From an uncultured Microbacterium sp. (GTDB taxonomy: Bacteria; Actinomycetota; Actinomycetes; Actinomycetales; Microbacteriaceae): a DNA stretch of 64,000 bases. This document shows, one piece after another, positions 1-64,000 of this stretch. Position 1 is the first letter of the stretch; each line of letters begins with the position of its first letter. A model generated the notes under the pieces. The model ran no database searches and was not told where the DNA came from. It was given only the letters and a program-made list of their open reading frames with translations. The translations under genes and the position numbers were made by a program. The DNA is taken from positions 434,001-498,000 of the forward strand of contig CAJYHN010000002.1 in NCBI GenBank assembly GCA_913774665.1, written 5' to 3'.

Positions 1-1
1 A

Positions 2-430
2 CGCGCAGCACTCCGTGTGAGCGCGGCTCCGGTGTCAGCCGCGGCGACCGACACCGCCGTCGCCGCGGCGCTGCAGCTCGTCGTCGCCTCTTCACCCGTG
101 CCCGCGGGCCAGGAATGGGTGAGCGAGGTCATCCCCGCCGGGCAGACGCTCCGGCTGGAGGTCGGACTGCGCATGGATGCCGCTGCCGGAAACACCTCGC
201 GCGCCGGGGCGGCGATCATCCTGCCCGCGATCAGCCTGACGCAGGCGGTCGCGGACCCCGCACCGCCCAGCTCCGCAGCTCCCGCTCCCGCTTCGCCCGA
301 CGCGACGCGACCGAGCGGGACGCTTCCCGCCACAGGCGCCGACGTGCCCCTCGTTGCGCTCATCGGCGCGGCCGTCGTCGCGCTCTCTCTCGGCCTGCTG
401 ACGAGGCGGCCACGTGCGCGGCGAAGGTAA
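2..430 (+). CDS. LPXTG cell-wall-anchored surface protein, C-terminal part (partial)
   Basis: The frame is open from the first base, so this is the 3' end of a gene that begins outside the window. The visible part is an Ala/Pro-rich secreted segment followed by a classic sortase sorting signal: LPATG at about nt 325-339, a hydrophobic helix (VPLVALIGAAVVALSLGLL) and a basic tail RRPRARRR. By analogy with the family, the protein would be cut between Thr and Gly and linked to peptidoglycan. The GTG at 17 could be read as a start, but nothing marks it as one and the frame is open upstream. The function of the ectodomain cannot be told from this fragment. Confidence 0.8.
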   Translation, partial: RAALRVSAAPVSAAATDTAVAAALQLVVASSPVPAGQEWVSEVIPAGQTLRLEVGLRMDAAAGNTSRAGAAIILPAISLTQAVADPAPPSSAAPAPASPDATRPSGTLPATGADVPLVALIGAAVVALSLGLLTRRPRARRR

Positions 431-472
431 GGATTGCCTGTCTACCAGGAATTTAGCCGAGCCTCATCTTGC

Positions 473-500
473 TTGCGGAATGCCCGTGCCTGAGTAGCGT
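473..500 (+). promoter_or_regulatory. Predicted sigma-70-type promoter of dps
   Basis: TTGCGG (473-478), a 16-nt spacer and TAGCGT (495-500) lie upstream of the dps start at 542, which is preceded by a strong AGAAGGAG ribosome binding site. Just upstream, TTAGCCGAGCCTCATCT (about 453-469) has partial resemblance to the actinobacterial DtxR/IdeR iron box; that match is weak. Confidence 0.5.
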
Positions 501-541
501 TTCCTCCAACAGACGTCATTCGCTGCGAGAAGGAGCACCAC

Positions 542-1027
542 ATGAGCACCGTCCAGACCCCCGCCGCCACCACCGTCGACCCGACGATGGCCGCCGGCAC
601 CGCCCAGTTCCTCTCCCCCGTCGTCATCGGACTCGAGGCCCTCGTCGTCAACGGCAAGCAGGCGCACTGGCACGTGCGCGGCTCCAACTTCATCGGCGTG
701 CACGAGCTGCTCGACTCGGTCGTCGCTCACGCCCAGGAGTGGGCAGACCTGGCCGCCGAGCGCATCGTCGCCCTGGGCCTTCCCATCGACTCGCGCCTGT
801 CGACCGTCGCGGCGAAGGCGAAGGCCACCGAGGTCCCCGCCGGTTTCGCGCAGTCCGACGTGGTCATCCGCGCCGTGATCGCCGACATCGACGCCGTGCT
901 CGTCGACATCGAAGCCGCCATCGAGGGTCTTGACGAGATCGACATGTCCAGCCAGGACGTGGCGATCGAGATCAAGCGCGGCCTCGACAAGGACCGCTGG
1001 TTCCTCTTCGCGCACCTCGCCGCGTAA
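542..1027 (+). CDS. dps: Dps-family ferritin-like DNA-protection protein
   Basis: 161 aa, usual length for Dps. Dps dodecamers oxidise and store iron using peroxide and protect DNA in stationary phase and oxidative stress. The ferroxidase signature is intact: the AHWHVRGSNF stretch (His42, His44), His54, Asp58, Asp69 and Glu73 fit the intersubunit di-iron ligand pattern. The ATG is preceded by AGAAGGAG at 7-nt spacing, so the start is firm. The gene is monocistronic, with its own promoter and a perfect hairpin terminator directly after the stop. Iron or peroxide control is likely from family knowledge, and a weak IdeR-like box upstream would fit. Confidence 0.95.
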   Translation: MSTVQTPAATTVDPTMAAGTAQFLSPVVIGLEALVVNGKQAHWHVRGSNFIGVHELLDSVVAHAQEWADLAAERIVALGLPIDSRLSTVAAKAKATEVPAGFAQSDVVIRAVIADIDAVLVDIEAAIEGLDEIDMSSQDVAIEIKRGLDKDRWFLFAHLAA

Positions 1028-1033
1028 GACGTT

Positions 1034-1073
1034 CCACGAAGGGGGCGGTGCTTCGGCACCGCCCCCTTCGTGG
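1034..1073 (+). terminator. Intrinsic terminator of dps
   Basis: A perfect 18-bp stem (1034-1051 with 1056-1073) closed by a TTCG tetraloop starts 7 nt after the dps stop codon. There is no long T-run, as is common for terminators in high-GC actinobacteria. Confidence 0.85.
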
Positions 1074-1198
1074 TTCTCCGTCCCCGGCTGGTCCGATCCC
1101 ATCCGGAAGCGGGCCGCGCGGGAGGGCTCATCGCCTATCGCCGAGCGTCACTCCCCGCGACGCGCTCAGACCTCTCCCGCCCAGGCCGGCGCGGCGGG

Positions 1199-2689
1199 TC
1201 AGGCGGAGTGCGTCACGCGACCGGCCAGGAGGGTCGCGCGCACGGGCATTGCACGCAGCCCACGCTCGTCGGCGGTCAGTGGGTCGGCCCCGACGATGAC
1301 GAGATCGGCGACGGCGCCCGGTGAGATCTCCGCGGGTGCGGTCGAACCCCCCGCCGTCGAGGCGGCGATCGCCGTGTCGATCCCGACCCGCTGGTGCGGC
1401 TGCCACGCGTCGCGCCCGTCGCGCGTGCGGAACACCGCCGATGCCATCGCGGCCCACGGGTCGAGGGGCGCGACGGGCGCGTCGGAGCCGAAGCGCAGAT
1501 TCGTCCCGCTGTCGGCCAGGGCGCGCAGCGGGTAGGGCTGCGCGGATTGCTCGGCCCAGATGGCATCCGTCATATCCCGATCGTCGAGCGCATGCTCGGG
1601 CTGCACGCTCGCGGCGACCCCCAGACGAGCGAAGCGCGGAATGTCGGCGTGTGCGACGAGCTGAGCGTGTTCGATGGTTCCGACCGCGCCGGTGAGGGCG
1701 TACGCGTCGAGCGCGTGCGCGTTCGCGACGTCGCCGATGGCGTGGATCGCGCAGTCGAGTCCGGCAGCCGTGGCGCGCGTCATCATGTCGACGAGCTGCT
1801 CCGGCGGAACGGTCAACAACCCGTGGTTGCCGGTGTCGCCCGGATAGTGGTGGGCGCACGCCGCGGTGCGCGTGCCCAGCGAGCCGTCGGTGATCGCCTT
1901 GAGCGGCCCCACGCGCACGAGGCCGTTCGTCGATCCCCGCACCGGGTCGCCCGTCCGGAGGCCCTCGGCGATGGCCCGGTCCAGGTCCTGCGGATACGTG
2001 CCGTACGAGATCCGCAGAGTGTCGAAGCCGCTCGCCGCTCGCCGCTGCCAGGGCTCGTCGTTCCAGGTCATGTCGAGGTCGACGAGACCCACGACCCCGC
2101 GTGCCGCGGCCGCGCGGGCCATGCGCTCCACGGCGGCGTCGGCGACGGCGGCGTCGACGGCGTTCAATCGGCGCGAGATCTCGAACGCGTCCTCTTCGAC
2201 GAGCATCCCGGATGCCACGGGCTCGAAGCCCTCGCGGCGGAAGGCCGCCGTGTTCATCCACACGCTGTGCACGTCGGCGTTGATCAGGTACGTCGGAACG
2301 CCCCGGGTGGTGGCATCCAGCAGCTCGAGGCTCGGCGCATCGGACCAGAGCCCGTCACGGAATCCGGAACCGACACGGCGGCCGTCGGACTCGGGGGCGA
2401 GCGCCATGATCGTCGCGGCATCGCGTGCGCTCACCACCTCGCCGAGGGGAACCCGACTCGCGGCGAGGGCCCACTGGAGCACGTGCACGTGGTGGTCCCA
2501 GAGCCCGGGCAGAAGCCACCCGCCCTCGCCATCGATAACGGGGCCGGTGGGTCGGAGGTTGCCCGTCGGCGCGATGTCAGCGATCCGTCCGTCGGCGATG
2601 ACGAGGTCGACGGGCTCGGACGTCGGAAGGAATTCACGTCCGGGGCCGGCCACGCGCACCGCGCGGACGAACCCCACGTTCTCGCCCAT
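1199..2689 (-). CDS. Amidohydrolase family protein (YtcJ-like, amidohydrolase 3)
   Basis: About 496 aa. The architecture matches the metal-dependent YtcJ/amidohydrolase-3 group: an N-terminal composite beta-sandwich (LVIADGRIADI), the metal-binding LLPGLWDHHVH motif, a central TIM barrel, a late His (IEHAQLV), the FGSDAPVAPLDPW motif with the catalytic Asp, and a C-terminal sandwich strand (ADLVIVGADPL). The natural substrate is not predictable; relatives hydrolyse amide or imide bonds of small molecules. The ATG at 2689 overlaps the TGA of the upstream paiB-like gene (TGATG), so translation is probably coupled. A GTG one codon upstream (2692) is an equally possible start. Confidence 0.85.
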   Translation of the reverse strand: MGENVGFVRAVRVAGPGREFLPTSEPVDLVIADGRIADIAPTGNLRPTGPVIDGEGGWLLPGLWDHHVHVLQWALAASRVPLGEVVSARDAATIMALAPESDGRRVGSGFRDGLWSDAPSLELLDATTRGVPTYLINADVHSVWMNTAAFRREGFEPVASGMLVEEDAFEISRRLNAVDAAVADAAVERMARAAAARGVVGLVDLDMTWNDEPWQRRAASGFDTLRISYGTYPQDLDRAIAEGLRTGDPVRGSTNGLVRVGPLKAITDGSLGTRTAACAHHYPGDTGNHGLLTVPPEQLVDMMTRATAAGLDCAIHAIGDVANAHALDAYALTGAVGTIEHAQLVAHADIPRFARLGVAASVQPEHALDDRDMTDAIWAEQSAQPYPLRALADSGTNLRFGSDAPVAPLDPWAAMASAVFRTRDGRDAWQPHQRVGIDTAIAASTAGGSTAPAEISPGAVADLVIVGADPLTADERGLRAMPVRATLLAGRVTHSA

Positions 2690-3315
2690 CACGGGCGGAC
2701 CCGCGCGTCGGCGGCGCGACGCATCTCGGCGGAGAGCTCGTGGCGCCCCTCGGCGGTCAGACCCTGGATGATCGTCTCGACGACCTCCACGGAACGGTTC
2801 TGGCTGAGCTTGCGCTTCGCCGTCACGCGCGTCGGCGTGAGGCGGAATCCGACGGTCCCGCGTTCGAGCCTCTCCACGAAGGCGGCGTCGTTGGGCACCG
2901 CGTACAGCCCTCGCGCGTCGTCACCGTGACCCTCGAAATGATCGACGAGGCGCTCGAGTACCCGCAGGTTCTCCGTCGGAGAGAGCAGTTCCGGGATGCC
3001 GCTGAGGTGCGCCGACACGAAGTTCCACGTGGGCACAGCCGGAACGTCCCCGTACCACCGCGGCGTGATGTAGCCGTGCGGGCCTTGCACGACGACGAGC
3101 AGCTCTCGGTCGCCGAGACCGAGGATCGCGTCGTCGGGCTTGCCGACATGGCCCACGATCGTGAGGTCGTCGCGAGTGTCGTCGAGCATGACCGCGTAGT
3201 GCGAGGCGACGAGGCCTTCGTCGGTCCGGCTGACGAGGGTGACCCAGGGGTTGAGGTCGATGAGACGGCGGATCTCACCGACGTCGGTCATCGCGAAGCT
3301 CGGATTCTGACGCAC
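2689..3315 (-). CDS. FMN-binding negative transcriptional regulator, PaiB family
   Basis: 208 aa, the normal length of PaiB proteins, which have an FMN-binding split-barrel fold. The N-terminal MRQNPSFAMTD corresponds to the family's MYxPxxF opening. The central LTIVGHVGKPDD and the GPHGYITPRWYG...PTWNF segments are typical of the flavin-binding split barrel. In Bacillus PaiB was linked to repression of sporulation and protease genes; the role here is unknown. The start is GTG with TAGGCT ending 6 nt upstream, so a leaderless message is likely. It is the first gene of a two-gene unit with the amidohydrolase. The repeat array lies immediately upstream of the promoter. Confidence 0.88.
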   Translation of the reverse strand: MRQNPSFAMTDVGEIRRLIDLNPWVTLVSRTDEGLVASHYAVMLDDTRDDLTIVGHVGKPDDAILGLGDRELLVVVQGPHGYITPRWYGDVPAVPTWNFVSAHLSGIPELLSPTENLRVLERLVDHFEGHGDDARGLYAVPNDAAFVERLERGTVGFRLTPTRVTAKRKLSQNRSVEVVETIIQGLTAEGRHELSAEMRRAADARVRP

Positions 3316-3321
3316 CGGATC

Positions 3322-3327
3322 AGCCTA
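3322..3327 (-). promoter_or_regulatory. -10 element of the paiB-like gene (leaderless promoter)
   Basis: TAGGCT on the minus strand, separated by exactly 6 nt from the GTG start at 3315, is the spacing expected for leaderless transcription. Confidence 0.6.
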
Positions 3328-3345
3328 GAACGCGGCGCCGTGCGG

Positions 3346-3362
3346 CTTCGACAGGTTGAGCC
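3346..3362. repeat. Degenerate copy of the CTTCGACAGGCTCAG-type intergenic motif
   Basis: GCTTCGACAGGTTGAGC at the left edge of the tandem array closely resembles the motif at 53905-53923 (read on the other strand as CCCTTCGACAGGCTCAGGG). Such elements are scattered between genes in many high-GC genomes as far as I recall. Function unknown. Confidence 0.5.
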
Positions 3363-3370
3363 GCGCCCCG

Positions 3371-4190
3371 TTCCCGGCGTGGTCGCTTATGGGGGCCGCG
3401 GGCGACTATTTGCGGCAGGGGGAAGGCCGGGGCGTGCGCGAGGCGCCCTTCAGTTGCCTGAGACGGTCGTTCCTCGGCCGCTCAGGCGACCATCTGCGGC
3501 AAGTGAAAGTCCAGGGCGCGCGAGGCCCCACGTCAGTTGCCTGAGATGGTCGTTCCTCGGCCGCTCACGCGACCATGTGTGGCAAGTGAAAGGCCGGGGC
3601 GTGCGCGAGGCGCCCGTCAATTGCCTGAGATGGTCGTCCCCCGGCCGCTCAGACGACCATCTGCGGCAAGTGAAAGGCCGAGGCGCTCGCGCGGCGCCCG
3701 CCAATTGCCTGAGATGGTCGTTCCTTGGCCGCTCAGGCGATCATCTGCGGCAAGTCAAGCGCGGGGCTTGCGCGGCGCCCGTCAATTGCCTGAGATGGTC
3801 GCTCCTCGGCCGCTCAGACGACCATCTGCGGCAAGTGAAAGGCCGAGGCGCTCGCGCGGCGCCCGCCGATTGCCCGAGATGGTCGATCTTCAGCCGCTCA
3901 GACGACCGTGTGCGGCAAGTCAAGCGCGGGGCTTGCGAGGCGCGCTTCAGTTGCCTGAGTTGATCATTCCTCGGCAGCTCAGACGACCATCTGCGGCAAG
4001 TGGAAGGCCGGTACGCACTGGGCGCACCTCAGTTGCCTGAGATGGTCGTTCCTCGGCCGCTGTGGCGACCATGTGGGGCAACTGAAAAGCCTGGGCACGC
4101 CGGAGGCGCGCTTCAGTTGCCTGAGATGGTCGTTCTCAGCCGCTCAGGCGACCATCTGCGGTAAGCGGAAGGCCCGGGCGCGCGCGAAAG
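3371..4190. repeat. Tandem array of about ten 81-84-bp palindromic units
   Basis: Units begin (TTGCC or its degenerate form) at 3371, 3454, 3537, 3621, 3705, 3786, 3870, 3951, 4033 and 4117, giving spacings of 83, 83, 84, 84, 81, 84, 81, 82 and 84. Each unit holds a nested inverted repeat, TTGCC-N3-GATGGTCG-(about 17 nt)-CGACCATC-N3-GGCAA, and an alternative inner pair CCTGAG/CTCAGG. About 34 bp of GC-rich linker follows and is itself conserved between units. The first and last units are the most degenerate. The array fills the gap between nei (ends at 4348) and paiB (starts at 3315), both on the minus strand. It is not CRISPR, because the linkers are not unique. Function unknown. Confidence 0.93.
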
Positions 4191-4347
4191 GCCGCGCGAG
4201 AGCGCAGCTCAGCGGGTGCCGGGGACGGAGCGGGGCGCCCGGCGCGTAAAACCCGCGCTACCCCGCACGGCGATCAGCCCCGTCGCCCCGACCGCGATCG
4301 ACGGGAATGCCACGGCCGCGCCGTCGAAAGGCCCGGAACCCGCTCGC
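4191..4347. other. Spacer between repeat array and nei, no recognisable gene
   Basis: 157 bp of GC-rich sequence. A minus-strand frame of about 34 codons (4209-4313, GTG start) encodes a small hydrophobic segment, but it has no ribosome binding site and no recognisable homology, so it is not called as a gene. Confidence 0.5.
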
Positions 4348-5340
4348 TCAAGCCTGGCACTTCGGGCACCAGTACAGCTTGCGACCGGCGGCCTCTTCCA
4401 TCACGATCGCCGTTCCGCACACGCGGCAGGGCAGACCCTCGCGGTGGTAGACCCAGTGCCGGTCGGCGCGACGCGCCATCGCGCGCCGGTAGGCGGCGGG
4501 GTCGAGCCCGTCCATCGTCATCATCTGACCGGTCTCGACGCCGATCGGCAGCAGCGTCGCCCAGTCGCGCCAGATGCCCCGCACGACCTCTTCGGGCACG
4601 TCACGCCCGGGCGTGTGCGGGTTCTGCCGCGCGCGGAACAGCAGCTCGGCGCGGTACACGTTGCCGATGCCGCTCACGACCGCCTGATCCATGAGCAGGA
4701 GGCCGATGGGCGTGGGCTTCTTGCGCACCGTGGCGGTGAAGCGCTCCTCGCCCTCCGCGAGGTCGTCGACGAGGGGATCGGGCCCGAGCTTCGCGATGGT
4801 CGCCTGCACCTCGTCGGGTGTCTGCAGCACGCACGCCGTCGGTCCGCGCAGGTCGGCGCACGTGGAGTCGGTGAGCAGGCGCAGGCGCACCTGGCCGACC
4901 ACCGGCGGAGGCCACTCGTTCTGCCCCTCGAGACCTGTCGTCTGCTCCGACATGCGCACGCGCGTGCGACGTGGTGCGCCGATCGAGGTCAGAGAGTTCT
5001 CGCCCGCGGCATCCAGGATCGGCTCGTCGTCGATCACGGTGCCACGCTGGTTCGTCTGGCCCATGCGGCCGTTGGCCGAGGCGATCGTCGCGTCGACGAC
5101 CACGTCGCCCGAGAAGTCCCACGCACCGTACATCCCGAGGTGTACGCGCAGCCAGACGTCGCCGTCGAAGCGGAGGAACATCTGCTTCGCCACCGCCCGC
5201 ACCTCGAGCGCCTCGCGGCCGTCGATGACGGACGCGCCCTCGACGAAACGCCCCTGGGGACTGGATGCCGCGACCGTGCGTCCCACGATGTTGCGGTCGA
5301 ACTGCCGCGCGATGCGGTGGACGGAATGCCCTTCGGGCAT
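4348..5340 (-). CDS. Fpg/Nei-family DNA glycosylase/AP lyase (endonuclease VIII type)
   Basis: 330 aa. The protein starts MPEGHSVHR, the catalytic Pro2-Glu3 pair of the Fpg/Nei family (PEGH is the Nei-type variant). It excises oxidised bases and nicks the abasic site by beta/delta elimination. The helix-two-turn-helix region is present (VVSGIGNVYRAELLF), and a C-terminal zinc finger has Cys305, Cys308, Cys325 and Cys328. A roughly 50-residue insertion after about residue 95 makes it longer than E. coli Nei. The ATG overlaps the rpiB stop codon (TGATG), so the two are co-translated. Which of the actinobacterial Nei paralogues this is cannot be settled by eye. Confidence 0.92.
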   Translation of the reverse strand: MPEGHSVHRIARQFDRNIVGRTVAASSPQGRFVEGASVIDGREALEVRAVAKQMFLRFDGDVWLRVHLGMYGAWDFSGDVVVDATIASANGRMGQTNQRGTVIDDEPILDAAGENSLTSIGAPRRTRVRMSEQTTGLEGQNEWPPPVVGQVRLRLLTDSTCADLRGPTACVLQTPDEVQATIAKLGPDPLVDDLAEGEERFTATVRKKPTPIGLLLMDQAVVSGIGNVYRAELLFRARQNPHTPGRDVPEEVVRGIWRDWATLLPIGVETGQMMTMDGLDPAAYRRAMARRADRHWVYHREGLPCRVCGTAIVMEEAAGRKLYWCPKCQA

Positions 5341-5882
5341 CAGCCTGCCTCGGGGTCGAACGAGTCGCTGGCGTCGGTCATGGTGTTCGGCTTCTCACCG
5401 GCGCGCGGGTCGGGCAGCAGCACCCCGTCCTGCTCGAAGGCGGCGAGCTGACCGATGCGGCGCGCGTGGCGCTCCTCGCCCGAGAACGGGGTGGCGATGA
5501 AGCGGTCGATGAACGACGCGGCCTCGTCGAAGGTGTGCTGACGCGCACCGATCGAGATGACGTTGGCGTCGTTGTGCTCACGGGCGAGCTCTGCGGTGGA
5601 GATGTTCCACACGAGCGCCGCGCGCACGCCCAGCACCTTGTTCGCGGCGATCTGCTCACCGTTGCCGGAGCCGCCGAACACGACACCGAGGGCCTCGACG
5701 CCCGCGGCCTGGTCGCGAACCACGGCCTGGGCCGCGCGGATGCAGAACGCCGGGTAGTCGTCGAGGGCGTCGTACTCGATCGGGCCGTGGTCGACGACCT
5801 CGTGCCCCTGAGAGGCGAGGTGGTGCTGGATCTGGGTGGAGAACTCGAGACCGGCGTGATCGGTGCCGATGTGGATGCGCAT
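5340..5882 (-). CDS. rpiB: Ribose-5-phosphate isomerase B
   Basis: 180 aa. It interconverts ribose-5-phosphate and ribulose-5-phosphate in the pentose phosphate pathway. The N-terminal MRIHIGTDHAG and the phosphate-binding loop GGSGNGEQIAANKV are diagnostic. Position 76 is Glu where many RpiB proteins have the catalytic Cys; this is the mycobacterial-type active site. The C-terminus carries a roughly 20-residue polar extension. The ATG has TAGACT ending 6 nt upstream (5889-5894), so a leaderless transcript is likely. The stop overlaps the start of nei. Confidence 0.95.
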   Translation of the reverse strand: MRIHIGTDHAGLEFSTQIQHHLASQGHEVVDHGPIEYDALDDYPAFCIRAAQAVVRDQAAGVEALGVVFGGSGNGEQIAANKVLGVRAALVWNISTAELAREHNDANVISIGARQHTFDEAASFIDRFIATPFSGEERHARRIGQLAAFEQDGVLLPDPRAGEKPNTMTDASDSFDPEAG

Positions 5883-5888
5883 GCGGCC

Positions 5889-5894
5889 AGTCTA
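5889..5894 (-). promoter_or_regulatory. -10 element of rpiB (leaderless promoter)
   Basis: TAGACT on the minus strand, 6 nt from the ATG of rpiB. Confidence 0.6.
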
Positions 5895-5928
5895 TTGAGC
5901 GGGTCCGACATCACGGGCGGACATGACG

Positions 5929-5962
5929 ACGCCGCCCGCTCCTGCTGAGGAACGGGCGGCGT
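5929..5962 (-). terminator. Hairpin terminator of the ferrochelatase gene
   Basis: A perfect 10-bp stem (5929-5938 with 5953-5962) with a 14-nt loop begins 10 nt after the ferrochelatase stop codon. There is no T-run. Confidence 0.65.
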
Positions 5963-5971
5963 ACGAGTTCG

Positions 5972-7165
5972 TCAGGGACGCAGACCCGCGGCGACCGGTT
6001 TGAAACCGGCCCGGATGTTCTCGCAGCATCCCGGACGGCACACGTCGTACCAGGGACCCAGGTCGGTCAGGTGGGGGCGCTCCGCCTTCGGCGTGCCCTT
6101 CAGACGCTCCTCGACCAGGTCGACCAGACCCGAGACGTACGCGGGATCGATGCCCGGCGTCGGCGTGCGCACCGCGCGGATACCCGCCTCCTCGGCGGCC
6201 TCCATGGCCTCGGTGTCGAGGTCCCAGAGCACCTCCATGTGGTCGCTGACGAAGCCGAGGGGCACGATCACGACCGCCTCGGCGCCGCGGCCGGGAAGCT
6301 CCGCGATCACGTCGTTGACATCGGGCTCGAGCCAGGGCTGCGTGGGCGGGCCCGAGCGCGACTGGTAGACGAGCTCCCACTCGACGTCGGCGACGGCGGC
6401 GGCGACCTCGGCCATGACGAAGGCGGCGACGGCCTTGTGCTGCGCCTCGTAGGCACCGCCCTCTCCGAACTCGACGTCGCGAGGGCCGGAGCGCTCCGCG
6501 TCGGCGCTCGGGATGGAGTGAGTGGAGAAGAGCACGCGGATCTTCTCGGGCGCGATCCCGTCGGCGACGTAGGCCGAGACGGCATCCGACACGCCCCGGA
6601 CGAAGGTGCTCACGAAGCCCGGGTGGTCGAAGAACTGACGGACCTTGTCGATCGTCACCGTCTCGCCGAGACCGGTCGCCTCGAGCACACGGGCGTAGTC
6701 CTCGCGGTACTGACGGCAGCTCGAGAACGAGCTGTAGGCGCTCGTCGCGATCGCAAGCAGCGTCGTATCACCCGCCTCGGCCGCCTCGGTCACGGCCTCT
6801 TCGAGGTACGGCGACCAGTTGCGGTTGCCCCAGTACACGGGCAGACCCAGTCCGCGCTTGGCGATCTCGGCCTCGAGGGCGGCCTTGAGCTCGCGATTGT
6901 GCTGGTTGATCGGGCTGACGCCGCCGAAGTGGCGATAGTGGTGGGCGACCTCTTCGAGTCGCTCATCGGGGATGCCGCGCCCACGCGTCACGTTGCGCAG
7001 GAACGGGATGACGTCGTCCTGACCCTCGGGCCCGCCGAAGCCGGCGAGGAGGATGCCGTCGTACGCCACCGGCGTCTCGACCCACTTGGGTCCGGACGCC
7101 GCGGCGGGCGACGCGTAGAGGACGGTCTCAGGGCTGGTGTCCGTGTCGGTCGTGCTCACGATCAC
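5972..7165 (-). CDS. hemH: Ferrochelatase (coproporphyrin III ferrochelatase type)
   Basis: 397 aa. It inserts Fe2+ into the porphyrin macrocycle. In actinobacteria the substrate is coproporphyrin III (the CpfC route), which is inferred here from lineage. Visible motifs are LLAGFGGPEGQDDVIPFLRNV near the N-terminus, the HYRHFGGVSPINQHN region, LFSTHSIP, and VIVPLGFVSDHMEVLWDLD around the catalytic His/Glu. The C-terminal YDVCRPGCCEN plus an upstream FSSCRQY give four Cys, consistent with the [2Fe-2S] cluster known in actinobacterial ferrochelatases. It is divergent from pepN across about 120 bp. Confidence 0.94.
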   Translation of the reverse strand: MIVSTTDTDTSPETVLYASPAAASGPKWVETPVAYDGILLAGFGGPEGQDDVIPFLRNVTRGRGIPDERLEEVAHHYRHFGGVSPINQHNRELKAALEAEIAKRGLGLPVYWGNRNWSPYLEEAVTEAAEAGDTTLLAIATSAYSSFSSCRQYREDYARVLEATGLGETVTIDKVRQFFDHPGFVSTFVRGVSDAVSAYVADGIAPEKIRVLFSTHSIPSADAERSGPRDVEFGEGGAYEAQHKAVAAFVMAEVAAAVADVEWELVYQSRSGPPTQPWLEPDVNDVIAELPGRGAEAVVIVPLGFVSDHMEVLWDLDTEAMEAAEEAGIRAVRTPTPGIDPAYVSGLVDLVEERLKGTPKAERPHLTDLGPWYDVCRPGCCENIRAGFKPVAAGLRP

Positions 7166-7285
7166 ATCCTCGCACCCCCGCGCGAGGCGCGGACGCGAGA
7201 TATCTCGCTACTAGGCTTATACGGTTGTCACCGACGTCAACCGCGTCACCTGCGACAAACCACCCAGATCCCCGGGAGAACGCCA

Positions 7286-9835
7286 GTGCCAGGAGAGAAC
7301 CTCACCCGCATCGAAGCGCAGGAGCGTCGCGCGATCGTCGACACGCACTCCTACGACGTGCAGCTCGACCTCACGCGCGGAGAGGAGGTCTTCACCTCGC
7401 GCACCGTCGTGAATTTCGCCGCCACCGAGGGCGCGTCGACCTTCATCGACCTGATCGCGCGCACCGTGCACGCGATCACCCTGAACGGCCGCTCGCTCGA
7501 CCCCGCCGTCGTCTTCGCCGACTCGCGCATCGCGCTCGACGATCTCGCGGCAGAGAACGAGCTCGTCGTCGAGGCCGACTGCGAGTACACCAACACCGGT
7601 GAGGGCCTGCACCGCTTCGTCGACCCCGTCGATGGAGAGGTCTACCTCTACTCGCAGTTCGAGGTGCCCGACTCGCGCCGGATGTACACCGTGTTCGAGC
7701 AGCCCGACCTCAAGGCCGCGTTCACCTTCTCGGTGACCGCCCCCGCGCGGTGGAAGGTCGTCTCCAACTCCCCCACGCCCGAGCCGGTCGCCGTCTCCGA
7801 CGACACCGCCCGCTGGGACTTCCCCGCGACCCCGCGCATCTCGTCGTACATCACGGCGCTCGTCGCCGGCCCCTACGAGGCGACCTACAGCGAGCTCACG
7901 AGCGCCGACGGCCGCGTCATCCCCCTCGGTGTCTTCGCCCGGAAGAGCCTGTGGCAGTACCTCGACGCCGACTACGTCTTCGAGAAGACCCGTCAGGGCT
8001 TCGCGTACTTCGAGGAGAAGTTCGGCTTCCCCTACCCCTTCGCCAAGTACGACCAGCTCTTCGTGCCCGAGTTCAACGCCGGCGCGATGGAGAATGCGGG
8101 TGCGGTGACCTTCACCGAGACCTACGTCTTCCGTAGCAAGGTGACGGATGCCGTGAAGGAACGTCGCGTCGTGACGATCCTCCACGAGCTCGCGCACATG
8201 TGGTTCGGCGACCTCGTCACCATGAAGTGGTGGAACGACCTGTGGCTGAACGAGTCGTTCGCCGAGTGGGCCTCCACGATCGCCACCGCCGAGGCCACCG
8301 AGTGGGAGGCCGCGTGGACGACCTTCAACGCGATGGAGAAGACCTGGGCGTACCGTCAGGACCAGCTCCCCTCGACCCACCCGGTCGTCGCCGAGATCAA
8401 CGACCTCGAAGACGTGCAGGTCAACTTCGACGGCATCACCTACGCCAAGGGCGGATCGGTTCTGAAGCAGCTCGCCGCCTGGGTGGGCATCGAGCAGTTC
8501 TTCGCCGGGGTGGCCGCGTACTTCCAGAAGCACCAGTGGTCGAACACCGAGGTGGGCGACCTGCTCGCCGAGCTCGAGACCACGAGTGGTCGGGACCTGG
8601 GCGACTGGGCCGAGAAGTGGCTCGAGACGGCGGGAGTCAACACGCTGACTCCGCTCATCGAAGAAGGAGCCGACGGCACGATCACGCGTTTCGCCATCGT
8701 GCAGACCGCGCCGGCCGACTACCCCACCATCCGGCCGCACCGCCTGGGCGTGGGCTTCTACTCGGTGACCGAGTCGGGCTCGCTCGAGCGCGTCCACCGC
8801 GTCGAGATCGACGTCGACGGCGACCGCACCGAGGTCGCCGAACTCCGTGGCATCCGTCGTCCCGACCTCGTGCTGCTCAACGACGACGACCTCGCCTACG
8901 CGAAGATCCGTCTCGACGAGCGCTCGCTCGCCACGGCGATCGCCCACCTGAAGGACATCTCCGACCCGCTCGCGCGCTCGCTCGTGTGGGGTGCGGCGTG
9001 GGACCAGACGCGGGATGCCGAGGCCTCGGCCACCGACTACCTGGACCTCGTCCTGCAGAACATCGGCTCCGAGACCGAGTCGACCACCGTGCGCACGACC
9101 CTGGGCCAGCTGCAGCTCGCCGCGAACTCGTACGTGGCCCCCGAGACTCGGGACGCCGCGCGCGAGCGGGTGGCCGACGGCCTGTGGGAGCTGGCGCAGA
9201 AGGCCGAGGCCGGCAGCGACAGCCAGCTGCAGTTCGTGACGGCGTTCGCCTCCGCGGCATCCACCCCGGCCCACGCCGAGACGGTCCGTGCGCTGCGCGA
9301 CGGCGACACCCCGCTCGAGGGCCTCGAGATCGACACCGACCTGTCGTGGCAGCTGCTGGTCTCGCTCGCTTCCGCGGGCGTGGTCACCGCCGCCGACATC
9401 GACGAGGCGCGCGCCGCCGACAACACCGCCAAGGGCGGGGAGTTCGCGGCCATGGCCAAGGCGTCGCTGCCCTCGCACGCGGCGAAGCAGGAGGCCTGGG
9501 ACTCGCTCATCGAGCGCGCCGACGCGCCGAACACGATCGTGCGGTCGACGGCGTCCGGCTTCACGAACCCGGCGACGGTCGACGTGCTCGCCGACTTCGT
9601 CGAGCCGTACTTCGCGATGCTGCTGCCCATCTGGGAGTCGCGCAGCTACCAGATCGCGCAGTACCTGATCGTGGGCCTCTACCCCGCCGCCCTGGCGAAC
9701 AAGACGCTGCGCGACGCGACGCGTCAGTGGCTGTCACAGAACGCCGACGCCGCCCCCGCGCTTCGTCGTCTCGTCGGCGAGAACCTCGCCGGCGTCGAGC
9801 GCGCGCTGGCGGTCCAGGAGCGCGACGCCGAGTAA
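7286..9835 (+). CDS. pepN: Aminopeptidase N (M1 family zinc metallopeptidase)
   Basis: 849 aa. It removes N-terminal residues from peptides in the cytoplasm. The GAMEN exopeptidase motif is near residue 266, and the zinc site HELAH-(18)-E is at about residues 300-323 (HELAHMWFGDLVTMKWWN, then NESFAEW). A C-terminal ERAP1-like helical domain follows, as in actinobacterial PepN. The GTG start is chosen because the protein then begins PGENLTRIEAQERRA and a GGGAGA ribosome binding site lies about 7 nt upstream; the frame runs open for another 1.2 kb upstream only because of GC bias. A possible -10 (TAGGCT, 7212-7217) lies in the spacer shared with ferrochelatase. Confidence 0.96.
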   Translation: MPGENLTRIEAQERRAIVDTHSYDVQLDLTRGEEVFTSRTVVNFAATEGASTFIDLIARTVHAITLNGRSLDPAVVFADSRIALDDLAAENELVVEADCEYTNTGEGLHRFVDPVDGEVYLYSQFEVPDSRRMYTVFEQPDLKAAFTFSVTAPARWKVVSNSPTPEPVAVSDDTARWDFPATPRISSYITALVAGPYEATYSELTSADGRVIPLGVFARKSLWQYLDADYVFEKTRQGFAYFEEKFGFPYPFAKYDQLFVPEFNAGAMENAGAVTFTETYVFRSKVTDAVKERRVVTILHELAHMWFGDLVTMKWWNDLWLNESFAEWASTIATAEATEWEAAWTTFNAMEKTWAYRQDQLPSTHPVVAEINDLEDVQVNFDGITYAKGGSVLKQLAAWVGIEQFFAGVAAYFQKHQWSNTEVGDLLAELETTSGRDLGDWAEKWLETAGVNTLTPLIEEGADGTITRFAIVQTAPADYPTIRPHRLGVGFYSVTESGSLERVHRVEIDVDGDRTEVAELRGIRRPDLVLLNDDDLAYAKIRLDERSLATAIAHLKDISDPLARSLVWGAAWDQTRDAEASATDYLDLVLQNIGSETESTTVRTTLGQLQLAANSYVAPETRDAARERVADGLWELAQKAEAGSDSQLQFVTAFASAASTPAHAETVRALRDGDTPLEGLEIDTDLSWQLLVSLASAGVVTAADIDEARAADNTAKGGEFAAMAKASLPSHAAKQEAWDSLIERADAPNTIVRSTASGFTNPATVDVLADFVEPYFAMLLPIWESRSYQIAQYLIVGLYPAALANKTLRDATRQWLSQNADAAPALRRLVGENLAGVERALAVQERDAE

Positions 9836-9848
9836 TCCGCCTCCGCAT

Positions 9849-9886
9849 CGGATGCCCTCTCCCCCTCGGGAGGGGGCATCCGACGT
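9849..9886 (+). terminator. Intrinsic terminator of pepN
   Basis: A 15-bp stem with one G-T wobble (9849-9863 with 9868-9882) and a 4-nt loop is followed by ACGTTT. The stem is built from CGGATGCC and its inverted partner GGCATCCG. Confidence 0.85.
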
Positions 9887-9965
9887 TTCGGCGTCATCCT
9901 CCCGTCGCTCGCGATCATCCGGACGGAGGACGCGGCGACTGGGTCGCTCTTCCTAGCGTGGAGGC

Positions 9966-10877
9966 ATGATCGTTGCAGACAACCTCACCAAGCGTTACGG
10001 CGACAAGACCGCTGTCGACGGCGTCTCGTTCACGGTGGCCCCGGGGCGGGTGACCGGCTTCCTCGGACCGAACGGTGCGGGCAAGTCCACCACCATGCGC
10101 ATGATCGTCGGACTCGACCGCCCCACCGCCGGTCGCGTGACCGTGGGCGGCCAGGATTATCGGCACCTGCGCTCGCCCCTCACCGAGGTCGGCGTCCTGC
10201 TCGACGCCAAAGCCATCCATACGGGTCGGTCGGCCCGCAACCACCTTCGCGCCATGGCCGCGACGCACGGCATCGGGAACGCCCGCGTCGACGAGGTGAT
10301 CGAACTCACCGGCATCGGTTCCGTGGCCGGCAAGCGAGCCGGGGGGTTCTCGCTCGGCATGGGCCAACGACTCGGGATCGCGGCCGCCCTGCTCGGCGAC
10401 CCGCACACGCTGATCCTCGACGAGCCGGTCAACGGCCTCGACCCCGAGGGCGTGCGCTGGGTGCGCCAGTTCGTGCGGCACCTCGCGTCCGAGGGACGAA
10501 CCGTGCTGCTGTCGAGCCACCTCATGAGCGAGATGTCGCAGACCGCCGATCACGTGATCGTGCTGGGGCGCGGGCGCGTGCTCGCCGACGCGGCCCTCTC
10601 CGACCTCGTGCGCACCTGGACGACGACCACCCTGCTCGTGCGCTCCCCCCGCCTCGGCGACCTCGTCACCGCCCTCGAGATCCCGGATGCCACCGTCTCG
10701 GCCGTCGAGCCGGGTGCGGCGCAGATCACCGGGATCACGGCCGAGACGGTCGGAGACATCGCCGCCGCCCACGGCATCCCTCTCTACGAGCTCAGCCCGC
10801 GCGTCGGCTCCCTCGAGGACGCCTACCTCGCCCTGACCGACGATTCCGTCGAGTACAAGACCAAGGAGATCGCATGA
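9966..10877 (+). CDS. ABC transporter ATP-binding protein
   Basis: 303 aa. It carries Walker A GPNGAGKST (residues 34-42), a divergent signature FSLGMGQR, Walker B LILDEPVNGLDPEG and a switch His (LLSSHLMSEM). This pattern, with the long C-terminal tail, is the DrrA/CcmA-like export family. It pairs with the permease whose start overlaps its stop by 4 nt (ATGA). The -10-like TAGCGT ends 6 nt before the ATG, and GGAGG also lies 2-6 nt upstream, so either leaderless or SD-led initiation is possible. Substrate unknown. Confidence 0.93.
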   Translation: MIVADNLTKRYGDKTAVDGVSFTVAPGRVTGFLGPNGAGKSTTMRMIVGLDRPTAGRVTVGGQDYRHLRSPLTEVGVLLDAKAIHTGRSARNHLRAMAATHGIGNARVDEVIELTGIGSVAGKRAGGFSLGMGQRLGIAAALLGDPHTLILDEPVNGLDPEGVRWVRQFVRHLASEGRTVLLSSHLMSEMSQTADHVIVLGRGRVLADAALSDLVRTWTTTTLLVRSPRLGDLVTALEIPDATVSAVEPGAAQITGITAETVGDIAAAHGIPLYELSPRVGSLEDAYLALTDDSVEYKTKEIA

Positions 10878-11674
10878 CCGCCCTCGCCGCCGCGCCCCGC
10901 CGGGCGACGCACACCCACACCCACCGCCTGAGCTTCGCGCACCTGCTGAAGAGCGAGGCGATCAAGATCCTCACCCTTCGCTCGACCTGGTGGTCCCTCG
11001 GGGTCACGGCCGCCCTGTCGGTGGGGATCTCGCTGCTGATCGCCCTCGCCACGAGCGGCATGGGCGGGGGGATGCAGCCGACGAACGTCATCCTCGCGCC
11101 CACCCAGTTCACGATGCTCGTGGCCGGCATCCTCGGGGCGATCGTCGTGACCGGCGAGTACTCCACCGGGATGATCCGCTCGACGCTCACCGCGGAGCCG
11201 CGTCGCGGTGCCGTGCTGCTGGCGAAGGCGCTCGTCGTGGCCGTGACGATGATGGTCACCACCGTGATCATCTACGCCGTCGCCATCGCCGTCACCACTC
11301 CCCTGTCGGGCTCAGGCATCGACTGGGCGACGCCCGCCGACTCGGTCGTCCCCCTCGCCCTCGGCGTGGTCTCGATGGCCTGCTTCACCCTCATGGGAGT
11401 CGGCTTCGGTTTCGTCCTGCGCAGCGGCGCCGGCGCGATCGCCGTCACGGTCGGAGTGCTCTTCGTCCTGCCGATCATGCTGAGCCTGTTCTCGATCGCC
11501 GGCCCCGACTGGATGTGGGTCGTCGAGGCGGGCAGGTACCTTCCTGTCAGCGCCGCCGGGAGCCTCACCCGGGCCGGAGCGACCGACCTCGTGGAGCCCG
11601 CGCTCACGATGGCCGGGTGGGTGATCGCGCCCCTTCTGCTCGGGTGGATCGCACTCCGCTCGCGCGACGCCTGA
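10874..11674 (+). CDS. ABC transporter permease (ABC-2 type)
   Basis: 266 aa with about six predicted membrane helices. The sequence VAGILGAIVVTGEYSTGMIRSTL, a cytoplasmic coupling segment followed by helices, is typical of the ABC-2/YhgE-like export permeases that pair with DrrA-like ATPases. The N-terminus is a short basic, His/Thr-rich cytoplasmic tail. Its ATG overlaps the ATPase stop, so the two form one export system. The substrate cannot be predicted. A perfect hairpin terminator follows. Confidence 0.9.
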   Translation: MTALAAAPRRATHTHTHRLSFAHLLKSEAIKILTLRSTWWSLGVTAALSVGISLLIALATSGMGGGMQPTNVILAPTQFTMLVAGILGAIVVTGEYSTGMIRSTLTAEPRRGAVLLAKALVVAVTMMVTTVIIYAVAIAVTTPLSGSGIDWATPADSVVPLALGVVSMACFTLMGVGFGFVLRSGAGAIAVTVGVLFVLPIMLSLFSIAGPDWMWVVEAGRYLPVSAAGSLTRAGATDLVEPALTMAGWVIAPLLLGWIALRSRDA

Positions 11675-11683
11675 TCCGATCCC

Positions 11684-11726
11684 CGACGGATGCCTCGACG
11701 CTCAGCCGGCGCCGAGGCATCCGTCG
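11684..11726 (+). terminator. Terminator after the ABC operon, abutting the mscS promoter
   Basis: A perfect 14-bp stem (11684-11697 with 11713-11726) with a 15-nt loop contains the GGATGCC/GGCATCC inverted pair. The right arm ends one nucleotide before the TAGGCT -10 of the next gene (11728-11733). Confidence 0.8.
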
Positions 11727-11727
11727 T

Positions 11728-11733
11728 TAGGCT
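11728..11733 (+). promoter_or_regulatory. -10 element of the mscS-like gene (leaderless promoter)
   Basis: TAGGCT lies 7 nt before the ATG at 11741. The preceding terminator stem occupies the spacer and -35 region. Confidence 0.6.
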
Positions 11734-11740
11734 GATTCCG

Positions 11741-12988
11741 ATGTTCGTTCTCGCCGAAAATCCCTCGCCCACCCCGTCGCCCTCGATCACCTCGCCGAGC
11801 GACCTGGCCAACCCCGACACCTGGGGCTGGATCGGTGATCAGCTCCTCGGGTTCGGCGGTGTCGTGCTGAAGATCCTCGGAATCATCGTGGGGATCGCCG
11901 TCGCCGCGTGGATCCTGCGCGTCATCATCCGCCACGTCGTCGATCGCATCGTCAACGGGGCGAAGAGCAAGGCCCGCGTCGACGACACGCAGGCGCTCGA
12001 TCGCTCCCCGCTCAGCGCCGTGCGGTTGGTGCAACGCACCCGCACCCTCGGCACGATCCTGCAGAACATCGTCAACGTGATCCTCGTGATCGTGGCGCTC
12101 GTGTGGATCGCCAGCATCGTCGCTCCCGATGCCCTCGCCTCGCTCACACTCCTCACCGCGGCGATCGGCGCCGGCCTCGGCTTCGGCGCCCAGAACATCG
12201 TCAAGGACGTGCTCAACGGCATCTTCATCGTCGCCGAAGACCAGATCGGCATCGGCGACGTGGTCGATCTGGGGCTGGCCACCGGCATCGTGGAGTTCGT
12301 CAGCGTCCGCATCACCCACGTCCGCGACGTCAACGGCACGCTCTGGTACGTGCGCAACGGCGAGATCACCCGTATCGGCAACATGTCGCAGGGCTGGTCG
12401 CGCGTCATCATCGACTTGGCCGTACCGGTGGATGCCGACATCGACGACGTCGAGAAGGCGATGCTCTCCGCCGCCAAGACGATGGCGAAAGAGACGAAGT
12501 GGCGCTCGCGCATCATCGAGCAGCCCGAGATCTGGGGTCTGGAGTCGATCAGCGGCGATGCCCTCGTCATCCGCCTCGTCATGAAGACCCGCTCGAGCGC
12601 GAAGGACGACGTGGCCCGCGAGCTGCGCGCGCGCCTGAAGAAGGCCATCGACGCCATGGGTATCGCGCTCCCCCAGCTCAACTCGATCGTGCTCACGGGT
12701 GCGGAGGGCGCGCAGAGCGTCCGCGGCGCGCACCCGCCGAAGACCAAGGAGACCCAGGTCGCGGTCGGCGCGAGCCGCCCGATCTGGCGCCCCCGCCGCA
12801 TCAAGCTGGACGCCTCCGAGACCGCCGACGACCGCACCGGCGGGGCGCCCCCTGCCACGGTGAAGAAGAAGAAGACGGTTCGTGACGACACCCCCACGGC
12901 CATCGTCGACCTGCCGCCCGCTCCCGGCGCTGACGCGCCCAAGCCCACTCCTCCGGCGGTCCGCGCCGACGACAAGGACGAGTCATGA
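11741..12988 (+). CDS. Mechanosensitive ion channel family protein (MscS)
   Basis: 415 aa. Small-conductance MscS channels open under membrane tension and release solutes on hypo-osmotic shock. There are helices near residues 35-60 and 105-125, then the pore-lining TM3 rich in Gly/Ala (LLTAAIGAGLGFGAQNIVKDVLNGIFIVAEDQIGIGDVV), which is the MscS signature, then the beta domain. A C-terminal tail of about 70 residues is Lys/Pro/Asp-rich and probably disordered. The ATG at 11741 is chosen over an upstream frame extension because of the -10 spacing. The stop overlaps the hemoglobin start (ATGA). Confidence 0.92.
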   Translation: MFVLAENPSPTPSPSITSPSDLANPDTWGWIGDQLLGFGGVVLKILGIIVGIAVAAWILRVIIRHVVDRIVNGAKSKARVDDTQALDRSPLSAVRLVQRTRTLGTILQNIVNVILVIVALVWIASIVAPDALASLTLLTAAIGAGLGFGAQNIVKDVLNGIFIVAEDQIGIGDVVDLGLATGIVEFVSVRITHVRDVNGTLWYVRNGEITRIGNMSQGWSRVIIDLAVPVDADIDDVEKAMLSAAKTMAKETKWRSRIIEQPEIWGLESISGDALVIRLVMKTRSSAKDDVARELRARLKKAIDAMGIALPQLNSIVLTGAEGAQSVRGAHPPKTKETQVAVGASRPIWRPRRIKLDASETADDRTGGAPPATVKKKKTVRDDTPTAIVDLPPAPGADAPKPTPPAVRADDKDES

Positions 12989-13434
12989 CCGAGCCCGTCA
13001 GCTTCTACGACCAGGTGGGCGGCATGGACACGTTCCGTCGGCTGGTCGACGCGTTCTATCGCGGCGTCGCCTCCGACGAGGTGCTGAAGCCGATGTACCC
13101 CGAAGAGGACCTCGGACCGGCCGCCGAACGCCTCACCCTCTTCCTCGCCCAGTACTGGGGCGGGCCGACGACCTACGGCGAGACCCGCGGACACCCGCGC
13201 CTGCGCATGCGCCACATGCCGTTCCACGTCGACCCGGACGCCCGCGACCGCTGGCTGCGGCACATGCGCGCAGCCGTCGATGAGATCGCCCTGCCGCCCG
13301 CGTTCGAAGCCCCCCTGTGGGACTACCTCGAGCGGGCGGCCTACGCGATGGTCAACACGTTCGAACCGAGCGGGATCGGCCCGCAGCAGAACGGGCGCCC
13401 CGATACAGGGCTGCCCGTCCGCGCGGGCGACTGA
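12985..13434 (+). CDS. glbO: Group II truncated hemoglobin (trHbO-like)
   Basis: 149 aa. It binds heme and O2/NO; in mycobacteria trHbO interacts with the respiratory chain and detoxifies reactive nitrogen. The B-helix Phe-Tyr (DAFYRGVASDEVLKPMYP), the proximal His in HMPFHVDPDARDRWL and the downstream Trp (G8 position) followed by LRHMRAAVDE match the group II pattern. The start overlaps the MscS stop by 4 nt, so the two are translated together. Its stop abuts the stop of the next gene on the opposite strand with no gap. Confidence 0.93.
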   Translation: MTEPVSFYDQVGGMDTFRRLVDAFYRGVASDEVLKPMYPEEDLGPAAERLTLFLAQYWGGPTTYGETRGHPRLRMRHMPFHVDPDARDRWLRHMRAAVDEIALPPAFEAPLWDYLERAAYAMVNTFEPSGIGPQQNGRPDTGLPVRAGD

Positions 13435-14271
13435 TCACCGGCCCAGGAAGTCCCCGAACCCGGGGATGTCGAGGTTCGACAGCCCCTCGCCGAAACCGCT
13501 GATCTGCTCGCCGGCGCCCGAGACGGCATCCTGGGCTCCTCCGGCCCACTCGCCGAGACCGGCGCCGTCGGCGAGGGTGGTGAGATCGACCCCGGATGCC
13601 ATCGCCTCGAGGTCGACGCCCTCTGCGAGCCCCGCGAAGTCGACGCCCAGCTGCCCCGCCTGCGCGAGCAGGGGCGCCGCGACGGCGCTGACGACGGCTC
13701 CCCCGGCGACCGCGGCGAGGAGCCCCCCGGCGCCCACGACCCCGGCACCGATCAGACCGCCGCGCCCGGCTCTGGCGAGCAGCCCGGACATGCGACCGGG
13801 TCGCACCGCTTCGGCACGCGCAGCCGTCCGCGCGAGGTCGTCCGCGGTAGCCGTGCGCGGACGCTCCTGAGGAGCCAGATCGGCATCCATCCGCTCCTTC
13901 ACGTGCGCGCGCTGCGCCGGTGTGAGGCGGGCGAAGGCTTCGCGGTGCATCTGCTCGACGCTGTCGGGGTCAGCGGTGCGCAGGAGGTAGTCGTAACGCG
14001 CAATGGCGGCACGGTCGGCGGCCGGGAGAGCGGACGAGGGACGGGATGCCGCGGGCGGCGCGTATCGCCCGTCCGGCGCAGCCGATGCGGGCACGCCGGT
14101 CGCGGCGGGCGGTGGGGTGCTCACTCCGCGATCGCCGGTGACGGCGTCGGCCGCGGAGCGCACCATGTCGCGCCAGTCCTTTCCGCCGGAGGCACCCGGG
14201 GTACGCGACGAGGGTGCGGCTTTCCCGGCGGCCCGGGAAGCGAGATCGAACAGACGGGAGAACGAGACCAT
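13435..14271 (-). CDS. Hypothetical protein with Gly/Ala-rich hydrophobic segment
   Basis: 278 aa, family not recognised with confidence. The N-terminal 80 residues are low complexity (Pro/Ala/Ser). Residues about 90-135 (RYDYLLRTADPDSVEQMHREAFARLTPAQRAHVKERM) form a conserved-looking helical module with a 'LTPAQR' turn. Residues about 165-200 are a Gly/Ala-rich hydrophobic stretch that could enter a membrane. The C-terminus repeats 'GVDL' and 'GL' motifs. Similar actinobacterial proteins have been labelled as cation-transporting ATPases, but no P-type ATPase motif is present, so I reject that name. The start has GAGG upstream. Confidence 0.7.
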   Translation of the reverse strand: MVSFSRLFDLASRAAGKAAPSSRTPGASGGKDWRDMVRSAADAVTGDRGVSTPPPAATGVPASAAPDGRYAPPAASRPSSALPAADRAAIARYDYLLRTADPDSVEQMHREAFARLTPAQRAHVKERMDADLAPQERPRTATADDLARTAARAEAVRPGRMSGLLARAGRGGLIGAGVVGAGGLLAAVAGGAVVSAVAAPLLAQAGQLGVDFAGLAEGVDLEAMASGVDLTTLADGAGLGEWAGGAQDAVSGAGEQISGFGEGLSNLDIPGFGDFLGR

Positions 14272-14442
14272 GGAGGGACCTCTCGACGGGCGGCGCGCGG
14301 CCGCAGCGTCAAGGTCTCCTCCGCCCTGTCGGACCGACGGACCCGGAATCCAACCGTGGACTCGTGATGACGGATACGCCGCGTCGGGAGTACTCCCCTT
14401 GCGTGCACTCAGCGTAGGGGGGCCACCTGTGCGCGTGCTGGA
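14272..14442. promoter_or_regulatory. Regulatory spacer with a 12-bp perfect palindrome
   Basis: The 171-bp gap between two minus-strand genes contains GGGAGTACTCCC (14386-14397), a perfect palindrome. On the minus strand, TACGCT (14411-14416) lies about 13 nt upstream of it and could be the -10 for the gene starting at 14271. The palindrome would then overlap or follow the start site, where a repressor could act. No regulator is assigned. Confidence 0.4.
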
Positions 14443-15111
14443 TCAGCTCCCCGTCGCGCGCACCGCGGTGAGCCCCGAACGCACCGGACCGCGCACGACT
14501 ACGTGGCCGCGCGCGAGACTCACGCGCGTCCACGCACCGCTGCGGCGCACGGGCGCCTGCTCGGAGCCCGCGATGAAGCCCAGGGCGAAGGCCGCGAAAG
14601 CCGTGCCCAGGGGCAGCCCCGATAGTGCCTCGTCGGGCTGACCCCAGACCTGGGCCCGCACGAGACGCACGACGTCCTCTCCGGCGTCCGCGGGGAGGGC
14701 GTCGGCGACGGCCGCGACCCCGTACTGCGCTCGCGATGCCAGCACGGCCGAGTCGATGGCATCCGTCTGCTCCCATCCTCCGCGCGGGGGCGAGATGCCC
14801 GCCCAGGCCGGTGAGGTCGCGGTCTCGGGCAGCACGACCGCGGTCGCGTCGTCGGGGGCGGGGAGCAGGGCCGATGCCTCGACCACCAAGTCGCACTCGA
14901 GCTCGGGGTCGATCGCCGAGACGCGCAGCCCCAGAACGGTCGGCGTGGCGTCGAGAAGTCCGCGCGGGGCGAGCGGGGCCGCCGTGGCGACCAGGACTCC
15001 CCCCTCGGCTCGCAGCCGCACGGTGCCATCGCCGAGACGGATTGTTCGGGCGGCGAAGGTGAGCAGGTCGGCTGCCGCCTGCGGGTCGGGGAACAACAGG
15101 CGCGCGGACAC
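14443..15111 (-). CDS. Hypothetical protein
   Basis: 222 aa, not recognised. It is a soluble-looking Ala/Leu/Val-rich protein with no signal peptide, membrane segment or catalytic motif that I can identify; the N-terminal half alternates short hydrophobic strands (VRLRAEGGVLVATAAPL, LGLRVSAIDPELECDLVVEA). The GTG start lies 7 nt from a TAGTTT -10 on the same strand. That -10 overlaps the -10 of the divergent thioesterase gene, so the two genes share a single compact promoter region. It codes on the strand opposite the divergent tesB. Confidence 0.7.
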   Translation of the reverse strand: MSARLLFPDPQAAADLLTFAARTIRLGDGTVRLRAEGGVLVATAAPLAPRGLLDATPTVLGLRVSAIDPELECDLVVEASALLPAPDDATAVVLPETATSPAWAGISPPRGGWEQTDAIDSAVLASRAQYGVAAVADALPADAGEDVVRLVRAQVWGQPDEALSGLPLGTAFAAFALGFIAGSEQAPVRRSGAWTRVSLARGHVVVRGPVRSGLTAVRATGS

Positions 15112-15117
15112 CCGCCC

Positions 15118-15124
15118 TAAACTA
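15118..15124. promoter_or_regulatory. Overlapping divergent -10 elements (bidirectional promoter)
   Basis: TAAACTA reads TAAACT on the plus strand (15118-15123, toward tesB) and TAGTTT on the minus strand (15124-15119, toward the gene starting at 15111). The two -10 hexamers share five base pairs, so transcription in the two directions must start from the same melted region. Confidence 0.6.
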
Positions 15125-15164
15125 TCAAGCGGTGCGGGTTCGCCGCGCCGGAACGGGAGTCAGC

Positions 15165-16034
15165 GTGTCCGAGGCCATCGATCCCGTGGCGTCGCTGCTG
15201 AGCGTGCTCGACCTCCGCGATGCCGGAGCGCGCACGACCGAAGACATCTTCACGGGGGTGTCGCAGGCCATGCCGACCGGTCGCGTGTACGGCGGTCAAG
15301 TCCTCGCGCAGACCATCGTCGCCGCTTCCCGGACCCTCCCGGCTGAGCGCACCGTCCACTCGATGCACGGCTACTTCCTCCGACCGGGAGACCCCTCCGA
15401 CGGCATCACCTTCTCCGTCGACCGCATTCACGACGGCCGTTCGTTCTCTACCCGGCGGACCCAGGCCTTTCAGTCCGGCGTCCCGATCTTCTCGATGATC
15501 GCCTCGTTCCAGGACGAAGACCCGGGTCTCGAGCACTTCGAGCCGATGCCGGAGGGCATCCCCCAACCCGAGGACGCCCCCTCGCTCGAGGCCGCGACGC
15601 TGCACCCGATCAGCCGCAGGATCCTCTCCGAGAGCCCGGTCGACGTGCGCCACGTGACGTCTCCGCTGTACGCCTCGGTCGAGGGCCCGCACGTGCCCCG
15701 GCAGGCCGTGTGGATGAAGCTGCGACGCCCCATCGGCGACGACCCCGCCGTGCACCGGGCCGCTCTCGCCTACCTCAGCGACCTCACGATCCAGGAGTCG
15801 ATCATGCGGGCGCACGGCGTCGCGTGGAACGCTCCGGGGCTGAAGGTGGCGAGCCTGGACCACGCGATGTGGTGGCACCGCCCGGGGCGCGTCGACGAAT
15901 GGCTGCTGTACGCACAGGAGTCCCCGAACGCCCGCGGGGGCCGAGGACTCGCCACCGGACGCATCTACACGCGCGACGGCGCTCTCGTGGCCAGCGTCGC
16001 GCAAGAGGTCATGGTGCGCGTCCCGCGCGAGTGA
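15165..16034 (+). CDS. tesB: Acyl-CoA thioesterase II (TesB-type double hotdog)
   Basis: 289 aa, the usual TesB length. It hydrolyses medium- and long-chain acyl-CoA. Motifs are GRVYGGQVLAQ, HSMHGYFLRPGDP and DRIHDGRSFSTRRTQAFQ in the first hotdog, and SLDHAMWWHRP with the catalytic Asp in the second. The GTG at 15165 is preferred because GGGAG lies 6 nt upstream and the protein then begins SEAIDPVASLLSVLDL, as in relatives. A start at GTG 15132 is in frame but would lie 8 nt from the -10. The shared divergent promoter is described separately. Confidence 0.93.
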   Translation: MSEAIDPVASLLSVLDLRDAGARTTEDIFTGVSQAMPTGRVYGGQVLAQTIVAASRTLPAERTVHSMHGYFLRPGDPSDGITFSVDRIHDGRSFSTRRTQAFQSGVPIFSMIASFQDEDPGLEHFEPMPEGIPQPEDAPSLEAATLHPISRRILSESPVDVRHVTSPLYASVEGPHVPRQAVWMKLRRPIGDDPAVHRAALAYLSDLTIQESIMRAHGVAWNAPGLKVASLDHAMWWHRPGRVDEWLLYAQESPNARGGRGLATGRIYTRDGALVASVAQEVMVRVPRE

Positions 16035-16094
16035 TCCCGGATGCCGACACCCGGCGGCTCCGCCCAGATGACGTCGAACGGGTCGGCGGCGGTG

Positions 16095-16222
16095 GCGTGC
16101 GGGGCCGGGTTGCGTCGGGCGCGGACGGGCGGCGCGGCGTGCGGGGCCGGGTTGCGTGGGGCGTGGACGAGCGTCGGCGGCGTGCGGGGACCGGGTTGCG
16201 TCGGGCGCGGACGAGCGTCGGC
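16095..16222. repeat. Three tandem copies of a 42-43-bp GC-rich repeat
   Basis: GCGTGCGGGG...CCGGGTTGCGTSGGGCG starts at 16095, 16137 and 16180 (spacing 42 and 43). Copies two and three also share GACGAGCGTCGGC at their ends. The array sits in the 283-bp gap between the convergent tesB and hotdog thioesterase genes. No gene is visible in that gap; the rest of it (16223-16317) shows no structure that I recognise. Confidence 0.8.
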
Positions 16223-16317
16223 TCCGACGAGCGGAGAACGCCTCGGGCGACGGTGGCACGGACGAGCGCCGATGGCTTCCGACGAGGGCAGACCCTGCGG
16301 GATACCGTGGGGCGAGG

Positions 16318-16855
16318 TCACCCGCGCGAACGGCCCCTGCGGTACTCGATGGGGTCGCCGATGTACGGCGCCCAGGCGGAGCGTTCCGCCTCGGTCCAGC
16401 GGATGGGTCGGCCACTGGCGGTGTCGACGAGAACCGTGACGGCCGTGGCGCGGGCGTACAGCACGGGCTCGGCGTCACCGACGGGGCTGTAGACCTCGAA
16501 GCAGATGTCGGCGCTCGATCCGCCCATCGCGCCGATCCACATGCGCACGTCGAGCGGGCGTTGACTGTACGGCACCGGGCGCAGGTACTCGATCTCTTGA
16601 CGGGCGATCAGCGTGGCGCGATCGCCGCCGCTCTCGAGCACGTCCATGTCGAACACCGCCGTCGGCAGCGGTTCTCCCTCGCCGTCACTGTGCCAGAACG
16701 CGCGCAGCCGCGCCTCTTCGAGCAACTTCAACATCGAGGTGTTGTTGACGTGCCCGAGGGCGTCGAGGTCGCCCCAGCGGAGGTGGATGGGCACGTGCAC
16801 CCGCGAGGGCCCGGCGACCGCCGGACCCTCGTCGGGGGTGTGCTCCGCGCGGCTG

Positions 16856-16863
<8 letters not shown>
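16318..16863 (-). CDS. Acyl-CoA thioesterase, single hotdog (4HBT/YbgC-like)
   Basis: 181 aa. The signature RWGDLDALGHVNNTSMLKLLEEAR carries the catalytic Asp of the 4-hydroxybenzoyl-CoA thioesterase/YbgC group. The substrate acyl chain is unknown. The GTG at 16863 is chosen because it overlaps the last 8 nt of ettA, as expected for a coupled downstream gene; a longer open frame reaches into ettA but is antisense-like low-complexity sequence. It is convergent with tesB, a second thioesterase, across the 42-bp repeat region. Confidence 0.88.
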
Positions 16864-18535
<1,672 letters not shown>

Positions 18536-18590
18536 AACCCGTCCAGTCTAGGGGCGTTGCAGCATCTCGCCGACGTGAGTCGGCCTCGGG

Positions 18591-19094
18591 TCACCAGTCG
18601 ATGGCGCGCGTCTGCCCGATCAGACATCCGCCGGACGACAGGCCGGGGAGGACCGCGGTGACGGGGTTGCCGATCGAGGGTCCGACCTGACCCACCAGAC
18701 ACTGATCGCCGATGCGGACGGAGAACTCGATGCTCTCGGCGGGATTATCGACCGTGGTCCGGTCGGACGTCACCTGCATCGCGGCCTTGTCGAAGCCCGC
18801 GGCCGCGAGAGCGTCGATGTAGGCGCGACCGGCGACCTGGTCCGGACCCGACCAGACCCCCGAGACGACCTGTGTGAAGAACGGCAGGTTCTGCGCGGCG
18901 GTCCCGCCGGGCACGAGCGCGGGAGCGGCCGACGCCGTCGGCGTGGACGGAGATGTGGACGACGGTGAGGCAGGAACCGACGGGGTGGCGGACTCGACGG
19001 GGCCGGGAGAGGGCGACTCGCCGGTGCACCCGGCGAGGCCCAGCACCGCAACAAGGGTCAGGGCGGCGAGGGGACGACCGAGGTGGCGAGACAC
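18591..19094 (-). CDS. Putative lipoprotein of unknown function
   Basis: 167 aa. An N-terminal signal peptide ends in the lipobox LAGC (VAVLGLAGC), then comes a Pro/Ser/Thr-rich linker of about 45 residues and a roughly 100-residue extracytoplasmic domain containing two Cys (DQCLVGQVG, SGGCLIGQ) that could form a disulfide. DUF-level actinobacterial proteins look like this; no activity is assigned. The GTG at 19094 is chosen because TAGACT ends 7 nt upstream and because it gives a normal n-region, whereas the longer frame adds 20 unlikely residues. Confidence 0.8.
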   Translation of the reverse strand: MSRHLGRPLAALTLVAVLGLAGCTGESPSPGPVESATPSVPASPSSTSPSTPTASAAPALVPGGTAAQNLPFFTQVVSGVWSGPDQVAGRAYIDALAAAGFDKAAMQVTSDRTTVDNPAESIEFSVRIGDQCLVGQVGPSIGNPVTAVLPGLSSGGCLIGQTRAIDW

Positions 19095-19186
19095 GCGTCC
19101 GAGTCTACGGACCCCTCCACCCCACCCCGCTCCGGACGAGGCGATCGCACGCACGACCGTCCCCCGCGCCGCCGCGGACCCCCGGT

Positions 19187-19717
19187 TCAGAACGGACCGG
19201 CCTCATCCGCATCCGACGACGATCCGCCGCCGCCCCCGGTACTCGCGCCGACCATCTCGACGTCACCGGCGAGCCCCTCCGACTCTCCGGGGACCGCCCA
19301 TTGCTCGTCCGCCTCCGACCCCGCCGCTTCCGCGGCCGCGTCGCGAGGGGCGCCCGACGACCGCGCCGCCTTCTCGAACCGCGTGGTGCCCCACCGCAGG
19401 TCGTGGCCGATGGCGTCGGCGACGACGTCGGCGCTCACCCCGCGCTTGACGTCGTTCTCCCACTCGCGGAGCCGCAGACGGCCGGTCAGGACGACCCGCT
19501 GCCCCTTGCGCAGGGAGCGCAACGCGTGAACCCCGAGGTCTCCGAACGCCGAGACGTTGTAGTAATTCGTGTGCCCGTCCACCCACTCCCCTCGCTCGCG
19601 GTCGAGCTTGCGCTCGCCGACGGCGATCCGGAAGGCCGCGATGGGCCCGCCTCCGCGGTTGGAGCGTTGCTCCAGCTCGCCGACGATGTTGCCCACCAGG
19701 GTGATGTGATCGCTCAT
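19187..19717 (-). CDS. ssb: Single-stranded DNA-binding protein (probable SsbB-like paralogue)
   Basis: 176 aa: an OB-fold domain (MSDHITLVGNIVGELEQRS through about residue 110), then a Gly/Ser-rich disordered linker and the acidic tip DADEAGPF, which resembles the partner-recruiting C-terminal tip of SSB. The OB domain differs from the replicative SSB normally found between rpsF and rpsR (short, with WGTTRFEKA at its end), so this is probably the second, stress- or competence-related paralogue; that is inference. An AGAGGAA ribosome binding site lies upstream of the ATG. A 14-bp hairpin sits about 30 bp upstream of the start. Confidence 0.88.
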   Translation of the reverse strand: MSDHITLVGNIVGELEQRSNRGGGPIAAFRIAVGERKLDRERGEWVDGHTNYYNVSAFGDLGVHALRSLRKGQRVVLTGRLRLREWENDVKRGVSADVVADAIGHDLRWGTTRFEKAARSSGAPRDAAAEAAGSEADEQWAVPGESEGLAGDVEMVGASTGGGGGSSSDADEAGPF

Positions 19718-19745
19718 GTCCGTTGTTCCTCTCGACGTGGTCTGC

Positions 19746-19780
19746 GCTCCGGCATCCGTGTGCCCGACGGATGCCGGAGC
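19746..19780. terminator. Perfect 14-bp hairpin between ssb and the small gene at 19924
   Basis: GCTCCGGCATCCGT (19746-19759) pairs with ACGGATGCCGGAGC (19767-19780) around a 7-nt loop. It is a GGATGCC inverted pair. It lies upstream of ssb, so it could be a 5' leader structure, or it could stop minus-strand read-through from the MocR gene. Confidence 0.55.
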
Positions 19781-19923
19781 CACGCTCAGAATGGTCGGAT
19801 CGATGCGTGCCTCGCGCGTCGATCCGGCCATTCCGTGGATCATTCGGACGATCAGGCACCTGGGGAGGACGGACCCCGGATACGACCGGCGTCGATGTCG
19901 GAGGTTGGTTCTACCGTCATCCC

Positions 19924-20181
19924 ATGAGCACCGCACTGTGGAACGACCTCGCTCCGGCACCGCGTCCGGCCGGGTGGGGCGTGGCGACGCACGTCGCCGC
20001 CGGCCTCTGGCGCATCGCCGATCCGCGCGGCATCGTGGTCGGTCATATCCGTGCGATCGCGGCCGACGGAGGGTGGCGTTACGCCGCCGAGCGGTTCCAC
20101 TCCGCCTCCGGGAGCTTCCGTCGCCTCGGCGAGTTCTGGTCGTCCGCTGACGCCGTCGAGTGCCTGCGATACCTCCGGTAG
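19924..20181 (+). CDS. Hypothetical small protein
   Basis: 85 aa, not recognised. Aromatic residues are frequent (LWRIADPRGIVVGHI, WRYAAERFHSASGSFRRLGEFWSSADAVECL), which suggests a small folded domain with a beta hairpin. The ATG is supported by TACCGT ending 6 nt upstream, matching the leaderless pattern seen across this window. It is divergent from ssb and convergent with the MocR regulator gene. Confidence 0.65.
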   Translation: MSTALWNDLAPAPRPAGWGVATHVAAGLWRIADPRGIVVGHIRAIAADGGWRYAAERFHSASGSFRRLGEFWSSADAVECLRYLR

Positions 20182-20228
20182 ACCGTGCGGAGCTCGGCAT
20201 CCGGTCCCCCGAGGCGGGCGGGCTGTGC

Positions 20229-21647
20229 TCAGACGACGGTCGCGAAGTCCGTTCGAGACGGGATCGCGCTTCCGCCGCGAACGTCGTCCCACGCCGAGCG
20301 CAGGATGCCGACCGCCCGCCGCAGCGTTGACGGCGACGCGGTGAACGGCACGCGCAGGCGACGGTCGTGGCCGCCCTCCACGGCGAATCGCGACCCGGCG
20401 GAGAGGGCGAGTCCTCGTGCCCTCGCCGACATCACCAACGGCGTGCTCAGGGGCTCGCCGATCCCCACCCAGAGCGACACGCCGCCGTGCACCTCGGGCA
20501 CGTCCCATTCCGGAAGGAGCCGCTTCAGCTCCTCGACCAGGCTGTCGCGACCCGCTCGCAGCAGGGTGCCGCGCTGCGCGGCGATCTCGTCGAGTCGTGG
20601 GATGAGGCGCGCCGCGATGGCCTGTTCGAGCTCGGGGGTTCCCAGGTCGTGCACGGGTCGACCGCTGGCCAGGCGCCGGACGACATCGGGCGCCGCGCGC
20701 ACCCACCCGACGCGGAGTCCGCCCCACACCGTCTTGCCGAGGGAGCCGACGCGGATCACGCCCTCATCCTCGGGAAAGGCCGCCGACACAGATCGCCGGT
20801 CGATGTCCAGCTGCGCGGTGGTCTCGTCGAGGACCAGGAGCGTTCCGACCGAGCGCGCGCCCCCGACGAAGGCATTCGTCTCCTCCGCGGTCATGGTGCG
20901 TCCCGTCGGGTTGTGGAAGTCGGGCATCAGGTACGCCAGCGAGGGCAGCGCCCGCGCGAACGTCTGCTCCGCGCGCTCGAGGTCCCATCCGTGGCTGGAG
21001 TCGACCGGCACGCCCACCAGACGTGCCCCGACCCGACGGAAGGCATCCGCCGCGTGAGGGTAGGTCGGGGTCTCGATCATGACCCGGTCGGCACGGTGCA
21101 GGAGCACCGAGGCGATGAGGTGGATCGCGCTCTGAGCCCCCGTCGTCACGAGGATCTGGTCGGCGGAGGTGGGGAGACCGCGTTGGCCGTAGTGCTCGGC
21201 GATCGCCGTGCGCAGGCCCACATCGCCGACGACGTCGTACCCGATCCGCGCGACGAGTGCCGGAGCGTCCTGGATGACCTCCGCCATGATCCCCGGAAGC
21301 CCCGGCCAGGCTGTGGGGCTCGCCTGCTGCAGATCGATCGTCTCGGCGTCCGATTCGTGCGGGCCAGGGTCGGTCCGACGCAGGGGCAGGGTGACGCTCC
21401 CGCTCCCGCGCAGGCTCTCGATGTGTCCGGTGTCGCGCAGGCTCTGGTACGCGGCGGCGACGGTGGTGCGACTCACTCCCAGTGTCGCCGCGAGCTCGCG
21501 CTCGGCGGGAAGGGCCGTGGCGGGAGCGAGGCGGTTGTCCAGGCAGAGCAGTCGAACCCCGTCGGCAAGCGCCTCATAGGCCGGACCGTTTCCCCGCCAG
21601 CCGCCGAGAGACGCGGCGAGGGTGCGGGCCGATACGCGCGAGTCCAT
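20229..21647 (-). CDS. MocR-family regulator: GntR-type HTH fused to aminotransferase-like domain (YczR-like)
   Basis: 472 aa. The N-terminal winged helix spans about residues 20-90 (LPAERELAATLGVSRTTVAAAYQSLRDTGHIESLRGSGSV). The rest is a fold-type I aminotransferase domain with PLP residues Asn246 (HNPTG), Asp274 and Lys305 (GSLGKTVWGG), so PLP binding is expected. Such proteins are PLP-responsive transcription factors. The divergent neighbour is a YczE-type membrane protein, the recurring partner of the YczR subgroup of MocR regulators. It probably controls yczE, and itself, through the repeats at 21664-21700. Confidence 0.92.
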   Translation of the reverse strand: MDSRVSARTLAASLGGWRGNGPAYEALADGVRLLCLDNRLAPATALPAERELAATLGVSRTTVAAAYQSLRDTGHIESLRGSGSVTLPLRRTDPGPHESDAETIDLQQASPTAWPGLPGIMAEVIQDAPALVARIGYDVVGDVGLRTAIAEHYGQRGLPTSADQILVTTGAQSAIHLIASVLLHRADRVMIETPTYPHAADAFRRVGARLVGVPVDSSHGWDLERAEQTFARALPSLAYLMPDFHNPTGRTMTAEETNAFVGGARSVGTLLVLDETTAQLDIDRRSVSAAFPEDEGVIRVGSLGKTVWGGLRVGWVRAAPDVVRRLASGRPVHDLGTPELEQAIAARLIPRLDEIAAQRGTLLRAGRDSLVEELKRLLPEWDVPEVHGGVSLWVGIGEPLSTPLVMSARARGLALSAGSRFAVEGGHDRRLRVPFTASPSTLRRAVGILRSAWDDVRGGSAIPSRTDFATVV

Positions 21648-21663
21648 GCGGCCACCGTAGCCG

Positions 21664-21700
21664 GATTGGCATCCTGCCCCAAAGCCAATCTCGTGATTGG
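21664..21700. promoter_or_regulatory. Candidate operator of the MocR regulator
   Basis: GATTGGC (21664-21670) and GCCAATC (21684-21690) form an inverted repeat, and GATTGG recurs at 21695-21700, exactly 31 bp (three helical turns) from the first copy. MocR regulators such as PdxR are known to bind combined direct and inverted repeats between divergent genes. The site fills the 61-bp gap between the two start codons. Confidence 0.65.
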
Positions 21701-21708
21701 ATCACCGC

Positions 21709-22317
21709 ATGCCTTCTCGGATCCTGCGACTCTTCTTCGGACTCGTGCTCTACGGCTTCGGCTGCGCCATCACCGTGGCGGCCGGCCTGGGAGTCGACCC
21801 GTGGACGGTCTTCGCGCAGGGTCTTTCGCGCGTGACGGGTGTCGGCCTCGGCTGGATCACGAACATCGTCGGCCTCGGCGTGCTCCTGCTGTGGATCCCC
21901 CTGCGCCAGAAGCCGGGCGTGGGAACCGCGGCGAACATCCTGCTCGTGGGCACGGGCCTCCAGCTCTCACTCGGGCTGCTCCCCCACCCCGACACCTTCT
22001 GGCTTCAACTCCTCATGCTCGCCGCCGGCGTGGTGCTGGTGGCCGTGGCATCCGGGCTCTACATCGGAGCGCATTTCGGCCCCGGTCCGCGCGACGGCCT
22101 CATGACCGGAATGCACGCGCGCTTCGGCTGGCCGATCTGGGCATGCCGTCTGAGCGTCGAGGGGTCGGTGCTCGTCCTCGGATGGCTGCTCGGCGGAACC
22201 GTCGGCATCGGGACCGTGGTCTTCGCGCTCGGGATCGGACCGCTGGTCCACCTCGCTCTGCCCGTGCTGGCCGCTCCGAAGCCCGCGGCACCCGTGCGGA
22301 CGATGGCATCCGCCTGA
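21709..22317 (+). CDS. yczE: YczE/YitT-family membrane protein
   Basis: 202 aa, about five predicted membrane helices (LFFGLVLYGFGCAITVAAGLG, WITNIVGLGVLLLWIPL, ILLVGTGLQLSLGLL, LLMLAAGVVLVAVASGLYIG, WPIWACRLSVEGSVLVLGWLLGG). The opening motif 'GLGVDPWTVFAQG' and the 'HFGPGPRDGLMTGM' loop are typical of the YczE group, whose transport substrate is unknown; linkage to MocR regulators suggests a vitamin- or amino-acid-related solute. The ATG at 21709 is preferred over a TTG 12 nt upstream that falls within the candidate operator. Confidence 0.88.
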   Translation: MPSRILRLFFGLVLYGFGCAITVAAGLGVDPWTVFAQGLSRVTGVGLGWITNIVGLGVLLLWIPLRQKPGVGTAANILLVGTGLQLSLGLLPHPDTFWLQLLMLAAGVVLVAVASGLYIGAHFGPGPRDGLMTGMHARFGWPIWACRLSVEGSVLVLGWLLGGTVGIGTVVFALGIGPLVHLALPVLAAPKPAAPVRTMASA

Positions 22318-22327
22318 GACACCGCGG

Positions 22328-22360
22328 TGGGGCGGCTCCCGCGGACCGGGAGCCGCCCCA
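22328..22360. terminator. Bidirectional terminator between yczE and the small gene
   Basis: A perfect 14-bp stem (22328-22341 with 22347-22360) with a 5-nt loop lies between convergent genes and can serve both. Confidence 0.85.
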
Positions 22361-22364
22361 TCGT

Positions 22365-22574
22365 TCAGTGCTCGCGGAACTCCGGCCGCTCGCTGCCGGG
22401 CTTCAGGTGCGACTGCACGGCGTTCTTCGCGATCTCCATGGAGGGGTACACGCCCAGGGGTTCGTCCTTGCCGGCCATGTGAACGCGGTAGCCGTCGTTC
22501 TCCTTCTGGATCTTCCCGACGACGCCGTTCGGACCATAGGCCACCCAGAGGCGTCGCGTCGCAATCTCGGACAT
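22365..22574 (-). CDS. Hypothetical small protein (69 aa)
   Basis: 69 aa, not recognised. It has an N-terminal beta-rich half (RRLWVAYGPNGVVGKIQKENDGYRVHMAG) and a C-terminal helix (PSMEIAKNAVQSHL). An ATG with AAAGGAGCA upstream gives a good ribosome binding site, and codon use is normal, so it is very likely a real small gene. There is no signal peptide or Cys. It ends against the shared terminator with yczE. Confidence 0.75.
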   Translation of the reverse strand: MSEIATRRLWVAYGPNGVVGKIQKENDGYRVHMAGKDEPLGVYPSMEIAKNAVQSHLKPGSERPEFREH

Positions 22575-22675
22575 GAGTGCTCCTTTGCTCTCTTTCGCCG
22601 GAATGTACCGCCGCCCCGGCAGACGCGCCAGGGGCTGGCGCGGCGGGAACGCCTCGCGCGATATCCTGAGGTCGA

Positions 22676-22748
22676 CCCCCAGTAGCTCAGTGGATAGAGC
22701 AGCGGCCTTCTAATCCGCCGGTCACACGTTCGAATCGTGTCTGGGGGA
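22676..22748 (+). tRNA. tRNA-Arg (anticodon TCT)
   Basis: A 73-nt cloverleaf: acceptor CCCCCAG with CTGGGGG, D-arm GCTC/GAGC, anticodon stem GCGGC with loop CTTCTAA (anticodon TCT), T-arm ACACG-TTCGAAT-CGTGT. A C-U mismatch closes the anticodon stem, as in actinobacterial tRNA-Arg(UCU) as I recall it. No CCA is encoded. A TATCCT -10 lies at 22662-22667. This reads the rare AGA/AGG codons. Confidence 0.93.
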
Positions 22749-22786
22749 CCGGAGCCGGTGTCGGCACCCCTCACTAGGATGTGGGG

Positions 22787-23413
22787 ATGGTAAACGCCTC
22801 CGAGAACGACCGGCTCGTCTGGATCGACTGCGAGATGACCGGGCTCGACCTGGCCGTCGACGAGCTCGTCGAGATCGCCGTCGTCATCACCGATTTCGAG
22901 CTCAATGTGCTCGACCCCGGTTTCCAGATCGTGATCAAGCCCGACGCCTCGGCCCTCGCCAACATGGGTGAGTTCGTCACCGAGATGCACCGTTCCTCGG
23001 GTCTGCTCGACGAGATCCCGCACGGGGTGAGCCTTGCGGATGCCGAGTTCCAGACCCTCGAGTACATCCAGCGGTTCGCGCCCGTCGAGGGCAAGGCTCC
23101 TCTCGCCGGCAACACCATCGGCACCGACCGCATGTTCCTGGCGAAGTACATGCCGCGTGTCGACCGTTGGCTTCACTACCGCAACGTCGACGTGTCGAGC
23201 ATCAAAGAGCTTTCGCGCCGCTGGTATCCGCGCGCCTACTTCCAGGCCCCGGCGAAGAACGGCGGACACCGCGCGCTCGCCGACATCCGCGAATCGATCC
23301 GCGAGCTCGCCTACTACCGCGCCGCGGTGTTCGTGCCGCAGCCGGGTCCCACCAGCGACGAGGCCAAGGCCGTCTCGGCCTCGGCCGTGTCGTCGTACAC
23401 GCTGGACGTATGA
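22787..23413 (+). CDS. orn: Oligoribonuclease
   Basis: 208 aa. This 3'-5' exoribonuclease of the DEDDh family degrades 2-5-nt RNA fragments to mononucleotides; it also clears pGpG in species that use c-di-GMP. The exonuclease motifs are LVWIDCEMTGLD (Asp/Glu), the NTIGTDRMFL region and the late GHRALADIRESI (His-Asp). The ATG at 22787 is chosen because TAGGAT (22775-22780) ends 6 nt upstream, consistent with a leaderless message; the in-frame GTG at 22781 would fall inside the spacer. It lies between two tRNA genes. Confidence 0.96.
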   Translation: MVNASENDRLVWIDCEMTGLDLAVDELVEIAVVITDFELNVLDPGFQIVIKPDASALANMGEFVTEMHRSSGLLDEIPHGVSLADAEFQTLEYIQRFAPVEGKAPLAGNTIGTDRMFLAKYMPRVDRWLHYRNVDVSSIKELSRRWYPRAYFQAPAKNGGHRALADIRESIRELAYYRAAVFVPQPGPTSDEAKAVSASAVSSYTLDV

Positions 23414-23448
23414 CATAATCGTTCAGTTGTCTGCTGCGGCGGACACAT

Positions 23449-23525
23449 GGTGGCTATAGCTCAGTCGGTAGAGCACCGCGTTGTGGTCGCGGGGGTCGCG
23501 GGTTCAAGTCCCGTTAGCCACCCCA
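23449..23525 (+). tRNA. tRNA-His (anticodon GTG)
   Basis: A 77-nt gene including encoded CCA. The acceptor GTGGCTA pairs with TAGCCAC, and the extra G at position -1 (23449) faces the C discriminator, as required for tRNA-His. The anticodon stem CCGCG/CGCGG encloses TTGTGGT, and the T-arm is CGGG-TTCAAGT-CCCG-type. A CATAAT box at 23415-23420 may be its -10. Confidence 0.95.
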
Positions 23526-23527
23526 AC

Positions 23528-23567
23528 GAAGAAGGCCCGGTCGAGCGTCGCTCGCCGGGCCTTCTTC
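23528..23567 (+). terminator. Intrinsic terminator of tRNA-His
   Basis: A 13-bp perfect stem (23528-23540 with 23555-23567) starts 3 nt after the CCA end. Confidence 0.85.
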
Positions 23568-23666
23568 CTTCGCGACCGGCACTCCCCCCCGCCGTAGAAT
23601 CGACACGGAACGTCGGCGTGCTCTGTGAGCATCCGATGGACGGCTCGAGACCCCGGGAGGCCCGCC

Positions 23667-24044
23667 GTGAACGACAGCGTCGACGCGCGCCCGGCCCTCG
23701 AGATGGATGCGTCGGCGTTCGAAGAACTCGTCGTCGACGAGCTCGATCAGCTCCCCGACGACATGGTGGACGGTCTCGACAACGTCGTCTTCGTCGTCGA
23801 GGACCGTCCCGAGGACGGATCCCTCGACCTCCTCGGGCTGTACGACGGCTGGGCCCTGACGGAACGCGAACGGTACGGCGTCGGAGAGCTCCCCGATCGC
23901 ATCATCGTGTACCGGGAGCCGCACCTCGCCGCGTGCAGCGACGTGGTCGAACTGCGCGACGAGATCCACACGACGCTCGTCCACGAGATCGCTCACTTCT
24001 ACGGCATCGACGACGATCGTCTCCACGAGCTGGGGTGGGCGTGA
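23667..24044 (+). CDS. Metallopeptidase family protein (minimal zincin)
   Basis: 125 aa. The C-terminal VHEIAHFYGIDDDRLHELG is an HExxHxxGxxD zinc-binding motif (His106, Glu107, His110, Asp116 or nearby), characteristic of the small single-domain 'minimal zincin' family. The substrate is unknown. The GTG start has GGGAGG at 6-nt spacing. The TGA overlaps the clpS ATG by one base (TGATG), so this putative protease and the ClpS adaptor are translationally coupled. Confidence 0.88.
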   Translation: MNDSVDARPALEMDASAFEELVVDELDQLPDDMVDGLDNVVFVVEDRPEDGSLDLLGLYDGWALTERERYGVGELPDRIIVYREPHLAACSDVVELRDEIHTTLVHEIAHFYGIDDDRLHELGWA

Positions 24045-24337
24045 TGGCGGGCGTGGCGAGTCCCGACCTCGACCTCGAGACCGATCTCACGGCGACTCCT
24101 CCGTCCTCGTGGCAGACCGTGGTGTGGAACGACCCCGTGAACCTCATGAGCTACGTCACCCACATCTTCCGCACCTATTTCGGCTACGACGCCGCGACCG
24201 CGAACCGGCTGATGCTCGCCGTGCATCACGACGGCCACGCCGTGGTGGCCAGAGGGCCACGCGAAGTCATGGAAGCCCACGTGCAGGCGATGCACGACTT
24301 CGGCCTCTGGGCCACCGTCAGGAAGGACCCCGCGTGA
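24044..24337 (+). CDS. clpS: ATP-dependent Clp protease adaptor ClpS
   Basis: 97 aa. ClpS delivers N-degron substrates to the ClpC/ClpA-ClpP protease. The core WQTVVWNDPVNLMSYVTHIF, the HHDGHAVVARG loop and the closing VQAMHDFGLWATVRKD match the family, including the Asn-Asp-Pro-Val-Asn hydrophobic-pocket segment. It is flanked by the minimal zincin upstream and a DUF2017 gene downstream (GTGA overlap), a common actinobacterial arrangement. Confidence 0.96.
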   Translation: MAGVASPDLDLETDLTATPPSSWQTVVWNDPVNLMSYVTHIFRTYFGYDAATANRLMLAVHHDGHAVVARGPREVMEAHVQAMHDFGLWATVRKDPA

Positions 24338-24816
24338 GCGAGCGCATCGTCGTGCTGGAGATCAGTGGGCTCGAGGCCCTGCATCTGGCCGGCATCGTGG
24401 GACAGTTCCGCGATCTTCTGGCGGATTCCCGCGCGGGCGAGGACCCCGCGGTGGAACGCCTGCTTCCCGATGCCTACCCCGACGACGTCGCCGCGAGTCG
24501 CGAGTTCCGGCGTCTGACCGGTGGGGACCTGCTCGAGCGTCGGTCGCAGGACGTCGCCACGGTTCTGCACACCCTCGGCCTGGACGGCGCGGACCTCGAC
24601 CCCGAGAGTGACCCCGACGCCACGATCGCCGTCGCCCTCGGCGAGGCCGAGGCCCTGGCGTGGATGCGCACGCTCTCGGCGCTGCGACTGGTCATGGCGA
24701 CGCGTCTCGGCATCCAGACCGACGACGATCACGATCCCGAAGATCCGCGTTACGGCGTGTACGACTGGATCGGCTATCGCCTGGACGGTCTCGTCGCGGC
24801 GCTCGATCGCGCGTGA
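24334..24816 (+). CDS. DUF2017 family protein
   Basis: 160 aa, mostly helical and acidic, no signal or membrane segment. It follows clpS with a 4-nt overlap (GTGA) in many actinobacteria, which suggests a role linked to regulated proteolysis; the biochemical function is not known. It ends with a conserved-looking aromatic motif (YGVYDWIGYRLDGLVAALD). Confidence 0.85.
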   Translation: MSERIVVLEISGLEALHLAGIVGQFRDLLADSRAGEDPAVERLLPDAYPDDVAASREFRRLTGGDLLERRSQDVATVLHTLGLDGADLDPESDPDATIAVALGEAEALAWMRTLSALRLVMATRLGIQTDDDHDPEDPRYGVYDWIGYRLDGLVAALDRA

Positions 24817-24835
24817 GAGGCGTCGTCGACGTTCG

Positions 24836-25429
24836 TCACGGAACGGAGACGACCAGATCGGCCAGCAGTTCCGGATGGTGGGCCTCGAGATGCCGTTCCT
24901 CCTGCGCGGCCCAGCGGTCCCAATGGGGACGATAAGTGTCGCCGTCGCGGCCGAGGGCGCGCGCCTTGCGGGACGGCAACGGAGCGTCCACCCACACCGA
25001 CACATCGGCGAGTCGTGCGACCTCGGGGGTCAGAAGTCCCGATCCCTCGACCACCAGCGGCAGCGAGGGGTCGACGGCGTACGCCTCGGCCCGCGCGCTC
25101 GCCTCCCAGTCCCACCTCTCCCAGACGCCGATCAGGCCCCGCGCGTGCGGGGAGAGGATGACCCGCCGGGCATACTCGACGCCCTCGGCGAGGCCGTCCC
25201 AGCCGGGGTAGACGTCATCGAGGGCGACGAGTTGCACGCGTCCGCGGCCGGGCCATGCCGCGACCAGGCGTCGAGCCAGGGAGCTCTTCCCCGCGCCGCT
25301 GCGCCCGTCGAGGGCGACGACGGGGTTCGCGGCGCCGACCGCGACGATACGCGCCGACACCGCGGCCAGAGCCGCGGCGAGGGCGTCGGCGACCGGGTCC
25401 GCGTTATTTCTTGAGGGCGCGGATGACAC
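24836..25429 (-). CDS. P-loop kinase, uridine-kinase-like
   Basis: About 197 aa. Walker A is in VALDGRSGAGKSSLARRL, followed by LDDVYPGWDGLAEGVEYARR, where the Asp resembles the catalytic Asp of uridine/pantothenate kinase-like proteins, and a late VVEGSGLL strand. The phosphoryl acceptor is unknown. The start is uncertain: the GTG at 25429 overlaps the upstream gene by 26 bp, while an internal GTG (protein beginning SARIVAVGAANP) would avoid the overlap and leave the P-loop near the N-terminus. It is convergent with the DUF2017 gene. Confidence 0.8.
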   Translation of the reverse strand: MSSAPSRNNADPVADALAAALAAVSARIVAVGAANPVVALDGRSGAGKSSLARRLVAAWPGRGRVQLVALDDVYPGWDGLAEGVEYARRVILSPHARGLIGVWERWDWEASARAEAYAVDPSLPLVVEGSGLLTPEVARLADVSVWVDAPLPSRKARALGRDGDTYRPHWDRWAAQEERHLEAHHPELLADLVVSVP

Positions 25430-25724
25430 GGCTGAGGGCGCGACCGGCGACCCACACGAACGGGATGCCGACGGCGAGAAGCGCGACGAGGTTCGGGTCG
25501 AAGCGCAGATCGTCTCCCCGGCGCACATATGCGCCGAGGGGCAGCGTGTAGCCACCGCCACCGCCACCGCCGTTGCCCTGCTCGTCGGAGCCGCCGCCGT
25601 ACCCGGCCCAGGTGAGGGCGACGGGGATGATGCGGACGCCGTCGACGTCCTGCTGCTCGCCGTAGGCGGAGGTGACGCCGAAGCTGGTGGCCTGCTTGCC
25701 GAGTTCCAAAGCGATGTTGGGCAT
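25404..25724 (-). CDS. GerW/YtfJ family protein
   Basis: 106 aa. The N-terminal half (LGKQATSFGVTSAYGEQQDVDGVRIIPVALTWAGYG) resembles the GerW/YtfJ 'sporulation protein' domain. A Gly-rich hinge, a second beta segment and a C-terminal hydrophobic helix with basic end (NLVALLAVGIPFVWVAGRALSRVIRALKK) follow. The organism need not sporulate; the family is widespread and its function outside Bacillus is unknown. The ATG has TACGGT ending 6 nt upstream (leaderless pattern). Confidence 0.8.
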   Translation of the reverse strand: MPNIALELGKQATSFGVTSAYGEQQDVDGVRIIPVALTWAGYGGGSDEQGNGGGGGGGYTLPLGAYVRRGDDLRFDPNLVALLAVGIPFVWVAGRALSRVIRALKK

Positions 25725-25812
25725 GGCTCCACCGTAGCGGCCCGGACTCGGACCATCGAGGGGCGTTGCGCCGCCGCCGCGCGCGTGCCACGGCGCACCG
25801 CACCGGCGGACC

Positions 25813-27069
25813 TCAGTGGTCGTAGGACGGCCGCGGGTTGGTGGGGAGGGCTCCCCCACCGCGCGATGGCCCGAGCAACGATCCGCGGGTCACGGCGCCT
25901 CGGCCGAAGCGCGTCGTGGCGTCGTCGAGCGCTCCCTCGACCCGGCGCCATTCGGCGTCGTCATCCCACAGGGTGGCGGCGATCGCCGCCGGCTTGAGCT
26001 TCTCGCCGCGTACGCCGACCAGGCGAACGGCCTGGCGCCGGTCGATCCCATCGAACAACTCGATCGCCGCGTCGCCGATGCGTTGGCCGACCGAGGTCGG
26101 TTCGGGCAGCGTGCGCGATCGGCTGAGCGTGGTGAAGTCGGAGAACCGCACCTTGATCGAGATCGTCGACGCCTCGTACTGCTGCGCGCGCAAGCGGGCG
26201 CCCACGCGATCGGCGAGGCGGCGGAGCTCGACGTGGAGGGTGCGCGTGTCGGAGATATCGGTGTGGAACGTCTCTTCGTGGCCGACGCTCTTCTCGGAGC
26301 GACCGGTGTGCACCTCGCGCGCGTCGATGCCGCGCGACAGATGCCAGACGCGCTCGGCCATGGCGGGGCCGAGTACCCGCTCGAGCGCGGGCCGCGGGGT
26401 GTCGAGGATGTCGGAGATGAATCGGATGCCGCGGGACTCGAGCGCCTCGGCGGCCTTGGGGCCGACTCCCCACAGGGCGCGCACCGAGCGCGGGCGCAGG
26501 AATGCCTCGGTGTCGGCCTCGGCCACCACGAGCAACCCGTCGGGTTTGGAGATCGTGGAAGCCATCTTGGCGACGTGCTTGGTCGCGGCGACCCCGATGC
26601 TGCAGGTCAGCCCGGTCTCGGCCTTCACCCGGGCCCTCAGGTCGCGGGCGATCGTGCCCGGACTCCCCCACAGCCGCCGCGCACCGCGCACGTCGAGGAA
26701 GGCCTCGTCGATCGAGAGGGGTTCGACCAGCGGGGTGACGTCGTGGAAGATCGCCATGACCTGCCGCGACATCTCGGTGTAGCGGTGGTAAGGCGGATTG
26801 ACCACGATCGCGTTCGGACACATGCGCAGGGCGATCGCCACCGGCATGGCCGACTTCACGCCGTAACGGCGGGCCTCGTACGAGGCGCTCGACACGACGC
26901 CCCGCCCCTCGGACCCGCCGATGATCAGCGGCTTGCCGGCGAGGGACGGATCGTCGAGCACGGCGACCGAGGCGAAGAAGGCGTCCATGTCGACGTGCAG
27001 GATGCCCGTGCCCGTGTCGTCGGCGTCGGGCCGCGAGACGATGCGCCCCGTTCCGTCACCTCGTCCCAT
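25813..27069 (-). CDS. dinB: DNA polymerase IV (Y-family)
   Basis: About 418 aa. Translesion polymerase. The palm motifs ILHVDMDAFFASVAV and LSIDEAFLDV carry the metal-binding Asp and Asp-Glu; the fingers (VVSSASYEARRYGVKSAMP), the thumb HhH (RALWGVGPKAAEALESRGI) and the little-finger domain follow. I see no C-terminal beta-clamp QLxLF motif; the tail ends in a short Gly/Pro segment. The start is uncertain: ATG at 27069 has GGGGGAG 10 nt upstream, and ATGs at 27078 and 27099 are in frame. No clear SOS box was found. The upstream region is the 102-bp repeat array. Confidence 0.93.
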   Translation of the reverse strand: MGRGDGTGRIVSRPDADDTGTGILHVDMDAFFASVAVLDDPSLAGKPLIIGGSEGRGVVSSASYEARRYGVKSAMPVAIALRMCPNAIVVNPPYHRYTEMSRQVMAIFHDVTPLVEPLSIDEAFLDVRGARRLWGSPGTIARDLRARVKAETGLTCSIGVAATKHVAKMASTISKPDGLLVVAEADTEAFLRPRSVRALWGVGPKAAEALESRGIRFISDILDTPRPALERVLGPAMAERVWHLSRGIDAREVHTGRSEKSVGHEETFHTDISDTRTLHVELRRLADRVGARLRAQQYEASTISIKVRFSDFTTLSRSRTLPEPTSVGQRIGDAAIELFDGIDRRQAVRLVGVRGEKLKPAAIAATLWDDDAEWRRVEGALDDATTRFGRGAVTRGSLLGPSRGGGALPTNPRPSYDH

Positions 27070-27104
27070 GGCATCCATTCTCCCCCGGACCTCCGACATC
27101 GGGT

Positions 27105-27540
27105 CCGGCCGCCCGCTCGTCCCACGCCCGGAAGCTCCGCGATTCGCGCAACGTCAGCCGGGACAGGGCCGACACCACTGAGGATGCGCGAATCACTGAA
27201 GATGCGGCAGGTGCCCGCTCGACCCCGCCCGGAGGGCCGGAACCACTGAGGATGCGCGAATCACCGAAGATGCGGCAGATGCCCGCACGCCCCACTCCCC
27301 GAACCTCCGCGATTCGCACAACCTCAGCCCGGACAGGGCCGGAACCACTGATGATGCGCGAATCACTGAGCTCGCGGCAGGTGCCCGCTCGTCCCGCGCC
27401 GGGAAGCTCCGCGATTCGCACAACCTCAGCCCGAACAGGCCCAAACCCACTGAGGATGCGGCAATCGCCGAGAATGCGACAGGCTCCCGCTCGCCCCCGC
27501 CGCGGAGGCTCCCCGATCCGCACGGGCTCCACCTGGCACG
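27105..27540. repeat. Second palindromic tandem array, 102-bp period
   Basis: Left arms GATTCGC(R)CAAC... occur at 27141, 27311, 27413 and, degenerate, 27515 (spacings 170, 102, 102). The 170 equals 102 plus 68, because one unit has lost about 34 bp including its left arm. Each full unit carries a 17-nt imperfect inverted repeat (27141-27157 with 27178-27194; 27311-27327 with 27348-27364; 27413-27429 with 27450-27466) with 20-nt loops. The array lies upstream of dinB and beyond the gatB terminator. No coding capacity is apparent. Confidence 0.9.
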
Positions 27541-27682
27541 GGGCAAGACTCATCGAGCGGGCGCGACCCGCGGGACGTCGCGCTCGGCCGACGCTCCTCC
27601 CCCGCGCGATACGCAGATCCGCGGTCCGCGCGGGCGACGATCACCGAGCTCGTGTGCATCGCTGAGTCCGCGCCGAAGACGA
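27541..27682. other. Non-coding spacer between array and gatB terminator
   Basis: 142 bp with no ORF, repeat or hairpin that I can support. Confidence 0.4.
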
Positions 27683-27730
27683 CGGATGCCACGGCCCCAC
27701 CCCTCGCGGGGCGCGGTGCCGTGGCATCCG
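27683..27730 (-). terminator. Terminator of the gatCAB operon
   Basis: CGGATGCCACGGC (27683-27695) pairs with GCCGTGGCATCCG (27718-27730), a perfect 13-bp stem starting 7 nt after the gatB stop. The 22-nt loop can form an inner CCCC/GGGG hairpin. This is another GGATGCC inverted pair. Confidence 0.8.
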
Positions 27731-27737
27731 GTGTCGA

Positions 27738-29255
27738 TTACAGAGCGGCGGCGCGCTCCAGCACGAGCTCGCGCACGCGCGCGGCGTCGGCCTGGCCTTT
27801 CATGGCCTTCATCACCGCGCCGATGACGGCGCCGGCGGCCTGGACCTTGCCGTCGCGGATCTTGGCGAGCACGTCGGGCTGGGCGGCGAGGGCCTCGTCG
27901 ATCGCGGCGATGAGCGCCCCGTCGTCCGAGACCACGGCGAGACCGCGGGCGTCGACCACCTCTTGCGGGGTGCCCTCGCCGGCGATGACGCCCTCGAGCA
28001 CCTGGCGCGCGAGCTTGTCGGTTAGGGTGCCGGCGTCGATGAGCTTCTGCAGAGCAGCGACGTTCTCGGGCGACACGAGGTCGACGGCGTCGCGCTCCTG
28101 CGCGTTGGCGACTCGGGTGATCTCGCCCGTCCACCACTTGCGGGCCGAGGCGGGAGCGGCTCCCGCGGCGATCGTGTCGGCCACCGCGTCGAGCAGGCCG
28201 CCGTTGGCGACGTCCTGGAACTCGAGGTCCGTGAAACCCCACTCGCCCTTCAGGCGACGACGACGGGCCGCGGGCGGCTCGGGGAGGGCGGCGCGCAGCT
28301 CCTCGATCAGCTCGGGCGCGGGCACCACCGGCAGCAGGTCGGGTTCGGGGAAGTAGCGGTAGTCATCGGCATCCGACTTCGGACGCCCCGGCGAGGTGCG
28401 GCCGGTGTCCTCGTGCCAATGGCGCGTCTCCTGCGTGATCGTCCCGCCCTTGGCGAGGATCGCGGCCTGGCGCTGGATCTCGTACCGCACAGCCCGCTCG
28501 ACCGAACGCATCGAGTTGACGTTCTTCGTCTCGGTACGGGTGCCGAGCTTCTCCTGGCCGCGAGGACGCAGCGAGACGTTGGCGTCGCAGCGGAGGTTGC
28601 CGCGCTCGAGCTTGGCCTCCGAGATGCCGAGACCGCGCACGATGTCGCGGATCGTCGCGACGTACGCCTTCGCCAACGCGGGAGCGGAGTGCTCTGCGCC
28701 GAAGATCGGCTTGGTGACGATCTCGACGAGCGGGACACCCGCGCGGTTGTAGTCGACCAGCGAGTACTCGGCGCCCTGGATGCGACCGGTCGACCCGCCC
28801 ATGTGGGTGAGCTTCCCGGCATCCTCCTCCATGTGCGCGCGCTCGATCGGCACGGCGACGATCGTGCCGTCTTCGAGCTCGACCTCGACCGAGCCCTCGA
28901 AGGCGATCGGCTCGTCGTACTGCGAGATCTGATAGTTCTTGCCGAGGTCGGGGTAGAAGTAGTTCTTCCGCGCGAAGCGGCTCGACGGCGCGATCGAGCA
29001 CCCGAGCGCGAGACCCAGGCTGATCGACGAACGGATCGCCTCGGCGTTGACCACCGGCAGGGCGCCCGGAAGGCCCATGTCGACCGGCGCGACGAGCGTG
29101 TTCGGCTCGGCGCCGTGGTGGGCCTCGTTGGCGGGGTTGGGCGCCGACGAGAACATCTTGGTCGCGGTGTTCAGCTCGACGTGCACCTCGAAGCCGAGGA
29201 CGGGCTCGAACATCTCGAGCGCCTCGTCGTAGTCCATCAGGGCATCTTTCGCCAT
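27738..29255 (-). CDS. gatB: Asp-tRNA(Asn)/Glu-tRNA(Gln) amidotransferase subunit B
   Basis: 505 aa. GatB binds the misacylated tRNA and activates it for amidation. The N-terminal core ([22 protein letters not shown], then [19 protein letters not shown] and [17 protein letters not shown]) is the GatB/GatE signature; the helical YqeY-like tail domain spans about residues 400-505. The ATG is chosen because it overlaps the gatA stop by one base (TGATG). A longer upstream frame runs antisense-like through gatA and is rejected. Confidence 0.97.
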
Positions 29256-30775
29256 CAGAGCGACGCTCCGTTCGTGAGAGAGGGGGCCTTGTCGAGCAGC
29301 GGGGCGCCCCACTGGTCGACGAGCAGCGCTTCGAGGGCCGCGCCGACACGGTAGAGGCGGGCGTCCTCGCGGGCGGGGGCGAGGAATTGGATGCCGACGG
29401 GCAGGCCGTCCTCTGCGGCGAGACCGCTCGGCACCGAGATGCCGGGCACACCCGCGAGATTCGCGGGAATCGTGGTGACGTCGTTGAGGTACATCTGCAG
29501 CGGGTCGTCGATCTTCTCGCCGAGGCGGAAGGCCGTGGTCGGCGCGGACGGCGTCGCGATCACGTCCACCTGTGCGAAGGCCGCGTCGAAGTCCTGCTGG
29601 ATGAGCGTGCGCACCTTCTGGGCGCTGCCGTAGTAGGCGTCGTAGTAGCCGGCCGACAGGGCGTAGGTACCCAGGATGATGCGGCGCTTGACCTCGGGAC
29701 CGAAGCCCGCGTCGCGCGTTGCGGCCATGACGTTCTCGACGGTCGCGGCCCCCTGCGGGTTCACCCGCATGCCGAAGCGCACCGAGTCGAACTTCGCGAG
29801 GTTGCTCGAGGCCTCGGCGGGCAGGATCAGGTAGTACGCGGCGACGCCGTACTCGAAGTGCGGGGCGCTGATCTCGACGATCTCGGCACCCTGCGCCTCC
29901 ATGGCCGAAAGCGACGCGCGGAAGGAGTCCGACACGCCCTTCTGGAAGCCGCGGTCGTCGAGCTCGCGGATGACGCCGACCTTGAGTCCCTTCAGGACCT
30001 CGCCGGTCGCCCCCTCGCGGGCGGCGGCGGCGAACGACGGCCACGCGTCGGACAGCGAGGTCGAGTCGTTCGCGTCGTGCCCGCCGATGACGTCGTGAAG
30101 CAATCCGGCGTCGAGCACGGTGCGGGTGACCGGTCCGACCTGATCGAGGCTGGATGCCAGGGCGATCGCGCCGTAACGGCTCACTCCGCCGTACGTGGGC
30201 TTGACGCCGACCGTGCCGGTGACGTGCGCGGGCTGGCGGATCGAGCCACCCGTGTCGGAGCCGAGGGCCAGCGGCGCCTCGAAGGCCGCGACGGCCGCGG
30301 CCGAGCCACCGCCGGAGCCGCCGGGGATGCGGTCGAGGTCCCACGGGTTGCGGGTGGGTCCGTAGGCCGAGAACTCGGTGGAGGAGCCCATCGCGAACTC
30401 GTCCATGTTGGTCTTGCCGAGCGGCACGAGGCCCGCGGCGCGCGAGCGCGCGACGACCGTGGCGTCGTAGGGCGACATGTAGCCCTCGAGGATCTTCGAC
30501 CCGCTGGTGGAGGGCATGTCGGTGGTGACGAGCACGTCCTTGACCGCGAGCGGAACGCCGGCGAGCTCGTGCAGCTGCTCGCCCGCCGCGCGACGACGGT
30601 CGATGTCGGCGGCGACCTCGAGGGCGTGGTCGCTCACGTGCAGGAACGCGTGCACGTCGCCGTCGACGGCGGCGATGCGGTCGAGGTGGGCCTGCGTGGC
30701 CTCGACGCTCGACACCTCGGACGAGGCGAGCCTGGCGGCGAGGTCGGCCGCGGTCAGGCGGGTGAGATCGGTCAC
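29255..30775 (-). CDS. gatA: Asp-tRNA(Asn)/Glu-tRNA(Gln) amidotransferase subunit A
   Basis: 506 aa. GatA hydrolyses glutamine and supplies ammonia. The amidase-signature triad is intact: Lys79 (LAVKDVL), cis-Ser154 and Ser178 in [12 protein letters not shown]...[13 protein letters not shown]. The start is GTG, overlapping gatC by 4 nt (GTGA). The presence of gatCAB implies that Gln-tRNA, and possibly Asn-tRNA, is made by the indirect route, as is usual in actinobacteria. Confidence 0.97.
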
Positions 30776-31071
30776 TGCTCTTCTCCCAGGATCGCGGTCA
30801 CGCGGAATCGGCCGTCGGCCTGGTCGGGGGCGTTCTGCAGCACCTGCTCGCGCGTGAGCTGCTGCTGCACGACGTCGGGGCGGAAGACGTTCTCGAGCGG
30901 GATCGGGTGGCTCGTGGCGACGACGTCGGGCGTGGCCACCTCGGACACCTTCGCGATGTTGTCGACGATGGCATCCAGCTGGCCGGTGAGGCTCTGGACC
31001 TCCTCGTCGCTCAACTGGATCCGGGCGAGCACACCGAGATGGCGCACGAGATCAGGAGTGATTTCAGACAC
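30772..31071 (-). CDS. gatC: Asp-tRNA(Asn)/Glu-tRNA(Gln) amidotransferase subunit C
   Basis: 99 aa, first gene of the gatCAB operon; it wraps around the GatA-GatB interface. N-terminal [25 protein letters not shown] and the FRPDVV motif are typical. The GTG start has TAGACT (31078-31083) ending 6 nt upstream, so the operon probably starts with a leaderless message. The divergent acyl-CoA ligase gene starts 62 bp away. Confidence 0.95.
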
Positions 31072-31132
31072 CCGTCAAGTCTAGTTCGCGCGCGGTCCTG
31101 TCCCCGCCGAGCACCACCCCTAGGCTGACGGA

Positions 31133-32812
31133 GTGACGAGCTTCGATCCCCCGCGGCCCTGGACCTCGAGCTACGCCCCGGGGGTCCCCGAAGACCTGGA
31201 CCCCCAGAGCGGCTCGCTCGTCGACATCGTCGACGCCTCGGTGCGCGACTACCCCGACGCCCCCGCTCTGCAGTTCTTCGGTCGCGAGACGACGTACGCC
31301 GAGATGGCCGCCGAGATCGTCCGCGTCGCGGGAGCCCTCGCCGAGCGCGGGGTGAAGGCGGGAGACCCGGTCGCGATCGTGCTGCCCAACTGCCCGCAGC
31401 ACATCGTGGCGTTCTACGCGGTCCTGCGCCTGGGCGCCGTCGTGGTCGAGCACAATCCCCTCTACACCCCGCGGGAGCTGCGCAAGCAGTTCGAGGACCA
31501 CGGCGCGAAGCACGCGATCGTGTGGAGCAAGGTGGTCGCCACGGTCCAGGAGTTCCCGGCCGACCTGAGGGTCGACACGCTCATCTCGGTCGACGTGACG
31601 ACGGCCATGCCCCTGCGGACCCGACTCGCCCTCCGCCTGCCCCTGGCGAAGGCGCGGGAGGCCCGCGCGGCTCTGACGACGAAGACGCAGGATGCCATCG
31701 ACTGGGCCGACCTGGTGCGTCACGCGCCCCTCCCCTCGTCGCACCCGCGACCGGGGTCGAACGACCTGGCGATCATCCAATACACGAGCGGGACGACCGG
31801 CACCCCCAAGGGAGCGATGCTCACGCACGCGAACCTTCTCGCCAACGCCGCTCAGGCCCGCGCCTGGGTGCCGCAGATCGTCCGTGGCGAGGGATGCGTC
31901 GTCTACGCCGTGCTGCCGATGTTCCACGCCTACGGGCTGACCCTGTGCCTGACCTTCGCGATGTCGATGGGCGCGCGCCTCGTCCTCTTCCCGAAATTCG
32001 ACCCCGACCTCGTGCTCGCCGTCACGAAGAAGCACCCCGCGACCTTCCTCCCCCTCGTCCCCCCGATCGCCGAGCGCCTGCTCGTCGCGGCGACCGAGAA
32101 GGGCGTCTCGCTGGCGGGTACCGACGTCGCGATCTCGGGCGCGATGGCCCTCCCGCACGATCTCGTCGTGCCGTTCGAGGGCGCGACCGGGGGGTATCTG
32201 GTCGAGGGGTACGGGCTGAGCGAGTGCTCCCCCGTGCTCATGGCCAACCCCGTCGCCGATAATCGCGTCGCGGGGACCGTCGGCCTTCCCCTCCCCGGCA
32301 CCGAGTGCCGGGTCGTCGACCCCGACGATCCCCGCACAGACGTCGAGCGCGGTGAACTCCTCGTCCGCGGCCCGCAGGTCTTCTCCGGCTACTACGGCAA
32401 GCCCGAAGAGACCGACGCGGTCTTCGTCGACGGGTGGTTCCGCACCGGTGACATCGTGACCATCGACGACGCCGGATTCGTCCGCATCGTCGACCGAATC
32501 AAAGAGCTGATCATCACGGGAGGCTTCAACGTCGCCCCCACCGAGGTCGAGAACGTCCTGCGCCAACACCCCTCGATCGCCGATGTGGCCGTGGTCGGCC
32601 TTCCGAGCGAGCACTCCGGCGAAGAGGTCGTCGCCGCGGTCGTGCCCTCGGCTCCCGGCGCGTTCGACGCCGAAGCCGTGCGGGCCTTCGCACGCGGCAT
32701 TCTGACGCCGTATAAGGTTCCGAAGCGGATCGTCGTCGTCGAAGAACTGCCCCGCTCGCTCATCGGCAAAGTGCTCCGACGTCAGGTGCGCGACCGCCTG
32801 CTCGCCGACTGA
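31133..32812 (+). CDS. Long-chain fatty acid--CoA ligase (AMP-binding enzyme)
   Basis: 559 aa. It activates fatty acids to acyl-CoA by way of acyl-AMP. Motifs: P-loop YTSGTTGTPKGAMLTH, the VEGYGLSECSP (A5) segment, the WFRTGDIVTIDDAGFVRIVDRIKELIITGGFNVAPTEVE hinge region (A7/A8), and the C-terminal catalytic Lys in the LIGKVLRR segment. Chain-length preference is not predictable. GTG start with TAGGCT (31121-31126) ending 6 nt upstream. Likely monocistronic. Confidence 0.94.
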   Translation: MTSFDPPRPWTSSYAPGVPEDLDPQSGSLVDIVDASVRDYPDAPALQFFGRETTYAEMAAEIVRVAGALAERGVKAGDPVAIVLPNCPQHIVAFYAVLRLGAVVVEHNPLYTPRELRKQFEDHGAKHAIVWSKVVATVQEFPADLRVDTLISVDVTTAMPLRTRLALRLPLAKAREARAALTTKTQDAIDWADLVRHAPLPSSHPRPGSNDLAIIQYTSGTTGTPKGAMLTHANLLANAAQARAWVPQIVRGEGCVVYAVLPMFHAYGLTLCLTFAMSMGARLVLFPKFDPDLVLAVTKKHPATFLPLVPPIAERLLVAATEKGVSLAGTDVAISGAMALPHDLVVPFEGATGGYLVEGYGLSECSPVLMANPVADNRVAGTVGLPLPGTECRVVDPDDPRTDVERGELLVRGPQVFSGYYGKPEETDAVFVDGWFRTGDIVTIDDAGFVRIVDRIKELIITGGFNVAPTEVENVLRQHPSIADVAVVGLPSEHSGEEVVAAVVPSAPGAFDAEAVRAFARGILTPYKVPKRIVVVEELPRSLIGKVLRRQVRDRLLAD

Positions 32813-32946
32813 CGCCGCCGCCCTGCTACACGTTGACCTCGTCGCGCAAGACCGGAGGCCGAATTGGCGGGTGCGCACGCGCGCTCGGTAGCGTGGACGT
32901 ATTCCGGGCCGCGTCGTGCCCGGGTGTGACCTTTGGGGGGAATCAC

Positions 32947-33447
32947 ATGACCATCAAGCGCGCTCCGTTCGCACTCGTCGCAGCCTCGGCGCTGCTCCTT
33001 CTCGCCGGCTGTTCCGGCGGTGCCACCAACACCGCGGAGTCGAGCGACGACAGCATGGCCGACAGCGGCACCACGACGACGCAGGAGACCACCGCGCCCA
33101 CGTCGTCCGCCGCTCCCGCCGGGGATCAGTCGAAGGCCGACGCCTGCGACATCGTCCGGACGCAGTTCCAGGAGGTCAGCGGTGCGGGCAGCACGGTCGA
33201 CAGCTCCAACCCGCAGGCGACCTTGGCGGCGTTCAAGAAGCTCGCCTCCGACGTCGGCACGCAGTTCGACTCGATCACCAACGCGGAAGTCGCGCCCGCG
33301 GCCAGGAAGGCCAGCGGCGCCCTGAACGACTACGCCGCGTTCCTCGAGACCGTCGTCGCCGACCCGTCGAAGGCCAGCGGTCTCAGCGACCAGGTGAGCA
33401 CTCTGCAGGCGAGCTTCACGGAAGCCGCCACGGTCTGCACCGGCTGA
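32947..33447 (+). CDS. Small lipoprotein of unknown function
   Basis: 166 aa. A signal peptide ends in lipobox LLAGC (ASALLLLAGC), followed by a Ser/Thr/Asp-rich linker and a roughly 110-residue helical domain with two Cys (ADACDIV and the terminal TVCTG) that may be disulfide-linked. The ATG has GGGGGAAT upstream. A TAGCGT about 60 bp upstream (32888-32893) is a plausible -10. The segment before the ATG is in frame but looks like leader, not protein. Confidence 0.8.
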   Translation: MTIKRAPFALVAASALLLLAGCSGGATNTAESSDDSMADSGTTTTQETTAPTSSAAPAGDQSKADACDIVRTQFQEVSGAGSTVDSSNPQATLAAFKKLASDVGTQFDSITNAEVAPAARKASGALNDYAAFLETVVADPSKASGLSDQVSTLQASFTEAATVCTG

Positions 33448-33470
33448 CACGAGCCGGGAGGGACAGAGAA

Positions 33471-33495
33471 GGGCGGGGGCTTCGGCCCCCCGCCC
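33471..33495. terminator. Bidirectional terminator between the lipoprotein gene and ligA
   Basis: GGGCGGGG (33471-33478) pairs with CCCCGCCC (33488-33495), extended by an inner GC-TTCG-GC with one bulge. It lies between convergent stops. Confidence 0.7.
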
Positions 33496-33508
33496 CTCCG
33501 TCGTTCGG

Positions 33509-36025
<2,517 letters not shown>

Positions 36026-36138
36026 TTAGGGAGGGGTTCCGACATCGGCCGCGGACCCGTCACGGCTCACCCCACCCTTGACAGCTCATCGGGGTTCGAC
36101 ATCCGTCGGACGCCGGCGACGCCGACGGACGACGCGCC

Positions 36139-37236
36139 TCAGGCCTCGACCGGGACCGCCGACACCGTCCGGTCGATCGTGAACTGCCCGAGCACGCGCG
36201 TGCCGTCGTAGAGCACAGCGGTCTGCCCCGGGGCGACACCGTCGAAAGGCGTCTCGGGGCGGACGGTCAGCACGCCGTCGACGAACTCGGCGACGGCGGG
36301 CACGGGGTCCGCGTGCGCGCGGATCTGCACGTCGCAGTCGAAGCGATCGCCCTCGGGTGCGCGTCCCGCCCAGGTGAAGCGCTCCCCCGCGATCTCGGAG
36401 CACGCGAGCGCCTCTTTGGGCCCGACGACCACCGTGTTGGTGATCGGACGCACTTCGAGCACGAAGCGGGGCTTGCCGTCAGCCGCCGGAACTCCCAGCT
36501 GCAGTCCGCGCCGCTGCCCGACGGTGAAGGCGTGCGCGCCCTCGTGCGCGCCGACCACGGCTCCGGTCCGGTCGAGGATCTCGCCACGCTCGGCGCCCAC
36601 CTTGTCGGCGAGCCACCCGCGCGTGTCGCCGTCGGGGATGAAGCAGATGTCGTGGCTGTCGGGCTTCTGCGCGACCGACAGCCCGCGCTCTTCTGCCTCG
36701 GCACGGACGAGCGCCTTCGACGGGGTGGATCCGAGCGGAAAGTACGTGTGCGCGAGCTGCTCGGCGGTGAGCACGCCCAGGACGTACGACTGGTCTTTCG
36801 CGTTGTCGGACGCACGGTGCAGCTCGCGCCCCTCGGGCGTGTCGACGAGCGTGGCGTAGTGGCCGGTGCAGACGGCGTCGAAGCCGAGTTCGAGGGCCCG
36901 CTCGAGGAGGGCCGCGAACTTGATCTTCTCGTTGCAGCGCATGCAGGGGTTGGGCGTGCGCCCGGCGCGGTACTCCGACACGAAGTCGTCGATCACGTCG
37001 TCGCGGAAGCGCTCCGAGAAGTCCCACACGTAGAACGGCATGCCGAGCTTGTCGGCGGCACGGCGGGCGTCCATCGCGTCTTCGATCGTGCAGCATCCTC
37101 GGCTGCCGGCCCGGAGCGTCCCCCCGGCGCGCGAGAGCGCCAGGTGCACGCCGACCACGTCGTGACCCGCCTCGACCGCGCGGGCCGCAGCCACCGCGGA
37201 GTCGACTCCACCGCTCATCGCCGCAAGAACTCGCAT
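36139..37236 (-). CDS. mnmA: tRNA-specific 2-thiouridylase MnmA
   Basis: 365 aa. It makes 2-thiouridine at wobble U34 of tRNA for Lys, Glu and Gln. PP-loop SGGVDS at residues 9-14, catalytic Cys pair in [12 protein letters not shown] and [10 protein letters not shown]. The upstream gene is a cysteine desulfurase, the enzyme that mobilises sulfur for this reaction, so the two form a functional unit. The ATG has TAGACT (37243-37248) ending 6 nt upstream; that -10 starts with the stop codon of the upstream gene. Confidence 0.97.
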
Positions 37237-37242
37237 CGTCCC

Positions 37243-37248
37243 AGTCTA
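37243..37248 (-). promoter_or_regulatory. -10 of mnmA overlapping the stop codon of the desulfurase gene
   Basis: The TAG stop codon (37248-37246) is the first half of TAGACT, 6 nt from the mnmA ATG. Confidence 0.6.
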
Positions 37249-38430
37249 CGAACGTCGGTCTGAACGAGCGCCGGATGCCACGGCCCGAGCGTACGCGGCG
37301 GGCAGACGCGTGAGAACCGCGTCGACGTCGGCGTCCGTGGAGGTGTGTCCGAGGGTGAATCTCAGCACCGATCGCGCGGCGCGGTCGTCGAACCCGAGAG
37401 CGAGCACCACGTGCGACGGCTCCGCCACTCCGGCCTGGCACGCCGACCCCGTCGACACGGCGATCTGATCCATGTCGAGCAGGAACAGGAGCGTCTCGCC
37501 CGCGGCATCCGGGAACAGCACGTGCGCGTTGCCGGGCAGCCGCTCGATCGGGTGCCCGAGCAGCCGGGCGGAGGGGATGGACGAGAGGATGCCGGCCACC
37601 AGACGATCGCGCAGCGCGGTGAGCCGCGCCTCCTCGCCGCGACGCTCGGCCTCGGCCGCCGTGAGGGCCGCCGCGAAGGCGGAGGCGCCCGCGACGTCCT
37701 GCGTCCCGGCGCGCAGGCTCCGCTGCTGCCCTCCGCCGTGGACGAGCGGGGTGAGGCGGGCGTGTCGCGAGACGACGGCGGCGCCGACGCCGCCGGGACC
37801 GCCGACCTTGTGCGCCGAGACCGACATCGCCACAAGGCCCGAGGGCGCGCTCCCCGAGCCCCGCCACGCCGAGAACCGCACGGGGATCTGCCCGAGCGCC
37901 GACACGGCGTCGAGGTGCAGGGGAACCCCGGCGTCGAGCGCGCGCTGCGCCAGGTCGGCGGCATCCTGGATCGTTCCGACCTCGTTGCTCGCGACGAGAG
38001 CCGTCGCGAGGGCGGCTCCCGGAAGAGCCGCAGAGAACGCCTCGGCGTCGATGCGGCCGAGCGGATCGAGGGGTACCGGGCGCACGCTGGCCTCCTGCGT
38101 CGAGGACAGCCACCCCACCGCATCGAGCGTGGCGTGGTGCTCTCCGTCGGGGAGCACGATCGCGCCGGCCTCGGCGAAACGCGACCACCACAGGCCTTTG
38201 AGAGCGAGATTGGCCGCCTCGGTGCCGCCGGAGGTGAAGACGACCTCGATCGGCTGGCACCCGAGCACGCTCGCGATGCCCTCGCGCGCGTCCTCCAGCA
38301 GACGACGCGCGTCCTGACCCGCGCCGTGGATCGACGAGGGGTTGCCGAGGACCTCGTGGGCGGCGAGCCACGCCTCGCGCGCCTCCGGGCGCAACGGGGT
38401 GGTCGCCGCGTGATCGAGGTATACCCGCAT
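37246..38430 (-). CDS. Cysteine desulfurase (NifS/IscS-like)
   Basis: 394 aa. PLP enzyme that removes sulfur from cysteine as a persulfide. It starts MRVYLDHAATTPLRPEA; the PLP Lys208 is in MSVSAHKVGGPGGVG and the catalytic Cys331 in VSTGSACQAG. The Cys loop is of the IscS type (longer, with ACQAG) rather than SufS. The ATG at 38430 has GGGAGGGCGAGG upstream; the longer open frame is rejected. Its stop is 9 bp before the mnmA start, so the persulfide probably goes to MnmA. Confidence 0.94.
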   Translation of the reverse strand: MRVYLDHAATTPLRPEAREAWLAAHEVLGNPSSIHGAGQDARRLLEDAREGIASVLGCQPIEVVFTSGGTEAANLALKGLWWSRFAEAGAIVLPDGEHHATLDAVGWLSSTQEASVRPVPLDPLGRIDAEAFSAALPGAALATALVASNEVGTIQDAADLAQRALDAGVPLHLDAVSALGQIPVRFSAWRGSGSAPSGLVAMSVSAHKVGGPGGVGAAVVSRHARLTPLVHGGGQQRSLRAGTQDVAGASAFAAALTAAEAERRGEEARLTALRDRLVAGILSSIPSARLLGHPIERLPGNAHVLFPDAAGETLLFLLDMDQIAVSTGSACQAGVAEPSHVVLALGFDDRAARSVLRFTLGHTSTDADVDAVLTRLPAAYARAVASGARSDRRS

Positions 38431-38463
38431 CCTCGCCCTCCCGGTATCTCCAGCGCCTTTCAC

Positions 38464-38469
38464 TACCCT
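38464..38469 (+). promoter_or_regulatory. -10 element of glgX (leaderless promoter)
   Basis: TACCCT ends 7 nt before the ATG at 38477, in the 46-bp gap to the divergent desulfurase gene. Confidence 0.55.
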
Positions 38470-38476
38470 AAGACGC

Positions 38477-40555
38477 ATGGTCCGACCCGAGACTGTCCTG
38501 CCCGCCCGCCCCGCCCTGCTCCGTTCGTCGCTGGACGACCTGGGTGTGCGCCTCGGCCCCGACGGGGGCACCCTGCGCGTCTGGTCGGGTTCCGCCGACG
38601 CGATGCAGGTGCTCGTCTTCGACGACGTGGACCTCGACTGGGCGACGGAGACCATCACCATGACCCCCGTGGGCGGGGGCGTGTTCGAGGCCACCACTGC
38701 CCTGCTGCGACCCGGCGCGCGATACGCCATCCGCGTCGGAGGTCCGCACGGCCCCGGGCACACGTTCAACCCGCAGTCGCTGCTGATCGAGCCGTACTCG
38801 CGCGGGCTCGTCTCGGGCAGTTACGGCGACTGGCGCTCCGTGGTCGTCGACGGCTCCTTCGACTGGGGCACCTCCGCCAAGCCTCGCGTGCCGATGGACC
38901 GCACGGTCATCTACGAGGGACACGTCAAGGGCCTCACCAAGCGGCATCCCTTCATCCCGCCCGCTCTGCACGGCACGTACGCGGGACTGGCGCACCCCGC
39001 GATGATCGATCACCTGCTCTCGCTCGGCGTCACCAGCGTCGAGCTGCTGCCGGTCCACGCCTTCGCCACCGAGCCGCGCCTGCTGCAGCTCGGCCTGTCG
39101 AACTACTGGGGCTACAACTCGCTCAACTTCTTCACCCCGCACGCGCCGTACGCCACGGCCGCCAGCCGCGCCGAAGGCCCCGAGGCCGTCCTGCGCGAGT
39201 TCAAGGGAATGGTGAAGCTCCTGCACGAGGCCGGGCTCGAGGTGCTTCTCGACGTCGTCTACAACCACACCGCCGAAGAGGGCATCGGGGGTCCGCGCAC
39301 GAGTCTGCGCGGCATCGACAACACGGCCTACTACCGCCAGACCGCCGAGGGGGCATACATCGACGAGACCGGCTGCGGAAACGCGGTGAACACGTCGACG
39401 GATGCCGCGGCACGTCTCGTCCTCGACTCGCTGCGGTACTGGAGCGACGAGGTGCAGATCGACGGTTTCCGCTTCGATCTCGCCGTCACCCTCGGCCGCG
39501 ACGAGAACCACTCGTTCACACCCGATCACCCGCTCCTGACGGCCATCCGACAGGATGCCGCGCTGTCGGGCACCAAGCTGATCGCCGAACCGTGGGACGT
39601 CGGCATGGGCGGCTGGCAGACGGGCAACTTCGGCGAGGGCTGGCTGGAGTGGAACGACCGCTACCGCGATCGCGTGCGCAACTTCTGGCTGAGCGACATC
39701 GACTACGCCCGGCGCGCGGCCACCGCCCCGGTCGGGATCGGCGGTTTCGCCACGCGTCTGGCGGGATCGTCGAACACGTTCTCGGAGGACCGGGGGCCCC
39801 TCGCGAGCGTCAACTTCGTCACCGCGCACGACGGCTTCACTCTGCGCGACCTCGTCTCGTACGACGTCAAGCACAACCTCGGCAACGGCGAGCAGAACCG
39901 CGACGGCGCCGACACCAACCGCTCGTTCAACCACGGTGCCGAAGGCCGCACCTCCGACGAGCGCGTGCTCGCCACCCGCCGCAAGGCCATGCGCAACCTC
40001 ATGGGCACGCTGCTGCTGTCGGCGGGTGTGCCGATGATCACGGCCGGCGACGAGATGGGACGCACGCAGCGCGGGAACAACAACGCCTACTGCCACGACT
40101 CCGCGCTCACCTGGCTGTCGTGGGACCTCGCCCCCTGGCAGGAGCACCTGTTCGCGCACACGCAGCGACTGCTGCGGCTGCGCCGCGACAACCCCGCGTT
40201 GCGGCCCCAACGCTTCGCTCGGCTCGGCGAGGTGATCCCCTCGGCCTCGGTCATGGAGTGGTTCGACGAGAACGGCGAGACGATGTCGAGCGAGCGCTGG
40301 AACGATCCGGCGCACCGGACCCTGCAGTACCTCGCGACCTCGACGCCCGAAGAAGAAGACCCGAACCGCGTCCTCCTCGTGATCCACGGCACCGAGGACG
40401 CCACCCAGATCGTCCTGCCCGATCTCGAGGACGCGATCTACGTCTCGCTCTGGTCGAGCGCCGACGAGGCGCCGTCGGACGAGGAGGAGCGCTTCGCGCC
40501 CGGCGACGTCGTCCCCGTCCCCGGCGCCTCGATGCGTCTGTTCCGCGTCGACTGA
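38477..40555 (+). CDS. glgX: Glycogen debranching enzyme GlgX
   Basis: 692 aa. GH13 isoamylase-type enzyme that cleaves alpha-1,6 branches. N-terminal beta-sandwich (CBM48-like, LGVRLGPDGGTLRVWSG), catalytic barrel with VVYNHTAE, nucleophile Asp in GFRFDLAVTLG, acid Glu in LIAEPWDVG and transition-state Asp in TAHDGFTLRDL, then a C-terminal beta domain. It begins a three-gene glucan cluster with glgE and glgB, although glgE has its own promoter. Confidence 0.95.
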   Translation: MVRPETVLPARPALLRSSLDDLGVRLGPDGGTLRVWSGSADAMQVLVFDDVDLDWATETITMTPVGGGVFEATTALLRPGARYAIRVGGPHGPGHTFNPQSLLIEPYSRGLVSGSYGDWRSVVVDGSFDWGTSAKPRVPMDRTVIYEGHVKGLTKRHPFIPPALHGTYAGLAHPAMIDHLLSLGVTSVELLPVHAFATEPRLLQLGLSNYWGYNSLNFFTPHAPYATAASRAEGPEAVLREFKGMVKLLHEAGLEVLLDVVYNHTAEEGIGGPRTSLRGIDNTAYYRQTAEGAYIDETGCGNAVNTSTDAAARLVLDSLRYWSDEVQIDGFRFDLAVTLGRDENHSFTPDHPLLTAIRQDAALSGTKLIAEPWDVGMGGWQTGNFGEGWLEWNDRYRDRVRNFWLSDIDYARRAATAPVGIGGFATRLAGSSNTFSEDRGPLASVNFVTAHDGFTLRDLVSYDVKHNLGNGEQNRDGADTNRSFNHGAEGRTSDERVLATRRKAMRNLMGTLLLSAGVPMITAGDEMGRTQRGNNNAYCHDSALTWLSWDLAPWQEHLFAHTQRLLRLRRDNPALRPQRFARLGEVIPSASVMEWFDENGETMSSERWNDPAHRTLQYLATSTPEEEDPNRVLLVIHGTEDATQIVLPDLEDAIYVSLWSSADEAPSDEEERFAPGDVVPVPGASMRLFRVD

Positions 40556-40611
40556 TCCGGCCCGGCTGTCAAGGCCGGTCGAAACCGTACGGCAACGTCG
40601 GCGGCCCGCGA

Positions 40612-40617
40612 TAGGTT
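40612..40617 (+). promoter_or_regulatory. -10 element of glgE (leaderless promoter)
   Basis: TAGGTT ends 6 nt before the GTG at 40624. Confidence 0.6.
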
Positions 40618-40623
40618 CGGACC

Positions 40624-42708
40624 GTGGCCACCACGACGACTCCCTCGCCCGAGCTGCCCTGGCGCAGCGCCGCCTCGATTCCCGTGCGTCCGGTCAAGCC
40701 GACGCCCACCTCGCGGAGCGTGGTCACCCCGCGCATCCCGATGGCGCTCCCGCACCCGAGCGTGCCCGGTGGCAGGTTCCGTCCCTCGGCGTACGTCGGT
40801 GAGGCCGTGCCGTTCACGGTCACGGCGTTCCGCGAGGGGCACGACCGCATCGGCGTGCAGGTGCGCCTGTTCTCGCCCTCCGGCGACGAATCGCTGCACC
40901 GCCTGAGTCCCCTCAACGACGGCTTCGATCGCTGGTCGACGCTCGTCGCTCCGCTCGAGCAGGGCGTCTGGCGGTTCCGTTTCGAATCCTTCGCCGACGA
41001 CTTCGCGACCTGGGAGCACGCCGCCGAAGTCAAGATCGCGGCGGGCGTCGACGTCGCCCTCATGCGCGAGATGGGCGCGCAGCTCTTCGACCGTGCGCGC
41101 GGCGAGAAGAAGCGGCCCGGCACCGACAAGGACCGCCTGTACGACGCCGCCCGAGTTCTGCGCGATCCCGACGTGCACGACGACACCGCGCTACAGATCG
41201 TCCGCGACCCCGAGATCGCGGCGCTGTTCGAGGCCCGCCCCCTGATGGGCCTGGTCTCGGTCGGGCGGGATGCCGAGCTGCTCGTCGAACGAGAGCGCGC
41301 CGGCGCCGGCGCCTGGTACGAGTTCTTCCCCCGGTCCGAAGGAGCGCGACGGGCCGAAGACGGCTCGGTCGTGAGCGGTACGTTCCGCACCGCCGCCGAG
41401 CGGATCCCGGCCGTCTCCGACATGGGGTTCGACGTGCTCTACCTGCCGCCGATCCACCCGATCGGGCAGACCAACCGCAAGGGGCCGAACAACACCCTCG
41501 TCACCGAGCCCGGAGACCCCGGCTCGCCGTGGGCCATCGGCGCAGCGGCGGGCGGGCACGACACGGTCCACCCCGACCTCGGCACTCTCGAGGACTTCCG
41601 CGCCTTCGTGCGGACCGCGCGCGACAACGGCATCGAGGTGGCGCTCGACCTCGCCCTGCAGGCCTCTCCCGATCACCCGTGGGTCGCCGAGCACCCGGAG
41701 TGGTTCACCACCCTCCCCGACGGCTCGATCGCCTTCGCCGAGAACCCCCCGAAGAAGTACCAGGACATCTACCCGGTCAACTTCGACAACGACCCCGAGG
41801 GCATCCGCGCCGAGGTGCTGCGCATCGTGCGGCACTGGATCGCGCAGGGGGTCACGATCTTCCGCGTCGACAACCCGCACACCAAACCCCTGCAGTTCTG
41901 GGAGTGGCTCATCGCGACCGTCAGCGCCGAAGAGCCCGACGCGGTGTTCCTGGCCGAGGCCTTCACCCGCCCCGCGCCGCTGCAAGGCTTGGCCATGGCG
42001 GGTTTCCAGCAGAGCTACACCTACTTCACGTGGCGCAACACCAGGGAGGAGCTCGAGGAGTTCCTCACCGGCCTCGCCCACGAGACCGACGATTTCCTTC
42101 GCCCCAACCTCTTCGTCAACACCCCGGACATCCTCACCGAGTACCTCCAGTTCGGCGGGCGACCGGCCTACAAGATCCGCGCCGCCCTCGCGGCGACCGC
42201 GGCTCCCACCTACGGCGTCTACGCGGGCTACGAGTTGTTCGAGAACGTGGCGCGTCCGGGGTCCGAAGAGAACATCGACAACGAGAAGTACGAGTACAAG
42301 TTCCGCGACTGGGCCGCGGCCGAAGCCGCCGGCGACTCGCTCGCGCCGTACCTGCGCATGCTGAACGGCGCGCGGCGCGCGCACCCGGCGCTCCGGCAGT
42401 TGCGCAACCTCAGCGTGCACTGGAGCGACGACGACAGCATCCTCGTGTACTCCAAGCACCTCGACGCCGCCCTCTCGCCCGACGGTCGCAGCGACACGAT
42501 CATCGTGGTCGCGAACGTCGACCCGCACTCCGCCCGTGAGACGACCGTGCACCTCGACACCACGGTCTTCGGCGTCGAGCCCGGGGCCGAGTACGAGGTC
42601 GAGGACCTCGTCACCGGACAGGTCTGGACCTGGGCCGACCACAACTTCGTGCGCCTCGACGCCTTCGTCGAGCCGGTGCACATCCTGCACGTCAAGGAGA
42701 ACCGATGA
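40624..42708 (+). CDS. glgE: Alpha-1,4-glucan:maltose-1-phosphate maltosyltransferase GlgE
   Basis: 694 aa. It extends alpha-1,4-glucan with maltose from maltose-1-phosphate. GH13_3 features: an N-terminal domain (VPGGRFRPSAYVGEAVPFTVTAFREGHD), the DVLYLPPIHPIGQTNRKGPNN segment, nucleophile Asp in IFRVDNPHTKP, Glu in FLAEAFTRP, and the PWAIGAAAGGHD insertion. GTG start, leaderless by position of TAGGTT. The stop overlaps the glgB start (ATGA). The partner enzymes that make maltose-1-phosphate (TreS-Pep2 or GlgM) are not in this window. Confidence 0.96.
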   Translation: MATTTTPSPELPWRSAASIPVRPVKPTPTSRSVVTPRIPMALPHPSVPGGRFRPSAYVGEAVPFTVTAFREGHDRIGVQVRLFSPSGDESLHRLSPLNDGFDRWSTLVAPLEQGVWRFRFESFADDFATWEHAAEVKIAAGVDVALMREMGAQLFDRARGEKKRPGTDKDRLYDAARVLRDPDVHDDTALQIVRDPEIAALFEARPLMGLVSVGRDAELLVERERAGAGAWYEFFPRSEGARRAEDGSVVSGTFRTAAERIPAVSDMGFDVLYLPPIHPIGQTNRKGPNNTLVTEPGDPGSPWAIGAAAGGHDTVHPDLGTLEDFRAFVRTARDNGIEVALDLALQASPDHPWVAEHPEWFTTLPDGSIAFAENPPKKYQDIYPVNFDNDPEGIRAEVLRIVRHWIAQGVTIFRVDNPHTKPLQFWEWLIATVSAEEPDAVFLAEAFTRPAPLQGLAMAGFQQSYTYFTWRNTREELEEFLTGLAHETDDFLRPNLFVNTPDILTEYLQFGGRPAYKIRAALAATAAPTYGVYAGYELFENVARPGSEENIDNEKYEYKFRDWAAAEAAGDSLAPYLRMLNGARRAHPALRQLRNLSVHWSDDDSILVYSKHLDAALSPDGRSDTIIVVANVDPHSARETTVHLDTTVFGVEPGAEYEVEDLVTGQVWTWADHNFVRLDAFVEPVHILHVKENR

Positions 42709-44843
42709 CCTCCCTTTCCCCCGAGATCCTGGATGCCGTCGCCCACGGCGCCCACCATGACCCGCACAGCGTGCTCGGCGTGCACGAGACCGGCGAGGGA
42801 TGGGTCATCCGTTCGCGTCGCCCCCTCGCCCGCGAAGTGGTCGCGGAACTGGCCGACGGCACCTCGGTCGCCCTCGAGCACGTTCGCGGCGGGATCTGGG
42901 AGGGGCCCGTCGCGACCTACCCGGGCGCCTACACGGTGCGCGCGTCGTACGACGGCTCGGAGCACGTCTCCGACGACGGGTACCGCCACGCGCCGTCCGT
43001 GGGAGAGCTCGACCTCCACCTGATCGCCGAGGGACGTCACGAAGAGCTCTGGCGCATCCTCGGTGCCCACGTGCGCGAACTCGACGGGTCGACGGGTACC
43101 GCCTTCACCGTCTGGGCTCCCGACGCGCGCGCCCTGCGCGTCATCGGAGACTTCAACGGGTGGGACGGCGCCGGCCACGCCATGCGGTCGATGGGCGGCA
43201 GCGGCGTCTGGGAACTCTTCGTTCCCGGGATCGGCATCGGCACGCGCTACAAGTTCGAGATCCTCACCCGCGCCGGCCAGTGGATCGAGAAGGCGGATCC
43301 GCTGGCGCGACTCGCCGAGGTGCCTCCGGCCACCGCCTCCGTGGTCACCGATTCCACCTACGCGTGGGCAGACGACGAGTGGATCGACGAGCGCTCGCGC
43401 ACCGCACCGATCGACCGCCCGATGTCGATCTACGAACTCCACCTCGGCTCCTGGAAGCAGGGGCTCTCGTACCGCGACGCGGCCGACGAGATCATCGACT
43501 ACGTCGGCGCGCAGGGGTTCACCCACGTCGAGTTCCTCCCTCTGGCCGAGCACCCCTTCGGTGGCTCGTGGGGATACCAGGTGTCGGGCTACTACGCCCC
43601 GACGAGCCGCTTCGGCTCCCCCGACGACCTGCGCTACCTCATCGACCGCCTTCACCAGGCCGGCATCGGCGTGATCATGGACTGGGTCCCGGGGCACTTC
43701 CCCAAGGACGACTTCGCCCTCGCCCGCTTCGACGGCGAGGCCCTGTACGAGCACCCGGACCCCCGTCGCGGCGAGCACAAGGACTGGGGCACGCTCATCT
43801 TCGATTACGGCCGCAACGAGGTGCGCAACTTCCTCGTCGCGAACGCGCTGTACTGGTTCGAGGAGTTCCACGTCGACGGTCTGCGAGTGGATGCCGTGGC
43901 CTCCATGCTCTACCTCGATTACTCGCGTAACGACGGCGAGTGGGCGCCGAACCAGTTCGGCGGCCGCGAGAACCTCGAGGCGATCCGGTTCCTGCAGGAG
44001 GTGAACGCCACCTCGTACAAGCGCTACCCCGGTATCGCGATGATCGCCGAGGAGTCGACGAGCTTCCCCGGTGTCACCGCCCCCACCTCCCACGCGGGCC
44101 TCGGCTTCGGCTTCAAGTGGAACATGGGCTGGATGAACGACTCGTTGCAGTACATCGGGCGCGATCCCATGTACCGCTCGCACCACGAGGGTGAGCTGTC
44201 GTTCTCGTTCGTGTACTCGTTCAGCGAGAACTTCGTCCTTCCGATCAGCCACGACGAGGTCGTGCACGGCAAGGGCAGCCTCTTCGGGCGCATGCCGGGC
44301 GACCACTGGCAGAAACTCGCGAACATGCGCGCGTTCCTGGCGTACATGTGGGGGCACCCCGGCAAGCAGCTGCTCTTCATGGGCCAGGAGTTCGGGCAGA
44401 TGTCCGAGTGGTCGGAGTCGCGCAGCATCGACTGGTGGATGCTCGACCAGCCGTCGCACGCGCAACTGCACTCGTTCGTGGCCGAGCTCAATCGCGTCTA
44501 CAAGGATCAGTCGGCCCTGTGGTCGCGCGATCACGATGGAGCAGCGTTCTCTCGCCTCGGCGCCCCGGCCTGGAACCCGAACGTCCTCGCCTTCGCCCGT
44601 CGCGACCACCACGGCAACACGATCGCCGTGGTCTGCAACTTCTCGGGTGTCCCGCTGACCGATTTCCCCCTCGACCTTCCCGAATCGGGCACGTGGAGCG
44701 AGATCCTCAACAGCGACGCCGAGGCTTTCGGAGGCTCGGGGCAGGGCAACTTCGGTGCGGTGCAGACCGATGGTCGCGGAAGCGCCACGCTGACCCTCCC
44801 TCCTCTCGGCGTGCTGTGGCTCCACCACCGTTCGGAAAGCTGA
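42705..44843 (+). CDS. glgB: 1,4-alpha-glucan branching enzyme GlgB
   Basis: 712 aa. It introduces alpha-1,6 branches into the GlgE product. An extra N-terminal CBM48-like module precedes the canonical one, as in other actinobacterial GlgB. Active-site segments are GLRVDAVASMLYLDYSR (Asp), MIAEESTSFPGVT (Glu) and ISHDEVVHGKGS (His-Asp), and the FMGQEFGQMSEW motif follows. Translation is coupled to glgE by a 4-nt overlap. Confidence 0.97.
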   Translation: MTSLSPEILDAVAHGAHHDPHSVLGVHETGEGWVIRSRRPLAREVVAELADGTSVALEHVRGGIWEGPVATYPGAYTVRASYDGSEHVSDDGYRHAPSVGELDLHLIAEGRHEELWRILGAHVRELDGSTGTAFTVWAPDARALRVIGDFNGWDGAGHAMRSMGGSGVWELFVPGIGIGTRYKFEILTRAGQWIEKADPLARLAEVPPATASVVTDSTYAWADDEWIDERSRTAPIDRPMSIYELHLGSWKQGLSYRDAADEIIDYVGAQGFTHVEFLPLAEHPFGGSWGYQVSGYYAPTSRFGSPDDLRYLIDRLHQAGIGVIMDWVPGHFPKDDFALARFDGEALYEHPDPRRGEHKDWGTLIFDYGRNEVRNFLVANALYWFEEFHVDGLRVDAVASMLYLDYSRNDGEWAPNQFGGRENLEAIRFLQEVNATSYKRYPGIAMIAEESTSFPGVTAPTSHAGLGFGFKWNMGWMNDSLQYIGRDPMYRSHHEGELSFSFVYSFSENFVLPISHDEVVHGKGSLFGRMPGDHWQKLANMRAFLAYMWGHPGKQLLFMGQEFGQMSEWSESRSIDWWMLDQPSHAQLHSFVAELNRVYKDQSALWSRDHDGAAFSRLGAPAWNPNVLAFARRDHHGNTIAVVCNFSGVPLTDFPLDLPESGTWSEILNSDAEAFGGSGQGNFGAVQTDGRGSATLTLPPLGVLWLHHRSES

Positions 44844-44914
44844 CCCTCGGTCTCACGACCCCCGGCGCGGGGTGACCCGCGCCCGCGTCAGGGTTCGAGA
44901 CACTCGGAAACGAC

Positions 44915-44950
44915 GACGGCCCCGTCCTCCCGCAGGAGGACGGGGCCGTC
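44915..44950. terminator. Bidirectional terminator downstream of glgB
   Basis: A perfect 16-bp stem (44915-44930 with 44935-44950) with a CGCA tetraloop lies between the convergent glgB and thioredoxin-TPR genes. Confidence 0.88.
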
Positions 44951-44962
44951 GGGCGTCCGGGC

Positions 44963-45913
44963 TCAGAAGAGCAACGAGGCCAGTCGCGAGCGGGCGCGGA
45001 TCACGCGCGCGTCCTCGTCGCCGACGAGGCCGAAGAGCTCGAGCAGACGCTCGCGCACCGGGGCGCGCTCATCCGCGGGCAGCGCGGCGAAGAGGTCGAG
45101 CAGACGGCCGAAAGCGTCGTCGACGTGCCCGCCGACGACGTCGAGATCCGCGACGAGGAACTGTGCCTCGAGTCCGGTCGGGTCGGCGGCCGCCGCGGCA
45201 CGGGCCGCCTGAAGGTCGGCGTCCTGGACGCGGTCCAGCAGACGGACCTGCCCGAGGCCGGCGCGCGCGTCGGCGTCGCGCGGGTTCTCCGCGAGGGCCT
45301 TCTCGTAGGCGGTGATGGCGCGGGCGTAGTCGCCCTCTTCGATCGCGGCGAACGCCTCCGCGTGCAGAGGCGGTAGCTCGGGCTCTGCGGCGGGGGCATC
45401 GGCGTCAGGGCCGCCCTCGACCGGGACGGTACCGGTCACACCGTGCTGCGCGGCGAGCTGCAGAAGCTGGGCGAACACATCGCGCACCTGCTGCTCGGGG
45501 ACGGCTCCGGTGAACAGGGGCACCGGCTGACCCGCCACCAGCGCGAGCACCATGGGAATCGACTGAGCGCGGAACCCCTGGGCGAGCTGCGGGTTGGCGT
45601 CGACGTCGACCTTGGCGAGCACCAGGCGGCCGGCGAGCTCGGTGACCACCTTCTCGAGCAGGGGGCTCAACTGCTTGCACGGCCCGCACCACTCGGCCCA
45701 CAAGTCGATGACGACGGGGACCGTGCGCGAGAGCTCGAGAACCTCACCGAACGTGTCGTCGGTCACGTCGAAGACCAGGGGCAGCGCGCCGGCGGGGCGC
45801 GGGGTCGCCGCGGCGGCTCCGGCGACGGGCGCCGCGGGCGGCTGGGGGCGGTTGCGCAACGACGAGAGGTCGACGGCCCCGCGCATCACGGAACCGGGGG
45901 CGGGAGTGGTCAC
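44963..45913 (-). CDS. Thioredoxin-TPR fusion protein (YbbN/CnoX-like)
   Basis: 316 aa. Residues 45-150 form a thioredoxin domain with active site WCGPC (VIDLWAEWCGPCKQL); residues about 185-316 are TPR-like repeats (AEAFAAIEEGDYARAITAYEKALAENPRDADARAGLGQV). YbbN/CnoX proteins act as chaperones or holdases with redox activity. Here the CxxC is retained, so disulfide reductase activity is possible. The GTG start overlaps the upstream stop by 4 nt (GTGA). The N-terminus (about 40 residues) is Pro/Ala-rich. Confidence 0.9.
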   Translation of the reverse strand: MTTPAPGSVMRGAVDLSSLRNRPQPPAAPVAGAAAATPRPAGALPLVFDVTDDTFGEVLELSRTVPVVIDLWAEWCGPCKQLSPLLEKVVTELAGRLVLAKVDVDANPQLAQGFRAQSIPMVLALVAGQPVPLFTGAVPEQQVRDVFAQLLQLAAQHGVTGTVPVEGGPDADAPAAEPELPPLHAEAFAAIEEGDYARAITAYEKALAENPRDADARAGLGQVRLLDRVQDADLQAARAAAAADPTGLEAQFLVADLDVVGGHVDDAFGRLLDLFAALPADERAPVRERLLELFGLVGDEDARVIRARSRLASLLF

Positions 45914-47721
45914 GGGGACACCTTCGCTTCGAGGAGGCTGGATCGGTAGCCGAGCAGGCGGATCTGATCGTCGGAGCCCTGGCTGGGCACGTAGAAGAAC
46001 ACCTGGTCGGAGTATGTCGTGGTGAAGCCTGTCGCCGACTGGTCGACACCGGTGAGGGCCTTGACCGCCGGATTGTTGTCCAGCTTGATCACGGCGTCCT
46101 TGTTCGTGGGCTTCGCGGTGTCACTCTCGTACACGTTGACCGCGACGATCGCACCGGTGTCGAGGGTCGCCAGCGCGATGGGGGTCGCCGCTCCGGCGGA
46201 GGCCGAGAAGCTGATCTCCGCCGTTCCCGCACCGGTCTGGTTGAGCTCGTCGGTGCGCTTGGTCTTGTTGTCCTGGATCGCCGAGAGCAGCAGGTCGTTC
46301 GCCGTGTCGAACTTGGCGAACGAGGCGCTGTTCTGACCGTTGTTGATGACATCCGCGTAAGCGGCGGCCACTTTCTCGGGCGCCATGACGAGGAAGGACG
46401 AGTCCGGCGGCACCTGCGTCGCGCCCACGTAGGGCGCCGCGAGCTCGGGAAGGTTCGTCGACGCCTCGAGGTTCCCGACGTACGAGGCCTTGTACTCCTC
46501 CCACGGCGTCTGCTGGGTCATCATCATGATCGTAGTCGTGGGGGTCGCGGCATCCGCCGACTCCACCACCGTCATGAGAGTGCGGGGCCACGTTCCCGTG
46601 GTCTGCGGGAGCACGATCTGCACGGGCTCCGCCGGGATCGCCGGCAAGGCGGGTCGGTCGGGGATCGCGGCGCGCAGCTTGTAGTTGGTCTGCCGCTCCG
46701 CGAGGGCCGGGCCCGACAGTCGCTCGGCGACGACGTTCGCGTCGAGCGAGGCGTCGGCCTGGGCGACGGTCGACGAGACCTTCGCCACGATGCGCTGCGC
46801 CTGCGCCTCGGTGACCGCCGGCGGGAACTGCCCCTCCGGGACGATCACCGTCGGAGTGGGGCTCGGCGACTCGGTCGCCGCGAGCTGCGGCCATGCGTCG
46901 GCCGAGCATCCCGCCAGCAGAGCGATCGACACGCCCAGCGCGGGGACGGCGACCAGGGCGCGGCGACCGCGCAGGGCACCACGGACCCGTGACCCTCCGC
47001 GGCGACCGGGGCTCTGGCTCACGACGCCTTTGCTCTCGGCATCCGCGTCGACCGTCGAGATCGGCTCGGTGACCGGAAGCGGCAACCCCTTGCGGCGCGG
47101 ACGACGCTGACGTCGGACGTGACGGATGCCGAGGAGGTAGAGCACGAGACCGGCCAGAAGGACGATTCCACCTCCGACGATGAGCGGACCGGCCCACGGG
47201 GTGGAGTCGTCGATCGGCCAGGTGAGGCTGACGGTCGAGGGGGCGGGGGCCGTTCCGTCGGAGGCGACGAGCACGCTCATGTCGGACGGGAGCTGAAGAG
47301 TGGTCGACAGCGATCCGGTCTGCTCGTATTCGTCGAGCCAGAGGTCGGAGTCCACGGGCGATCGTCCGGTGGTCGCGGCGCCCGAGGCGGGGGTGACCGT
47401 CGGCGCGACCTCCGAGGTCTGGACGGTGCCCGCGCCATCGAGGGTGACCGCGGTGTAGGGGACGTCGGCGAGCCACGCGGTGACGTCGGCGGTGCGTCCG
47501 TACGAGACGAACACCGCCCCGTCGCCTTGCACGCGCAGGGTCTGCGCCCCGGGGACGCTCGTCAGCACCGCCCCGTCGATCAGCGTGAACGCCGTCGAGC
47601 CGTCGGTCTGCACGTTGGCCGTGGTCTCCGAAGGGCCGTGGAACACGGTCCTTTGGGCGATACCGGCACCGATCATGGCGGCAGCGATGACGAATGCCAC
47701 CACGGCCCAGACGAATCTCAC
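45910..47721 (-). CDS. Membrane protein with an internal lipoprotein-like signal, unknown function
   Basis: 603 aa, not recognised with confidence. TM1 at residues 4-22, an extracytoplasmic domain of about 150 residues, TM2 at about 178-198, a very basic cytoplasmic loop (RHVRRQRRPRRKG and on), then ALVAVPALGVSIALLAGC at 255-272, which is a complete n/h/c lipoprotein signal with lipobox LLAGC, followed by a Ser/Pro linker and a roughly 310-residue extracytoplasmic domain. It looks like a membrane protein fused in frame to a lipoprotein. It is upstream of, and overlaps, the thioredoxin-TPR gene. Similar actinobacterial proteins are sometimes labelled glycosyltransferases; no such motif is visible. 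Confidence 0.78.
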   Translation of the reverse strand: MRFVWAVVAFVIAAAMIGAGIAQRTVFHGPSETTANVQTDGSTAFTLIDGAVLTSVPGAQTLRVQGDGAVFVSYGRTADVTAWLADVPYTAVTLDGAGTVQTSEVAPTVTPASGAATTGRSPVDSDLWLDEYEQTGSLSTTLQLPSDMSVLVASDGTAPAPSTVSLTWPIDDSTPWAGPLIVGGGIVLLAGLVLYLLGIRHVRRQRRPRRKGLPLPVTEPISTVDADAESKGVVSQSPGRRGGSRVRGALRGRRALVAVPALGVSIALLAGCSADAWPQLAATESPSPTPTVIVPEGQFPPAVTEAQAQRIVAKVSSTVAQADASLDANVVAERLSGPALAERQTNYKLRAAIPDRPALPAIPAEPVQIVLPQTTGTWPRTLMTVVESADAATPTTTIMMMTQQTPWEEYKASYVGNLEASTNLPELAAPYVGATQVPPDSSFLVMAPEKVAAAYADVINNGQNSASFAKFDTANDLLLSAIQDNKTKRTDELNQTGAGTAEISFSASAGAATPIALATLDTGAIVAVNVYESDTAKPTNKDAVIKLDNNPAVKALTGVDQSATGFTTTYSDQVFFYVPSQGSDDQIRLLGYRSSLLEAKVSP

Positions 47722-47891
47722 GCTTCACACCATCCCCACCGGTGGCTCGGGCGCCACCGAATCGACATTTCAGACTATCCGAGGGCGCCTGAAAGTTCTC
47801 GGCGAGGCCCGTCGCGCGCTCCGTCGGGTCATCCGCTCAGTATCCTGACGAGACGGGCACGTCAGCCCGGCTGATGCGGGAGTCGTTCGGC

Positions 47892-48968
47892 ATGAAGATC
47901 CACAATCCCTTCCGGGTGGCCCTGCTCGCCACGCTCGGCGTCGGAGTCGGCCTGCTGCTCATCGGCAGCGTGCAGAACCTGTCGACGATCCTGCTGTACG
48001 TGGGCACGGCGCTGTTCCTGTCTCTCGGTCTCGACCCCGTCGTGTCGTTCCTCGAGCGTCGAGGTCTCCCCCGCTGGGCCGCGGTGCTGGTGACGATCCT
48101 CGCCGTGCTCGGCGTCTTCGCGGGGATCATCTTCATGGTCGTCCCGATCATCGTGAGCCAGATCGCCCAGCTGGTGTCGCAGATCGAGCAGCTCCTGCAG
48201 CCCGGTCGGTGGAACGAGATCGTCACCGACGTGCAGGCGTGGGTGTCGCAGACCCTGCCCTGGCTGAAGATCGACGAGGTGTGGGCGGGGATCCAGCACT
48301 GGTTCTCCACGCTCGACGTCGGCAGCATCTCCACGATGATCGGCAACAGCCTCCTCACGGTCGGCGGCGCCGTCGCGGCCGGCCTGGGCGGCGCGTTCAT
48401 CGTGCTGATCCTGACCATCTACTTCACGGCATCCACTCCCTCGCTGAAGTCGGCCGTCTATCAACTGGTCCCGGCCTCGAAGCGCGCCCGATTCATCGAG
48501 CTGGCCGAGAAGATCACCGACTCCGTGGGCTACTACGTCATGGGGCAGGTCAGCCTCGGCGTCATCAACGGTGTCCTGAGCGCCATCTTCCTGTCGATCA
48601 TCAACGCGCCGTTCCCGGCCGTGCTGGCGGTCATCGCCTTCTTCTTCTCGCTCATCCCCCTGGTGGGCACCCTCACGGGGTCGACGATCATCGTGCTCAC
48701 GTGCCTCATCCCGGGCCTCGGCACCCCCACGTGGGCGATCCTCGCCGCGGCGATCTACTACCTCGTGTACATGCAGATCGAGGCGTACGTGATCTCACCG
48801 CGCATCATGAACCGCGCGGTCTCGGTTCCGGGATCCGTCGTCGTGATCTCGGCGCTGGCCGGCGGCGCCCTGTTGAACCTGCTCGGCGCGCTCATCGCGA
48901 TCCCGGTCGCCGCGAGCATCCTCATCATCTACCGCGAGGTCATCATCCCGCGGCAGAACGAACGCTGA
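47892..48968 (+). CDS. AI-2E family transporter (PerM/YdiK-like permease)
   Basis: 358 aa from the ATG at 47892. About eight membrane helices arranged in the AI-2E family pattern: an N-terminal pair, a long amphipathic cytoplasmic/periplasmic segment (ISQIAQLVSQIEQLLQPGRW... by family), then helices with the SLIPLVGTLTGSTIIVLT and YLVYMQIEAYVISPRIMNRAVSV motifs. Substrate is unknown despite the family name. GGGAG lies 9 nt before this ATG; an in-frame ATG at 47874 is the alternative start. TATCCT at 47842-47847 is a likely -10. It is divergent from the membrane protein gene across about 170 bp. Confidence 0.88.
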   Translation: MKIHNPFRVALLATLGVGVGLLLIGSVQNLSTILLYVGTALFLSLGLDPVVSFLERRGLPRWAAVLVTILAVLGVFAGIIFMVVPIIVSQIAQLVSQIEQLLQPGRWNEIVTDVQAWVSQTLPWLKIDEVWAGIQHWFSTLDVGSISTMIGNSLLTVGGAVAAGLGGAFIVLILTIYFTASTPSLKSAVYQLVPASKRARFIELAEKITDSVGYYVMGQVSLGVINGVLSAIFLSIINAPFPAVLAVIAFFFSLIPLVGTLTGSTIIVLTCLIPGLGTPTWAILAAAIYYLVYMQIEAYVISPRIMNRAVSVPGSVVVISALAGGALLNLLGALIAIPVAASILIIYREVIIPRQNER

Positions 48969-49017
48969 GCCCCTTCGCGAACAGCCGGGGGCGACGCCGG
49001 AGCACCGGCGCGCGGGT

Positions 49018-49740
49018 TCAGCCCGCGATCTCGCCGTCCCACTCCACCGGCAGCGGCAGCGCGTCGGGGTTGACCGCCGCGACGATCTCGGTGAGCACGC
49101 GACGGGTCTGCGTCTCGCCGACCCACAGGTGCTTGCCGCCCTCGACCGCGATGAGCGTGGCATCCGGTACCGACGAGAACCGCTCACGGGCCTCGTCGGG
49201 ACGCAGATAATCGTCGAACTCGGGGACGAGCACGACCATGCGGCGTTCGTCGCCCGCCCAGGCGGCGACCTCGTCGGCCGTCGCGCGGTGCAGCGGAGGA
49301 GAGAGCAGGATGACGCCCTCGATGTCGTGATCGCGACCGTACTTCAGCGCCAGCTCGGTGCCGAACGACCAGCCGACGAGCCACGGCCGCGGGAGACCGC
49401 GCTCACGAACGAGGTCGACGGCGGCCGCGACGTCGAAGCACTCGTTCGCGCCCCCGTCGAAGGACCCGTCGCTCGTTCCGCGCGGAGACGTCGTTCCGCG
49501 CGTGTTGAAACGCAGCACAGCGAGGTCGGCTAGAGCCGGCAGCCGGCCCGCCGCCTTGCGCAGGATATGCGAGTCCATGAAGCCGCCCGCGGTGGGCAGG
49601 GGGTGGAGCGTCACCAGGGTGGCGACCGGGTCGCGATCGGCCGGCAGCGCGAGTTCGCCCACGAGGGTCAGCTCGTCGACCGTGCGCAGCTCGATGTTCT
49701 CGCGACGGGCGGGGAGAAGGATGGGTCCGCGAATCTCCAT
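49018..49740 (-). CDS. Alpha/beta hydrolase
   Basis: 240 aa. The nucleophile elbow is GWSFGTE (GxSxG), preceded by an oxyanion region TLHPLPTAGGFMDSHI; the Asp/His partners are probably in VLVPEFDDYLRPDEA and EGGKHLWVGET. This pattern resembles the dienelactone-hydrolase/YtpA-like 'alpha/beta hydrolase with HPHP' group. Substrate unknown. The ATG overlaps the upstream stop by one base (TGATG), so the longer open frame is rejected. Confidence 0.85.
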   Translation of the reverse strand: MEIRGPILLPARRENIELRTVDELTLVGELALPADRDPVATLVTLHPLPTAGGFMDSHILRKAAGRLPALADLAVLRFNTRGTTSPRGTSDGSFDGGANECFDVAAAVDLVRERGLPRPWLVGWSFGTELALKYGRDHDIEGVILLSPPLHRATADEVAAWAGDERRMVVLVPEFDDYLRPDEARERFSSVPDATLIAVEGGKHLWVGETQTRRVLTEIVAAVNPDALPLPVEWDGEIAG

Positions 49741-50027
49741 CAGGCGATCCTCCAACAGTGCGTATGCCAATGACGACGGGCGGCGAGATCGGCTGCGTCG
49801 CCGAGGACGCCGTCGGCGCGCCAGACCACCACGTGAGCGGTTCCGGCCTCGACGGTCCGCCCGCACCCGGGGCACAGGTAGTCCTTGACCGCCTGCGGGC
49901 CCGAGATGGGCTGCACCGTCCACTCCCCTCCCCGTTTGACCTCGGTGCGCTTCCACCCGGCGATCAGACGGTCGAGCGACTCGTCGCCGCGGGAGGAGTC
50001 CGGGCGCCGTTTACGCGAGCGGGGCAT
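49740..50027 (-). CDS. Small putative zinc-binding protein
   Basis: 95 aa. A very basic N-terminus (MPRSRKRRPDSSRGDES), then CPGCGRTVEAG and RRHWHTHCWRIA, giving a Cys-x2-Cys ... His-x2-His/Cys arrangement that could bind zinc. Related actinobacterial genes are annotated 'ATP/GTP-binding protein', but no nucleotide-binding motif is present. It starts 9 nt after the stop of the upstream transglycosylase-like gene and is translationally coupled to the hydrolase downstream. Confidence 0.75.
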   Translation of the reverse strand: MPRSRKRRPDSSRGDESLDRLIAGWKRTEVKRGGEWTVQPISGPQAVKDYLCPGCGRTVEAGTAHVVVWRADGVLGDAADLAARRHWHTHCWRIA

Positions 50028-50036
50028 GGATGCCGC

Positions 50037-50750
50037 TCACCACCAGTGGTTGGCGGACCAGAACGCGTAGGCACCGGCCCATCCGCCGTAGCGCCCGGTG
50101 GCGTAGCCGGTTCCCCAGCGCAGATTGTCGACCGGGTCGTAGCCGTTGCCGGGGACTTTGCTGCACGGCAGGGCTTGCACGAGGCCGCAGGCACCGGACG
50201 AGCGGTTCGTCGCATTCGGGTTCCAGCCGCTCTCGCGACTGACGATGTAGTCCACGAAGCCCATGTCGGATTCGGAGATGCCGGCGGCGGCCATCCACTC
50301 GGCGGGAGCGCCACCGCCGCTGTAGAGCATCGGACCGGCGTTGCCCGAGGACGAACCGGACCCGGAGTCCTTCTCGCGGGACGGCGACGGCGTCGGGGTG
50401 GGCGTCGGCTTGGGCTTGACGTACACGTTGTAGCTGGCCCTGTCGAGCTGCGGGGCCTGCTTCTCGCCCGAGGTCGACACGGCCTGCGTGTCGCCGAGAC
50501 CCTCGGCGTACAGCGTGACGGTGTGCGGCTCCTCGGCCTGAGCCGGCAGCAGCGAGGCGCCCATCGGGCCGACGTAGGCGCCGACGAACAGAACCGCGGC
50601 CGCGGCCCCGAAGACGCCGACCACGCCGCGACGACGCGACCAGCGAGGGCTCGAGCGGTGCGGGAGAGCCGGCGGGACCACGTCGACCGAGGCGCCCCGA
50701 CGGGCGACACGGGAGGTGGATGCGCGCGAAAGTTCCGAACCAGAAGTCAC
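50037..50750 (-). CDS. Secreted lysozyme-like/transglycosylase domain protein
   Basis: 237 aa. A basic N-terminus of about 40 residues, a membrane/signal helix (GVVGVFGAAAAVLFVGAYVG), a Thr-Pro linker (KPKPTPTPTPSPS) and a C-terminal domain with MGFVDYIVSRESGWNPNATNRSSGACGLVQALPCSKVPG...WGTGYATGRYGG. The Glu in SRESGWNP fits the catalytic Glu of lytic transglycosylases, and the layout resembles Rpf-like and 'aggregation-promoting factor' proteins. It probably remodels peptidoglycan. Confidence 0.85.
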   Translation of the reverse strand: MTSGSELSRASTSRVARRGASVDVVPPALPHRSSPRWSRRRGVVGVFGAAAAVLFVGAYVGPMGASLLPAQAEEPHTVTLYAEGLGDTQAVSTSGEKQAPQLDRASYNVYVKPKPTPTPTPSPSREKDSGSGSSSGNAGPMLYSGGGAPAEWMAAAGISESDMGFVDYIVSRESGWNPNATNRSSGACGLVQALPCSKVPGNGYDPVDNLRWGTGYATGRYGGWAGAYAFWSANHWW

Positions 50751-50799
50751 AGTGCGCTCGATTCTACCGACGCCCGAGGCCGGATGCCACGCGTCGGGG

Positions 50800-51375
50800 T
50801 CATCCGACCGCGAGCATCACTTCGACGACGGCGTCGAGGACGGCGTCGACCTGGGTCTCGCGGTATCCCCCGCGCTGCATGCGGAACGCGACCGAGCGCA
50901 CCTGATCGGGTGTCACCGGGTCGCCCGCCGCGAGATAGCGGGCGACGCGATCGGCGACGACGTCCACCTCGTCGACCCGATAGCCGTAGCGCAGGAGGCC
51001 GACGCGGTCGAAGCGCGAGCCCCGCGGACGCCGGAGACGGTCGAGCACCACCTGCGCCGTGTCGCGGGTCTCGGCGACCCACGCGCGAGCGCCGAGCCGC
51101 GAGAGGGCGTGCTCGCGCTCCCGGGCGGCGAAGGCATCCTCAACCCGGCCGAGAGCGGCGTCCACGGCCTCGACCCTGTAGCCGCCCTTGACGAGCGGGA
51201 AGGCGGCGGCGCGCACCTCGGAGGAGCGCAGTGCGCCGACCTCGTCGGCCTCGAACGCGTCGCGGGCTCGCGCCAGGAAGACGTCGACCGCGCGCTTCTC
51301 GTACCCCTTGGTGCGACCCGAGGTCGTGGGGAACGGCGTCGCGGCCACGGTGTCGTGGATCGGCGTCTCGGTCAT
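50800..51375 (-). CDS. DivIVA-domain protein of unknown function
   Basis: 191 aa. Three repeats of a roughly 45-residue 'GY..xxVDxxLxR..xA' module are visible (KGYEKRAVDVFLARARDAFE, KGGYRVEAVDAALGRVEDAFA, RYGYRVDEVDVVADRVARYL, plus RGGYRETQVDAVLDAVVEVM), each a DivIVA-like N-terminal motif. It lacks the long coiled coil of Wag31. The ATG overlaps the cdsA stop (ATGA). The pairing with cdsA suggests a link to membrane or cell-pole biology; inference only. Confidence 0.82.
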   Translation of the reverse strand: MTETPIHDTVAATPFPTTSGRTKGYEKRAVDVFLARARDAFEADEVGALRSSEVRAAAFPLVKGGYRVEAVDAALGRVEDAFAAREREHALSRLGARAWVAETRDTAQVVLDRLRRPRGSRFDRVGLLRYGYRVDEVDVVADRVARYLAAGDPVTPDQVRSVAFRMQRGGYRETQVDAVLDAVVEVMLAVG

Positions 51376-52424
51376 GACACTCCCAGGGGGGACAGCAGAT
51401 AGAACATCACCAGGGCGGCGGTCGCCGACGGCAGGATCGAGTCGAGGCGGTCGAGCACTCCCCCGTGACCCGGCAGCCAGGAGCTCATGTCCTTGATGCC
51501 CAGGTCTCGCTTGAGCATCGACTCCCCGAGGTCGCCGACGGTCGCCGTCGCGAGGACCACGGCCCCGAAGATGAGACCGGCCCACCACGGCACCTGCAGC
51601 ATGAAGGCGGCCAGGAGCGCGCCCGCGACGAGGGCCGCGACACATGCTCCCGCGAAGCCTTCCCAGGTCTTCTTGGGGCTGATGCGGGGGGCCATCGGAT
51701 GCCGACCGCCCCGGCCGAACGTCAGGCCCGAGACGTACGCGCCGGTGTCGGCGGCCACCGCCAGGATGAGGAACGCGAGCACCCACCACTCCCCGCGGGG
51801 CTGCGCGAGGAGGATCATCGCAACGCTCGTCAGGAAGGGCACGTAGAGCTGCACGAAGCTCGCGACCAGGACGTCGCCGATGACCTCGATGTGGGCGCGA
51901 CCGTCGCCGGCGAACATCTGAGCCGTCAGGCGCCAGACGATCACGACGACGACGGCGACGAGGGTGGCGATCCAGTGCACCCACGGGCCGAGGAAGAACC
52001 CGCTCAGCAGGAGCAGGAACCCCATGACGAGTTGCGGGACGACGTCCACCCGACGCCCCGCCACCTGGAGCGCGCGGGAGAACTCGAGGACGCCCAACAC
52101 CATCGCGGCGGCCGCGAACAACACGAACAGCCACTTGACGAAGATCAGCGAGGCGATGACGATCACGCCGATGCCGACCCCGATCAGGGTCGCCACGATG
52201 AGGTCACGCCCCGTGCGCTGCTTGATCCGCTCGTTGGCCTGGTCGAACTCGGCGCGGGCGTGCGCGATCCGCTGATCCGCGTCCGATCGCATGGCACGCA
52301 GCTGCGACTCGATCGCGGTCACCCCCTCGCCCGTGGTCGGCAGACGGCGCGCCGAATCGGCCCGGCGCGGCGAGGCGGACGGATCGACCGGCTCGCTGTC
52401 GCCGATCTCGGGAGCGTCGGGCAT
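51372..52424 (-). CDS. cdsA: Phosphatidate cytidylyltransferase
   Basis: 350 aa. It makes CDP-diacylglycerol from phosphatidate and CTP for all phospholipids. About eight membrane helices, and the family signature near the C-terminus, SMLKRDLGIKDMSSWLPGHGG...LDRLDS. A soluble, acidic N-terminus of about 70 residues precedes the first helix. It follows frr by 5 nt, the usual frr-cdsA order. Confidence 0.96.
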   Translation of the reverse strand: MPDAPEIGDSEPVDPSASPRRADSARRLPTTGEGVTAIESQLRAMRSDADQRIAHARAEFDQANERIKQRTGRDLIVATLIGVGIGVIVIASLIFVKWLFVLFAAAAMVLGVLEFSRALQVAGRRVDVVPQLVMGFLLLLSGFFLGPWVHWIATLVAVVVVIVWRLTAQMFAGDGRAHIEVIGDVLVASFVQLYVPFLTSVAMILLAQPRGEWWVLAFLILAVAADTGAYVSGLTFGRGGRHPMAPRISPKKTWEGFAGACVAALVAGALLAAFMLQVPWWAGLIFGAVVLATATVGDLGESMLKRDLGIKDMSSWLPGHGGVLDRLDSILPSATAALVMFYLLSPLGVS

Positions 52425-52429
52425 GGGGG

Positions 52430-52984
52430 TCAGACCTCGAGGAGCTCAGCCTCTTTGCGCTTGAGCGCCTCGTCGATGAGGTCGACGTGCGTGCGCGTGA
52501 CGGTGTCGAGCTCCTTCTCGGCGCGGACCAGCTCGTCCTCGCCGACATCGCTCTTCAGCGCGTCGAGGTCGTCCTTGGCCTTGCGGCGCAGGTTGCGGAC
52601 CTGCACCTTGGCGTCCTCGCCCTTGCCGCGCACGATCTTGACGTACTCCTTGCGGCGGTCCTGCGTGAGCTCGGGCATGGTGACGCGGACGATGTTGCCG
52701 TCGTTCGTGGGGTTCACCCCGAGGTTCGGCATGTCGCGGATCGCCTGCTCGATCGCCTTCAGCGCCGACTTGTCGTACGGGTTGATGACGAGGGTGCGGG
52801 CCTCGGGGTTGTTCAGCGAGGCGAGCTGAGCCAGCGGGGTGGGCGACCCGTAGTAGTCGACCAGCACCTTCTGGAACATCTGGGGGTTCGCGCGTCCGGT
52901 ACGGACCGTCGCGAAGTCTTCCTTGGCGGCCTCCACGGCGCGATCCATGCGCGCTCCGGCATCGGCGAGGACATCGGAAATCAC
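52430..52984 (-). CDS. frr: Ribosome recycling factor
   Basis: 184 aa. It splits post-termination ribosomes with EF-G. Signature: [47 protein letters not shown] start with GGAG at 5 nt. TAGACT at 53015-53020 (minus strand) is a likely -10, giving a leader of about 24 nt. The first gene of frr-cdsA-DivIVA. Confidence 0.97.
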
Positions 52985-53059
52985 GGTGACTCCATTCGTT
53001 GGGACTGACTGTTCAGTCTAGTCGCGCGCGGGCCCGGCTCCCCGGGCCCGCGCGGCGCG

Positions 53060-53779
53060 TCATGCGGTGACGAGGGTGCCCATCGTCTCGCCGAGAAGGG
53101 CGCGGGTGACGTTTCCGGCCGGCTCCATGCCGAACACGCGCATATCCATCCCGTTGTCCATGCAGAGGCTGAACGCCGTGGAGTCCACGACCTTCAGACC
53201 CTTCTGCAGGGCGTCGCTGTAGGTGACGTGGTCGAGCTTCGTGGCCGTCGGATCGGCGTTCGGGTCGGCGGTATAGACCCCGTCGACGCCGTTCTTGGCG
53301 ACGAGGACCTCGGTCGCCCCGATCTCGAGCGCCCGCTGAGCGGCGACGGTGTCGGTGGAGAAATAGGGCAATCCCGCACCGGCGCCGAAGATCACGACGC
53401 GACCCTTCTCGAGGTGACGCACGGCGCGACGCGGGATGTAGGGCTCCGCGACCTGGGTCATCGAGATGGCCGACTGCACGCGCGTAGCGGCCCCCGCCTG
53501 CTCGAGGAAGTCCTGCAGCGCGAGGGAGTTCATCACGGTGCCGAGCATGCCCATGTAGTCGGCCCGCCCGCGGTCCATGCCGCGCTGGCTGAGCTCGGCG
53601 CCGCGGAAGAAGTTGCCGCCGCCGACGACGATAGCGATGTCGACGCGGTCGACGGCCTCGGCGATCTCACGGGCGATCTGGCCCACGACGTCGGGATTCA
53701 CGCCCAGTTGGCCGCCGCCGAACGCCTCCCCCGACAGCTTCAGCAGAACTCGGCGGCGCTTGGTGGCTTCATCGATCAC
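53060..53779 (-). CDS. pyrH: UMP kinase
   Basis: 239 aa. Amino-acid-kinase-fold enzyme phosphorylating UMP. Signature: [24 protein letters not shown] and GTGGTGxPYFSTDT-like [19 protein letters not shown] start with GAGAGGA about 8 nt upstream; TAGTTT (53806-53811) is the probable -10. Separated from frr by 75 bp, so it has its own promoter and frr another. Confidence 0.97.
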
Positions 53780-53865
53780 GTGTGATGTCCTCTCGTCTTG
53801 AACAAACTATCCCCCCGCACCCGCGATCGATACGCAGCAAGCGATCTGGGACGCGGGCAGGGAAA

Positions 53866-53895
53866 AGGCCCGGGATGCCGTGGCATCCCGGGCCT
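53866..53895 (-). terminator. Intrinsic terminator of tsf
   Basis: AGGCCCGGGATGCC (53882-53895 complement with 53866-53879) forms a 14-bp stem followed on the minus strand by TTTTCCC, a real T-run. It is a GGATGCC/GGCATCC inverted pair. Confidence 0.9.
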
Positions 53896-53904
53896 CATGA
53901 CGGG

Positions 53905-53923
53905 CCCTGAGCCTGTCGAAGGG
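53905..53923. repeat. CTTCGACAGGCTCAGG-type intergenic motif
   Basis: CCCTGAGCCTGTCGAAGGG lies between the tsf stop and its terminator. A degenerate copy is at 3346-3362. Confidence 0.6.
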
Positions 53924-54751
53924 TTACGCGCCGACCTTGAAGCGGGCGAAGTCGGTCAGCGTGAGACCGGCGTCGGACGCGACCTTGGCGACGGACAGCT
54001 TGTTGTCCTTCGCGTAGTCCTGGTCGAGCAGGGCGACCTGCTTGAAGAACGCGTTGACGCGGCCCTCGACGATCTTCGGCAGCGCGGCCTCGGGCTTGCC
54101 CTCGTTGCGGGAGATCTCGGTGACGATCTCGCGCTCCTTCTCGACGTCGGCCTCGGGGACGGCGTCGCGGGTCAGGTACGAGGGGTTCGCGAACGAGATG
54201 TGCTGCGCGATCGAGCGAGCGGTCTCGGCGTCATCGCCCGAGTAGGCGAGGACGACGCCGACCTGCGGGGGCAGGTCCTTGCTGGTCTTGTGCAGGTAGA
54301 CCTCGAACTTGTCGCCCGAGATGGTGCGCACGCGACGGAGCTCGACCTTCTCGCCGATGATCGCGGCCTCGTCCGAGATGAGCTGCTCGACGGTCTTGCC
54401 GTCGGCGTCGGCGGCCAGGGCGGCCTCGACCGAGTCGGCACCGGCGGCGGCTGCTGCGTCGACGACCTTGTCGGCCAGAGCGATGAAGCGCTCGTTCTTG
54501 GCGACGAAGTCGGTCTCGCAGGCGAGCTCGAGCAGCGTGACCGAGCCGGCGTTGTCGCGAGCGGCCACGAGGCCCTCGCTCGTGGAGCGGTCGGCACGCT
54601 TCGCGTTGCCCTTCGCGCCCTTGAGGCGCAGGATCTCGACGGCCTTCTCGACGTCGCCGTCCGCCTCTTCGAGCGCCTTCTTGGTGTCGACCATGCCCGT
54701 GCCGAGCTGCTCGCGCAGCGCCTTGATGTCGGCGATCGTGAAGTTTGCCAT
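53924..54751 (-). CDS. tsf: Elongation factor Ts
   Basis: 275 aa. Guanine-nucleotide exchange factor for EF-Tu. Starts MANFTIADIKALREQLGTGMVDTKKALEE; the conserved ELACETDFVAKNERF is present. The ATG at 54751 is the family start; the upstream open frame is leader. 153 bp after rpsB, with a hairpin between. Confidence 0.98.
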   Translation of the reverse strand: MANFTIADIKALREQLGTGMVDTKKALEEADGDVEKAVEILRLKGAKGNAKRADRSTSEGLVAARDNAGSVTLLELACETDFVAKNERFIALADKVVDAAAAAGADSVEAALAADADGKTVEQLISDEAAIIGEKVELRRVRTISGDKFEVYLHKTSKDLPPQVGVVLAYSGDDAETARSIAQHISFANPSYLTRDAVPEADVEKEREIVTEISRNEGKPEAALPKIVEGRVNAFFKQVALLDQDYAKDNKLSVAKVASDAGLTLTDFARFKVGA

Positions 54752-54864
54752 GGTGTGGCGTCTCCTTGTCGTTTGCGTTCTAGATGTGAGCCCGGCGGGG
54801 CCGTGTCGCCGCCCTCCGGAGAGGGAGCTGTCACGACCCCGCCGGATCGTAGCCTGTGCGGGTA

Positions 54865-54896
54865 GCGGGCCGTTCACGCGGAGGAGAACGGCCCGC
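54865..54896 (-). terminator. Hairpin between rpsB and tsf
   Basis: An 11-bp stem (54865-54875 with 54886-54896) starts 8 nt after the rpsB stop codon. Without a T-run it may act as an attenuator rather than a full stop. Confidence 0.6.
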
Positions 54897-54904
54897 CTCG
54901 CGGC

Positions 54905-55786
54905 TTACTTGCTGTCGGTGGCCTCGGCGTCAGCGGCCTCGGTCTCCGCGGCCTCGGTCGACTCGGCGGCCTCGGCGGCCGGAGCCTCGTCGGTCGACTC
55001 GGTCGCGGGGGCCTCGGTCGACTCGGCGGGGGTCTCGAGCAGCTCGCGCTCCCACTCGGCGAGGGGCTCGGCGGCCTCTTCTTCACCGGCAGGCTGGTGA
55101 CGCTGGATGAGGCCCTCGGCGGCTGCGTCGGCGATGATGCGCGTGAGCAGGCTCACCGAGCGGATCGCGTCGTCGTTGCCGGGGATCGGGTACTGGAACT
55201 CGTCGGGGTCGGCGTTCGTGTCGAGGATGCCGATCACGGGAATGCCGAGCTTCTTGGCCTCGTCGACCGCGAGGTGCTCGCGCTTGGCGTCGACGACCCA
55301 GATCGCGGAGGGGGTCTTCTGCAGGTTGCGGATACCACCGAGCGACTTGTGCAGCTTGTCGAGCTCGCGCTTCTTGAGCAGCAGCTCCTTCTTGGTGAAG
55401 CCGCTCTCGGCCGGATTCTCGTAGTCGAGCTCCTCGAGCTCCTTCATGCGGGCGAGGCGCTTCGACACCGTCTGGAAGTTGGTGAGGAGGCCACCGAGCC
55501 AGCGCTGGTTGACGTAGGGCTGGCCCACGCGCGTCGCCTGCTCGGCGAGGACTTCCTGCGCCTGCTTCTTGGTGCCGACGAAAAGGATGGTGCCGCCGTG
55601 CGCGACGGTCTCCTTGACGAACTCGTACGCCTTGTCGATGTAGCCGAGCGACTGCTGGAGGTCGATGATGTGGATGCCCGAGCGCTCGGTCAGGATGAAG
55701 CGCTTCACCTTCGGGTTCCACCGGCGGGTCTGGTGTCCGAAGTGAACGCCGCTGTCGAGCAGCTGGCGGATGGTGACGACGGCCAT
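54905..55786 (-). CDS. rpsB: 30S ribosomal protein S2
   Basis: 293 aa. Starts [31 protein letters not shown], as in all actinobacterial S2. The C-terminus has a roughly 50-residue acidic Ala/Glu/Thr/Ser extension ([20 protein letters not shown]), longer than in E. coli S2 but common in actinobacteria. AGGAG lies 7 nt before the ATG. A long leader of about 200 nt is likely. Confidence 0.98.
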
Positions 55787-56100
55787 GGTCGTGCTCCTGT
55801 TTCTGGGCGCTTCGCGCCGTGGTTGTGGTTGTTCGCGCCAGACGGTCCGCCTGACGAGCCTGGTGCCCGGCGCACACCCGCCACCCGCCGAAGCGGAGGA
55901 CCAGGGGGTGTGGATGCCGCGCGGTGCGCTGCCCCGGAGGGCGGCGCGATGCGCTGTGGGCACGCGGAGTCATCCCGACATGCGAGATGCGTGTTCCAGC
56001 ATACAGGACTGCTCCTCCCCACCCGCGTGCGGGTGCGAACTCTCCCCTTGTGTGGGGTGCACCGTGCCCCGCGCGGATCGAGGGGGAGAAGACTGCGCGG
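55787..56100. promoter_or_regulatory. Divergent spacer with long rpsB leader
   Basis: 314 bp between rpsB (minus) and the M23 peptidase gene (plus). On the minus strand TATGCT (55998-56003) is a good -10 for rpsB, which leaves about 200 nt of 5' leader with several GC hairpins, for example CACACCC paired with GGGTGTG. Leaders of ribosomal protein operons are often autoregulatory; nothing here matches a known S2-binding element by eye. Confidence 0.45.
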
Positions 56101-56604
56101 ATGATCACGGCATCCGCCCGCCTCGTCGCTCTCGCCCTGCTGACCGCGACTCTTCTCGTTTCTCCGCCCGCGAGGGCGTCCGACGGCGACCCGCTCGGCG
56201 ACCGCGCCTGGGTGTGGCCCGCGATCCCGGCTCATGTGGTGCGGCCGTTCGTCGCCCCGGCTCACGTGTACGGTCCGGGCCACCGCGGACTCGATCTGTC
56301 GGGAGACTCCGTCCGGTCGCCCGCGGACGGCCGTGTCGCCTTCGTGGGGGCGGTGGCCGGGCGCGACATCGTGACCATCGACCACGGCGACGGCCTCGTG
56401 TCGACGTTGGAACCCGTCGTCACCGATCTGGAAGTCGGTGCGGTCGTCGCACGCGCGTCACCGGTGGGGCGGGTGGCAGCCGGCGGGCACGCCGGTCCCG
56501 CGACCGTCCATTTCGGGGTGCGGTGGAACGGCGAATACGTGAACCCCCTGCGACTGCTGGGCGGGGTACCGAGAGCGGTGCTGCTGCCCTGCTGCGAGAG
56601 GTGA
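56101..56604 (+). CDS. M23 (LytM-type) peptidase domain protein, possibly degenerate
   Basis: 167 aa. Signal peptide (LVALALLTATLLVSPPARA) and a single LytM domain. The zinc ligands His and Asp in GHRGLDLSG are present, and the final His is in VHFGVRWNG, but the first His of the usual HxH pair is replaced (ATVHF). Since that His is a catalytic residue, the enzyme may be weak or act as a cofactor or activator. The gene is convergent with the DUF3060 gene, 14 bp away. Confidence 0.85.
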   Translation: MITASARLVALALLTATLLVSPPARASDGDPLGDRAWVWPAIPAHVVRPFVAPAHVYGPGHRGLDLSGDSVRSPADGRVAFVGAVAGRDIVTIDHGDGLVSTLEPVVTDLEVGAVVARASPVGRVAAGGHAGPATVHFGVRWNGEYVNPLRLLGGVPRAVLLPCCER

Positions 56605-56618
56605 CGCCGCGGGCCGGC

Positions 56619-57236
56619 TCACCCGATGCGGTTACCGCGACCCTCGACGGTCTGCGTGCCGATGCCGCCCGTGGCGCTCACGACGTTGTCCTGCCCGCGG
56701 ACCGTGACGGCGGAGATCGCACCGCCCGCCTGGACCGAGGACCGATCGCCGCTCAGGTCGGCGCTGCCGATCGCCCCCGAGGAACGGACCGAGCCGTCAT
56801 TGCCCTGCAGGATGAGGGCGTTGATCGTCCCGGCATCGATGCGGGCGCGGTCGCCGGAGATGCGAAGGGTGCCGATCGAGGCCCCCGACGCGTCGACGGT
56901 GATTGCAGACCCCGACACGGTGAGCTCTGCGCACGTTCCGACGATGCGGACGCTCTGCTCGGCGCCCGACACGCTCTGACTTCCCCCGTCGCCGCACGAG
57001 ACGGCGTCGGTGCCGGACCCCGCGGCGGGAACCGACGGGCCCGTCGACGAGACCGGCGCGGGAGACGTCGTGACGACGGAGGGCGAGGGCACGGCGGCCG
57101 TCGGCGGGGCGCTCGAGGCGGCGAGCCCGGGAGGGAGTCGGGTCTCGACGGGGGCTGGGGCGAGGCTGCACGCGCTGAGCACCCCGACGAGCGCGACGAC
57201 GCCGATCGCGGCGGGCACCAGGCGGCGGGAGATCAC
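56619..57236 (-). CDS. DUF3060-type putative lipoprotein
   Basis: 205 aa. Lipobox LSAC (GVVALVGVLSAC), a Ser/Pro/Thr linker of about 50 residues, then a beta-helix-like domain of short repeated strands (ITVDASGASIGTLRISGDRARIDAGTINALILQGNDGSV), the DUF3060 pattern. Function unknown. GTG start with TAGCGT (57243-57248) ending 6 nt upstream, another leaderless case. Confidence 0.82.
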   Translation of the reverse strand: MISRRLVPAAIGVVALVGVLSACSLAPAPVETRLPPGLAASSAPPTAAVPSPSVVTTSPAPVSSTGPSVPAAGSGTDAVSCGDGGSQSVSGAEQSVRIVGTCAELTVSGSAITVDASGASIGTLRISGDRARIDAGTINALILQGNDGSVRSSGAIGSADLSGDRSSVQAGGAISAVTVRGQDNVVSATGGIGTQTVEGRGNRIG

Positions 57237-57292
57237 GGTTCCACGCTAGGGGCTTCGACGCGCATGCGCACGGAAACGCGGCACTTCAGGGC

Positions 57293-57322
57293 CCGCCCGA
57301 CGAGAACCTGAGGGTCGGGCGG
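57293..57322 (-). terminator. Possible hairpin terminator of the xerC transcript
   Basis: CCGCCCGAC (57293-57301) with GTCGGGCGG (57314-57322), 12-nt loop, downstream of the xerC stop. No T-run. Confidence 0.4.
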
Positions 57323-57399
57323 CCTGCCGGAGCGCTGACCGAGGACGGACTCCTCTCCGCGCAGGGTGCTGTGCGTCGGACGTCGCCTGCGCCAGCCTG

Positions 57400-58395
57400 T
57401 CAGGCCCGCGGGTGCGCGAGTCGGTAGGCCTCGCGGAGGCGCTCCGCGGACACATGGGTGTAGATCTGCGTGGTGCCCAGACTCGCGTGGCCGAGGATCT
57501 CTTGCACCGAGCGCAGATCGGCACCCCCGTCGAGCAGATGGGTGGCGGCCGAGTGCCGGAGCGCGTGCGGTCCGAGCACCTCCGCTCCCACGCTCGGCGC
57601 CACGGTCCTCGAAACGAGGGCGTGCACGGCTCTCGGCCCGAGACGCGAGCCCTTCGCCCCCAGGAACACGGCGCGCTCGTGCGGACGCATTGCGGACCCG
57701 GCGTGGCGGGCGGGAGCACCGGAGCCGCTCCCGTTTTCGACGCGGCTCGACCCGGACGCGCGAGATGCGGATGCCTCGACCCGTCGGGCCTGGAGAACGG
57801 GACGGGCCCGCACGAGGTAGGCCTGCAGAGCGTGAGCCGCGGGGAGCCCGAAGGGCACGACACGGTCCTTGCCGCCCTTGCCGCGCAGGAACAGGGTGCG
57901 TCGATCGTGATCGATGTCGTCGAGGTCGAGACCGCACACCTCGGACACGCGCGCGCCCGAGCCGTAGAGCACCTCCAAGAGGGCGTGGTCTCGGAGCGCC
58001 ACGGCGTCGCCGCCCGCTGCGCGCTCGGCCGCCGCGGTCAGGACGTCCTCGAGCGCGTCGGCCGTCGCGACGGCGGGGAGGGCGCGCCCGCGCTTCGGAG
58101 ACACCAGCCTCTGCGCCGGGTCCGTGGTGACCAACTCTTCCTCGACGGCCCAGGCGAAGAACCCCCGCACCGTTGACGTGCGACGCGCGGACGTCGCTTT
58201 GGACTGCCCCGACGTGACCGACTGCCACTGCCATTCGCGCAGGTCCTCCACGTCGACCTCGCCCAGGGGGCGATCGCCCACCGCGAGGATCACATCCGCG
58301 AGATCCGCGCGGTAGGCCCGCACCGTCGCCGCAGAGAGTCGGCGCACGTCGGACAGGTGGGAGAGATATCCCGCGACGGCGTCCGACAGCTGCAT
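57400..58395 (-). CDS. xerC: Tyrosine recombinase XerC
   Basis: 331 aa. It resolves chromosome dimers at dif with XerD. The core-binding SAM-like domain (residues 5-100) is followed by the catalytic residues Arg149, Lys173, His277-x2-Arg280, His303 and Tyr312 (IYTHVS). Residues about 205-239 are an extra Ser/Gly/Arg-rich loop between the two halves of the catalytic domain, absent from typical XerC of about 300 aa. Position next to dprA is the usual actinobacterial one. Confidence 0.93.
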   Translation of the reverse strand: MQLSDAVAGYLSHLSDVRRLSAATVRAYRADLADVILAVGDRPLGEVDVEDLREWQWQSVTSGQSKATSARRTSTVRGFFAWAVEEELVTTDPAQRLVSPKRGRALPAVATADALEDVLTAAAERAAGGDAVALRDHALLEVLYGSGARVSEVCGLDLDDIDHDRRTLFLRGKGGKDRVVPFGLPAAHALQAYLVRARPVLQARRVEASASRASGSSRVENGSGSGAPARHAGSAMRPHERAVFLGAKGSRLGPRAVHALVSRTVAPSVGAEVLGPHALRHSAATHLLDGGADLRSVQEILGHASLGTTQIYTHVSAERLREAYRLAHPRA

Positions 58396-58458
58396 CCCCC
58401 CAGAGTGCCCGCAGGTCGCTCACTCGTGTGCGACGACGCGCGCCGATCGACGTTTCCC

Positions 58459-59631
58459 TCATCGCGCAGCTCCCCCGTCCCCACGACCGGCGGACGTCCA
58501 CAGCCCCTCGCTGTCGCGCACGACCCGCCCCTCGAGCTCCGCGAAGCCGAGGAGCACCCCGGCATCCTCACTGGACATCCCGCTTCGGCGGGCGACCTCC
58601 CGCGTCGACCGGCCGGAACGCGCCGAGAGGGCGTCGAGCAGTCGGGTGGTGTCGTCGGTGCGGTCGGTGGTGCCGTGCTCCCCGGGTCCTCCCACACCGA
58701 TCATCTCCAGCACGTCGGCGGCACCCGTCACGCAGGCTCCGCCGTACTCACGGAGGATGCGGTGGCACCCCGCTGACGCCGCGCTCGTGACGGGGCCGGG
58801 CACCGCGCCGAGGGCCCGGCCAAGGCTCGCGGCGTGCGCGGCGGTGTTGAGCGACCCGCTGCGCCACCCCGCCTCGACGACCACGACGGCGTCGGCGACC
58901 GCGGCGATGAGCCGATTGCGAGCCAGGAAGCGCCACTTGGTGGGTGTCGTCCCGCAGGGCGTCTCGCTCCAGACCGATCCTGCTCCCGCGATCTGGGCGA
59001 GAAGGCCCTCGTGACCGCGCGGGTACGGCCGATCGACCCCGCCGGCGAGGAACGCGACCGTCGGTCCGCCCGTCGACAGCGCCGCCCGGTGAGCGGCCCC
59101 GTCGATCCCGTACGCCGCCCCCGAGACGACGATCACCCCGGCCGCAGCCAGGTCGGCGGCGAGGTCCGCCGCGACCCCCTCCCCGTAGGCCGTCGAGGCC
59201 CGGGCCCCCACGAGGGCGACCGTGGGGGCACTGTCATCGAGGACGGCTCCCCGGCGCCAGAGGACGACCGGCGCATGCTCCCCCAGATCGTCGAGGCGGG
59301 CGGGCCACGACGCGTCACCCGGAACGATGAGGGAGGCTCCGGAGCGCCGCGCGGCGTCGAGCGCTGCGGCGATCGCATCGGGGTGCAGCCGGGGCAGCCA
59401 CCGAGCGCGCGCCGCCTCGAGATCATCACGCCCCGGGGACGTGGCCACGCTCAAGGCCCGAACCGGTCCGTGCTCCGCGATGAGTCTTCCGGCGACCCCG
59501 TCTCCCGGCTCGGTCAGCACACTCCACACCGCTCGCGCGAATGCCTCCGCGGCGCCCACGTGGTCTGCGTCGTGCCGCAGGCCTCGGAGGGCGCGTGCGG
59601 CCTCGAACTCCTCGACCTCGTAGGGCGTCAT
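58459..59631 (-). CDS. dprA: DNA-processing protein DprA
   Basis: 390 aa. DprA binds incoming single-stranded DNA and loads RecA in natural transformation; it is also kept in species not known to transform. The Rossmann domain VALVGARASTAYGEGVA... VSGAAYGIDGAAHRAAL, ...FLARNRLIAAVADAVVVVEAGWRSGSL is diagnostic. A C-terminal winged helix (TTRLLDALSARSGRSTREVARRSGM) is present. The start overlaps the comM stop (ATGA). Confidence 0.94.
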   Translation of the reverse strand: MTPYEVEEFEAARALRGLRHDADHVGAAEAFARAVWSVLTEPGDGVAGRLIAEHGPVRALSVATSPGRDDLEAARARWLPRLHPDAIAAALDAARRSGASLIVPGDASWPARLDDLGEHAPVVLWRRGAVLDDSAPTVALVGARASTAYGEGVAADLAADLAAAGVIVVSGAAYGIDGAAHRAALSTGGPTVAFLAGGVDRPYPRGHEGLLAQIAGAGSVWSETPCGTTPTKWRFLARNRLIAAVADAVVVVEAGWRSGSLNTAAHAASLGRALGAVPGPVTSAASAGCHRILREYGGACVTGAADVLEMIGVGGPGEHGTTDRTDDTTRLLDALSARSGRSTREVARRSGMSSEDAGVLLGFAELEGRVVRDSEGLWTSAGRGDGGAAR

Positions 59632-61151
59632 GCGCCCGCACCTCGGCGCAGGTAAAGGGCGCGCCCCACATCCTCGGACCGGAGCTGATCATGCCCCGCG
59701 ATGTCGGCGACCGTCCACGCCACACGAAGCAGGCGGTCGTATCCGCGCAGGGTCAGCGCGCCGCGGCGCAGGGCGGTGTCGAGCGGGCGGAGGACCTCGG
59801 GCGTGGGGGCGGCCGGGCCGCGCAACCACGTACCCGGTACGTCGGCGTTGCGTCGCCACGGCGTCTGGGCCCACCGCCGAGCGGCCTGCGCACGAGCGGA
59901 GGCGACGATCTCGCGCGCGCGCTCCGACGACACCGTTCGCGAGCTGCCCTCGTGCCGAGCGGTGGACACGCGCTGCAGTCGCAGGTCGATGTCGATCCGA
60001 TCGAGAAGCGGGCCCGAGATGCGCCGGGTGTATCGGCGTATCGCCTGCGGCGCGCACTCGCACGATCCACCCGGGACTCCGTATTGGCCGCACGGGCAAG
60101 GGTTCGTGGCCACCACGAGTTGGAAGCGCGCGGGGTAGGTCGCCGAGACCCCGGAGCGGTGCACCTGGATCACGCCGTTCTCGAGGGGCTGACGAAGGGC
60201 GTCGAGAACGGATGCCGGGAACTCGCCGCCCTCGTCGAGGAACAGCACTCCCTCGCTCGCGCGGGCGATAGCTCCCGGGCGCACCACGCCAGAGCCTCCG
60301 CCGATCAGCGCCGCGGCGGTCGCCCCGTGGTGAGGGCTCTCGAACGGGGGCGTCCGCGACAACCGGGTCACGGCCTCGCCCGACAGGGAGCGCACCGACG
60401 CCACGGACAGGGCCGCCTCGTCATCGAGCGGAGGCAGAATGCCGGGGAGCCGGCGGGCCAGCATCGTCTTGCCCGCCCCCGGGGGACCGCTCATGAGCAG
60501 GTGGTGTCCACCCGCGGCGGCGACGACGAGCGCGTCCACGGCGTCACCCTGTCCCACGACATCGGCGAGGTCGAGCTGCTCCTCCTCGTCGGCCGGGGCG
60601 GCGGGTGCCTCGACCGGCTCGAGGTCGGGAGCATCGCTCGCGCCGCCGTGCCACCTCACCACGTCGGCGAGGCACGTGGCGGCGAAGACCTCGATCCCCT
60701 CGATGAGTCCCGCCTCCGCGGCGTTCGCCGCCGGGACCACCACGCGCCGATGACCGGCTCGCTGCGCCGCCACGACCGCCGGCAGAACACCGGGGACGGG
60801 CCGGAGGCGTCCGTCGAGTCCCAGTTCGCCGATGTGCACGGTCCGCGCGATGCGGGCGGCATCCATCCGCACCGACGTCGCGAGCGCGGCCACGGCGATC
60901 GCCACATCGAACCCCGACCCGCGCTTCGGCAGGCTCGCGGGCGACAGGTTGACGGTGATCCGACGCTTGGGCAGGTCGAGGCAGCGGTTGGTGCACGCGC
61001 CACGTACGCGTCGTCCGGCTTCACCCAGGGCCTTGTCGGCGAGACCGATGATGGAGAACTCCGGCGTCTGGGACGACACGTCGGCCTCGACCTCGACGAG
61101 GTCGCCGTGCAGCCCCGACAGCGCGACGGCCCAGGTCCGCGCGAGGGTCAC
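59628..61151 (-). CDS. comM: YifB/ComM family Mg chelatase-like AAA+ helicase
   Basis: 507 aa. In Vibrio and Acinetobacter, ComM is a branch-migration helicase that helps integrate transforming DNA. An N-terminal Lon-like fold (VEADVSSQTPEFSIIGLADKALGEAGRRVR) is followed by Walker A SGPPGAGKTMLARRLPGILP, the Walker B LFLDEGGEFPASVL, a Cys cluster (NPCPCGQYG...CECAP) and the C-terminal Mg-chelatase domain. GTG start overlapping yraN by 4 nt (GTGA). Confidence 0.95.
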   Translation of the reverse strand: MTLARTWAVALSGLHGDLVEVEADVSSQTPEFSIIGLADKALGEAGRRVRGACTNRCLDLPKRRITVNLSPASLPKRGSGFDVAIAVAALATSVRMDAARIARTVHIGELGLDGRLRPVPGVLPAVVAAQRAGHRRVVVPAANAAEAGLIEGIEVFAATCLADVVRWHGGASDAPDLEPVEAPAAPADEEEQLDLADVVGQGDAVDALVVAAAGGHHLLMSGPPGAGKTMLARRLPGILPPLDDEAALSVASVRSLSGEAVTRLSRTPPFESPHHGATAAALIGGGSGVVRPGAIARASEGVLFLDEGGEFPASVLDALRQPLENGVIQVHRSGVSATYPARFQLVVATNPCPCGQYGVPGGSCECAPQAIRRYTRRISGPLLDRIDIDLRLQRVSTARHEGSSRTVSSERAREIVASARAQAARRWAQTPWRRNADVPGTWLRGPAAPTPEVLRPLDTALRRGALTLRGYDRLLRVAWTVADIAGHDQLRSEDVGRALYLRRGAGA

Positions 61152-61510
61152 AGGGCGTCCTCGAGGTGTTCGAGGCGCGCCCGTGCGGGATCGGGACCGA
61201 CGAGGCCGATCGCGTCGACCCGGAGGCGTCGCCCCCTCGCCTCCTCGGGGTGGGCCGCCAACCACGCCATTGCGAGGCGCCAGAGACGCTGTGCCTTGCG
61301 GGCGTCGATCGCCTCGAAGGGGTGGCCGTAGTCCTCGGTGCGTCGCGTCTTCACCTCGACCACGACGAGCGTGTCGTCGCGCGCCGCGACGATGTCTATC
61401 TCGCCCTGATCGCACCGCCAATTCCGCGTGAGGATGCGGTAGCCGTCGTCCCTCAGGTACGCGACGGCGCGGTCTTCGCCCGCTCTGCCGAGCTCGTGTT
61501 TCGCTGCCAT
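61148..61510 (-). CDS. yraN: YraN family protein (UPF0102)
   Basis: 120 aa. A putative nuclease-fold protein: residues GEDRAVAYL, GEIDIVAARDDTLVVVEVKTR show the Glu...Asp...Glu-x-Lys pattern of the restriction-endonuclease fold. The activity is not established for the family. It heads yraN-comM-dprA, all with 4-nt overlaps. Confidence 0.93.
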   Translation of the reverse strand: MAAKHELGRAGEDRAVAYLRDDGYRILTRNWRCDQGEIDIVAARDDTLVVVEVKTRRTEDYGHPFEAIDARKAQRLWRLAMAWLAAHPEEARGRRLRVDAIGLVGPDPARARLEHLEDAL

Positions 61511-61602
61511 GCCCGAGAGCGTGGCATCCGCCCACCCCCTCTTGCGGAGCGGAGGGACCTATCGGTGGACAACCCGGGAGACGGTCCGGCTGGGGAGGAA
61601 CC

Positions 61603-61926
61603 TCAGTTGTCGAGCGAGAGCTCGTCGGGCAGCTGGAAGTCGTGGCGAGAGAGCTCCTCGACGTTGACGTCCTTGAAGGTGAGCACGCGCACGGACTTCA
61701 CGAAGCGGTCGGCGCGGTAGATGTCCCACACCCACACGTCGGTCATCGAAATCTCGAAGTAGAAGTCGTGCTCGGTGTCGCGCCGCACGACGTTCACGTC
61801 GTTCGCGAGATAGAACCGGCGCTCGGTCTCGATCACGTAGGTGAACTGGCGCACGACATCGCGGTACTCGCGGTACAGGGCCAGCTCGAGTTCGCGGTCG
61901 TAGTCCTCGAAGACGTCGTCATCCAT
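61603..61926 (-). CDS. DUF2469 domain protein
   Basis: 107 aa, rich in acidic and aromatic residues (MDDDVFEDYDRELELALYREYRDVVRQFTYVIETERRFYLAN...). The family is restricted to actinobacteria and always found near rnhB/lepB; function unknown. ATG with TAGGAT ending 9 nt upstream. Confidence 0.9.
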   Translation of the reverse strand: MDDDVFEDYDRELELALYREYRDVVRQFTYVIETERRFYLANDVNVVRRDTEHDFYFEISMTDVWVWDIYRADRFVKSVRVLTFKDVNVEELSRHDFQLPDELSLDN

Positions 61927-62012
61927 GGTTGTTCCATCCTAGGCGCGCGCCGTCGCCCCGGCCGCACGATGCAGCCGCCCGGGCGCGTTCGGGCTCCGCG
62001 TCCACCGCGGGG

Positions 62013-62666
62013 TCAGAAGAGCGTCGGGGCGGCGGCGATGGCCCACGAGTGCCGGTGGTGCACGCTCATTCCGTGCGTCGTGATCGCCTCACGGTGGTCG
62101 AGGCTCGCGTAGCCCTTGTTGCGCGCCCACCCGTAGGCGGGATGGTCGTCGTGCAGCCCCGTCATGAGGGTGTCGCGCGCGACCTTGGCGATGACGGATG
62201 CCGCGGCCGCACTGGCGCAGTCGCGGTCGGCCTTGACGATGGGTTTCACCGTCAGCCCCGACTCCCCCGCCGGCGTGATGTAGTCGTGGTTGCCGTCGAG
62301 GATGACGAGGGCCTCTTCGGGCACGACGCCGTGCGCGCGCAGATCCGCGATCGCGCGGACAGCGGCGAGCCCCAGAGCCCGGATGATGCCGATCTCGTCG
62401 ACCTCGACAGAGCTCGCCCACCCCACGGCGCTGTGCTGGACGAAGGCGCCCGCCCGAGCGGCGACCTCGGGCCGCCGAGCCTCGGGAACGAGCTTGGAGT
62501 CGCGGAGGCCGGCGGGCACGCGCTTGCGCGAACGCGCCGCGTCGATGACCGCGGCGCCGACCGCCACCGGCCCCGCCAGGGCCCCGCGGCCGACCTCGTC
62601 GCACGCGATGACGATCGCGTGTTCCTTCAGCAGACGACGCTCGAGGGTGAGGGTGGGTTCGATCAC
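62013..62666 (-). CDS. rnhB: Ribonuclease HII
   Basis: 217 aa. It cleaves RNA in RNA-DNA hybrids and at single ribonucleotides. DEVGRG motif (ACDEVGRGALAGPVAVGA) and the further acidic residues (ILDGNHDYI, KADRDCASAAAASVIAKV) are present. GTG start overlapping the lepB stop by 4 nt. Confidence 0.96.
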   Translation of the reverse strand: MIEPTLTLERRLLKEHAIVIACDEVGRGALAGPVAVGAAVIDAARSRKRVPAGLRDSKLVPEARRPEVAARAGAFVQHSAVGWASSVEVDEIGIIRALGLAAVRAIADLRAHGVVPEEALVILDGNHDYITPAGESGLTVKPIVKADRDCASAAAASVIAKVARDTLMTGLHDDHPAYGWARNKGYASLDHREAITTHGMSVHHRHSWAIAAAPTLF

Positions 62667-63412
62667 TGCGCTCCCGGCGCGGGGACCCCCGCGAACACCT
62701 CGTGGTGGAAGTCGATCAGGCCGAAGCGCGTGAACGGCCAGGTGATGAGGAACGCACGCCCCACGACGTTGTCGACGGGCACGAAGCCCTGCCCGGGCTG
62801 ATCCTGGTTGAAGCGCGAGTCGCGCGAGCTGTTGCGGTTGTCGCCCAGGACCCAGAGCGAGCCGTCGGGCACCGTGATGTCGTAGGGAACGGGATTGGGC
62901 GCGGTCGCCCCCGGAGCCAGTCGCACGTACGGCTCATCGAGCGGCACGCCGTTGACCGTCGTCTGCCCCAGGACGTTGCAGCAGACGACGTGGTCGCCCG
63001 CCGTGCCGATCACACGCTTGATGAGGTGATCGTCGCTGTCGGGAGCCGACAGCCCGAAGAGCGACAGCACCCAGTCGGCGCCCTCGACCACCGGGGACCG
63101 CTGCTCGGTGGGGTTCGGCGGCAGCCAGCCACCGGGGTCGCGGAACACGACCACGTCACCCCGCGAGTACTGACCGAACTTCGGGGTCAGCTCGTCCACG
63201 AGGATACGGTCCTTGATCAGCAGCGTGTTCTCCATCGACGCCGACGGGATGTAGAACGAGCGGACGACGAAGGTCTTCACGAGGAACGACACCACGAGCG
63301 CGATCAGCACGATCACGAGGAGATCGCGGAAGAACGCCCCCCATCCGCGTCGACGCCGTCCGGCGGAGCGGGATGCCACGGCATCCGGGGTCGAGGCGGT
63401 CTGGTCGCTCAT
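62663..63412 (-). CDS. lepB: Signal peptidase I
   Basis: 249 aa. Type I signal peptidase with a single N-terminal TM (residues 30-50) after a basic, Ser/Ala-rich cytoplasmic tail. Catalytic Ser59 in FYIPSASMENTLLIKDRI, Lys132 in LIKRVIGTAGD; box E GDNRNSSRDSR. The ATG at 63412 with GAAGGA upstream is chosen over an upstream frame extension. Confidence 0.95.
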   Translation of the reverse strand: MSDQTASTPDAVASRSAGRRRRGWGAFFRDLLVIVLIALVVSFLVKTFVVRSFYIPSASMENTLLIKDRILVDELTPKFGQYSRGDVVVFRDPGGWLPPNPTEQRSPVVEGADWVLSLFGLSAPDSDDHLIKRVIGTAGDHVVCCNVLGQTTVNGVPLDEPYVRLAPGATAPNPVPYDITVPDGSLWVLGDNRNSSRDSRFNQDQPGQGFVPVDNVVGRAFLITWPFTRFGLIDFHHEVFAGVPAPGAQ

Positions 63413-63509
63413 GTGTTCCTTCACCGGGTTCGACGCACACCGAGCGAACCGCAGGAACCAGGGTCGCACATCGCGGAGCCGCCCCGTGACCGACGACGCC
63501 GTGAGAACG

Positions 63510-63546
63510 CCGAACGCCCCGCGGGTGAAACCCACGGGGCGTTCGG
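63510..63546 (-). terminator. Intrinsic terminator after rplS
   Basis: CCGAACGCCCCG (63510-63521) pairs with CGGGGCGTTCGG (63535-63546), plus an inner GGGT/ACCC pair, 10 nt downstream of the rplS stop. Confidence 0.85.
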
Positions 63547-63556
63547 GAGAGCGGAC

Positions 63557-63904
63557 TCAGCGGTCGCGCTTCTCCTTGATCTTGGCCTTCTTGCCGCGCA
63601 GGCTGCGCAGGTAGTACAGCTTGGCGCGACGCACGTCACCGCGCGTGACGACCTCGATGTGGTCGATCACGGGGCTGTGGACCGGGAAGGTGCGCTCCAC
63701 GCCGACCTGGAAGCTGACCTTGCGGACGCAGAAGGTCTCGCGCACGCCGTCGCCCGAGCGGCCGATGACGACGCCCTGGAACACCTGGATACGCGAGCGG
63801 TTGCCTTCGGTGATGTTGACGTGCACCTTGACGGTGTCGCCGGGGGCGAAGGCGGGGATGTCGGAGCGCAGCGAGGCTGCGTCGACGGAGTCGAGGATCT
63901 GCAT
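63557..63904 (-). CDS. rplS: 50S ribosomal protein L19
   Basis: 115 aa. Starts [37 protein letters not shown] at about 9 nt before the ATG at 63904 decides this start over the in-frame GTG at 63913. Conserved L19 core ([43 protein letters not shown]). The last gene before the window edge on this strand; the remaining ~95 bp are leader. Confidence 0.98.
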
Positions 63905-63913
63905 GATCGTCAC

Positions 63914-64000
63914 TTCCTGCGACCGCCACAGGTCGATCGCACGATAAAAGGGAAAAAGGTGTGACGTGCCCGAGGCCGCGGGATGCGGCGGACTCCCCTG
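63914..64000. promoter_or_regulatory. rplS upstream leader region, window edge
   Basis: On the minus strand the sequence runs CCTTTTTCCCTTTTATCGTGCG about 30-55 nt upstream of rplS; TTTATC or TATCGT could be a -10, or the T-run may end an upstream terminator that lies partly outside the window. Cannot be resolved here. Confidence 0.35.

Follow-up and report, generated by a model that had tools for sequence, protein, structure and literature searches.

We identified an array of palindromic units in the window, by which we mean the whole stretch of 64,000 nucleotides from an uncultured Microbacterium sp. that was analysed. The array occupies positions 3371–4199, consists of nine complete units and one decayed unit with a pitch of 81–84 bp, and is placed between nei and a gene of the FMN_bind_2 type. 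The features of this region are:

2689–3315, minus strand: FMN_bind_2 (PaiB-like) gene, the downstream neighbour (PF04299)
3342–3364, no strand assigned: probable remnant, seen by eye, of an older TTCGACAGGCTCAG-type palindrome, a type present in the same intergenic region of relatives
3371–3453, minus strand: decayed unit 10, lacking the TTGCC arm (alignment; model match G000:C2:437367-437419, E 1.1e-5)
3454–3502, minus strand: palindromic unit core of 49 bp, its canonical reading being the minus strand (alignment, model search)
3537–3585, minus strand: palindromic unit core (alignment, model search)
3621–3669, minus strand: palindromic unit core, at -27.6 kcal/mol and z -4.3 the most stable of five window units folded alone (alignment, model search, folding)
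3705–3753, minus strand: palindromic unit core (alignment, model search)
3786–3834, minus strand: palindromic unit core (alignment, model search)
3870–3918, minus strand: palindromic unit core (alignment, model search)
3951–3999, minus strand: palindromic unit core, its inner arm decayed to GTTGATCA (alignment, model search)
4033–4081, minus strand: palindromic unit core with an extended outer arm, CAGTTGCC/GGCAACTG (alignment, model search, exact count)
4117–4165, minus strand: palindromic unit core in which GGTAA replaces GGCAA (alignment, model search)
4190–4318, minus strand: 129-bp tail of an MFS gene (blastn, E 1e-33)
4348–5340, minus strand: nei/fpg-type DNA glycosylase gene, the upstream neighbour (PF06831, PF01149, PF06827)

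Each window unit is an imperfect palindrome with a 49-bp core, the cores being separated by linkers of 32–35 bp. The starts of the nine complete units are spaced 83, 84, 84, 81, 84, 81, 82 and 84 bp, and Tandem Repeats Finder describes the array as 9.5 copies of period 84 (score 907). The original prediction of a ten-unit tandem array with a spacing of 81–84 bp is borne out, except that the tenth unit, at about 3371, is decayed and without TTGCC. It had also held that every unit keeps nested arms and a competing inner pair, CCTGAG/CTCAGG. The nested arms are mostly kept (exact counts among the nine complete units are TTGCC 9, GATGGTCG 7, CGACCATC 5 and GGCAA 8), and the extended outer arm described for the unit at 4033 is present. 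However, the inner pair is not: CCTGAG occurs in eight units and CTCAGG in three, and both occur together in only 3/9.

A switch of each unit between two folds had been proposed from this inner pair. In constrained folding of the plus strand of the nine units, the inner fold has the lowest energy in two, is less favourable by 1.3 to 9.6 kcal/mol in four, and has no value in the remaining three. A conserved two-fold switch was therefore rejected on the inner-arm counts and the constrained folding. When five window units were folded alone, the nested hairpin formed fully or partly in four (z -1.8 to -4.3); the minimum of the 4033 unit is another fold. The whole minus-strand array as RNA is more stable than its shuffles (z -7.6, from 20 shuffles only), with a best fold that includes long-range pairing.

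The 34-bp linkers are conserved within the array, as had been claimed, but their mean identity of 71% is below the 88% of the cores. Such linkers set the array apart from CRISPR, in which near-identical repeats alternate with unique spacers, and this assignment was rejected in agreement with the original description. A protein-coding repeat, judged on pitch alone, was likewise rejected, as pitches of 74 and 107 bp in sister arrays and of 82 and 83 bp in the window speak against a unit length that is a multiple of three. At the gathering threshold Rfam finds two tRNAs only in the window and no family that matches the array, in agreement with the earlier remark that no matching described family was known.

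We searched the array's own genome (3.58 Mb in 14 contigs) with a covariance model of 19 units, ignoring four matches at E 0.16–0.86, and found 30 units at five loci. Besides the window array, these are:

7 units with a pitch of 74, beside the gene for ribosomal protein S4
4 units after an MFS gene
6 units with a pitch of 107–121, after a nicotinate phosphoribosyltransferase gene
3 scattered units flanked by a TPP enzyme gene on one side and an MFS gene on the other

At the nei locus itself, none of 27 readable relatives carries the array (58 genomes had a nei match, and 29 loci were fetched), and in the closest of them, with Nei 95% identical, the intergenic region is short and contains TTCGACAGGCTCAGG-type repeats. 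The 129 bp bordering the array on its nei side match an MFS gene about 154 kb away, at its 3' end and downstream edge, with 81% identity; this gene has another array of the family beside it (locus L009). Given this gene tail at the border and the absence of the array from relatives, the window array is most simply read, from sequence comparison, as a gene tail and its array copied together to an ectopic site, with a number of units that now differs.

Three further observations concern these regions. In the nei downstream regions of three relatives (L177, L179 and L182), TTCGACAGGCTCAGGGACC-type palindromic repeats stand where the window has the array, and probable remnants of these flank the array. 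At L009 the MFS gene tail recurs after that gene's array in a second copy, which is more decayed (positions 4709–4797, 72% identity over 89 bp). At the same locus, an inverted pair (GTGAGGGGTCGA... / ...TCGACCCCTCACGC, at 16712–16745 and 17463–17490) brackets the nicotinate phosphoribosyltransferase array, as seen by eye.

A first, narrow model matched 5/58 genomes, namely the array's own and four others of the genus. We then used a second model, built on 31 units drawn from more than one species, with a cut-off of E<=1e-3 within Microbacterium and E<=1e-5 across the family. Counting the array's own genome, it matches 128/295 Microbacterium genomes and, at the stricter cut-off, 47/199 genomes of Microbacteriaceae, in 33/85 genera. 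The search of relatives that had been suggested as a check thus gives a divided answer: the nei copy is confined to its own genome among the 27 readable relatives, whereas the family is widespread. The window array, a copy that is apparently private to its species, thus belongs to a widespread family that is REP/BIME-like but lacks a RAYT in the genomes searched.

Many loci are common to several species, with differing unit numbers, and copy number, 30 units in the own genome, reaches a maximum of 48 matches (both strands counted) among 30 genomes. Distant matches have the length of 53 bp in common and mostly also a GCANAT-like core; membership of the farthest is less sure, because the model rewards any well-paired palindrome of such size. 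An exact-pattern scan of the GTDB collection returned at least 114 stretches, of which most of the 80 listed look like chance matches and those in M. testaceum StLB037 and M. luticocti were useful. The pattern ATGGTCG-gap-CGACCAT over the 295 genomes gave listed matches that look mostly coding; the 31-bp matches (gap 17) are conspicuous by eye and were not counted as proof. In the literature, as covered by open papers, we came across no account of such a family for Microbacteriaceae, nor of a helical pitch in REP-like arrays.

The units of this family are pairs of facing, inverted 18-bp half-sites. In a half-site scan of seven genomes the gap between them is exactly 15 bp in 73 of 75 pairs and 16 bp in the other two; the profiles were built per genome from covariance-model units and so are free of the model's lengths but not of its choice of loci, and the array's own genome, with a profile threshold of 1.2 bits (noise), was left out. 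The gap sequence varies while its length stays near-fixed. Linkers in the same scan group near 12, 22, 43–44 and 52–56 bp, with a few at 29–32, 41, 45 and 58 bp. Between orthologous units (27/29 pairs kept) the arms are 86% identical, the gaps 71% and the flanks 70%, a comparison biased by the requirement that both orthologues be model matches. Of the 24 pairs in which gap length could be measured, 18 keep it and six do not, and the gap edges show no pairing beyond shuffles (0.406 vs 0.409).

The arms covary across subfamilies (score 0.151 vs 0.084, with 0/500 shuffles as high), but this does not distinguish a hairpin from a protein site, since two inverted copies of an evolving half-site yield the same signal. 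A unit's own arms also match each other better than arms shuffled among units of the same genome (pooled 0.809 vs 0.741, 0/2000). By genome the difference has p<0.05 in 9/21 and not in 12/21, two of 23 genomes having been dropped for fewer than four units. This better match could come from a constraint at the level of the hairpin or from the presence of several subfamilies per genome.

In close-set arrays, unit pitches cluster at class means of 63.0, 73.3, 83.6, 94.6 and 104.3 bp, that is, in steps of one helical turn. For units at most 130 bp apart, phase was tested at a period of 10.5 bp against uniform pitches of 60–130 bp. The phasing was noticed on the first loci, and the 46 exploratory arrays, a set without 24 weaker matches, give R=0.82 (0/20000 random sets as high). 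Sixty further regions were then fetched for a later test, 59 from the 30-genome match list and one from the 295-genome search; two of them, L332 and L373, had been partly seen before (L373 was counted as exploratory), and L388 covers L225. Unit starts were transcribed by hand, those of L302, L377 and L387 being shifted a few bases to the model start.

The 15 later arrays give R=0.87 at 10.5 bp, with a best period of 10.6 bp and 0/20000 random sets as high, and 13 arrays remain with R=0.86 when L332 is omitted. These 15 are not independent of the exploratory set, because four of their eight genomes had been used before and some loci (L332, L349, L350 and L374) are orthologous to exploratory ones. 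Five of them, with pitches of 72, 103, 94, 103 and 72 bp, come from genomes new to the analysis. In the strictest hold-out, which keeps later groups without an exploratory orthologue, nine groups give R=0.68, and 56/5000 random sets are as high.

In a neutral reading, a terminator-like palindrome would be amplified by replication slippage and the quantised pitch would be chance from few ancestral pitches. Linkers are alike within an array (71% identity in the window), some arrays have linker sequence or flanks in common, and the strict hold-out is small, all of which suit this reading. However, phasing persists with one value per linker-sequence cluster (61 clusters, R=0.74, 0/20000 random sets as high) and when arrays that share orthologous flanks are merged into 45 groups (R=0.72, 0/5000). 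In one genome, G110, unit pairs at seven loci have linkers of equal length, 10 bp, and mostly unrelated sequence, and at locus L333 differing but near in-phase pitches of 83, 72 and 73 bp stand side by side. The neutral minisatellite was already disfavoured on this evidence, and we regard it as very improbable.

Using the distinct pitches per genome (n=38) gives R=0.75 (0/5000), and R stays at 0.79 or above when any one pitch class is dropped; the seven G110 arrays were counted singly in the tests of 46 and 15 arrays and of 61 clusters, and once in the class-mean and class-drop analysis. Out-of-phase pitches are also present (70, 77, 80, 89, 113, 121 and 123 bp), and pitches above 110 bp form a loose class (mean 118, sd 4.7, n=4). 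Seventeen spacings of 131–300 bp, kept outside the phase test, show no phasing (R=0.32). Among other genera there are three close arrays, two in phase and one not (R=0.30).

A heuristic gene call puts 129 of the 170 places with units in intergenic DNA, with 62 between convergent genes, 58 between tandem and 9 between divergent genes; a further 20 overlap an ORF and 21 have no called neighbour. Other gene pairs at the same loci are convergent in 22 cases, tandem in 94 and divergent in 24 (odds ratio 5.0, p 1e-8, in counts that include loci orthologous to one another). The median distance to the nearest stop codon is 21 bp for single units (n=78) and 56.5 bp for arrays (n=42). This placement near gene ends resembles that of REP and BIME elements.

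The neighbouring genes are diverse. A Pfam search of 126 neighbour proteins (of 245 references) found no dominant family, the most frequent being MFS_1 (9) and ABC_tran (6), and regulation of one particular neighbour by its own product was rejected on this ground. Three of the 126 carry the DUF559/MTES_1575 nuclease domain; nine genomes hold 49 DUF559 matches, two of them beside an array by eye, and the link to arrays is weak. One of the three, a gene with this nuclease fold at L207 (positions 3278–4303, contig C8), lies between the two parts of an array locus.

Near-perfect arms and a place close to stop codons are compatible as well with a hairpin formed by RNA or by a single strand. The units might form an RNA 3'-end element, whose hairpins stop transcription arriving from either of two convergent genes or shield the ends of mRNAs, with arrays serving as reinforced terminators. 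The short distance of single units from stop codons and the enrichment between convergent genes agree with such a role, as do strong hairpins (z -1.8 to -9.6 for ten units folded), the arm covariation across subfamilies and the pooled advantage of a unit's own arms. However, no T-tract follows the units: T makes up 0.05–0.16 at each of 30 positions, and TTTT lies within 10 nt in 2/210 strand readings, for which reason an intrinsic terminator of stem-loop and U-tract was rejected. A terminator scan of window positions 3200–4500, which allows loops of 3–8 only, found 0. An RNA 3'-end element further predicts neither the near-fixed gap nor the helical pitch. The same holds for the chain of about ten RNA hairpins that had been envisaged for the window, which is possible but leaves the near-fixed 15-bp gap, its variable sequence and the helical-turn spacing unexplained. 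We consider an RNA 3'-end role rather unlikely.

The near-fixed gap of variable sequence and the helical pitch favour, on balance, a role of the units as double-stranded DNA rather than as hairpins, and the whole-turn spacing suggests a protein bound side by side on the palindromes. We lean slightly towards reading the array as clustered sites at which a putative protein binds double-stranded DNA cooperatively and would form a boundary at gene 3' ends. Each unit is a pair of inverted half-sites of about 18 bp, some 15 bp apart, to which a putative sequence-specific protein would bind as a dimer or tetramer. Within close-set arrays, the distance from one unit to the next tends to be a whole number of helical turns, which would place the units on one face of the helix, where neighbouring complexes could touch and join into a nucleoprotein cluster, formed cooperatively, at the 3' ends of genes. 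Such a cluster might act as a transcription roadblock or as a supercoil or architecture element, as is thought for BIMEs. Arrays would grow by tandem duplication and may be copied elsewhere with a neighbour's gene tail, as at nei.

The most encompassing form of this proposal is a chromosome-boundary system of Microbacteriaceae in which the putative protein recognises a half-site of about 18 bp that evolves by lineage, with sites paired 15 bp apart, and polymerises along helix-registered arrays at gene 3' ends, doing the work of BIMEs without a RAYT. We offer it as a tentative possibility that is doubtful as a whole. The role of REP-like palindromes has long been unsettled between RNA functions, selfish spread and DNA architecture. 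A repeat family in which gap length and array pitch follow the helix while the sequences of gap and linker change would point directly and testably to a role as double-stranded DNA, and it also supplies sites for finding the binding protein.

A further reading is selfish spread: the units may be a REP/REPIN- or MITE-like repeat without current host function, in which a putative transposase bound at one copy places new copies at helix-phased distances and arrays grow by unequal recombination. This reading is consistent with dispersed and lineage-specific subfamilies, with the unrelated flanks in G110, with a nei array that is confined to one genome among the 27 readable relatives and carries a gene tail, and with the tandem REPIN arrays known from PMC3116915. 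On the other side, the RAYT-type transposase PF01797, the only family searched, was found in 0/42 Microbacterium genomes (25 with a family match and 17 without), by a search that was positive in 5/14 known genomes as control, and a RAYT/IS200 link in the genus was rejected. Several species also retain copies at orthologous sites, their arms being conserved more strongly than their gaps, and gap length is kept where gap sequence is not. A purely selfish repeat seems to us unlikely.

In preference to these alternatives, our best reading remains that of REP/BIME-like sites for a putative cooperatively binding protein, and a comparison with known systems shows both sides of the likeness. BIME-2 and REP elements of Escherichia coli are extragenic palindromes in ordered arrays for which a role in genome organisation has been proposed, and gyrase cleavage sites are enriched at BIME-2 (PMC6379681). 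The Microbacterium family differs in its units, which are 53 bp long and made of two 18-bp half-sites at a near-fixed distance, in the lack of the RAYT/Y1 transposase (PF01797, 42 genomes) and in its helical-turn pitch, of which the accessible part of PMC6379681 makes no mention for BIMEs. REP copy number is high, usually above 100 per genome according to PMC2817692, against about 30 units here. The family is thus a short, dispersed extragenic palindrome like REP but, in the genomes searched, has neither more than 100 copies nor a RAYT.

The array had originally been called unlike scattered REP elements, which is half right, as tandem REPIN arrays that include flanking DNA are described for Pseudomonas fluorescens in PMC3116915. 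The REPINs of strain SBW25 resemble the present family in having two inverted short repeats per unit, subfamilies within a genome, and tandem arrays that repeat flanking DNA. However, they are RAYT-linked there, whereas PF01797 is absent from the 42 Microbacterium genomes searched, and their spacings of 71 and 110 (72 and 112 in arrays) form no single 10.5-bp series. GTAG- and CGTC-tagged repeats are palindrome families that range from singletons to clusters with flanking DNA (PMC3733652), and a word-start search of that paper finds no mention of Actinobacteria, Microbacterium or Clavibacter. No GTAG or CGTC tag is seen by eye at the ends of the window units and their sister units, though one unit of another genome (G018) begins with CGTC. 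Mycobacterial MIRU-VNTR loci are also intergenic tandem repeats in an actinobacterium, with copy numbers that differ between loci. MIRUs are not known to be inverted pairs of half-sites with a helical pitch, unlike the Microbacterium family.

Two other palindrome arrays came to light. A second, unrelated intergenic array lies at window positions 27141–27523, with half-sites GATTCGCACAACCTCAG and CTGAGGATGCGCGAATC that are 37 bp apart from start to start and unit pitches of 68, 102 and 102, which do not agree with whole helical turns. In M. luticocti (L135, positions 4995–5818), tandem 179-bp units carry GGTCGCAGAAG...CTTCTGCGACC palindromes and apparently represent another palindrome family.
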